Assembly (NCBI GenBank): GCA_007121335.1
Contig: SKLY01000240.1
Span: 1 to 34,937 of the forward strand
Length of the DNA stretch: 34,937 nt
Origin: Saprospiraceae bacterium
Lineage (GTDB): Bacteria > Bacteroidota > Bacteroidia > Chitinophagales > Saprospiraceae
Direction: 5' to 3'
The translations under genes and the position numbers were made by a program. Positions 1-34,937 of this stretch are shown in pieces (the first letter of the stretch is position 1; the number at the start of each line of letters is the position of its first letter). Below the pieces are notes generated by a model. That model was not told the origin of the DNA. It worked only from the letters and a program-made list of their open reading frames with translations, and made no database searches.

Positions 1-270
1 CAGAGCGAGAATTAAATTCTGAAAAGGCCGGGTAATTTCATGGAAAAATGATTTTCCATCACTAATGGGAAGAATTTTCACCAAAAAGCCGTCAGCCCGG
101 GCTTCCCCTGAAAGTTCGACCAGTCGGGAGCAGGTCTCAGAAGTGCCAATCACCGTATTTCTCTCGGAGTATCTCATCCAATCACACAACCAGCGCAGGG
201 TGTTTTCAGTATCCCTGTCAATCGTTGAATCGACTTCTGAAACCAAATCTGTAATCAGGACCATTTTCAT
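1..270 (-). CDS. Unidentified protein, N-terminal part only
   Basis: An open reading frame on the minus strand starts at ATG 270 and runs off the left edge without a stop, giving 90 residues of an incomplete protein. It begins MKMVLITDLVSEVDSTIDR, a short hydrophobic strand followed by an acidic loop, which recalls the first beta strand of a Rossmann-like hydrolase fold. I do not recognise the family and no signal peptide is visible. An alternative GTG start lies at 309. A one-mismatch -7 box (TTAATTTG on the minus strand, 324-331) sits upstream and favours the ATG. The plus-strand frame over the same bases has no family likeness. It follows the O-methyltransferase gene in the same direction after about 160 bases, so it is not clearly in an operon with it. 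Confidence 0.55.
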   Translation of the reverse strand, partial: MKMVLITDLVSEVDSTIDRDTENTLRWLCDWMRYSERNTVIGTSETCSRLVELSGEARADGFLVKILPISDGKSFFHEITRPFQNLILAL

Positions 271-432
271 CCGGCCGGTTATTTTGCTGAAACGGGATCT
301 AGATTTCACCCGTAAAAGGACAGCAAATTAAGGAAATTATTCCATCCCGGGGAAATAGGAAATGGTGAAGGTAGCTTTAAGTAATATCGTTGAAAATTAT
401 TCTACAGGAGAAACCGGTGAATTCCGCTGGTC

Positions 433-1068
433 TCACTTTTTTCGAATCACCGAAATACCGTCCCTAACTGGTAGCATGACCACTTCAACGCGGGGGTCTT
501 TTCGGACCTTGTTGTTAAATACAACCAGGGCCTCGGTATCTTCATCCCTTTTTTCTTCGAGTACTTTTCCGCTCCAGAGAACATTGTCTGCAAGGATGAC
601 ACCCCCTTTGGACAATTTGTCGATCACCAGGTCGAAGTAAAGGGGGTAGTCCTGTTTTCCGGCATCGATAAACACCAGATCGAATGGGCCCGGGAGATTT
701 TTGATGACTTTTGTGGCATCACCAATGTGGAGGTGGATTGCATCTCCAAAGGGTGATTTTTCAAAATATTTGCGGATCAAGGGTTCCAGTTCATCGTTTA
801 CTTCTATGGTGTGTACCTCTCCGTTTTCTGCCAGTCCTTCCGCAAAACAAAGTGCGGAGTAGCCGGTGTAAGTTCCGATTTCCACCACTTTTGATGGGCT
901 TATTAATTTGCTGATCATGGAAAGCATACGCCCTTGCAGATAGCCGCTGAGCATATTGGGTGAAAGGACCTTGAGATGGGTTTCCCGGTCGAGTTCCATG
1001 AGGTAATCCGGTGGTTTGCTGCTCATATCCCTGCAGTAATCCTCCAGCGACTTATCAATAAATTGCAT
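433..1068 (-). CDS. SAM-dependent O-methyltransferase, family 3 (COMT/TrmR-like)
   Basis: This 211-residue protein has the length and motif order of the class I O-methyltransferase family 3 (caffeoyl-CoA O-methyltransferase type; bacterial members include catechol O-methyltransferases and the tRNA wobble-uridine methyltransferase TrmR). The SAM-binding glycine motif VEIGTYTGYSAL lies at residues 62-73, with an acidic residue after strand two (IEV, 88-90). FIDAGKQDY (133-141) carries the metal-binding aspartate position, and DNVLWSG (161-167) is the second metal-site motif of the family. There is no signal peptide, so the enzyme is cytoplasmic. It is the first of two minus-strand genes at the left edge. 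The methyl acceptor cannot be told from sequence; a small catechol-like molecule and tRNA are both possible. The fold and family are clear. Confidence 0.9.
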   Translation of the reverse strand: MQFIDKSLEDYCRDMSSKPPDYLMELDRETHLKVLSPNMLSGYLQGRMLSMISKLISPSKVVEIGTYTGYSALCFAEGLAENGEVHTIEVNDELEPLIRKYFEKSPFGDAIHLHIGDATKVIKNLPGPFDLVFIDAGKQDYPLYFDLVIDKLSKGGVILADNVLWSGKVLEEKRDEDTEALVVFNNKVRKDPRVEVVMLPVRDGISVIRKK

Positions 1069-1121
1069 GCCTTTATTTTTGGTGAAAAAACAGCTAGAAA
1101 ACGGGAAAACGTATCTGTTGT

Positions 1122-1838
1122 TTACCGACCATCCTGCTCTGCAAAAACTTTTCTCAACCGCTCGCTGGTTCTGGCGCTGACATCGGTTCTTATCTTCTTT
1201 TCCTCATTTTCTATCATGGAAAAAAGCCCATCCAGCCCCCTGTTGGTGACGTGTTCGTCCAATCTGGTTTCAACCTGCGTGACCATGGGCAATCGGTTGT
1301 AGGCAGTACTCGCCTCTTGCCAGAGTTGTACGGCATTGACTTCCTCCAGGGATTCTCTAATGACCGGGAGGAATTCAGCGAACAGTTGTTCATTGGTAGT
1401 GCGGTGCAAATAGCGGGTTGCCGCATCATCCTCACCAAGTAGAATATCCTTTGCATCGCGGACGGTCATTCCTCGTATCGCATCCCTGAATATGGGTTTT
1501 GCTTTGGCAGCAGCAAGTTCGGCGGCCCGGTTGATTCTCTTGACCAGATCGTCCTCCAAATTCCTGAATGCAGGCACTGAACTCAAGCGACTAACCACAG
1601 TTTGGGCTTCGTCTGGAAGGAGAATTTTATAGGGACTCATATAGTAGCCGTCTGTTTCAGAAAGAGTCTCTGAGGCGTAGTCGGCACCTTTTTCAAGGGC
1701 TTCCTTCAGGCCGGCAGCTACTTCACTTTCTCCCAGTCCAATTCTGTCTCTGGCGCGATCGAGTAAATTGCCGATCTGGGCATCTACCAGATTTGGAAGC
1801 AAAAGGAAAAACCCAACTGTGATAATCCATATTTTCAT
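1122..1838 (-). CDS. DUF4197 family secreted protein
   Basis: This 238-residue protein starts at ATG 1838, where a clean signal peptide begins (MKIWIITVGFFLLLPNLVDAQ, cleavage probably after DA at about residue 20). The frame stays open upstream but adds only a charged, unlikely N-terminus. The mature protein is mostly helical. It has the marks of DUF4197: an early GLKEALEKGADYA segment, a central FRDAIRGMTVRDAKDILLG segment, then AATRYLHRTTNEQL. The family is widespread in proteobacteria and Bacteroidota, periplasmic or envelope-associated, and has no established function. The gene lies between the O-methyltransferase and an SDR gene in the same orientation, with over 50 bases on either side, so shared transcription is possible but not shown. 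Confidence 0.85.
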   Translation of the reverse strand: MKIWIITVGFFLLLPNLVDAQIGNLLDRARDRIGLGESEVAAGLKEALEKGADYASETLSETDGYYMSPYKILLPDEAQTVVSRLSSVPAFRNLEDDLVKRINRAAELAAAKAKPIFRDAIRGMTVRDAKDILLGEDDAATRYLHRTTNEQLFAEFLPVIRESLEEVNAVQLWQEASTAYNRLPMVTQVETRLDEHVTNRGLDGLFSMIENEEKKIRTDVSARTSERLRKVFAEQDGR

Positions 1839-1982
1839 AATATTCAGCTTAAAATTGTTAGAAATTAGGAGTTGGATGTCGCCTCTCAAACCCCTGTGTT
1901 GTCGATCAAAAAATGGTCGTAACAGGCGATCCATGAACTATTTTGACCATTAAACGGCATATGTAAATACCGTAGTACCTAC

Positions 1983-2690
1983 TTACTCATCCGGGAATTC
2001 TCCCAACTGCGGTCTGAGCACTACTTCCTCCATAACTGCCGATTTGCCCAAAGTAAGTGCACAGACGACCACTTTAGCTATATCTTCAGGTTCCATTAGT
2101 CTCTCGCGAGGAATTTCAGCACCATGCCATGAATTGGACCAGGTGTAGCCGGGCATTACATTGGTCACCTTTATTCCATCCTTTTTAAACACTTCCCTCA
2201 TGTTGGCACTCAATCCCCTGAGCGCGTATTTCGAAACACTGTAGGCCGGACTTTGGGCATTTGGCATTTCAGACTGTACCGACCCGATGTTGATTATATG
2301 TGCTCTGTTTGAAACCATAAGTATTGGGCTCAGGTCTTTAATCAAATAGAAGGGGGCTTTGAGATGCAGATCTACCGCAGTCTCAAAAACTCCGGGTTCT
2401 TGCAGGGAGTCCCCGGTTTCAAAAACCCCTGCATTGTTAACCACCACATCCAGCTTTTGGTGGCGCGAACGAATCGATTGGGTAAGAGTAGATCGTTCCT
2501 TTGGGTCCGTAAGGTCGGCTGCCAGGCAATCGCAATGGATGGATGGGTACTTCTCCGTAAGATTTTTGCTAAAATACATTAGTCTTTCGGAGTTTCGCGC
2601 GTTGAGTATTAGGTCATAGCCTTCCGCGGCCAGGGCCTCAGCAATGGCCTTTCCAATTCCCAGGCTGGCCCCGGTGATAAAAGCTTTCAT
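1983..2690 (-). CDS. SDR-family oxidoreductase
   Basis: A 235-residue classical short-chain dehydrogenase/reductase. The nucleotide-binding glycine motif TGASLGIG is at residues 6-13, the NNAG structural motif at 85-88, the catalytic serine at about 137 (IGS), and the YxxxK active site is YSVSK at 150-154. Arg32 after strand two (NAR) suggests NADP preference, as in FabG and 3-ketoacyl reductases. The protein is cytoplasmic, with no signal peptide. It is probably a carbonyl reductase of unknown substrate; 3-oxoacyl-ACP reductase is possible, but a dedicated FabG normally sits with other fab genes, which are absent here. It is divergent from the MlaE gene, with the two start codons about 110 bases apart. 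Confidence 0.9.
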   Translation of the reverse strand: MKAFITGASLGIGKAIAEALAAEGYDLILNARNSERLMYFSKNLTEKYPSIHCDCLAADLTDPKERSTLTQSIRSRHQKLDVVVNNAGVFETGDSLQEPGVFETAVDLHLKAPFYLIKDLSPILMVSNRAHIINIGSVQSEMPNAQSPAYSVSKYALRGLSANMREVFKKDGIKVTNVMPGYTWSNSWHGAEIPRERLMEPEDIAKVVVCALTLGKSAVMEEVVLRPQLGEFPDE

Positions 2691-2727
2691 AGAACCAAGT
2701 GTTTTAATTGATGTTAAATGATGCAGG

Positions 2728-2754
2728 TTGTTTCAAAGGAAATACCCATTTTTG
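2728..2754 (+). promoter_or_regulatory. Possible promoter of the mlaE-mlaF pair
   Basis: TTG at 2728-2730 is followed after 16 bases by CATTTTTG (2747-2754), one base off the Bacteroidota -7 consensus TAnnTTTG. It lies about 45 bases before the chosen MlaE start and reads in the right direction. The spacing is slightly short, so this is only a candidate. Confidence 0.35.
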
Positions 2755-2798
2755 CAATAATAATAAATAAATCTCTGTTCCCGGAACCGGGTTTTTAT

Positions 2799-3545
2799 AT
2801 GATCACAAATTTTATTTATCATTTCGGCCGGTACGTAATGCTCCTCGGACAATCTCTGGGAGGGCCGCGCAAGCTGAATATTTATTTCCGGGAGACCATC
2901 CGCCATATGATGGATATTGGCATTGGGTCCATTATCATCGTGGCTTTGATAGCCTTTTTTATAGGTGCTGTTACCGCTGTCCAGTTCAGTTATCAGCTCG
3001 GAGGTACGCTCATTCCCAGATATTACATCGGCTATATCGTCAGAGATATGACCATTATCGAGTTGGCTCCGACAATCACATGCCTGGTTTTGGCCGGTAA
3101 GGTGGGCTCCAATATAGCATCCGAAATTGGGGGTATGAGGCAAAAGGAACACATCGACGCTATGGAAATCATGGGTGTGAATACTGCCTCTTTCCTTATT
3201 TTACCAAGAGTTATCGCCGGTCTCACCATGATTCCCCTGCTGGTATTTATGGCTGCGATTATCAGCATTTTTGGAGCTTTTGTAGCCTCCGTTCCAATCG
3301 GGCTCTTCTCGGCAGATGAGTTTATCAAAGGACTGGGCATGTTTTACGATCCGTATAATGTATTCATGATGTTCGTTAAGTCGGTGGTCTTTGCCTTTAT
3401 ATTGATCACTATTCCTGCATATCAGGGCTACAATGTGAAAGGGGGAAGCATAGAACTCGGCAATGCCAGTACTGCAGCTGTGGTTTTTAGCAATGTTTTT
3501 ATTCTCCTGTCTGATTATTTCATCGCCTTACTCCTAACAACCTAA
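2799..3545 (+). CDS. mlaE: MlaE-family lipid ABC transporter permease
   Basis: A 248-residue integral inner-membrane protein of the MlaE/YrbE (DUF140) family. These proteins form the membrane part of ABC transporters that move phospholipids between inner and outer membranes. Family features include an amphipathic start, the ETIRHMMDIG region before the first deep hydrophobic segment, the central run ELAPTITCLVLAGKVGSNIASE, and the EIGGMRQKEHIDAMEIMG cytoplasmic loop that couples to the ATPase. About five hydrophobic segments are visible. The start at ATG 2799 was chosen because family members begin at MxxFxxxFGRYVMLL; the 27 extra upstream residues in the open frame look unrelated. Seven bases separate it from the downstream ATPase gene, so the two are almost surely co-transcribed. 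No MCE (MlaD-type) gene is adjacent. Confidence 0.92.
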   Translation: MITNFIYHFGRYVMLLGQSLGGPRKLNIYFRETIRHMMDIGIGSIIIVALIAFFIGAVTAVQFSYQLGGTLIPRYYIGYIVRDMTIIELAPTITCLVLAGKVGSNIASEIGGMRQKEHIDAMEIMGVNTASFLILPRVIAGLTMIPLLVFMAAIISIFGAFVASVPIGLFSADEFIKGLGMFYDPYNVFMMFVKSVVFAFILITIPAYQGYNVKGGSIELGNASTAAVVFSNVFILLSDYFIALLLTT

Positions 3546-3552
3546 TGCCGCA

Positions 3553-4314
3553 ATGATAAGGGTCGAAAAAATATACAAACAATTTGGAGATTTGGAAGTG
3601 CTCAAAGACATCAATGTCGAATTTGAGCGCGGGAAAACCAACCTAATCATTGGTCGAAGTGGTGCGGGAAAGACGGTGTTGCTAAAAATATTGATCGGTC
3701 TTATTATCCCGACCAGTGGTACCGTTTTTTACGACGATACAGACTTTTACAAACTCAATAAAAAACAGATTCGCAAACTCCGGATGGAAGTGGGAATGTT
3801 GTTTCAGGCTTCGGCCCTCTTCGATTCTTACACTGTGGAGGAAAACATCCGCTTCCCCCTGGATATGTTTACCAATTTCACCCCCGCTGAAAAAAGTAAC
3901 CGGGTAAATAGTTGTCTGGAAAAAGTCAATCTCGAAGGAGTCAACAACAGGTATCCGTCAGAAATATCCGGTGGTATGCAAAAAAGGGTGGGAATAGCAC
4001 GGGCCATTGTGATGCATCCCCAGTACTTGTTTTGCGATGAACCCAACAGTGGACTGGACCCCAAGACCTCAATTCTCATCGATCAGCTCATCAGAGATAT
4101 CACGCGCGAGAACAACATTACCACCATTATCAATACCCACGATATGAACTCCGTGATGGAAATTGGAGAAAATATCATTTTGCTACAGGACGGACACCTT
4201 GTGTGGCAGGGCTCCAGTGGGGATGTATTAACTGAAGATAGCGGAATTATTCAAAACTTTATCTTCGCATCACCCTTTCTCCAACGACTTAAAAAGCTGG
4301 CTCTGGAAAAGTGA
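3553..4314 (+). CDS. mlaF: MlaF-type ABC transporter ATPase
   Basis: A 253-residue ABC ATPase that would power the adjacent MlaE permease on the cytoplasmic face. Walker A is GRSGAGKT (34-41), the Q-loop glutamine is at 85 (LFQASALFD, typical of the MlaF group), the signature is SGGMQKR (139-145), Walker B is YLFCDEP (158-164), and the switch histidine is at 196 (NTHDM). All catalytic residues are present. The SGGMQKRVGIARA form and the LFD after the Q-loop are what set this subfamily apart from general ABC ATPases. It starts seven bases after the mlaE stop. The C-terminal tail (SPFLQRLKKLALEK) is longer than a minimal ATPase, as in other Mla ATPases. Confidence 0.92.
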   Translation: MIRVEKIYKQFGDLEVLKDINVEFERGKTNLIIGRSGAGKTVLLKILIGLIIPTSGTVFYDDTDFYKLNKKQIRKLRMEVGMLFQASALFDSYTVEENIRFPLDMFTNFTPAEKSNRVNSCLEKVNLEGVNNRYPSEISGGMQKRVGIARAIVMHPQYLFCDEPNSGLDPKTSILIDQLIRDITRENNITTIINTHDMNSVMEIGENIILLQDGHLVWQGSSGDVLTEDSGIIQNFIFASPFLQRLKKLALEK

Positions 4315-4419
4315 CCCCTGCCTATATTAATCTTTCCCGGGATTGACGGCCCCAGGCTATATAGAATCCTATCCTTTCAATTCTCCGTATTCCTCCGCTA
4401 TCCATTCCGTATAGTTTCG

Positions 4420-4427
4420 TATTTTTG
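4420..4427 (+). promoter_or_regulatory. -7 promoter box (TATTTTTG)
   Basis: A perfect match to TAnnTTTG lies about 33 bases before the ATG at 4461, which would give a short leader of roughly 27 bases. No clear -33 TTTG is seen. It suggests that the TPR glycosyltransferase gene and the genes after it are transcribed separately from mlaEF. Confidence 0.5.
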
Positions 4428-4460
4428 TATCGGTTAGTTAAATGGCATTGATAAAAAGCG

Positions 4461-6392
4461 ATGGGCGTTCTGAAAAAAATGGAAAAGTGGGCTGTATGGG
4501 TGATTTTTGCCCTGGCTTTCCTTCTGTACGCCAATACACTGTCTCACGATTTTGTGATGGACGATGCCATTGTCATTACCGAAAATGCATTTACCACCCA
4601 GGGAATTAAAGGCATACCGGGTCTCTTAAAGCACGATACGTTTTACGGATTTTTTGAAGATGAGGGAAAGGCCGATTTGGTGGCCGGGGGCAGGTATCGT
4701 CCATTTACACCGATGATGTTTGCCGTGGAGTACGAACTTTTCGGACCCAATCGATTTCCGGGGCATCTCATCAATGTGTTACTTTACGCGATCACCTGCG
4801 CTGTGTTATTTCTCTTGTTCAAAAGACTTTTCAGGGGCAATGTCAGGAAGGAATTCCTTTATCCGGTCGCCTTTTTATCGTGTTTGGTGTTTGTGGTTCA
4901 TCCCCTACACACCGAGGCGGTGGCAAATATCAAAGGGCGTGACGAGATTATGGCACTGTTGGGTGGTTTGGCGGCTTTTTACATTTTACTTGGCAAACAA
5001 GCGGACAATCTACAATCCCGGATTCTGGCTTTTGTGGTGTTTTCCGTGGGCCTGTTTTCCAAAGAAAATGCCATCGTTTTCACCGCGACAGTTCCGCTCG
5101 CCCTTTATCTCTTAAAAAAGAGAACCATCAGAGATTCACTGGTCAGGAGTGCTCCACTATTTGTTGCCGCTGCCGTCTTTATGATTGCCAGGCAATCTGT
5201 ATTGGGGATGGGAATTGGAGGCGATGCGCCCGGCGAGCTGATGAACAACCCTTTTTTAAAAATGGAGGGTGGTAGGTATGTCCCATTCGATGCGGGCGAA
5301 AAAATAGCGACCATACTGGTGATCCTTTTTCACTATCTGAGACTGATGTTTATTCCCTGGCCGCTGACCCACGACTACTACCCGCGTCATATTGAGATAT
5401 TTCAATTGAGCGATGCACTTCCCTGGATAAGTCTTGCCACAATCGCCTTCCTGATTTATCTCACCCTTGCAAATTTTAGAAAGAAACCGCTGCTAGCTTA
5501 CGGGCTGTTGTTTTTTGCCATGGCTCTCTTTCCCTACACTAACATACTGTTTCCAATCGGAACCAATTTATCTGAGCGCTTTTTATTCACCCCTTCAGCT
5601 GGTGCCTGTATGGTGTTAGCCCATTATCTAAATAGACTTTTTCACAAAAAGCGACCGGGCCGTTCAAATGCTGTTGTGTATGCAGTGCTTGGTATTTCGC
5701 TGATTTTTGCTCTGATCACCTTTAACAGGAACTTCGCCTGGAATGATAACTACACACTCTTTACCACGGACATTGCGGTGAGTGAACGCTCGGCCAAACT
5801 TAACAATGCAGTGGCCGGAGTATTGACCTCAAAGGCCTCGGGAATGCAGGATGTGCCGGCAGCCAGAGAAAACAAATTACTGAGAGCGCTGACGCACGCT
5901 GAGAGAGCCATTGAAATCCATCCTACCTACAAAAACGCCCACCTCCTCAGGGGCAATGCACTGTATTATTTGGAACGGTACGAAGAGGCGGTGAATGCCT
6001 ACGAGGAAGCGCTGGCACTGGATCGAAATTACCCCGAGGCCCTGAGAAACATAGGAATAGCGTACCGGGATGGCGGCCAATATTTTGGAGAGCGCGAGGG
6101 CAACATTGAAAAAGCTTTGGAGTTTTTAATTAAGGCCGAAAGTTACATGCCGGAGGATTACGAAACCCTGCGATTGCTCGGGGTCGCACACGGTTTTGCA
6201 GGCCGACATGAAGAGGCTGTGAGTTTTTTCAGGAGAGCCGCTGAGGTCAATCCCGATGCAGCCGGTGCCTGGTACAATTTGGGTTCGGCTTATCACCATC
6301 TGGGCAGGCCGGATATGACGGAAAAGTACCACCAAAAAGCAAAGGAAATGGAACCCGATATTGTCGAAAAAATGAGGTCTGATGGTAAGTAA
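4461..6392 (+). CDS. TMTC-like membrane glycosyltransferase with TPR repeats
   Basis: A 643-residue protein with about ten hydrophobic membrane segments (residues ~10-445) followed by a soluble TPR region (~475-640). The N-terminal part matches the protein O-mannosyltransferase / TMTC layout. A DD pair (34-35) lies in the first extracytoplasmic loop, followed by GRYRPFTPMMFAVEYELFG and the family-typical HPLHTEAVANIKGRDEIMALL segment. TPR units include HPTYKNAHLLRGNALYYLER, the unit around NYPEALRNIGIAYRDGG, and DAAGAWYNLGSAYHHLGR. Eukaryotic TMTC proteins O-mannosylate secreted proteins from lipid-linked mannose; bacterial relatives are common in Bacteroidota but poorly studied. An O-glycosyltransferase role with a polyprenyl-linked sugar is inference. 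It overlaps the next gene by 11 bases, so the two are probably translationally coupled. Confidence 0.8.
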   Translation: MGVLKKMEKWAVWVIFALAFLLYANTLSHDFVMDDAIVITENAFTTQGIKGIPGLLKHDTFYGFFEDEGKADLVAGGRYRPFTPMMFAVEYELFGPNRFPGHLINVLLYAITCAVLFLLFKRLFRGNVRKEFLYPVAFLSCLVFVVHPLHTEAVANIKGRDEIMALLGGLAAFYILLGKQADNLQSRILAFVVFSVGLFSKENAIVFTATVPLALYLLKKRTIRDSLVRSAPLFVAAAVFMIARQSVLGMGIGGDAPGELMNNPFLKMEGGRYVPFDAGEKIATILVILFHYLRLMFIPWPLTHDYYPRHIEIFQLSDALPWISLATIAFLIYLTLANFRKKPLLAYGLLFFAMALFPYTNILFPIGTNLSERFLFTPSAGACMVLAHYLNRLFHKKRPGRSNAVVYAVLGISLIFALITFNRNFAWNDNYTLFTTDIAVSERSAKLNNAVAGVLTSKASGMQDVPAARENKLLRALTHAERAIEIHPTYKNAHLLRGNALYYLERYEEAVNAYEEALALDRNYPEALRNIGIAYRDGGQYFGEREGNIEKALEFLIKAESYMPEDYETLRLLGVAHGFAGRHEEAVSFFRRAAEVNPDAAGAWYNLGSAYHHLGRPDMTEKYHQKAKEMEPDIVEKMRSDGK

Positions 6393-9363
6393 ATTTTACT
6401 CGAAAACTACTGTTTCTCTTGTGATTGGCGTCCTTTTGTCGCTGTCCCTGCACAACACAGCCACTGCCCAATGGCCCATTCAAATGGTCGAAGACGAAAA
6501 ATCACTCCATTGGGTGGACTCTGTTTACGAGCAAATGTCTCTGGAAGAGCGAATCGGTCAGCTCATTATGATCAGGGCCCACTCCAATTTGGGGGAAAAT
6601 CACATTGCTGAAGTAAAGCGTCAAATTGAGCAATACCACGTAGGGGCTGTGTGCTTTTTTCAGGGCAATCCCCTGGAACAAGCCCGGCTCACCAACAAAT
6701 ACCAGGAACTTTCGAACATCCCAATGCTGGTGGCAATGGATGCAGAGTGGGGCCTGGGTATGCGATTCAGGGAGGACGGAATCTCCTTTCCCAGACAACT
6801 CACCCTGGGAGCCATCCAGGACAACAATCTGATCTATCAAAAAGGCCGCGAAATTGCCAGACAGCTCAACCGCATCGGAGTACATATCAATTTTGCACCC
6901 GTTATCGATGTCAACAACAATCCGGCCAATCCGGTGATCAACGACCGTTCTTTTGGAGAGGTGAAAGAGCAGGTAGCAGTCAAGGGACATGCCTATATGC
7001 GCGGTTTGCAAAACGGCGGAGTGATGGCCTGTGGAAAGCACTTTCCCGGCCACGGTGATACGGATGTGGACTCCCATTTTGACCTACCCGTAATAAACCA
7101 CAGCGTCGAAAGACTCGATAGTATCGAGTTATTTCCATTCAAACAACTCATTCCCCAGGGCTTGCAGAGCATCATGATTGCCCATCTGCACATTCCCGCC
7201 TACGATTCCACCCCCAATTTGCCCACCACGCTCTCAAAGGATGTGGTTACGGGAATTCTGAAAGAGGAGCTGAGATTCAAGGGGCTGATCATAACTGATG
7301 CAATGGAAATGAAAGGGGTTACAAAGTACTTTCCCGCCGGAGAGGCAGAGGTGAAATCAATCCTGGCAGGCAACGATGTCATCTGTCTTCCCGCTGATGT
7401 GGACAAGACCTTTTCTGCATTGAAAAAAGCTTATGAAGAGGGCAGGTTAAGCCCGGACAGGCTGGAGGAGAGCGTTAAAAAAATACTGTCCGCCAAGTAC
7501 TTTCTGGGACTCAACAACTACGAACCGGTCGAACTTGAAAACCTCTCTGAGGAAGTCAACCACCCCAAAGCACTCGCCCTGAAATCAGAATTAATCGAGA
7601 ATGCACTGACCCTGGTGAGGGATGAACAGGAAATTTTTCCCATCGACCTCGATAACGAAAAAAAGCGCACAACCATAGCAATCGGTACCGCCGGTAAGAA
7701 TAAATTTCAGCATCGACTTGACGATTACGCCGACTGGGAACACCACCACTTTTTGCAGGACGATCCCCAATTGTCCTCGCAGGAATTTACAGCCGGGTTT
7801 TCCGATAAAGACCTTGTTGTGGTATCATTGCACAACATGGGCAGGTTTTTGTCGGGCAATTACGGTCTCAAAAACTCCACCATCGACTTTGTCAACCGGC
7901 TCGCATCGCACAGCCGGGTAGCACTGGTTATTTTTGGCAGTCCGTATTCGCTCAGGTTTTTTGATGATATTGAGACAGTGCTTGTCGCATATGACGATGG
8001 AGAGATGTTCAGAGATTTTACCGCTCAGGGCTTGAGTGGGGCTTTCGCGATAACAGGCAGACTTCCCGTAACTGCATCTGAAAGGTCCAGGGCCGGGGAT
8101 GGATTGGACATTCCATCGCAGTTCCGGCTGGGATTCGTCCTTCCCGAACGAGTGGGGATGTGTTCCAATTCTCTTAAAGAAATTGACAAGTTGGTGGAGG
8201 AGATGATTGCGGATAGAGCCGCCCCCGGCTGTCAAATTGTGGTGGCCAGAAAGGGAAAAATCGTTTACAGACATTCTTTTGGGTACCACACTTATGAAAG
8301 AATTAAGCCCGTGGAACACAACCACATTTACGACATTGCATCACTGACAAAAGTGCTTTCTACCACCTACAGTTCCATGATACTCTCCGACCGGGATAGG
8401 TTAAATGTATTCAGGGATATTGGGTATTACCTGCCGGAGTTGAGGGCCTCAGACAAAGGGCCTTTGCAGATACACGACATCATGGTCCACCGCTCAGGAT
8501 TGCAGGCGTGGATTCCCTTTTACCAGGAGACGGTCCAAAATACCAGAGGCAGAATACTGCACGACCCGGAAATTTACAGCAACTCAGGTCCTTCTGAGCA
8601 ATATGCCCTCAGGGTGAGCGATCAATTGTGGATCAATTCAGAGTATCCGTCTGTACTTTGGAGTGAGATCATCAACTCTCCACTGGGTAGGGCGAACAGA
8701 TATCGATACAGTGACCTGGGATTTTATATGATGGCAGAGTTGATCGACAGGGTGAGTGGCAGTCCCATTGATGAATTTGCCAATCGGGAGATTTTTCACC
8801 CACTTAATCTACGCAGGACGATGTACAATCCGAGGGAGAAATTCAGCCCCGATCAGATCGTACCTTCCGAGGATGACCGCTATTTCAGGGGGGAGCGTCT
8901 TCGGGGTTATGTACACGACATGGGGGCCGCCATGCTGGGGGGTGTAAGCGGGCATGCGGGTCTTTTTTCCAATGCTACAGAGGTAGCTGTGCTTATGCAA
9001 TCTCTGCTCAATGGCGGATATTACGGTGGAGTTCGATTAGTGGACCCGGCTACGGTGTCTCTTTTTACTACCCGCCCTCAAATGGAAACCCGCAGAGGAA
9101 TAGGTTTTGATATGCAGGAATTGAACAAAGCCAGGAGACCCAATATGTCAGAGTACGCTTCATACAGGACATTTGGCCACCTGGGATTTACCGGAACGGC
9201 TGCCTGGGCAGATCCCCAAGATCAGCTCATATTCGTCATATTGTCCAACCGGACCTTTCCAACCATGGAAAACAGAAAGTTTATAAGGGATAATTACCGG
9301 ATAAGGATCCAGGATAAGGTGTACCGGGCCATTGTTGAACCCGGACAAAGTGGGGGTGCCTGA
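6382..9363 (+). CDS. NagZ-type GH3 hydrolase fused to a beta-lactamase-like serine hydrolase
   Basis: A 993-residue secreted two-enzyme protein with a signal peptide of about 29 residues ending TATAQ. Residues ~36-370 are a GH3 catalytic domain of the NagZ group. KHFPGHGDT (219-227) with DSH (230-232) is the NagZ His/Asp motif, and D306 in TDAMEM is the expected nucleophile. Residues ~390-590 resemble the GH3 C-terminal domain. Residues ~605-985 are a class C beta-lactamase/DD-peptidase-like serine hydrolase with SLTK (654-657, SxxK), YSD (776-778, the YxN position) and HLG (933-935, the KTG position). The likely substrates are beta-N-acetylglucosamine links and peptides or esters in muropeptides, in the periplasm. 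This fusion occurs elsewhere in Bacteroidota. The start lies inside the preceding gene's last codons. Confidence 0.9.
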   Translation: MVSKFYSKTTVSLVIGVLLSLSLHNTATAQWPIQMVEDEKSLHWVDSVYEQMSLEERIGQLIMIRAHSNLGENHIAEVKRQIEQYHVGAVCFFQGNPLEQARLTNKYQELSNIPMLVAMDAEWGLGMRFREDGISFPRQLTLGAIQDNNLIYQKGREIARQLNRIGVHINFAPVIDVNNNPANPVINDRSFGEVKEQVAVKGHAYMRGLQNGGVMACGKHFPGHGDTDVDSHFDLPVINHSVERLDSIELFPFKQLIPQGLQSIMIAHLHIPAYDSTPNLPTTLSKDVVTGILKEELRFKGLIITDAMEMKGVTKYFPAGEAEVKSILAGNDVICLPADVDKTFSALKKAYEEGRLSPDRLEESVKKILSAKYFLGLNNYEPVELENLSEEVNHPKALALKSELIENALTLVRDEQEIFPIDLDNEKKRTTIAIGTAGKNKFQHRLDDYADWEHHHFLQDDPQLSSQEFTAGFSDKDLVVVSLHNMGRFLSGNYGLKNSTIDFVNRLASHSRVALVIFGSPYSLRFFDDIETVLVAYDDGEMFRDFTAQGLSGAFAITGRLPVTASERSRAGDGLDIPSQFRLGFVLPERVGMCSNSLKEIDKLVEEMIADRAAPGCQIVVARKGKIVYRHSFGYHTYERIKPVEHNHIYDIASLTKVLSTTYSSMILSDRDRLNVFRDIGYYLPELRASDKGPLQIHDIMVHRSGLQAWIPFYQETVQNTRGRILHDPEIYSNSGPSEQYALRVSDQLWINSEYPSVLWSEIINSPLGRANRYRYSDLGFYMMAELIDRVSGSPIDEFANREIFHPLNLRRTMYNPREKFSPDQIVPSEDDRYFRGERLRGYVHDMGAAMLGGVSGHAGLFSNATEVAVLMQSLLNGGYYGGVRLVDPATVSLFTTRPQMETRRGIGFDMQELNKARRPNMSEYASYRTFGHLGFTGTAAWADPQDQLIFVILSNRTFPTMENRKFIRDNYRIRIQDKVYRAIVEPGQSGGA

Positions 9364-9425
9364 AGGCTTATTGACCTGGTCTATGCTTTTTCAAAAGGCC
9401 ATCCCTGTTATGCAATAGAGAAAAA

Positions 9426-10637
9426 ATGTTGAAATACCAGCTTGCGAAAAGATACCTGATCGGCAAAAAATCGACCAATGCGATCAATATAATTACCGGA
9501 ATATCGGTGGTCGGTCTTTCGGTGGGTACTGCCGCACTCATTATTATACTGTCTGTCTTCAATGGTTTTCAGGACCTTTTGATGCAGTTTTTTTCCAACT
9601 TCAATCCCGAGGTCAAGATCACCCCAAAAGTTGGAAAGACTTTCCTGCCGGGAGACGATGTGGAATCCTTCCTCCGGGAACACCCCGACATCAGGGCTTT
9701 TTCCTTTACGCTCGAGGACCTGGCACTTTTTGAATACGATGACAGAATTGAAATAGGAACTGTAAAGGGGGTGGATGTCAACTTTAAGGAGGTAACTGAC
9801 CTGGAAAAAGTTATGAGGGAGGGTCGCTTTGTGCTCTCTGAGGAAGGGGGGGCAAGGGCTGTGCTCGGAGCCGGTATGGCGAGAAAGCTGCAAGTCAATG
9901 TCAGAGACCAATTTACCTCTCTGGGTGTGTATATGCCCGATCAAAGAGCCGGTGCGCTGGACCAGCCTTTTCGCAGCAGTCTGATCAGAACAGCGGGAAC
10001 TTTTGCCGTGCATCACGAAGCAGACCAGGAATATGTGGTGGTTCCCATTGAGTTTGTCAGGGAACTGCTGGCAGAGCCCGAAGCCGTGAGTGGTATTGAG
10101 ATTGCTGTCAGGGAAGGGGCTTCGGTATCCTCTCTTATCAGAGATTTGAGAGAATTGATGGGGGATGATTTTGATGTCCTTGACAGGTATCAACAGGACG
10201 CTGCATTTTACCGCATCATGCAAATAGAAAAGTGGGTGAGTTTTGCGATAGTGAGTCTCACACTTATTCTGGTAGCATTTAATCTGGTGGGTGCACTGTG
10301 GATGATTGTGCTGGAAAAGAAAAGAGATATATCCATTCTCAGAGCAATGGGTGCCGATAACAAATTTGTCAAGCATATTTTCCTGTTGTCCGGTCTGTTT
10401 ATAGGATTGGGTGGAATGGTGGCCGGAATACTCATTGCCCTGGTGTTTTACTGGCTACAGGTGACGGTGGGACTCATTCCCGTTCCACCGGGCTTTGTGG
10501 TTGATTCCTATCCCATCAGTCTTCGGTTTTTGGATTTTGTGATAGTAGCAATAACCGTATCAGCCATTAGTATTCTGGGCAGTGTATGGCCCGCTGTAAA
10601 GGCTTCCGGAATCAGTGTTTCATTGAGAACCGATTGA
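9426..10637 (+). CDS. LolC/LolE-like ABC permease (FtsX family)
   Basis: A 403-residue permease with the LolC/E layout: one N-terminal membrane helix (~20-45, preceded by KRYLIGKKSTNAINIITGISV), a large periplasmic MacB-type core domain (~50-265), and three C-terminal helices (~271-295, ~318-345, ~365-390). The Lol signature-like run LSVFNGFQ follows helix one, and the family tail SVWPAVKASGIS is present. LolC/E proteins extract lipoproteins from the inner membrane and pass them to LolA, powered by the ATPase LolD. No LolD gene lies next to it, which is common in Bacteroidota. A MacB-like export permease is a less likely alternative. It starts 62 bases after the GH3 fusion gene and is probably in the same transcript. 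Confidence 0.87.
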   Translation: MLKYQLAKRYLIGKKSTNAINIITGISVVGLSVGTAALIIILSVFNGFQDLLMQFFSNFNPEVKITPKVGKTFLPGDDVESFLREHPDIRAFSFTLEDLALFEYDDRIEIGTVKGVDVNFKEVTDLEKVMREGRFVLSEEGGARAVLGAGMARKLQVNVRDQFTSLGVYMPDQRAGALDQPFRSSLIRTAGTFAVHHEADQEYVVVPIEFVRELLAEPEAVSGIEIAVREGASVSSLIRDLRELMGDDFDVLDRYQQDAAFYRIMQIEKWVSFAIVSLTLILVAFNLVGALWMIVLEKKRDISILRAMGADNKFVKHIFLLSGLFIGLGGMVAGILIALVFYWLQVTVGLIPVPPGFVVDSYPISLRFLDFVIVAITVSAISILGSVWPAVKASGISVSLRTD

Positions 10638-10687
10638 TAAATACCACATTCAGAGATAGGTAAATAAAATTATCCAAATCCTTTCCC

Positions 10688-10695
10688 TATCTTTG
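10688..10695 (+). promoter_or_regulatory. -7 promoter box (TATCTTTG)
   Basis: A perfect TAnnTTTG match in the 151-base gap before the SPOR-like gene, about 94 bases before its ATG. No clear -33 element is seen. It suggests that the SPOR-like gene and rodA have their own promoter. Confidence 0.5.
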
Positions 10696-10788
10696 TCCAG
10701 GCCACGGTGATGGTGAAGATTTTTTAATGAAAAGTATAACTAACCCATGTGTCAGAAGCCGTTCACGGCCAACTTAAACAAGTGATCA

Positions 10789-11202
10789 ATGAAGAAGAAC
10801 GGGCATTTCTCACTCTTAGCAGGTCTTCTGCTTACATTTTTTATGGGGGTTTCAGATACGCTTCAAGCCCAGCAGGTTGAATTCATAATCTCACCGGGTG
10901 TAGAACGTGCGCGGGAGCGATTTATGGAGAAAAAAGCAGACCGGCCTTATTACAGAGGTTGGCGGGTAGTTGTTGGAATTACCAGAGAACGTCGGGAACT
11001 CGATAATATGGAGAATAAGTTTAGGGAAAAGTTTCCCGACCGGGAGGTCACCTGGATTTTTTCAGATCCCTTTTTCAGATTGTTGACAGGGGCCTATTAC
11101 AGTAGGTGGGATGTCATTCCTACATTGATGGAAATACGCAAAGAGTTCCCCGGAGCTTTTGAGATGAATGCAGATATTCCCTACGAAGAATTCTTAGAAT
11201 AA
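10789..11202 (+). CDS. SPOR-like secreted protein
   Basis: A 137-residue exported protein with a signal peptide (about residues 1-27, ending TLQAQ). The remainder, from about residue 50, fits one SPOR-type module. It begins with a strand (GWRVVVGITRERRE), has a helix with alternating charges (DNMENKFREKFPD), a second strand group (TWIFSDPFFRLLTGAYYSRWD), and ends with a helix and FPGAFEMNADI. SPOR domains bind denuded peptidoglycan glycan strands, often at division sites. The Bacteroidota version with a short secreted single module is common and of unknown detailed role. It lies 26 bases upstream of rodA, which supports a cell-wall role. The match is by pattern and is weaker than for its neighbours. 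Confidence 0.7.
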   Translation: MKKNGHFSLLAGLLLTFFMGVSDTLQAQQVEFIISPGVERARERFMEKKADRPYYRGWRVVVGITRERRELDNMENKFREKFPDREVTWIFSDPFFRLLTGAYYSRWDVIPTLMEIRKEFPGAFEMNADIPYEEFLE

Positions 11203-11228
11203 CCGGAGCCCAAAACCATTTGCGAAAT

Positions 11229-12635
11229 ATGGCCAACCGCAGAACCGGGAATACCAAGCGATTTGATTGGATAACTCTCTGGATTTATCTATTACTGCTC
11301 ACAGCGGGCTGGCTTATGATTTATGCTGTGGAGTACCGGGAGGACAGTGTGCAACCGCTGGTCAACTTATCCACTTCATACGGCAAACAATTTATTTGGA
11401 TAGCCATTTCTCTATGCATTGTATTTGCCAGCCAGGTTATACACTCCAGTTTTTGGCGCACCTTTGCATACGCTTTGCTCATCGGGGCCCTGGTTTTGCT
11501 GTTTCTCGTGCTGTTTTTCGGGCAGGAGATCAAGGGATCCCAATCCTGGTTTACATTTGGCCCTGTCTCTATGCAACCGGGAGAAGTCGCCAAATTCCCC
11601 GCCATATTGGCTCTTGCTGCCTATCTCGCTTACTATAGAACAGACCTAAGAAAAAACCGGCATTTTTTTACCGCATTGGGAATCATAGCGCTGCCCGTTG
11701 GAATGATTATGTTGCAGCCGGATACCGGAACCGCATTGACCTACGGTGCACTCCTGATTGTGCTTTTCAGAGCCGGTGCCCATCCCATCTGGTACATTCT
11801 CATTCTGGGTATCGGGGTTTTATTCATAACTTCCATTCTTTTCAGCGCTTATTATGTGATTTTGACTTTGTTACTGGGTGGTGGTGGTCTGGCCATTTTA
11901 TATTACAAAGACCGGCTCAACTGGTTTTTGGCTTATGCACTCTTCACCACTCTGATTCTGTTGATCGTCGCATTGGAGATGTACACACTCGCAATGGTGC
12001 TGGCGGTATTGCTGTGTTCGGTTTATGTACTTAAAATTTTTACAACCAGAGAGCAGCGACTGGTATTTGTTTTTGCTCCTGTACTGGTTCTCTCAAGCGT
12101 CTTTAGCTTCTCTACTACCTACGTCTTTGACAATGTTCTTTTACCCCATCAAAGAGACCGCCTTAATGTATGGCTTCAGCCGGAACTCTCGGATCCGCGA
12201 GGTGCCCTCTACAATGTTTTTCAGTCCAAACTCGCCATAGGCAGTGGAGGATTGACCGGGAAAGGATATTTGGATGGCACTCTCACCAAATTGAACTATG
12301 TACCAGAGCAAAACACGGATTTCATCTTTGTGACTGTGGCTGAAGAGCAGGGTTTTATCGGCGCCTCGGCATTGATCATCATCTACAGTATTTTGATGAT
12401 CCGGATTTTCAGGATGGGAGAGCGAATGCGAAATGACTTCGACCGCGCATTTGCTTACGGATTCGGCGGCTTTTTGTATATTCACTTTGCCATTAATATT
12501 GGGATGACCATGGGATTGATGCCGGTGGTGGGCATACCACTGCCCTATATAAGTTACGGCGGTTCATCACTGCTCGTTTTCAGCGCCATGATGGGGGTGT
12601 TACTGCGTATGGATATGGAGCGCAGGAATTCATGA
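11229..12635 (+). CDS. rodA: RodA, rod-shape SEDS peptidoglycan polymerase
   Basis: A 468-residue SEDS-family membrane protein (FtsW/RodA/SpoVE). These proteins polymerise lipid II into glycan strands at the inner membrane. Diagnostic segments are WFTFGPVSMQPGEVAKF (membrane-edge loop), LQPDTGTALTYG (with the conserved aspartate), EQNTDFIFVTVAEEQGFIGA, and the C-terminal PVVGIPLPYISYGGSSLL. About ten to twelve hydrophobic segments are present. It is longer than the roughly 370 residues of E. coli RodA because of additional hydrophobic segments near the middle (around ILGIGVLFITSILFSAYYV and the following NWFLAYALFTTLILL), as seen in other Bacteroidota RodA proteins. ATG 11229 was preferred to the TTG nine bases earlier. 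The usual partner PBP2 gene is not adjacent. Confidence 0.93.
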   Translation: MANRRTGNTKRFDWITLWIYLLLLTAGWLMIYAVEYREDSVQPLVNLSTSYGKQFIWIAISLCIVFASQVIHSSFWRTFAYALLIGALVLLFLVLFFGQEIKGSQSWFTFGPVSMQPGEVAKFPAILALAAYLAYYRTDLRKNRHFFTALGIIALPVGMIMLQPDTGTALTYGALLIVLFRAGAHPIWYILILGIGVLFITSILFSAYYVILTLLLGGGGLAILYYKDRLNWFLAYALFTTLILLIVALEMYTLAMVLAVLLCSVYVLKIFTTREQRLVFVFAPVLVLSSVFSFSTTYVFDNVLLPHQRDRLNVWLQPELSDPRGALYNVFQSKLAIGSGGLTGKGYLDGTLTKLNYVPEQNTDFIFVTVAEEQGFIGASALIIIYSILMIRIFRMGERMRNDFDRAFAYGFGGFLYIHFAINIGMTMGLMPVVGIPLPYISYGGSSLLVFSAMMGVLLRMDMERRNS

Positions 12636-12692
12636 TTGTTTTACTCAAGATACGCAGTTGGTATAGGATTAATGGTATAGGGATATTAGATA

Positions 12693-12706
12693 CGCAAAGC
12701 ATTGCG
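12693..12706. repeat. Imperfect palindrome, copy 1 (CGCAAAGCATTGCG)
   Basis: Seven-base arms with one mismatch. It is flanked on the right by acactac, comparable with the ccctac that follows copy 3. Confidence 0.6.
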
Positions 12707-12745
12707 ACACTACAGATCGGGGATTTGCGTTCGATGTGTTATATA

Positions 12746-12765
12746 ATACGCACGGCCGTGCGTAT
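12746..12765. repeat. Perfect 20-base palindrome, copy 2
   Basis: ATACGCACGGCCGTGCGTAT reads identically on both strands. Its core CGCA...TGCG is shared with copies 1 and 3. It is followed 26 bases later by the direct repeat at 12791. Confidence 0.85.
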
Positions 12766-12790
12766 CTGCAGATAATAGGATTAACGGCCT

Positions 12791-12809
12791 TTATCAACTT
12801 TGTACTTTC
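12791..12809. repeat. Pyrimidine-rich direct repeat, copy 1
   Basis: TTATCAACTTTGTACTTTC; the second copy at 12920-12938 differs by one base. Both copies follow a palindrome. Confidence 0.75.
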
Positions 12810-12866
12810 CAACCTTTGTACTGTCTAAAAAATAAGGTGTTATGTGAGAAAATAGAACCATGTAGC

Positions 12867-12886
12867 GGACGCAAGGCATTGCGTCC
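12867..12886. repeat. Near-perfect 20-base palindrome, copy 3
   Basis: GGACGCAAGGCATTGCGTCC has ten-base arms with a single mismatch. It is followed by ctac and, 34 bases later, by the direct repeat at 12920. Confidence 0.8.
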
Positions 12887-12919
12887 CTACAACCGAATTT
12901 ATTCAAATCCTATCCGCAA

Positions 12920-12938
12920 TTATCCACTTTGTACTTTC
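12920..12938. repeat. Pyrimidine-rich direct repeat, copy 2
   Basis: TTATCCACTTTGTACTTTC, with one difference from copy 1. It continues into a longer run of ACTTTCC-like units up to about 12975. Confidence 0.75.
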
Positions 12939-13009
12939 TACTTTCCGAACTTTCCACTTTCCCACTCTCTACTGCTCCAACATCCATAAATTTACGGTCG
13001 GTACAAGAT

Positions 13010-13618
13010 TCACCTGACATGGCAATTGAGCATGGGTTTTCCGTTCAGGTAGCCCCGGAAATGATCGCCAACTGCGATGGGTCCGACACCTGCCGGGGTT
13101 CCGGTAAAGATGAGGTCGTTCATTTGGAGGGTGAAGTAGCGGGACAAAAAGACGATCAGATCCTCAAAGGAGTGAATCATTTGTTCTGTGTTGCCTTTTT
13201 GTACTACTTCCCCATTTTTCTCAAGATGGAAATTGATTGGACCCTCTTCCAGTGAGGAAATGGGGATAAACTTGCTTATGGGAGCGGAGTGGTGAAAGGC
13301 TTTTGCAAGTTCCCAGGGAAGTCCTTTGCTCTTGAGCTCTTTTTGCAGGTCTCTGGCAGTTAGGTCAATGCCCAAAGCCACTTTGTCGTAATAGCGCGAA
13401 GCAAAGGCCGGGTCTATATGCCGTCCGTTCTTGCATATCTTAATGACCAATTCAGCTTCGTAGTGGATATCCGAAGAAAATTCCGGGTAGTAAAAAGGCT
13501 TGTCATTGACCAGCAGGGAACCCGGGGGCTTCATAAAAACCACTGGTTCATCAGGTACTTCATTTCCCAATTCCCGGGCGTGTTCTGCGTAATTTCGACC
13601 GATGCAAAAAATCTTCAT
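13010..13618 (-). CDS. Fumarylacetoacetate hydrolase family protein
   Basis: A 202-residue cytoplasmic protein of the FAH superfamily, short single-domain type (YcgM/FAHD1-like, which includes acylpyruvases and oxaloacetate decarboxylases). MKIFCIGRNYAEHA at the start is the conserved family opening, and it fixes the start at ATG 13618 rather than the open frame 14 codons upstream. Metal ligands are expected at E54 and E56 (HYEAELV) and D85 (GIDLTARD), with the catalytic-site lysine near 106. FTGTPAGVGP (171-180) is the C-terminal hallmark. The length is slightly under the typical 205-220. The gene starts 10 bases after the trpS stop and is probably co-transcribed with it. The exact substrate is undetermined. 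Confidence 0.9.
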   Translation of the reverse strand: MKIFCIGRNYAEHARELGNEVPDEPVVFMKPPGSLLVNDKPFYYPEFSSDIHYEAELVIKICKNGRHIDPAFASRYYDKVALGIDLTARDLQKELKSKGLPWELAKAFHHSAPISKFIPISSLEEGPINFHLEKNGEVVQKGNTEQMIHSFEDLIVFLSRYFTLQMNDLIFTGTPAGVGPIAVGDHFRGYLNGKPMLNCHVR

Positions 13619-13628
13619 GAAAGTTGTT

Positions 13629-14627
13629 TTACAGGAGTCCTGAGAGTTCTTTGACCTCACTTAGGGTTTGCGCAGCTACCTTTCTAATCTCCGCGGAGGA
13701 GTCCTTGATTCGTCTTCGGATCTGTTTTTTATCCGCTTGTATTTCTTCAAAACGCTCCCTGATTGGCTTGAGATAATCAATCAGAGATTCTGCGATACCC
13801 TCTTTGAATACGCCGTATTGCAAATTGCCCTTCTTGTAATCCTCCAAAAATTGTCCGTGCTCTTCCGGATTGATTTCCCACAGGATGTTAAAAAGGTTGG
13901 CAATACCGGGACTCATGGCATCTGATTTAACCTCTCCGGAATCCGTCACCGCGCTCTTTATCTGTTTTACAATGCGATTTTCATCTGTAAAAAGATCAAT
14001 ATTGTGCTTTTCGCCCAGGCTCGCACTCATTTTTCGGTTGGGATCTGCGGTGGACATCACCTTCGGAATTCGGGTAAAAAGCGGTTCGGGTAGTTCGAAA
14101 TACTTCTTGCCCACGACATTGTTAAACCGCTGTGCTATGTTTCTGGTGAGTTCCAAATGTTGCTCCTGGTCTTTTCCGACGGGAACAAGGGAGGGTTTGT
14201 ATATCAAAATATCGGCCGCCTGCAAAACCGGATAGGTGAAAAGGCCGGCGGAAATAAACATATCCTTGTCCGTCTCCCTTACTTGTTTGGACTTGTCCTT
14301 AAACTGTGTCATGCGACCGAGTTCACCGTAGCTGGTGTTGCAGTTTAAGATCCAGGCGAGTTCGGTGTGTTCCGGAACGAGGGACTGGATGAAGAGATTT
14401 TCCTCTTTGATTCCGCAGGCCAAAAGCCGGTAAACGAGGTCCCAGCTTTGCTCCCGGAGTTTTTTGGGCTTGTAGGGCATGGTGATGGCGTGGTAGTTGA
14501 CCACGCTGTAAAAGCACTGATAGTCATTTTGCAAATCAACCCAGTTGCGAATAGCACCCAGATAACGTCCTAAATGCAGGTTGCCGGTGGGTTGTACCCC
14601 GGAAAGTATTCGTTTTTTTTCTGACAT
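13629..14627 (-). CDS. trpS: Tryptophan--tRNA ligase
   Basis: A 332-residue class Ic aminoacyl-tRNA synthetase that attaches tryptophan to tRNA-Trp, the normal bacterial length. The HIGH-equivalent is TGNLHLGRYLG (14-24). VGKDQEQHLELTRNIAQRFN (150-169) is the strongly conserved tryptophan-site helix. The KMSKS loop reads KMSAS (199-203), with alanine in place of the second lysine. The start at ATG 14627 (MSEKKRILSGVQPTG) matches the family opening; the 16 upstream codons in frame are not conserved in character. It is the leading gene of a pair with the FAH-family gene. No T-box is seen upstream. Confidence 0.95.
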   Translation of the reverse strand: MSEKKRILSGVQPTGNLHLGRYLGAIRNWVDLQNDYQCFYSVVNYHAITMPYKPKKLREQSWDLVYRLLACGIKEENLFIQSLVPEHTELAWILNCNTSYGELGRMTQFKDKSKQVRETDKDMFISAGLFTYPVLQAADILIYKPSLVPVGKDQEQHLELTRNIAQRFNNVVGKKYFELPEPLFTRIPKVMSTADPNRKMSASLGEKHNIDLFTDENRIVKQIKSAVTDSGEVKSDAMSPGIANLFNILWEINPEEHGQFLEDYKKGNLQYGVFKEGIAESLIDYLKPIRERFEEIQADKKQIRRRIKDSSAEIRKVAAQTLSEVKELSGLL

Positions 14628-14720
14628 ATTAAGCTGAGTTGTTGATTGGGGAGAGGAAAAAAAGGAAATCAGCAACTGTGTTCAATAGTGGGGTCATCTC
14701 AACTGAATGACACAATCCAA

Positions 14721-15098
14721 TCAAATCGCAATGGCTGATATCTCCACATTGGCGCCCTTTGGAAGTCTGGAAACCTCAACCAATTCTCTGGCCGGCGGTT
14801 GGGTGCCTTTGAAAAACTCGGTATAGACCTCGTTGATACGGGCGTACTGATTGATGTCACGAACAAAAATGGAGCATTTCACCACCCCTTCAAGATCAGA
14901 ATTGGCGGCTAAAAGTACCTGTCGCAAATTTTCCAACACCTTGTGTGTTTCACTTTCAATATCATCTGTGACCATCTGGCCGGTTTGCGGGTCGATGGCG
15001 ATCTGACCGGAGACAAAAGTAAAACCGTTAACCTTAACAGCCTGGCTGTAAGGTCCTACCGGATTGGGTGCCCTGTCGGTATGAATTATTTTCTTCAT
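14721..15098 (-). CDS. ridA: RidA-family enamine/imine deaminase
   Basis: A 125-residue protein of the RidA (YjgF/YER057c/UK114) family, which hydrolyses reactive 2-aminoacrylate-type enamines from PLP enzymes. Family features are PNPVGPYSQAVKVNGFTFVSGQI near the N-terminus, the active-site arginine in CSIFVRDINQYARINEVYTEFF (the R of VRD at about residue 84 or the ring-facing R nearby) and the C-terminal PARELVEVSRLPKGANVEISAIA. The length matches the family. It has its own -7 box just upstream, inside the gap after rpmF. It is cytoplasmic and probably trimeric. Confidence 0.95.
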   Translation of the reverse strand: MKKIIHTDRAPNPVGPYSQAVKVNGFTFVSGQIAIDPQTGQMVTDDIESETHKVLENLRQVLLAANSDLEGVVKCSIFVRDINQYARINEVYTEFFKGTQPPARELVEVSRLPKGANVEISAIAI

Positions 15099-15112
15099 CC
15101 TTCCCTGGGTTG

Positions 15113-15120
15113 CAAAAATA
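15113..15120 (-). promoter_or_regulatory. -7 promoter box of ridA (TATTTTTG)
   Basis: A perfect TAnnTTTG match on the minus strand, 15 bases before the ridA ATG and within the 30-base gap after the rpmF stop. No clear -33 element is seen. It may give ridA transcription independent of rpmF. Confidence 0.45.
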
Positions 15121-15128
15121 GCGGTGGA

Positions 15129-15338
15129 TTAATCAATTTCTACCTCATCTTCTTCATCAAATCCCTTGATCACCATTTTGCCCTTGTAGTACATGTTACC
15201 CTCGTACCAAAATGCTCTGTGAAACTGGTGTGTTTCACCTGTGTTGGGGCAGGTGGCAATTTGAGGAGAAGTGGCCTTGTAGTGCGTTCTTCTCTTGCGC
15301 TTTCTCTGCTTTGATATTCTACTCTTTGGATGTGCCAT
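15129..15338 (-). CDS. rpmF: 50S ribosomal protein L32
   Basis: A 69-residue protein with the universal L32 opening [20 protein letters not shown]. The second half ([20 protein letters not shown]) keeps only one cysteine of the four that bind zinc in C+ L32 proteins, so this is a zinc-free (C-) form. The acidic tail [10 protein letters not shown] is longer than in many relatives. It lies 24 bases after the YceD/DUF177 gene, the usual genomic arrangement, and is probably transcribed with it. Confidence 0.95.
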
Positions 15339-15362
15339 GACACCTTACTTTTTATTAATTAA

Positions 15363-15896
15363 CTATTGCAATTCTCTCTTGATCTGCTCCCAAATGCCGT
15401 CCATCTCAGTATCTTCTTCTGAATCCGGTTGAGCACCTTCCAGTTTATCCAAAACTTCGAGGTTGCAGGGTTGGGGGTCTTCTTCTCCGCAGTCATACGT
15501 CTTGCTAATTGGCAAACTAAGACAGGCAAACTCGTAAAGATGGTCGGACAGGTCCAACTGGGGAACATCCGGGTCGATGTATATAATTTCATCATTTTGC
15601 TCAGATATTTCCTCCTCCCAGGTCATTTTTACCATCAGTCGATAATCTCCTGTAACCGGTAAATTGATTTTTGCAGTGCACCGGTCGCAGTGACAGTTTA
15701 CAAAACCCCCTATTTCAAAGTCAAAGACCAGCAGAGTCCCTCTGCGATAGAGTTTTACAGTAACTTCGAGTTGGGCGTCTTTGATGGGTGAATTTTCCCG
15801 GTCTTCAAAGAAATCGCTTCCCAAAATGAAGCTCCATTCGTACTGGTCGTTAGCCAATCCTTTGATCGGCAAGATAAATCCTTTCAATTCCAACAT
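15363..15896 (-). CDS. YceD/DUF177 family protein
   Basis: A 177-residue protein of the DUF177 (YceD) family, which nearly always precedes rpmF in bacteria and is linked to 23S rRNA accumulation in plants and E. coli. The conserved central cysteine group is CHCDRC (C68, C70, C73) before the TxxINLPVTGDY strand. The C-terminal half is acidic (EEDPQP and following) and ends WEQIKRELQ. The ATG at 15896 was chosen because a -7 box lies just upstream at 15921-15928; the frame is open for 58 more codons, but that extension would overlap the promoter. The function is a probable ribosome or rRNA accessory factor, by family and context. Confidence 0.88.
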   Translation of the reverse strand: MLELKGFILPIKGLANDQYEWSFILGSDFFEDRENSPIKDAQLEVTVKLYRRGTLLVFDFEIGGFVNCHCDRCTAKINLPVTGDYRLMVKMTWEEEISEQNDEIIYIDPDVPQLDLSDHLYEFACLSLPISKTYDCGEEDPQPCNLEVLDKLEGAQPDSEEDTEMDGIWEQIKRELQ

Positions 15897-15920
15897 AACT
15901 GCGTTGTGTGAATTGGGTTG

Positions 15921-15928
15921 CAAAGATA
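15921..15928 (-). promoter_or_regulatory. -7 promoter box of the DUF177-rpmF operon (TATCTTTG)
   Basis: A perfect TAnnTTTG match, 25 bases before the DUF177 ATG. A TTG lies 23 bases further upstream (complement of 15952-15954). It supports the short start of the DUF177 gene. Confidence 0.55.
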
Positions 15929-16123
15929 CTACAATGTATTGAATTGCATCCCAATGGATTCGATAATAATTTTCAAAAAATAATCCCGGCCCCGTTGATA
16001 TTTTTTTACCTATGTGTAAGCGGTCAAAAATCAACTGCTTATACGCTCTTTTGGCCTTTCCATGAGCCAATTATCAATCGAACTCTAACGATCTGTTGCG
16101 CCCAAAAGTACCAGCTCGGGCCT

Positions 16124-17506
16124 CTAAACCATATTCTCAGGTCTCACCCACTGGTCGAATTGCTCCTCGGTGAGTAATTCCAGGTCCAGGGCAGCCTGCT
16201 TGAGGGTCGTTCCCTCTTTGTAGGCCTTTTTTGCTATTTCGGCGGCCTTGTCGTAACCGATGTGCACATTGAGTGCCGTAACCAACATCAGGCTGTTTTC
16301 CAATTGCTGTTTTATACGATCGCGATTTGGTTCCAGTCCTGCAATACAGTTGTCGGCAAAACTCACACTTGCCTCTCCTATCAAACGAGCAGAAACTAAC
16401 AAATTGTAGATCATAACCGGTTTAAAAACATTGAGTTGAAAATGCCCGGTCATTCCCCCTACGTTCACTGCCACGTCATTCCCTGTAACCTGTGCCATTG
16501 CCATGGTGAGGGCTTCTGCCTGGGTCGGATTAACTTTACCCGGCATGATGGAGGAACCGGGCTCATTGGCCGGAATGTTGTACTCTCCAATTCCACTTCG
16601 CGGTCCTGAGACAAGCATCCGTATGTCATTGCCAATTTTCATAAGTGATGCTGCTGAGGTTTTCAAAGCACCATGAGATTCCACAATGGCATCGTGCGCA
16701 GCCATGGCCTCAAATTTGTTGGGCGCCGATACAAAGGGATAATTGGTAAATTTCGCAATTCGCGCCGCTACCTTTTCTGAATAGCCCTCCGGTGTATTTA
16801 AGCCGGTTCCAACTGCCGTGCCACCAAGCGCAATCTCAGCGAGGTGGGGCAAACTGTTCTTTATGGTTCTCTCGGCATTTGCAATTTGTACAGCAAAAGC
16901 TGATAATTCCTGACCGACTGTTACCGGGGTGGCATCCATAAAGTGGGTCCTGCCAATTTTGACCACATCTGAAAAAGTCTCTGCCTTTCCCTCTATTGTT
17001 TTGCGTAGGTGAAGCAATCCGGGAAGGGTGTTTTCCGATAAAATTCTGTATGCGGCAATGTTCATTGCCGTCGGGAAGGTGTCGTTGGAGGATTGCGATT
17101 TGTTTACATCATCATTGGGGTGAAACAATTTTTTCTCGTCGTCCAACTTTCCTCCTTTGAGTACATGGGCCCGGTTGGCCACCACTTCATTGACATTCAT
17201 ATTCGTCTGCGTGCCGGAGCCGGTTTGCCAAACAACCAAAGGGAACTGGTCGTCGAGTTTGCCCTCTGCTATTTCATCGCAAACTTTTGCTATGGTATCC
17301 GCTTTTTCTTGAGGAAGTGCGCCCAATTCGGCGTTAGTAAGTGCGGCGGCTTTTTTCAAAACAGCAAATGCCCGGATAATTTCCAATGGCATTTTCTGCC
17401 CACCTATCTTAAAATTTTGCAGCGATCGCTGTGTCTGAGCACCCCAGTAAACATCTGCCGGGACTTCCACTAAACCAATGCTGTCTCTCTCTTTTCTGTA
17501 GTTCAT
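16124..17506 (-). CDS. fumC: Class II fumarate hydratase
   Basis: A 460-residue TCA-cycle enzyme that hydrates fumarate to L-malate, iron-independent and tetrameric. The signature [13 protein letters not shown] is at 317-329 (catalytic serine 319 on the mobile loop). [11 protein letters not shown] (185-195) supplies the active-site His188, and [10 protein letters not shown]-type residues ([14 protein letters not shown], 95-108) form the substrate site. The length equals E. coli FumC. The start at ATG 17506 ([11 protein letters not shown]) matches the family; sixteen codons upstream in frame are not family-like. The gene is divergent from the superoxide dismutase gene across about 140 bases. 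A weak -7 box (TTCTTTTG, complement of 17600-17607) could serve it. Confidence 0.97.
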
Positions 17507-17646
17507 AGTAATATTATTTTGTTTCTCCGGCTTACAACAAGCCCATTTGTTCATTCAATACCCAATTAATCGGAACAAAAAGCAGTCGTTTCCGTTTTAC
17601 AAAAGAACGATTATTATATTTTTTCACACAAAAAACATTTAAGATT

Positions 17647-18255
17647 ATGGCTTTCAAATTACCTGATCTTCCATATGCTCACAATGCGTTGGAACCACAT
17701 ATCGACGAAACAACCATGAAAATTCACCATGGTAAACACCACGCCGGTTACACGAGCAAATTAAATGCTGCAGTTGAAGGCACGGCGCTGGAAGGAAAAA
17801 ACATTGAGGACATTCTCTCCGGAGTGAGCAAGCATGGAAATGCAGTTAGAAACAATGGAGGTGGATATTACAATCACAACCTCTTTTGGGAGGTTATGTC
17901 GCCAAACGGTGGTGGCAATCCCGGTGGAGAAGTAGCTAAGGCAATTGATGAGGCTTTTGGTTCTTTTGACAACTTCAAAGAAGAGTTTAGTAAAGCAGCG
18001 GCAACCAGATTTGGTTCCGGTTGGGCATGGTTAATTGTTGACAATCATGGAAAACTGGCCGTAACAAGCACACCCAATCAGGACAACCCGCTAATGGACC
18101 TGGCTGATAAAAAAGGTACACCGATTATGGGACTTGATGTTTGGGAGCACGCTTATTATTTGAAGTACCAAAACAAGCGCCCAGACTACATCAATGCGTT
18201 CTTCAATGTCATCAACTGGGATGCAGTGGAGAAAAAGTACCAGGCTGCGAAATAA
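17647..18255 (+). CDS. sodA: Superoxide dismutase, Mn-type
   Basis: A 202-residue Fe/Mn superoxide dismutase that converts superoxide to oxygen and hydrogen peroxide. The metal ligands are H27 (KIHHGKHH), H77 (YYNHNLFW), D164 and H168 (DVWEHAYYL). The second-shell pattern points to manganese: a glycine-rich [11 protein letters not shown] where Fe enzymes carry glutamine, and glutamine in NQDNPL (Q145) as in E. coli SodA. A cambialistic enzyme cannot be excluded. There is no signal peptide, so it is cytoplasmic. A possible -7 box TATATTTT at 17615-17622 (one mismatch) lies about 25 bases before the ATG. A terminator follows about 130 bases after the stop. Confidence 0.95.
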
Positions 18256-18386
18256 CCGAATAGGTACATTTTACTGACTCTTCGTAAAGTATTTTGCTAT
18301 ACGAGTGTTGATATATTTTCAAATGCACCGGTTGATTTTGCAATCATCGAGATTTTCTGAGAATTAGATAGTAAATATTATTTCAG

Positions 18387-18414
18387 GGAGTGGCGTAAAG
18401 CTGCTCCTTTTTTT
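18387..18414 (+). terminator. Rho-independent terminator downstream of sodA
   Basis: GGAGTGGC (18387-18394) pairs with GCTGCTCC (18400-18407) across a GTAAA loop, giving eight pairs with two G-U wobbles. Seven Ts follow. It lies about 130 bases after the sodA stop, so the transcript has a long 3' tail. Confidence 0.75.
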
Positions 18415-18624
18415 GTCTGTAATTTCAAGGGAGAATTCTATACTTTATTGAGGAAAGTTCCGAAGATATTTTTTCCAGAGGAAACAATTGGAATATACAG
18501 TTGGTGGAGGTGAATTAGAAGAACCCAATTGAATCTCTCGACAGGTCACTAATAATACCATAGGGGGCCTAAATCAAACGAAAAAAAGCTATTGAATGCA
18601 AGCGTCTTGTCCGTGGGATAGATG

Positions 18625-18677
18625 AAAAAAAAGGAGGGAGAAATGACCTTTTTCAAACAAATCACTTCTCCTACTCC
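18625..18677 (-). terminator. Rho-independent terminator of the DUF4920 lipoprotein gene
   Basis: On the minus strand GGAG-TA-GGAGAAGTGA (complement of 18662-18677) pairs with TCATTTCTCCCTCC (complement of 18633-18646). The stem has fourteen pairs, one G-U and a two-base bulge. Eight Ts follow (complement of 18625-18632). It lies about 77 bases after the lipoprotein stop. Confidence 0.8.
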
Positions 18678-18753
18678 CTCTTGCAGATCAATTTCCAGAA
18701 ATTCCTGGGATCCGGAGCATCGTGTGAAACTCCTTTACGTCGTTTACAACAAA

Positions 18754-19296
18754 TTAATGTTCAAGTATTTTTACACCTGAAGCCATGAATTTCAATTCGA
18801 ATTCAGGTTCCGTTATTGCGGCGATTTCTTCAGGGGAAGCACCGGCATCCTCGGCAAAGTGTTGAAGGTCTGCCACACTGGTCCAGTCTTCGTAAGCATA
18901 TCCTTCCATTACCACTTTTCCTCCGCCCAGGTCGAGGGGCATGAAAAAGGAGTAGTCGTGAAACTGCACGAAGATGGATTCCTCAGCGGTACCCTCCTCA
19001 CCATATACATTCATCCAGCAGCCTTTTTTCAGGCATACATCATCCACCCTGGCAATTACCCTGGTGTGAACAGAATCTCGTTCTTGCATTAACTCCATCA
19101 ATTCTTCAAAGGAGATTGCACCCTCCTCGTCGATTTTCTCGCCAAAGTGAACACCGTCTCCTTCATCTTCGGCGCTCATTTCATCGCCTTCCTGGTGATA
19201 ATCATCAGTGGCTTTCTCATCGTTTTCGTAGCTGGTTTCCTGACCACATGCCGCGAACATAAGGGCAAAAATGGCCAACATCATTAAGTTTTTCAT
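18754..19296 (-). CDS. DUF4920 family lipoprotein
   Basis: A 180-residue lipoprotein. The signal peptide MKNLMMLAIFALMFAAC ends in a lipobox with Cys17. A very acidic linker of about 30 residues follows (starting GQETSYENDEKATDDYHQEG). The folded domain (~48-178) matches DUF4920, with RVDDVCLKKGCWMNVYG carrying the conserved cysteine pair, then FHDYSFFMPLDLGGGKVVMEGYA. DUF4920 proteins are found mainly in Bacteroidota and have no established function; the KGCWM motif suggests metal or thiol chemistry, which is inference. The acidic residues after the lipidated cysteine resemble export signals that send Bacteroidota lipoproteins to the cell surface. It has a strong promoter and terminator and therefore stands as a single-gene unit. 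Confidence 0.87.
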   Translation of the reverse strand: MKNLMMLAIFALMFAACGQETSYENDEKATDDYHQEGDEMSAEDEGDGVHFGEKIDEEGAISFEELMELMQERDSVHTRVIARVDDVCLKKGCWMNVYGEEGTAEESIFVQFHDYSFFMPLDLGGGKVVMEGYAYEDWTSVADLQHFAEDAGASPEEIAAITEPEFELKFMASGVKILEH

Positions 19297-19363
19297 CCGT
19301 TTTTTTTTACTATTAAGAGCCCGGTTTTATTAATGCGGGCGATTAAAAATATTATTCAGTCGA

Positions 19364-19394
19364 CAAAGATAGCATCTTTTTGAAAATGTTCAAA
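19364..19394 (-). promoter_or_regulatory. Full Bacteroidota promoter of the DUF4920 gene
   Basis: On the minus strand TTTG (complement of 19391-19394) is followed after 19 bases by TATCTTTG (complement of 19364-19371). This is the canonical -33/-7 arrangement of the phylum. It lies 68 bases before the ATG at 19296. Confidence 0.75.
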
Positions 19395-19486
19395 AATCAA
19401 TACCCTCTTCCGAATAACAGTCTCATGCCCCGTCAATCAACTATTTCTTGTCAATCGGTAGATCGCCGGGCTTCTATTCTTCCTGA

Positions 19487-20365
19487 TCAATGAGTCGTGG
19501 TCATTTTTTGATTGATGGAAAGAACAAAGTCACCAATACCCTCGTGCTCGTCGTCCCATTCTTTTGCATCAGAGGCCATTACTGTGCTTATGTTTACAAT
19601 AAGCAGATCGGGGTTTAATCGCTCCAGGTACCAGATTATGCCCTCTTTGTAATTGGTGTGGAAACTGCCGTTGATGTGGTAAAAACGACTATTCTCATCC
19701 ATGTTTTCATGAATGAAATGCGCCATGGTGGCATCCTTTATAGCCTGGGCATACACGAATTTATTGGCACCGTCCCCATGTGCCATTTCGAGCATCATCT
19801 GGTAGGTGCGCAAATCCATATCTACCTCGATAGGCAAGGGCACCATGTATCGCCTTCCCTCATGTACCGGTAGCGAATCCAGGCCCTCAAATCCTTCCCG
19901 GAAAATGAGGTTGGCGTATCTTCTCGGTACATTGGTCGCAATAAAAGGCAGCCCTCGTTGCCGAGCGTATTCAACCAGGGGCTTGTAATCGGTATCGTAG
20001 TTGCCCCAAAACCGGGCTTCATTATTGAAGTTGTTCTCGCTGATATAACCTGAAAAGTACTCATCCAGGATAAGTTGGTCGTGGGCTTCAAAAAACTCTG
20101 CACCTACCACCAAATTATCTCCATGTTCACCGTAGAGTATCTGTAAAATTTCCCGCTGTAGCCAGTGACAAATGGGGTTGTTATGAAATTCTCCGAAAAA
20201 GACCACATCGGCTTCTTTGATTCTTTCCACCATTTGACCAAAATCTGTCTTGCTGCCATCTCCCTCAAAAAGTTGGTAGGCTTTGAGTTCCTGTGCCTCC
20301 ATTTTTCCGGAAAAAACCATCGCAACCAAAGGCAAAAGTATGGAAATCAATAAAATACGTCTCAT
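19487..20365 (-). CDS. ChaN-family (haem-binding / Tiki-like) secreted protein
   Basis: A 292-residue exported protein with a signal peptide (MRRILLISILLPLVAMVFSG and on to EAQ). It belongs to the ChaN / PF04187 family: GEFHNNPICHWLQ (58-70) is the diagnostic GExHxNPxxH motif, VGAEFFEAHDQ follows, and HINGSFHTNYKEGI near residue 240 supplies the second histidine motif. Campylobacter ChaN binds paired haems and is thought to act in iron acquisition. The wider fold also includes metalloprotease-like Tiki and erythromycin-esterase relatives, so the role here is open. No lipobox is visible, unlike the E. coli-type lipoproteins. A second ATG three codons upstream (20374) is equally possible. A TACCTTTG box lies at 20455-20462. 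Confidence 0.85.
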   Translation of the reverse strand: MRRILLISILLPLVAMVFSGKMEAQELKAYQLFEGDGSKTDFGQMVERIKEADVVFFGEFHNNPICHWLQREILQILYGEHGDNLVVGAEFFEAHDQLILDEYFSGYISENNFNNEARFWGNYDTDYKPLVEYARQRGLPFIATNVPRRYANLIFREGFEGLDSLPVHEGRRYMVPLPIEVDMDLRTYQMMLEMAHGDGANKFVYAQAIKDATMAHFIHENMDENSRFYHINGSFHTNYKEGIIWYLERLNPDLLIVNISTVMASDAKEWDDEHEGIGDFVLSINQKMTTTH

Positions 20366-20454
20366 GGAATACAATTTTTAATGTTAACAAATACAGTCCA
20401 ACTGGCTAATCTCCACATTGGTGGATTGAAACTTTTAGCCAGTTATCGTTTCTG

Positions 20455-20462
20455 CAAAGGTA
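20455..20462 (-). promoter_or_regulatory. -7 promoter box of the ChaN-family gene (TACCTTTG)
   Basis: A perfect TAnnTTTG match, about 90 bases before the start, giving a leader near 80 bases. No -33 element is evident at normal spacing. Confidence 0.45.
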
Positions 20463-20592
20463 AATTAATAAATCCGGGTTTTACAGTTGACAAACTTTTT
20501 ACTGCTGTGGATCCGGGGCAGGAGATAGTCCCTTTACACAAATTTAATAGTGGTAAAACCAGCCAATCTACCTCCAGGCTGTCAATCCTTAT

Positions 20593-20600
20593 TAGCTTTG
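20593..20600 (+). promoter_or_regulatory. -7 promoter box of the APC permease gene (TAGCTTTG)
   Basis: A perfect TAnnTTTG match, 36 bases before the permease ATG, implying a leader of about 30 bases. No -33 TTTG is seen at the expected place. Confidence 0.5.
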
Positions 20601-20635
20601 GGTTTTGTTTTGAAAAGTTTGTTTAGAACCTGCCA

Positions 20636-21925
20636 ATGGAAGAAAAGCGCGGAGAATTAAGACGAGCAATCGGGGTTCCCGGTGCTGTACTGATGGGCCT
20701 GGGTTCAATCATTGGTACGGGGATTTTTGTGAGTATTGCCATTGCAACCCAGGTTGCCGGAAATGGCATCGTAGTCGCGATATTTTTGGCGGGAGTCCTG
20801 GCTGCCTTTAATGGATTGAGCAGTGCACAACTGGCTGCAGCCCACCCGGTAAGCGGAGGGACCTATGAATACGGCTACAAATTTTTGAGTCCATTGCTCG
20901 GTTTTACAGCCGGTTGGATGTTTGTGGTGGCAAAATCTGCATCGGCTGCCACTGCTGTACTCGGTTGCATTGCCTATTTATTTTACGCCTTCGACATTGA
21001 ATCAACCTACAGCGCTTTGGTCTCAGCAGGTCTCGTATTACTGGTAATTGTAACCATTTTGGTAAGCGGTGGTATCAGGCGCAGCAATCGGGTTAATAAG
21101 GTTATCACAGGGGTGACATTGGCAGGTCTGGCGGTTCTCTTATTCGTTGCGTGGTGGAAAAGTGGGGTTCCGGTGGAGCCCTTGCGCGAATTATCGGTGG
21201 ATTTTGAATGGAATACTACGCTTTACGCTGCTGCACTGATGTTTGTTGCCTACACGGGCTACGGGCGAATAGCTACTCTTGGAGAAGAAGTACTCAATCC
21301 CAAAGTGACCATTCCCAGGGCTATTATCGCTGCCATGCTTTTTATCGTGCTGCTTTACTTGCTGGTTAGTCTCACCTCGCTGCATGTAATGGGAGCGGAG
21401 GCTTTTGGCAGGACCATAGAAGGCGATGCAGCTCCACTGATGGCCGTCAGCAGGTTGCTGGGATCCCCCGTGGTCGAGTTTATTGTCACTTTTGCTGCCA
21501 TTACAGCTATGCTGGGTGTTCTGCTAAATCTATTACTTGGTTTGTCGAGAGTAGTACTCAGTATGGCTCGAAGGGGTGATCTGCCCGTGAAGTTGGCTGA
21601 TGTTAAAAAATCGTCCGGCAGTCCCAATGTGGCATTGTGGACCACTGCTGTGATAATCGGTATTTTGGTGGTCAGTGGAGACGTTTTCTTCACCTGGGCT
21701 TTCAGTGCTTTGACGGTCCTCATTTACTACTCGATTACCAATCTGGCAGCCCTTTTTATCCCTAAAGAGTTGCGGCTGTATCCAAAATGGATGGCTGTGG
21801 CAGGATTGGCTGGGTGCCTGTTCCTCGCATATTGGATTGAATCCACCATTTGGCTGTACGGATTGGCTGTACTTTTACCGGGATTGCTCTGGCATTTTCT
21901 CAGGTATAAGTACCGGAAAACTTAA
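20636..21925 (+). CDS. APC-superfamily amino acid permease
   Basis: A 429-residue inner-membrane transporter with about twelve hydrophobic segments. The first helix contains GVPGAVLMGLGSIIGTGIFVS, the unwound GSIIGTGIF substrate motif of the APC superfamily. PVSGGTYEYGYKFLSP follows in helix three. FVAYTGYGRIATLGEEVLNPKVTIPRAI is the conserved helix-six/loop motif (AYTGxxxxxxxxEEVxNPxxxIPRAI). The length is typical. The substrate is probably an amino acid or small amine taken up with a cation; specificity cannot be read from the sequence. It stands alone between the divergent ChaN-family gene and the two-component genes. Confidence 0.9.
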   Translation: MEEKRGELRRAIGVPGAVLMGLGSIIGTGIFVSIAIATQVAGNGIVVAIFLAGVLAAFNGLSSAQLAAAHPVSGGTYEYGYKFLSPLLGFTAGWMFVVAKSASAATAVLGCIAYLFYAFDIESTYSALVSAGLVLLVIVTILVSGGIRRSNRVNKVITGVTLAGLAVLLFVAWWKSGVPVEPLRELSVDFEWNTTLYAAALMFVAYTGYGRIATLGEEVLNPKVTIPRAIIAAMLFIVLLYLLVSLTSLHVMGAEAFGRTIEGDAAPLMAVSRLLGSPVVEFIVTFAAITAMLGVLLNLLLGLSRVVLSMARRGDLPVKLADVKKSSGSPNVALWTTAVIIGILVVSGDVFFTWAFSALTVLIYYSITNLAALFIPKELRLYPKWMAVAGLAGCLFLAYWIESTIWLYGLAVLLPGLLWHFLRYKYRKT

Positions 21926-22278
21926 GGAGGGGTTAGATTTTTGCGTTTGCATTGAGAATTCGATCGAATAAAGCTTTTGCAAATAGCAGTTTTCCAAAAT
22001 ACAGGCGAATCCGGGTGGCTTCAATCCCCTTTCCACTTCATTTATTAACTTTGTCATCAGGATTTGCTGTCCTGGCAGTAAATTGAGACCACTTATGCGG
22101 TCATTTTTGTAAAAGGTAAATCCACCTGCATTTGAAACTCGTCTTTGAAATCTTCGATGAGGTAACAGGTTGCTTTTCCCGCCGGGTAAAGCTTCATTCG
22201 GTTGGGGATTACTTTATTGAGTCCAAAAGTAAAAAGCTTTCAATCCTTCAGGCTCTTCCAGACCAATTCATCCTCCGG
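21926..22278. other. Gap before the sensor kinase, with possible promoters
   Basis: About 350 bases without a clear gene. It holds a perfect TAACTTTG box (22046-22053) and a one-mismatch CATTTTTG box (22102-22109), both pointing at the sensor kinase. The kinase frame stays open back to a TTG at 22132 but has no ATG, and the translated stretch has no family character. Confidence 0.5.
22046..22053 (+). promoter_or_regulatory. -7 promoter box upstream of the sensor kinase (TAACTTTG)
   Basis: A perfect TAnnTTTG match, about 230 bases before the inferred kinase start. No -33 element is seen. The weaker CATTTTTG at 22102 is an alternative. Confidence 0.4.
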
Positions 22279-25248
22279 TTGAAAACTGTTTATCGACTCA
22301 TTTTACTGCTGGTTAGTTGTGGCTTGATGAGTGCAACTGTTTGGTCTCAGGAACTCATTGTGCCGCACAGACACTACACTCCGCACGATGGTCTGCCGGG
22401 AATCGTCAATCAGCAAGCCATGGAGGACAGCAGGGGCTATGTTTGGATCGCCAGCAATGAGGGGATAGCCTTTTTCAACGGCTACGAATTTAAAATGATT
22501 GAAGACCATCCGGGCTTCAGCACCGAGTTCATACATTTTATCGAGGAGGACCGGGATGGGCGGATGATGTTTCTCAGTGAAACCAACCTGACCATTTACG
22601 ACGGTCGAGAGTTTCTCTCCCTACCTCTGCCGGGCAGGTCCTCGCGTGGGGTAATTCTCGTTCCCGATGATGAAAAATCACCCGTTGTTGCTACCGGAAG
22701 CTTAACATCCCTGCAAGTTTTTGAAGTAGATCAGGACAGTCTGAGTGAGATGGAACCAATCCGGGCCAATCGGGGTGACCGTGTCAGACTCAAAGAGGGA
22801 GAAAAAATGATTTCAGTCTATGAGGACAGGTACTATTTCCTGACGGAGAATAATACCGCAAAATATCAGTTGTTTAACCGCCTTGAAGTGCTGCCCACCA
22901 ATTTGCCTGAGCTGACTTTTTTTCCGGAAATTGGCTTTGTAATGTACCGGCACCTCGATCCACCCTACGATTATTTTACCTACAATCGCAGCAGTCGGGA
23001 GTTCATCGAAATACCCTCTGTAGGTGAGTTTTACGAAGAATACCGTGATCGCTACACTCTTCACCGCAACCCACCCGGGAAAAATGGGGAATATCTCTAC
23101 CTTTCAGAACGGCAATCTCACATGCCGGCATTTGATCTGCAGGGGCATTTTATTTGGAGCGCATTCAAGGATCGCAGTGGACAATTGTGGACTTTAACTG
23201 ACAATGGCCTTTATAAGTTTTTTCTGAATGGGATATTTCAGTTGGAATCAGAACCGGCTTCCACTATTTGGGGTGTGTCGGAATGGGTAGACAGATTGTT
23301 CTTTCACTCTTATCTGGATGGATTGTTCTACCGGGAGGAAGGAGAATGGAAAAACATCCCTAACCCGCACAGCAACGGAGAGTTGTTTCCCGGAAGGGCT
23401 GTAAGTAGCAACAGCCACCACTTTGTACCTGCCTGGGACGGAATTTTCGTCGTGGACAAAGACTTCGAAACCCACTTTTTGGAAACAGACCGCTTTGCAG
23501 AGGGCCTGTATTTTGACAGCCTGACCAATGAGTTGATTGCAGCAGACGAAAACAACCTCTATGTTTTTGACGCAGACAATTTGGACAGGATTGCCTATTT
23601 CCCGCTACCGGCAGAGGCCACTCGCGTCGGGATTTTCAGTATAAGACAATCGGGAGATGATCTCTGGCTCGCAGGTCCCGGTGGTGTTATGCGCTTCAAC
23701 AGAGAGGTTGAGATTTTTGATACTTTTACCCACTCCGGTGGTGAACTGCCCTGCAAAAGTGCCGTCAATATTTTCATAGATGAGTGGGGTGAAATTTGGG
23801 TGAGCGGAAATTGCGGTCTAATGTGGTGGAATGCCGCCAAAGGGCAATTTGAACTGATGGAGGGTTTCGCAAAAAACACCTCCCTGGTTGATATGATTGA
23901 GCTGGGAGAAGGGAAATACCTGGTTAGCGGAAGCACGGGGCTTTTTGCTATTGAGATTTTACGCGACAACAACCCTTCTCATCTTAGAATTCTCAAGGAA
24001 TTTAATCAGTACAACGGTTTTGATGGGATAAAGCCTTTTTTGACCGGATTTTTCAGGGATTCCAGGGATCAAATATGGATACCTGCCGCCACGGGAACTT
24101 ACATGGTAGATGAGCGCATGCTCAATTTGGAGTCGAGTGAGGCAGAGCTAAAGCTCACCTCCATCGATGATTGCCGCTTTCCTTTTAACCAGGAAAAAGA
24201 TACCGTTTACAAATTGCCTTATGGAAAGAATTTTGTCGATGTGGGATTTGATATGGTCTCCTTCAACTGGCCTGGGAATCCCGGATTCCAGTACCGCCTT
24301 GCTGAAAGTGATGAATGGAGTTTGGCCCAGCGCGACCAGCTCATTCGTCTCATTGAACTGGATCACGGTACTCACGAATTGACAATCCGGGCGGTTTTCA
24401 AAGACCGGGATGAAGAGTACTGGCCTTATCTCACGGCCAGGGTAAAGGTGCAACTGCCGGTATGGAGAAGGAGTTGGTTCCCATTATTCGCCGGTGGTTT
24501 TGTGCTATTTTCGGCTTTGGTCATTGCCGGTTCCTGGTTGTACAACTTGCGAATTAGACTTAACCAATTTAAACTTCACAACCACCTCCAATTGATTCAA
24601 ATTCACGCACTGGAAGCTCAACTCGATCCCCATTTCATCTTTAATGTATTGTCCAACATCCAGAAAAAGGTGGTGTTGGAGCAACCGGAGGAGGCCAACA
24701 ATATGATCGTCAAATTGGGAAGACTTATGCGGAGATATCTGGAGTCGGTGGAAACGGGCATTGAGAGCAGCAAGGATATCCACCGGACTAACCTGACCAA
24801 CGAACTGGAATTGATCAATCTCTACCTTGAATTTGAGATGGAAAAATACCCGGATAAATTCACCTACCAAATCGACGTGGCTCCCAATATCGATACGGAT
24901 AAAACAGTGATCCTGCCCATGTTGATTCAACCATTTGTCGAAAACTCGATAAAGCACGGATTTTCCGGAATTGACAGAATGGGAGAAATCGAAGTGAAAC
25001 TCTTACGCCGGAATGACAGCCTGATCATCGAGATAAAAGACAATGGAGTCGGTCGCGCTGCCGCCAATAGACAAAAGCTCGAGCGAGATGACACACCACA
25101 CCGCTCTAAGGGAACCATGTTGGTAAAAAGACGCATTGAGTTGCTTCAAAAACTGGGCTATCGGGTGGATTTGACAATTGAAGACCGGTCTCCCGGTACT
25201 TTGGTAAGGATTATTAGTCCGGTTTTTGAGGACGGAATAAAAGACTAA
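22279..25248 (+). CDS. LytS/YehU-type sensor histidine kinase with periplasmic beta-propeller
   Basis: A 989-residue sensor starting at TTG 22279, where a good signal peptide begins (KTVYRLILLLVSCGLMSATVWSQ). The only in-frame ATG near it is inside that signal. Residues ~25-640 form a periplasmic region of two-component-regulator propeller type. HYTPHDGLPGIVNQQAMEDS is the usual first blade, and repeated DxxGxxW-like turns such as EDSRGYVWIAS, DRSGQLWTL, DEWGEIWVSG and DSRDQIWIPA follow. A Y_Y_Y domain lies at ~647-725 and one membrane helix at ~735-757. The His_kinase domain has LEAQLDPHFIFNVLSNIQ with phospho-acceptor H785, and the ATPase N-box ENSIKHG begins near 888. It probably binds an extracellular glycan or cue and phosphorylates the LytTR regulator that follows. 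Confidence 0.9.
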   Translation: MKTVYRLILLLVSCGLMSATVWSQELIVPHRHYTPHDGLPGIVNQQAMEDSRGYVWIASNEGIAFFNGYEFKMIEDHPGFSTEFIHFIEEDRDGRMMFLSETNLTIYDGREFLSLPLPGRSSRGVILVPDDEKSPVVATGSLTSLQVFEVDQDSLSEMEPIRANRGDRVRLKEGEKMISVYEDRYYFLTENNTAKYQLFNRLEVLPTNLPELTFFPEIGFVMYRHLDPPYDYFTYNRSSREFIEIPSVGEFYEEYRDRYTLHRNPPGKNGEYLYLSERQSHMPAFDLQGHFIWSAFKDRSGQLWTLTDNGLYKFFLNGIFQLESEPASTIWGVSEWVDRLFFHSYLDGLFYREEGEWKNIPNPHSNGELFPGRAVSSNSHHFVPAWDGIFVVDKDFETHFLETDRFAEGLYFDSLTNELIAADENNLYVFDADNLDRIAYFPLPAEATRVGIFSIRQSGDDLWLAGPGGVMRFNREVEIFDTFTHSGGELPCKSAVNIFIDEWGEIWVSGNCGLMWWNAAKGQFELMEGFAKNTSLVDMIELGEGKYLVSGSTGLFAIEILRDNNPSHLRILKEFNQYNGFDGIKPFLTGFFRDSRDQIWIPAATGTYMVDERMLNLESSEAELKLTSIDDCRFPFNQEKDTVYKLPYGKNFVDVGFDMVSFNWPGNPGFQYRLAESDEWSLAQRDQLIRLIELDHGTHELTIRAVFKDRDEEYWPYLTARVKVQLPVWRRSWFPLFAGGFVLFSALVIAGSWLYNLRIRLNQFKLHNHLQLIQIHALEAQLDPHFIFNVLSNIQKKVVLEQPEEANNMIVKLGRLMRRYLESVETGIESSKDIHRTNLTNELELINLYLEFEMEKYPDKFTYQIDVAPNIDTDKTVILPMLIQPFVENSIKHGFSGIDRMGEIEVKLLRRNDSLIIEIKDNGVGRAAANRQKLERDDTPHRSKGTMLVKRRIELLQKLGYRVDLTIEDRSPGTLVRIISPVFEDGIKD

Positions 25249-25293
25249 AATCAACTCACATAAATTATTGTTATCAAATGGTCCTCTTTCCCT

Positions 25294-25316
25294 GACCGGA
25301 TTATCGGTCTATTTTA
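25294..25316 (+). terminator. Weak possible terminator after the sensor kinase
   Basis: GACCG (25294-25298) pairs with CGGTC (25305-25309) around a six-base loop, followed by TATTTTA. The stem is only five pairs. It could separate the kinase transcript from the regulator's own promoter. Confidence 0.3.
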
Positions 25317-25373
25317 GCAAAAATTGATCACAATCTAAAGGCAAAAAACCGGAATTTTTAACCAATTTTTCGC

Positions 25374-25381
25374 TATCTTTG
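25374..25381 (+). promoter_or_regulatory. -7 promoter box of the response regulator (TATCTTTG)
   Basis: A perfect TAnnTTTG match in the 315-base gap between kinase and regulator, about 183 bases before the ATG. It implies a long leader of about 175 bases. The rest of the gap (25249-25563) shows only A/T-rich sequence. Confidence 0.5.
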
Positions 25382-25563
25382 AATCCCAAATAAATCTAAT
25401 CCCGGAGAATTCCAGGATCTTTTTTTCTCCAAAACAAATTAATCTTAGTTGCAATCAAACATACAACTACCACACTCCAAATTTTTTAACGGTAAACCAA
25501 AGGCAAAAACAGGGTACAGCACCCATTGACGTGTAATCACCCGTGCTAAATGATAAGTCAGAC

Positions 25564-26343
25564 ATGAAATTAGATGCCATCATAGTTGAAGACTCCCGGG
25601 ACAACCTGGAAGTACTACAACATTTTATCAAAAAGTATTGCCCGCAGCTCAACATTACAGGAACTGCTGCAACCATCGAGGAGGCTGAAAAATTAATCCG
25701 GTCGGAAAACCCAGACCTCGTTTTTCTGGATATTGTCCTGGACGGGAGGAAGAGTTTTGAACTGCTGGAGCAGTTGGAATCGGAGAGTGGAATCAACTTT
25801 ATGATCATTTTCGTAACTGCACACTCCCGCTTTGATTTTGCCGAAAAAGCCATTGATTATTCGGCAGTTGGATACCTCACCAAGCCCGTGGACAAAGACA
25901 AGTTGAAGTTCGCAGTGAGCAAGGCCATTCGCCTACACCCACATTTTTCCCTGTCTGAAATTCGCGATACTCTCTCTCAACTTGAGAATAAAAAGCCCAA
26001 CCAGCCTGAGTTTTTTAAGATAATTAAATTCAATCAGGTGATAAAAACAGTAAAGCCTGAGGAGGTATCGCATATCGTCGCTGAGCGGGACATATCTATC
26101 GTCTGTCTGACCAATGGCGACAAAGAAAAAAGCAGCCGCTCTTTGGGATTCTATCAACAAGAGCTGGAAAACCACCCAGGTTTTTTTCGCATCCACAACC
26201 AAACCATCGTCAATATCAGGCAGGTTTCCGAGATCAACCGAAAGGACAATCTCGTCATCTTGAGGAATGGTAAGAAGCTAAATTGCTCTCGAAGGATGGG
26301 AAGAGCACTCTACGATTACCTGGCCAGCAGGAAATACGATTGA
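25564..26343 (+). CDS. LytTR-family response regulator
   Basis: A 259-residue transcription regulator. The receiver domain (1-~125) has acidic residues E9 and D10, phospho-acceptor D56 (VFLDIV), T85 and K107 (LTKPVD). The LytTR DNA-binding domain (~155-256) has IVAERDISIVCLTNGD, the recognition-strand region FFRIHNQTIVNIRQVSEI and KLNCSRRMGRAL. It is the natural partner of the upstream propeller kinase. ATG 25564 was preferred over an in-frame GTG at 25543 because the receiver fold begins directly there. LytTR proteins usually bind paired repeats upstream of cell-surface or exopolysaccharide genes; the actual targets are unknown. It ends 21 bases from the convergent giant surface protein gene. 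Confidence 0.93.
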   Translation: MKLDAIIVEDSRDNLEVLQHFIKKYCPQLNITGTAATIEEAEKLIRSENPDLVFLDIVLDGRKSFELLEQLESESGINFMIIFVTAHSRFDFAEKAIDYSAVGYLTKPVDKDKLKFAVSKAIRLHPHFSLSEIRDTLSQLENKKPNQPEFFKIIKFNQVIKTVKPEEVSHIVAERDISIVCLTNGDKEKSSRSLGFYQQELENHPGFFRIHNQTIVNIRQVSEINRKDNLVILRNGKKLNCSRRMGRALYDYLASRKYD

Positions 26344-26364
26344 TTTCTCATAGATAGAGATCAC

Positions 26365-29300
26365 TTAAAACCTCCAGTTCAATCCTCCCGACAATCTGCT
26401 GTGAATACCGTGAAAAGGCATTTCGGAGGTAATATCCAAACCACCGTAAATTTCTGCAGAACCCCACTGTCGAGAAATTGAGAATGAAAAATCCAACTCC
26501 ATTCTGTCAATGGAGACGGGGTCCCAAAAGTTACTGAAGGAACCTCCCTGGAGACTGTTAATACTTAACCGTCGATAGCCGGCTGTCAAAGCTGTTTCGG
26601 CTGATAACGAACCCATTCCCAATCTGACGACCGGTCCCATAGATAGTCCGGAGGCCCTGATATCTGCGCCGGCCGATCCCTGATCCCAATAGAAATGCTG
26701 TATTCCCGAGAGATAGCGGAAGCGGGTTTTCCACCCCAGTGGAAGATTTTCCGCGGGATAGTAATTCAATTCTGAATCCATTTTTGAATTCCAGTAAACC
26801 CGGCTGCTCACATCCTCCCCGTTTTCACCCCAGGGATTTTCCAGTTCTTTTAACTCCCAATCCCATCTGTCCGACACTACATCCGCAACTCCGTTTTTCC
26901 ACCGGAATTCCAGCGGGCTGTTGGCAGTTCCCAGTGTAACGGTCAATGCCTCTGATGCGCAATTTAAATTATCAAATACCAGAAGTTCGTATGTTCCCGG
27001 GGAAAGGTTGTCAAATTCATAGACCTGACCGGATGTGGTGCCGTGGAATTCATTATTCAGATAGAGCGAATAGGATGGGTTGCCGCCGTTTATAGATACT
27101 GTAATGGAACCATCATTCTGATTCGGTCCACCCGGATTGGTGGTACTTACCAAAGAGAGTTCAACAGAAGATTCGGTCAGGTGAAGTTCACCCTGAATGT
27201 TTTGGGTACATCTGGAAGGAATTCCCTGCGGCAAAGCGGAGATCAGGTACAAATCAGCCTCCAAATAACCAAAGTAGTCACTGAGATCAACCGATACGGG
27301 GCTTTCGAAAAACGAGGAATTAAATATTCCGGGGCCATTAACCGTGACGCGTACTGGTCCACCTTCAGGGTTTCTCAGGTGAAGTGTTATCTCAGGACCG
27401 TTGAAACATCCTTCTGAAAAGAATTGGCTATCCGTAATCCAATTGGGATCCAGTTCGCCGAGTGTAGTATTGAAAATTAAACTGCACTGCAACAACTCAT
27501 CCGTGATGGTTACCTCGTATCCCCCTGTACTCAAATCTTCATTCAGTGCACCCTCAGTGCCATTGCTCCATTGAAATGTGTAATCCGCAGGAGGGTCCGG
27601 GACCACCTCCAGTGAACCATTGCTAAAACCACAATCGGGTTTTTCAATGATAAATTCCACATCAAAATCACAGGGGGGCAACTCAACCACTATAGTAAAT
27701 AAGGCGGTATCCAATGTACCGCAGACATCCTCCACGAAAAATTGGACCTCAATGACACCCTTCTCGGGGATGGTGGATTCAAAACTTCCCAAACCCATTG
27801 AATCGATCGTCAAATCTCCAAAATCGGCTGGCTCGAAAGCTGTCACTCTGAGTTGTGTCCCGAAGGCATTTGCCAGCAGATTAAATGACACAAAATCCCC
27901 TGATAAAACCTCAATTTCTTTATCCCGCGCCTCAATGGGCAGTGGTTGTTCAACAAGCTCCAAAACTAAACTATCGCTCAGTTCGCAGTCGAGGGATTGA
28001 TCGCGGACTACAATTAGATATTCCCCCGGACCGATTTCGAGAAATTCCGAAAGTGCAATTCCGGTTTCCATCGTTTCAATGACAGTACTTTCCCCCGGTC
28101 CTTCGACGGTCAATTCAAAATCCCCATCACCGGGACTGGTCAACTCCAGTTCTATTTCACCCTCTTTAATACAGGTGGGGTCCTCCACAGTAAAGGCTTC
28201 AATATACTTCGGCGCTCTTTCAGGAATGGTGTAGGGAATGGTGATGGTGTCGGATTCAAATCCCTCACCCGATAAAATGAGTACGACTTCATAGTCTCCT
28301 GCACTTTGTTCCATGAGCGTATCTGCGGCACTGTCATCGTGCCAGATCAATTCGTAATCGCAGGCTGTTTCAATCTCAAAATAGGCAGCTCCATTGGAAA
28401 TTCCGCAGTCTGCCGTATCGACGGTTATTTCAAATTCCCGCTGGCATTCAACCGGCAGTATTTCAATAAAGACCAGACCGGTATCAATTCCCCCACAACT
28501 GTCTACCAGCACATAGAAAAAATCAACTTCTCCGACAAAATTTTCCCCGGGAACGTAGGTCATTTCCCCTGTGGAATCCAGTTCGAGACTTCCTTCTTGA
28601 GGCTCACTGTGGGATTCTATTGTTAGTATGTGTCCAATGTCGTTGCTCATAATATTGGCAACCAGAGTATCGGTTATCAATATCTCAAAGGTGTCATTCA
28701 CTGCCTCAGGGGGAAGATTTTCCAGTTCAAATTCGTAAGATTCCGTGCATTGCGTGGTGGTATCGGTTATTGTTAAACTGTATGTGCCGGCGTTCAGGTT
28801 TTCAATAAAAGAGCTGTCCCCGCCATTGGACCAGTCGTAAATAAAGTTTTCATCACCATTGGTTCCAATGCGGATGGAGCCGTCAGCTTCTCCGCAATCT
28901 GGATCGGAAATTTCAAAGTCCACAGCGATATCACAAGGCAGAACATGTATTCTGAGCAGTGCTGTTTTGTCCTGGCCACAGGTATCCACAGCGGTGTATT
29001 CCAGCACTATTTCTCCGCTTTGGTCCTCCGGGGCCCAATAGGTAAAAGCTCCGTCCTCTGCCACCTCTATCTCTCCAAAATCTGGATCGTCAATTGCAGT
29101 CAATTCTAAACCGGTACCCAGGTCGTTGGAAAGTAGATTGCCACTCACTTCTTCTCCTTGCAAAACAGAAGTTTCCACATTATTCAGGACCATTTCCAGC
29201 GGCAATTCTTCCAGGCTTATCTGTTGTTGTGAGGCGCATTCCTCCCCCGCTGTTTCATCGTAAACGGTGAGGGTGTATTCACCTTCGGGAAAGAACTTTC

Positions 29301-30882
29301 CTTCCCATATTTCTGTCAGGGAAAAACTGCCCGACCAGCTCTGCAAATTGGCTGTGAGGTTGGTTTCCGGTCCTTCGAGTTCTACCACCGGGCTACCCGG
29401 CCCATCAAAGTCAAAGGTCCATTGCGCATCGGGGGTTTCGAGACAATTTCCCGCACTGGTTGTATTAAAACCCCAGTGCTCCACGGGATTCTCCTCTACT
29501 TCGACCTCGCCCTCGTATTCGCAATCATTGTTCAGATCGGTTATAGTGTAGGAAAAACTGCCTGAACTCAGTCCGGCTCTTTCAAAAATTTCTGACCCAT
29601 CCTGCCAACGAATTTGAAAGTCCCCTTCCTGTTCAGGAGTGACCGTGATCCTGCCATTTTCAAGACCGCAGTCCTCCGCTGCAGTCTCCACCTGAAACCC
29701 GGCATCGCAAACCGCTTCCACCCATATACGCACTGTCGACTGTGCACTTTGCCCGCATTCATCCAGCACTTCAAACGGCACCTCAACCCATCCGCTGAAA
29801 TTGCTCTCGGACTCGTAATTATAGTTGCCATCGGGGGAAATATTGACGGTTCCACTGACTCCCTGAGAGAATTCAACCACTTCGCAACCGCTGCAGGAGG
29901 CACCTTCGAGGACATTACCGCTGAGTTGCTCCCCGGCGGTTACTTCCCTTTCAAGCTCCTGAATATCAATCACAGGCAATTGTACTTCAACAATTACCGA
30001 TGCGGTTCCACTCTGATCGTGGTTGTCTGTGACTGAGTAGGTCAACTGCACACTCTCAGACAAACCGGGAAAAATAACTATGGTGGACGGGGGATTAAAA
30101 GTACCGATTTCACCGGTCAATCCACTTACATCGGTAACAGTCATTCCATCGCCTTCGTCGTTTTCCAGAGGGTTTATTTCTGCGCCATCAGGGCAGGTCA
30201 ATTCCACAAGCAGGTCATTTACGATCAGTGCAGGGGTGGTGTCCGGGGGTGGTTGTGTAGGAGGGTCCTCTTCTTCTCTATCTGCAGCAAGTAACCATAC
30301 CCCTCCACCTACCGCAGCCGCTGAAGCAGGTGCATACCACGGAATGTCTCTGATGGTAAAGGGCTTTGAACGGGCACCGGTTAGCTCCAATTTATTCCAG
30401 ACATCAATACTGGTGACATAGTCCACTTGTTGGACATTAAATGAACTTTCGGGCAAAGTAGCGTGGAAAAAAGTAGTACCCGACTCATCTATCGAGAGGT
30501 CCATCGTCTCGGAATGGGTCTTACCGGATTCATCTGTCCACGATACACGCACTTCAAAATCGCCGGATTCCGGGAAGAAAAACAAGGCTCCAGGTGTCTC
30601 TCTGAAAGCAATTGGAAGCAATCCTTCGGAATCTCTCATTTCCCAACGAACCAGAAAGGGCTCTTCATCACTGTTGACTTGGAACCAAATTCCGGGCCCC
30701 CTTTCACCCTCCTCCGGTTGAATGACAGCCAGAGGTTTTGCAATACCCCAATCCTCGGGTATTTCCAGAGGCTGGTCTGATTGGCCTGAGAGTTGAAAAC
30801 AAGCAAAAAACACAGTACACAGGATGCACAGCATTGTTTTGATGGAGTAAACTCCTGTCGCCAAATCCACTAATTTTCTCAC
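26365..30882 (-). CDS. Giant modular surface protein: cadherin-like and SprB-like repeats with a C-terminal barrel
   Basis: Residues are counted from codon 30921; the translated start is probably GTG 30882 (residue 14), TTG 30864 or ATG 30834, since the first codons lie inside a -7 box. A signal peptide ends near SGQS (44-48). An Ig-like N-domain (~50-190) is followed by a hydrophobic stretch (IPWYAPASAAAVGGGVWLLA, ~193-212) and a proline-rich linker. Modules then alternate. Cadherin/VCBS-like A units (~230, 325, 585, 740, 1000) have NxLxND or VLEG turns and a D-CG pair. SprB-like B units (~404, 664, 826, 1084, 1252) have DCG-NG openings and GTYSLTITD endings. A third C unit (~480, 903, 1158) carries EGPG/NGPG. 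Residues ~1340-1518 are alternating strands ending in GGLNWRF, as in outer-membrane barrels. It is probably an adhesin or surface scaffold. Confidence 0.8.
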   Translation of the reverse strand: MRKLVDLATGVYSIKTMLCILCTVFFACFQLSGQSDQPLEIPEDWGIAKPLAVIQPEEGERGPGIWFQVNSDEEPFLVRWEMRDSEGLLPIAFRETPGALFFFPESGDFEVRVSWTDESGKTHSETMDLSIDESGTTFFHATLPESSFNVQQVDYVTSIDVWNKLELTGARSKPFTIRDIPWYAPASAAAVGGGVWLLAADREEEDPPTQPPPDTTPALIVNDLLVELTCPDGAEINPLENDEGDGMTVTDVSGLTGEIGTFNPPSTIVIFPGLSESVQLTYSVTDNHDQSGTASVIVEVQLPVIDIQELEREVTAGEQLSGNVLEGASCSGCEVVEFSQGVSGTVNISPDGNYNYESESNFSGWVEVPFEVLDECGQSAQSTVRIWVEAVCDAGFQVETAAEDCGLENGRITVTPEQEGDFQIRWQDGSEIFERAGLSSGSFSYTITDLNNDCEYEGEVEVEENPVEHWGFNTTSAGNCLETPDAQWTFDFDGPGSPVVELEGPETNLTANLQSWSGSFSLTEIWEGKFFPEGEYTLTVYDETAGEECASQQQISLEELPLEMVLNNVETSVLQGEEVSGNLLSNDLGTGLELTAIDDPDFGEIEVAEDGAFTYWAPEDQSGEIVLEYTAVDTCGQDKTALLRIHVLPCDIAVDFEISDPDCGEADGSIRIGTNGDENFIYDWSNGGDSSFIENLNAGTYSLTITDTTTQCTESYEFELENLPPEAVNDTFEILITDTLVANIMSNDIGHILTIESHSEPQEGSLELDSTGEMTYVPGENFVGEVDFFYVLVDSCGGIDTGLVFIEILPVECQREFEITVDTADCGISNGAAYFEIETACDYELIWHDDSAADTLMEQSAGDYEVVLILSGEGFESDTITIPYTIPERAPKYIEAFTVEDPTCIKEGEIELELTSPGDGDFELTVEGPGESTVIETMETGIALSEFLEIGPGEYLIVVRDQSLDCELSDSLVLELVEQPLPIEARDKEIEVLSGDFVSFNLLANAFGTQLRVTAFEPADFGDLTIDSMGLGSFESTIPEKGVIEVQFFVEDVCGTLDTALFTIVVELPPCDFDVEFIIEKPDCGFSNGSLEVVPDPPADYTFQWSNGTEGALNEDLSTGGYEVTITDELLQCSLIFNTTLGELDPNWITDSQFFSEGCFNGPEITLHLRNPEGGPVRVTVNGPGIFNSSFFESPVSVDLSDYFGYLEADLYLISALPQGIPSRCTQNIQGELHLTESSVELSLVSTTNPGGPNQNDGSITVSINGGNPSYSLYLNNEFHGTTSGQVYEFDNLSPGTYELLVFDNLNCASEALTVTLGTANSPLEFRWKNGVADVVSDRWDWELKELENPWGENGEDVSSRVYWNSKMDSELNYYPAENLPLGWKTRFRYLSGIQHFYWDQGSAGADIRASGLSMGPVVRLGMGSLSAETALTAGYRRLSINSLQGGSFSNFWDPVSIDRMELDFSFSISRQWGSAEIYGGLDITSEMPFHGIHSRLSGGLNWRF

Positions 30883-30918
30883 TTTTATAATTCGCCTGTT
30901 TGCAGATGCCTTTAGCGA

Positions 30919-30926
30919 CAAAGGTA
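30919..30926 (-). promoter_or_regulatory. -7 promoter box of the giant surface protein (TACCTTTG)
   Basis: A perfect TAnnTTTG match. Transcription would begin near 30912, which rules out the TTG at 30921 as start codon and leaves GTG 30882, TTG 30864 or ATG 30834. No -33 element is seen. Confidence 0.5.
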
Positions 30927-30975
30927 AAAAATCCGGTACATATTACTTTTGATAATCATGGAGTCAGTTGGAGAA

Positions 30976-31629
30976 CTACTTGCTCGCAGTTCTTTTTTTT
31001 CCAGGTCGCTCGTCTTTGGGCGGCATGGTACCAAATACCCGGTCCCAAAAAGTGTTGGAAACTCCAAAGGCTTTGTCGGGGTATTTGTAATGGTGCAGAT
31101 TGTGGTGAATCCAAAGAGGTTTGAGAAACTCCGGTGGCTTGAATTTATGAATCGAGAAGTGAACGAAAGAGTACATCAGATAACCGGCAAAAAAACCGGG
31201 AAAGAAAGCCCAGGTAAGCTGTGGTTGACCAAAAAGAAGGAAGATTAGGTAGAAAATTAAGAATAGTAAGGATGCCATAATCAAACCGGGCACCGGCGGC
31301 ATCAGCAATCGGGACTCATCGCGCGGGTGGTCGTGATGTACGCCGTGCATCAGGTAGTGCATGCGCATTACAATTTTGGAGTCGGAGATCCAGTGGAAGA
31401 GATAGCGGTGCAACAAATACTCCGCCAGTGTCCAAAAGAAGAAGGCGAAAACAAACAAACCGGCTACAGTCACTGCCGGGAGCCCCTTAGTCACCAAAGC
31501 AACGTAGAGCAGGGCAATTATTACCAGAAAGTAAACCACCACACTGGTCAGGGGGGTTGTTTTGGTCAGGGAATTTAAAAAGTCATTCTTAAATAGTCTG
31601 GCTTCTTTGGTCGGATTGGTCTTTTCCAT
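30976..31629 (-). CDS. Fatty acid hydroxylase superfamily membrane enzyme
   Basis: A 217-residue membrane protein of the sterol desaturase / fatty acid 2-hydroxylase superfamily, a di-iron oxygenase. The histidine clusters are complete: HRYLFH (74-79), HYLMHGVHHDH (91-101), HFSIH (157-161) and HHNLHH (175-180), with the family-typical GVSNTFWDRVFGT (189-201) near the end. Four hydrophobic segments are seen. Eukaryotic FA2H and its bacterial relatives put a 2-hydroxyl on acyl chains, often of sphingolipids, so a role in hydroxylated membrane lipids is likely. Sterol-like or carotenoid substrates are less likely. ATG 31629 is used; an upstream TTG eight codons earlier is a poorer start. Confidence 0.92.
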   Translation of the reverse strand: MEKTNPTKEARLFKNDFLNSLTKTTPLTSVVVYFLVIIALLYVALVTKGLPAVTVAGLFVFAFFFWTLAEYLLHRYLFHWISDSKIVMRMHYLMHGVHHDHPRDESRLLMPPVPGLIMASLLFLIFYLIFLLFGQPQLTWAFFPGFFAGYLMYSFVHFSIHKFKPPEFLKPLWIHHNLHHYKYPDKAFGVSNTFWDRVFGTMPPKDERPGKKRTASK

Positions 31630-31732
31630 TTGTACTTCTCTTGTAATCTTCAACGATTATGGTAACACAAAAGCAAGCTCAAAAATTCCCGATTTGGAGG
31701 TGAGTATTCAGGTCGGTTTCCCATAATTCTAA

Positions 31733-32716
31733 CTACCGGCTCATTCTGTCAACAACAGCCTTTATCGAAATATCGGTGCAATTGAAATGTTGCTCCGGGC
31801 ATTTTTTTCTTCCGTGCAATCCACACGGGCGGCAGGAGAGTTTTCTCCCGGTTTCCAGCACGAGAGAGTCCTCGGAGAGAGGGTAAAATCCAAAGCCTGG
31901 TATGGTGGAGCAAAATAAAGCAGTTACCGGTGCATTCATGGCGGAGGCTATGTGGAGGGGCGCAGAGTCATTGGTGAAATTCATCCTCGCTCGATCCATT
32001 AGTGCAGCGACCTCAAGTAAGCTGTACTGACCGGCGGTATTTTTGACCGCACCTGAAGTGTCTGCGGATTCAATTTGATCACACAAAGCCCTGTCCCCCT
32101 CAGACCCTATGAGCAAAACATCCATCCCCGGGGGGCTGTGTTTTAATGCTTTAATCCAATTTTCGGCAGGCCACTGCTTGGTGAACCACTTTGAAGCCGG
32201 AGCTATGCAAATGTAGGGGTCCTCCCGTTCCGTTTTATCATAATCACCGGCTGAGGGGTACAATTTGGGTGAGACCCAGTCATCGTCGGTTATTTCCGAT
32301 ACGAGAATAAGGTTTCGCTCGACCTCGTGCAGCATGCTATCCGGTTCGAAGCGATGGGCGTATTTTTTGTGGTAAAAAAATGAGAGTGGATTTTTGTCAA
32401 AACCAATGACCGTCTCAGCTCCTGACAAGATGGAGAGCAAGCCGGAAGTAAAAAATCGCTGTAAATTGACCACCAGGTCGTATTTCTCCTTCTTTATCTC
32501 AGACTGCAATTCCCAAAAACTGTTCCATTTGGAGTTTTTGTCAAAACAATAGATTCGCCTGAGTTTAGGGTGGTTTGCCAACACCGATTCATTGCCCTTT
32601 TTTAGCAAAAAATCGATCTCAATTCCCTCGAATGAACGGTGGAGTTTTTCCACTACTGCCGTGGACAAAATAACATCCCCGAGGTGGGCAGTTTGTATGA
32701 CGAGGGCTTTTTTCAT
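31733..32716 (-). CDS. GT9 family glycosyltransferase (heptosyltransferase-like)
   Basis: A 327-residue GT-B glycosyltransferase of family 9, the heptosyltransferase (RfaF/RfaQ) family that builds the LPS core. MKKALVIQTAHLGDVILSTAVVEKL is the canonical opening. YICIAPASKWFTKQWPAENW is the sugar-nucleotide region, and the donor site FTNDSAPLHIASAMNAPVTALF carries the conserved NDSG-like turn (here NDSA). The C-terminal CRPCGLHGRKKCPEQHFNC cysteine group is typical of Bacteroidota GT9 enzymes. It is cytoplasmic or peripheral to the inner membrane and transfers heptose or a related sugar to a lipid acceptor. No other LPS genes adjoin it. Confidence 0.93.
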   Translation of the reverse strand: MKKALVIQTAHLGDVILSTAVVEKLHRSFEGIEIDFLLKKGNESVLANHPKLRRIYCFDKNSKWNSFWELQSEIKKEKYDLVVNLQRFFTSGLLSILSGAETVIGFDKNPLSFFYHKKYAHRFEPDSMLHEVERNLILVSEITDDDWVSPKLYPSAGDYDKTEREDPYICIAPASKWFTKQWPAENWIKALKHSPPGMDVLLIGSEGDRALCDQIESADTSGAVKNTAGQYSLLEVAALMDRARMNFTNDSAPLHIASAMNAPVTALFCSTIPGFGFYPLSEDSLVLETGRKLSCRPCGLHGRKKCPEQHFNCTDISIKAVVDRMSR

Positions 32717-32769
32717 GGCAGTTTTTCAACGTAGAACTGACCCCTTAGGTTCTGGATTGATGACGTGTT

Positions 32770-33234
32770 TCAATCCCCACCGGGAGTCCATCGCTGAGGT
32801 AGAAAAAACTCAGTGGTATCTCTTTCAAAAGTGGCCAGTGTTCTCCTTCCCTGTCTCAACTCCATGGTTCCGTTGGATATCCTGAAACCATCTATTTCAT
32901 CGAGCACTTCAAATAACTTATTCTCCAGTAGCATATCCTCGCATTCTTTCCTTCCTCTGATCATTTGCTCCACTTCAAGATCTGTGCCGCTCAGGTTGAT
33001 GCGCATACTTATCGTATTGCAACCTGCAAAGGCTCTGGCCTCTCCGGGGATAGTGGTTGGAAACATTACGTGATTGGGTCTGTGCTCGTCGAGTTGGTAG
33101 TTTTCCGTTCCTCTTACTTCCTGTAGCAACCAGCGTTCATCCATCAACATCCGTTCCTGCTCTTCCGGCGAGAGTCTGTCTCCGCAAGCGGTGAGCCCCA
33201 AAATAATCACAGCCAACAATACATTCCATTTCAT
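32770..33234 (-). CDS. META-domain (HslJ-like) lipoprotein
   Basis: A 154-residue lipoprotein. The signal peptide MKWNVLLAVIILGLTAC gives lipid-modified Cys17 with GDRLSPEEQERM after it. This fixes the start at ATG 33234; the frame is open 41 codons further with no gene-like character. The rest matches a META/DUF306 domain: DERWLLQEVRG is the usual opening strand, AFAGCNTISMRINLSG is the GCN motif, and KECEDMLLENKLFEVLDEIDGFRISNGTMEL is the conserved latter half. The canonical heat-shock protein HslJ is an outer-membrane META lipoprotein linked to novobiocin tolerance. The role here is unknown. Confidence 0.8.
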   Translation of the reverse strand: MKWNVLLAVIILGLTACGDRLSPEEQERMLMDERWLLQEVRGTENYQLDEHRPNHVMFPTTIPGEARAFAGCNTISMRINLSGTDLEVEQMIRGRKECEDMLLENKLFEVLDEIDGFRISNGTMELRQGRRTLATFERDTTEFFLPQRWTPGGD

Positions 33235-33349
33235 AATTCGTTCATTGTTTTTAAACCAGCCTATAATAAGGTGGGACAAAATTAATAAATCCTCTAACAG
33301 CACTTCAACATCACATCGGCCAACATGGTGGTAATTTTGCTTCACCGGA

Positions 33350-34525
33350 TCAAGCACCCGGCAATTCTATGGCTATGGTGGTGCCTTCGTCAGGAGTGGA
33401 TGATTTTACATAAATTTTTCCCCGGTGGTACTCTTCAATAATTCGGCGAGCGAGAGAAAGTCCCAACCCCCAACCGCGTTTTTTGGTTGAAAATCCGGGT
33501 TTGAATACCTCCTTGAATTTACCGGCGGGGATTCCTTTACCTGAGTCCGATACTTCTATTACCACTCTTTTATCCGGATGACTCATCTCCACCAGTATCA
33601 ACCCTTTTTCCCCCATGGCATCCAATGAGTTTCTTATGAGATTTTCTATCACCCATTCGAAGAGATGTTTGTTTATTTTGGAGGTGTAAACTCCCTGGCT
33701 GTCCATTTCAAATCTGAATTGCACCTGTCTGGGAGCGCGCCTCTTCATGTAATCGATTATAGGTGGAATCACATCCGTTAGGTCTTGTTTGTTTAGTTCA
33801 GGACTGCTTCCCACTTTTGAGAACCGATCTGCGATCAGTTCCAGCCTATTGACATCCTTGCGTAGTTCCTCTATGATTTCCTGTTTGTCCTCGTCGTCTT
33901 TTTCCGTTATGGAATCCATGACCTCTATCCAGCCGATAATGGCGTTTATGGGGGTTCCGAGTTGGTGTGCAGTCTCCTTGGCCATTCCGGCCCAGACTCT
34001 GTTTTGCTCTGCTTTCCTGGCAGCACTAAAGCCGAGAAAACCCAGAACAACAAACGCTCCTACCAGAATGATTTGTACAATGGGAAAATAGGTCAGCAAC
34101 TGCAATACCAGGGAGTGTTTGTAGTAAATATACTGTCTTGGACTCTGTGCAGTATTTATGATAAAAGGCTCATTACCGTCGGCTCTGATACGCTCAAGTT
34201 GGCGCTCCAGATACTCCATGTCGCTGTTTCGGTCACCTCTGAAATTAACAGCAAAAATGATATTGTCATTCTCATCTGCGAGAATCAGCGGGATAGAGCT
34301 GTTTTTTTCAATGACATAGGACTGAAAAGTGAGATCGGCGTCGAGATTGTCGTCCTCCTGGTTTATGGCTTCGAATGCTTTTGAGATCAAATCAATTTTA
34401 TCCCTCTCACCCTCGGCCAACTGAGTGGCCAGGTAATTGGTATAAACCAGTGATATGAACAAAATCACCACCCCGCTCAATCCGAGCCACCACTTGTAAT
34501 TCAGATATATGTTGCCCAACTTCAT
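33350..34525 (-). CDS. Membrane sensor histidine kinase
   Basis: A 391-residue kinase with two membrane helices (~13-30 and ~147-167) flanking a periplasmic sensor of about 115 residues. No HAMP domain is evident. The dimerisation helix has GMAKETAHQLGTPINAIIGW with phospho-acceptor H187; AHQLGTP is the Bacteroidota form of the H-box. The ATPase has the N-box (WVIENLIRNSLDA), G1 (DSGKGIP), the F-box (FKPGFSTKKRGWG) and G2 (GLGLSLARRI). It probably autophosphorylates in response to an envelope signal. No response regulator lies beside it within the window, so its partner is elsewhere or to the right. About 115 bases separate it from the META lipoprotein gene. Confidence 0.93.
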   Translation of the reverse strand: MKLGNIYLNYKWWLGLSGVVILFISLVYTNYLATQLAEGERDKIDLISKAFEAINQEDDNLDADLTFQSYVIEKNSSIPLILADENDNIIFAVNFRGDRNSDMEYLERQLERIRADGNEPFIINTAQSPRQYIYYKHSLVLQLLTYFPIVQIILVGAFVVLGFLGFSAARKAEQNRVWAGMAKETAHQLGTPINAIIGWIEVMDSITEKDDEDKQEIIEELRKDVNRLELIADRFSKVGSSPELNKQDLTDVIPPIIDYMKRRAPRQVQFRFEMDSQGVYTSKINKHLFEWVIENLIRNSLDAMGEKGLILVEMSHPDKRVVIEVSDSGKGIPAGKFKEVFKPGFSTKKRGWGLGLSLARRIIEEYHRGKIYVKSSTPDEGTTIAIELPGA

Positions 34526-34937
34526 TCCTCAACAGAATCGTAATCAATAGCAAAGTAAGGCATTCGCAGGCAAATTGTATGCATGCATGCCCCCAATCTT
34601 TCCGCAATTTAAGGCCTTTTTTTGTTTACACAACGCTTTGAGTCATTTTCAATGACACCATTGTCTCTTTTTTCTGCTGTTTATTTGTTCTCGTAGCCGT
34701 GACATAATCCCCACAGACTCAATTGAACTGTTGCATTCCGATGATGTTGTGGAAGGAGAATGCTTAACTTTGCTTTTTTCAGGTATTGGTACGCCATTGA
34801 AACGACACAGGAAAGAGTTTTAAAATAAGCCCCCGTTGTTGCCAGTTAATAATCAGTGAAATGGCCTGTAAATAATACTTAGTCATAGATTGTGAGAATA
34901 AATTGTTGCGCACCAAAGGCCTGGCACGGAATAAATG
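34526..34937. other. Gene-free right edge
   Basis: About 410 bases with no convincing gene. It includes a short alternating GCATGCATGC palindrome near 34580, a one-mismatch minus-strand -7 box (TTACTTTG, complement of 34550-34557) that may serve the histidine kinase, and a plus-strand TAACTTTG box (34765-34772). An ATG occupies the last three bases and could start a gene beyond the window. Confidence 0.4.
34765..34772 (+). promoter_or_regulatory. -7 promoter box pointing out of the window (TAACTTTG)
   Basis: A perfect TAnnTTTG match on the plus strand. A TTG lies 15 bases upstream (34747-34749), closer than usual. It could serve a gene starting at or beyond the ATG at 34935. Confidence 0.35.

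Follow-up and report, generated by a model that had tools for sequence, protein, structure and literature searches.

A candidate self-anchored surface stalk in a Saprospiraceae bacterium, with putative outer membrane anchors at both ends

As a rule, the giant surface proteins found in Bacteroidota are attributed to type IX secretion. The adhesin SprB is secreted by this route and held at the surface by a separate 14-stranded PorP-like protein, SprF (PMC9143113), and one paper describes the grappling hook protein GhpA as a type IX cargo that forms heptamers (PMC11205867). The type Vf adhesins, for which one review names BapA as the prototype, have been described as unique to Helicobacter pylori. 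We analyzed a 34,937-nucleotide stretch of DNA from a Saprospiraceae bacterium (here called the window), which encodes a large repeat protein with a barrel-like C-terminal end; our literature search found no description of the two-anchor stalk arrangement proposed below.

The reading frame lies on the minus strand, which had not been stated in the original prediction, and its features are collected in Table 1. A start at the GTG codon is plausible, as this codon is in frame and is followed by a K/R-rich n-region that precedes a hydrophobic core. The signal peptide is the most hydrophobic segment at the N-terminus and has a counterpart in all relatives inspected, while the position of the N-terminal Ig/PKD-like domain is taken in relatives by other domains or by none. 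The neighboring genes encode an FA_hydroxylase and a LytTR regulator, with no porP/sprF gene adjoining the stalk gene; PorP_SprF has 8 matches genome-wide, none of them on the contig of the stalk gene.

Table 1. Features of the stalk gene and its product, in window coordinates
Feature	Position	Strand	Residues	Basis
Whole reading frame	26365..30921	minus	1518 aa counted from TTG	
Start: likely GTG; alternative ATG	30882; 30834	minus		sequence
Signal peptide, ending ...CILCTVFFACFQLSGQ/S	30784..30882	minus	14-46	sequence
N-terminal Ig/PKD-like domain	30484..30750	minus	58-146	
Conserved motif WNKLELTGARSKP	30361..30399	minus	175-187	alignment of relatives
Conserved hydrophobic segment PWYAPASAAAVGGGVWLLAA, then DREEEDPP	30283..30342	minus	194-213	
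Module A1, cadherin/Big_9-like	29974..30228	minus		Pfam, pairwise scores
Module A2	29710..29973	minus		Pfam, pairwise scores
Module B1, SprB-like	29488..29709	minus		pairwise scores
Module C1, EGPE turn	29203..29487	minus		pairwise scores
Module A3	28936..29202	minus		Pfam, pairwise scores
Module B2	28711..28935	minus		pairwise scores
Module A4	28450..28710	minus		Pfam, pairwise scores
Module B3	28219..28449	minus		pairwise scores
Module C2, EGPG turn	27946..28218	minus		pairwise scores
Module A5	27676..27945	minus		pairwise scores
Module B4	27451..27675	minus		pairwise scores
Module C3, NGPG turn	27169..27450	minus		pairwise scores
Module B5, SprB-type bead adjoining the barrel	26923..27168	minus		Pfam SprB; structure model
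C-terminal barrel-like anchor	26368..26922	minus	1334-1518; seven modeled strands 1375-1517	
C-terminal beta-signal GLNWRF (GXX-aromatic-X-aromatic)	26368..26385	minus		sequence; consensus PMC13067283

Scoring of the modules pairwise against shuffled sequences bore out the predicted order A, A-B-C, A-B, A-B-C, A-B-C, B. Classes A and B were clear (z up to about 25), although less so for A1 and the final B module, and class C was linked through its middle copy (C2-C1, z of 5 to 7; C2-C3, z of 8 to 10), the C1-C3 score being not significant against shuffles. The EGPG or NGPG turn proposed as the mark of class C held for C2 and C3, respectively, but not for C1, which carries EGPE. Profile searches of the modules likewise agreed in part with the proposed identities: Pfam Big_9/Cadherin matched class A modules, and SprB repeats, a trait of SprB-type gliding adhesins, were found above threshold only in the last B (residues 1268 to 1290, E = 3e-7). 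This last bead was modeled confidently as an Ig/FN3-like domain, and nearly all relatives keep such a bead.

The most conserved region of the protein is its N-proximal part, where a W..L.LT....KP motif near the mature N-terminus, with W and K invariant across an alignment of 23 relatives, is followed by a hydrophobic segment of about 20 residues. This segment, not picked up in the original prediction, defines the family and alters its likely topology. It is evenly apolar and Gly-rich with W-x-P at its start, a pattern that resembles a helix more than an alternating strand, and the homologous segment of a relative was modeled, at low confidence, as a helix spanning residues 62 to 79. Its hydrophobicity is marginal (approximate dG mostly +0.4 to +2.3, on a scale whose values are comparative only), as would be expected if the segment has to pass Sec and insert elsewhere. 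Profile matches of the segment in PDB (best E = 0.021) and four weak matches in short reading frames of the phylum involved mainly its hydrophobic part and were set aside as chance.

When the N-segment served as the sole profile, relatives came up in 18 of the order's 165 genera, and each of the 26 complete genes fetched in this way encodes a barrel-like tail, the likeness among tails being one of shared features and not of significant sequence alignment. These genes include two whose products are 3,077 and 3,141 amino acids long, the former carrying Dictyostelium-type repeats as its passenger. The two-ended layout is thus conserved across several genera of the same order even when the type of bead differs completely. 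Because the N-segment and the tail co-occur across genera and with unrelated passengers, the two appear from these sequences to be a coupled anchor pair, which suggests a previously unnoticed means of holding large surface proteins in these bacteria. An NCBIfam "invert_tail" match in one member (E = 0.0024), under which name no paper was found, could be traced to no member and was regarded as noise.

The protein terminates in SGGLNWRF, in which GLNWRF is an exact BAM beta-signal. A looser form of this pattern occurs in 19 of 38 relatives' tails, compared to 1.75 expected from shuffles, so that the barrel-like end foreseen in the original prediction gains support from a signal that is both present and kept. 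Relative to the stalk, the last ~185 residues are enriched in aromatic residues and K/R, depleted of D/E, and free of Cys; the same shifts mark the last 165 residues of relatives (aromatics up in 29 of 30, K/R up in 28 of 30, D/E down in 29 of 30). AlphaFold2 built the last ~150 residues as seven long antiparallel strands with a mean pLDDT of about 60, and six of the seven strands were modeled in a relative with a pLDDT of 25 to 45 in the barrel; structure prediction recovered the strands, at low confidence and numbering seven instead of eight. By Foldseek/VIA, the long strands matched portions of outer membrane barrels (OmpX, TM score of 0.46 by target length; 3qlb, Z of 9.1 over 143 residues); the VIA-align rows are driven mostly by the Ig bead and thus carry little information on the barrel beyond 3qlb. 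A dynamic-programming strand score exceeded shuffles in 24 of 24 relatives (mean z of 2.4; stalk control, 1.3), the scores on this strand scale being comparative only. A single-sequence search of 199 genomes of the order with the barrel domain matched only the window itself, as this domain diverges too fast. We infer that the C-terminal domain may form a small, closed beta-barrel assembled by BAM.

The best reading of the data is a Saprospiraceae-type self-anchored surface stalk held at both ends in the outer membrane, to which we assign a probability of about one half. The self-anchored stalk of the original prediction is retained here, given the barrel-like end, the kept beta-signal, and the lack of a type IX domain; the observations beneath it are the domain order, the missing type IX signal, the beta-signal, the compositional boundary, and the co-occurrence of N-segment and tail. 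By this model, the protein would be exported by Sec through its signal peptide, and the C-terminal GLNWRF would be recognized by the BAM complex, which would then form a small outer membrane barrel with seven strands, or perhaps eight. The stalk of Ig-like beads would be placed outside the cell while the W..L.LT....KP motif would remain periplasmic, and the hydrophobic segment would span the outer membrane in one of two forms, an alpha-helix or the first barrel strand that is otherwise missing. With a periplasmic motif and a crossing segment behind it, the stalk would form a giant loop on the cell exterior, fixed at each end, and would work, by analogy and without homology, like the "interrupted barrel" adhesins of Helicobacter (type Vf); its function may be adhesion. 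A stalk outside the cell is in keeping with the BAM signal and with the seven strands modeled. Counting against this reading, both structure models are weak in the barrel, seven is not the strand number of an ordinary closed barrel, and the transmembrane alpha-helices known in the outer membrane belong to oligomers, Wza and GspD among them, that do not use BAM (PMC13067283). A more specific version, which we hold only tentatively, is a type IX-independent display system of Bacteroidota in which the giant loop of a single chain runs between an N-side transmembrane alpha-helix and a C-side seven-stranded barrel. Such a chain would be a substrate of BAM with an additional alpha-helix of its own in the outer membrane, used as a cassette for widely differing passengers.

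An alternative that we consider unlikely is a complete eight-stranded barrel of the OmpX/OmpA kind, with the stalk in the periplasm and the N-segment docked on another envelope protein. In the smallest members, the part beyond the last bead is about 140 residues long, which matches eight-stranded OmpX in size, and strand-like stretches of the LQIRIGW or FSFGTGLIF type follow the bead directly; if such a stretch were a membrane strand, the stalk would lie on the periplasmic side, and the short periplasmic-type turns and long loops agree with a periplasmic C-terminus. However, neither structure model built this extra strand, and an additional amphipathic strand upstream of the seven was not significant against shuffles (26 domains, Fisher P = 0.81), which favors seven strands and hence a stalk outside the cell. 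Moreover, stalks of 1,000 to 2,500 residues with variable numbers of beads, or up to 75 Dictyostelium-type repeats, would probably be too long for the periplasm.

A true type Vf protein, in which the N-segment would be beta-strand 1 of eight, the C-terminal domain would form strands 2 to 8, and the stalk would be extracellular loop 1, is a subcase of the self-anchored stalk that differs solely in the state of the N-segment. Seven C-terminal strands plus one N-terminal crossing element do reproduce the layout of the Helicobacter Hops (PMC6555100, PMC8151025), but the helix-like character of the N-segment described above and the lack of Hp_OMP or autotransporter Pfam matches in the members scanned make this quite improbable.

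It is harder still to count the protein among the type IX cargo, its sorting domain being of a kind not yet described and its barrel look accidental, even though its host is rich in such cargo, SprB repeats are typical of it, and the top Foldseek match was GhpA, the reported type IX cargo of Aureispira (PMC11205867). Consistent with the original prediction, neither TIGR04183 (type A) nor TIGR04131 (type B) matched the stalk protein, and sorting-domain models gave no match across 38 relatives' tails, whereas the same models score well on other proteins of its genome (roughly 92 type A domains and 20 of type B), where other SprB/Ig proteins do carry them. The type IX cargo inspected mostly ends in basic residues without an aromatic beta-signal, and the GhpA match stems from the Ig beads. 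The original suggestion of an autotransporter-like protein, taken in the classical sense of a passenger exported through its own C-terminal pore, has very little chance of being correct despite the signal peptide, N-terminal passenger, and barrel-like C-terminal domain, because 140 to 185 residues are far too few for a 12-stranded pore and, in the low-confidence stretch that links the last bead to the strands, the model has no helix that could span a pore, nor is there a Pfam autotransporter match. An inverse autotransporter (type Ve) was rejected since the barrel-like domain is C-terminal, not N-terminal and 12-stranded.

The stalk family thus lacks a type IX signal and has its own putative barrel, and the genome studied also encodes about 110 type IX cargo proteins. 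If the self-anchored stalk is correct, these bacteria would possess a second route for large adhesins, one that takes a single gene and in which passengers are interchangeable, and the family would bear on whether type Vf-like interrupted barrels had more than one origin and on how a hydrophobic segment passes Sec and then settles in the outer membrane.

Among known systems, the type Vf Helicobacter Hops such as BabA, SabA, and HopQ resemble the proposed stalk model in having a small barrel and an adhesin-like passenger, with the exposed domain placed after the first membrane-crossing element and the remaining seven strands at the C-terminus (PMC6555100, PMC8151025). They have no sequence match to it; their passenger is helical, while that of the stalk family consists of Ig/SprB or other repeats, its putatively crossing N-segment looks helical, and its hosts are Bacteroidota. 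Aureispira is itself a member of the Saprospiraceae, and GhpA is likewise a large Ig-bead surface protein and the top structural match of the bead; a phmmer search of PDB sequences, among them fragments of GhpA, gave no match at 0.01, and the likeness seen is one of bead fold. SprB and other adhesins with a type B C-terminal domain (CTD) have in common with the stalk protein the SprB repeats, a giant surface stalk, and a Bacteroidota host; unlike them, the stalk protein has no CTD and carries its barrel-like domain within the same chain. Type Ve proteins (intimin/invasin) likewise have a barrel that bears a stalk of Ig beads, and in some cases a periplasmic N-domain, but their 12-stranded barrel is N-terminal and their passenger end is free, whereas in the stalk family the small barrel-like domain is C-terminal and two putative anchors flank the stalk.

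A single long ORF encoding 1518 residues, counted from a TTG, was found where the original prediction had placed an A-B-C super-repeat surface protein; the predicted gene end at 30882 is an in-frame GTG, and a start there yields a normal signal peptide. The chain begins with the signal peptide and an Ig/PKD-like domain; a conserved motif and the hydrophobic segment joined to it (together, the N-segment) separate these from thirteen beads, and a C-terminal domain completes the protein. Comparing the modules in pairs, with shuffles as control, bore out their classes and the order A, A-B-C, A-B, A-B-C, A-B-C, B; by Pfam, class A is Big_9/cadherin-like and the last B is SprB, while class C has no Pfam name. 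The observation was confirmed, and its interpretation as a self-anchored stalk with a barrel-like end is supported in part, the N-segment having been overlooked.

To model the C-terminal domain, we used AlphaFold2 with ten sequences. The last bead was confident, and residues 1375-1517 beyond it were built as seven long strands in antiparallel order (pLDDT ~60; pTM 0.36). By Foldseek and VIA-align, the bead matches Ig/FN3 domains and the strands match pieces of outer-membrane barrels, including OmpX. The terminus GLNWRF is an exact GXX-aromatic-X-aromatic beta-signal (PMC13067283). Compared to the stalks, the tails of 30 family proteins are higher in aromatics and K/R and lower in D/E and Cys. 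A looser beta-signal pattern occurs in 19 of 38 tails versus 1.75 by shuffles, a count that includes close relatives and hence some pseudo-replication, and a simple strand model scored above shuffles in 24/24 tails tested.

All relatives share the motif W-x-x-[IL]-[DE]-[LI]-T-x4-K-[P] near the mature N terminus, followed by about 20 apolar, Gly-rich residues that begin with W-x-P and usually precede an acidic run. Hydrophobicity of this segment is marginal in all, and its homologue in one relative is predicted, with low confidence, to be helical. It lies a few residues past the signal peptide in some relatives and behind 300-500 residues of unrelated N-domains in others. One such N-domain, SGLIGxLTVxNxS...VIPxSxGxQGYV...GYCxxV, is common to loci L052, L086, L089, L136, L138, L143, and L144 and, in those members that were scanned, corresponds to no named Pfam family; those of L053 and L028, with no Pfam match over threshold, look coiled-coil and SH3-like, respectively, and either type would be compatible with the periplasm.

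A profile of the N-segment alone was searched against the family, phylum, and order. It matched 24 of 398 genomes and 18 of 165 genera order-wide, nearly all in the host's family and some in two others, with no convincing match elsewhere in the phylum. When the 26 complete genes it retrieved were read to their ends, every one closed with a tail of like character (140-200 residues; less clear in L137 and L144), and none with a type IX domain. Passengers vary among cadherin/SprB beads, HYR-like beads, and Dictyostelium-type repeats, the last identified by 75 PF00526 (Dictyostelium slime-mould repeat) matches between N-segment and tail in L138, which the Pfam scan covered, and by reading in L143. 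The strongest result of this analysis is this pairing of the two ends across changing passengers, which most likely makes them a single anchoring device.

Coordinates of the stalk gene, its neighbors, and related loci
Feature	Location	Strand	Residues
Stalk gene	window 26365-30921	-	1518
Fatty acid hydroxylase-superfamily gene	window 30976-31653	-	
Two-component-propeller histidine kinase, then LytTR response regulator	window 22132-26343	+	
Paralogue on contig C275	L021:502-3912	+	1137
Similar kinase/regulator pair near the paralogue in L054	L054:11136-15012		
Relative, another family of the order	L138:599-9829	+	3077
Relative, another family of the order	L143:3194-12616	-	3141
Relative, coiled-coil-like N-domain	L053:9293-13300		
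Relative, SH3-like N-domain	L028:293-4144		

The host genome is a 3.1-Mb draft, with the window as one contig, whose close GTDB relatives are Saprospirales/Saprospiraceae metagenome assemblies and an uncultured Lewinella. It encodes eight PorP/SprF barrels and type IX sorting domains above cut-off (type A in ~92 proteins, type B in 20), including on other SprB/Ig proteins (contigs C119, C199, C228, and C245); the window protein and its C275 paralogue have none. Type IX cargo of this genome ends mostly in basic residues, in contrast to the beta-signal here. The paralogue shares the N-segment and tail, with a shorter stalk and different bead order. The hydroxylase gene lies directly upstream of the stalk gene, as it does in the orthologues on L046, L047, L048, and L049, which makes co-transcription of both genes possible. 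The kinase/LytTR pair, convergent with the stalk gene, is kept beside it in L047.

The beta-signal places the C terminus in the periplasm. Counting back seven strands puts the start of the domain, and hence the last bead, outside the cell; the model shows the normal alternation, with short turns between strands 1-2, 3-4, and 5-6 and long loops elsewhere. An eight-stranded barrel, which would leave the last bead in the periplasm, is possible, since the smallest tails are as long as OmpX, with strand-like stretches directly after the last bead. However, the structure models of the window protein and a relative both lack an eighth strand, no significant amphipathic strand follows the last bead across 26 domains, and stalk length and variability favor an outside location. 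With the stalk outside and the N terminus inside, the hydrophobic part of the N-segment would have to cross the outer membrane in either strand or helical form. The helical form would be unusual, as helices in the outer membrane are reported from oligomers that do not depend on BAM, e.g., Wza and GspD (PMC13067283).

The window protein belongs to a family of surface proteins in this bacterial order, probably anchored at both ends, that is apparently undescribed; a literature search of incomplete coverage found no account of it. Analogy with other stalks of Ig beads suggests adhesion as the probable function. In the type Vf Hop adhesins of Helicobacter, the barrel has eight strands, and the passenger forms a giant loop inserted after the first (PMC6555100, PMC8151025). 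Given an outside stalk and a crossing N-segment, the layout would be the same; the window protein most likely works like a type Vf adhesin but does not count as one by homology.
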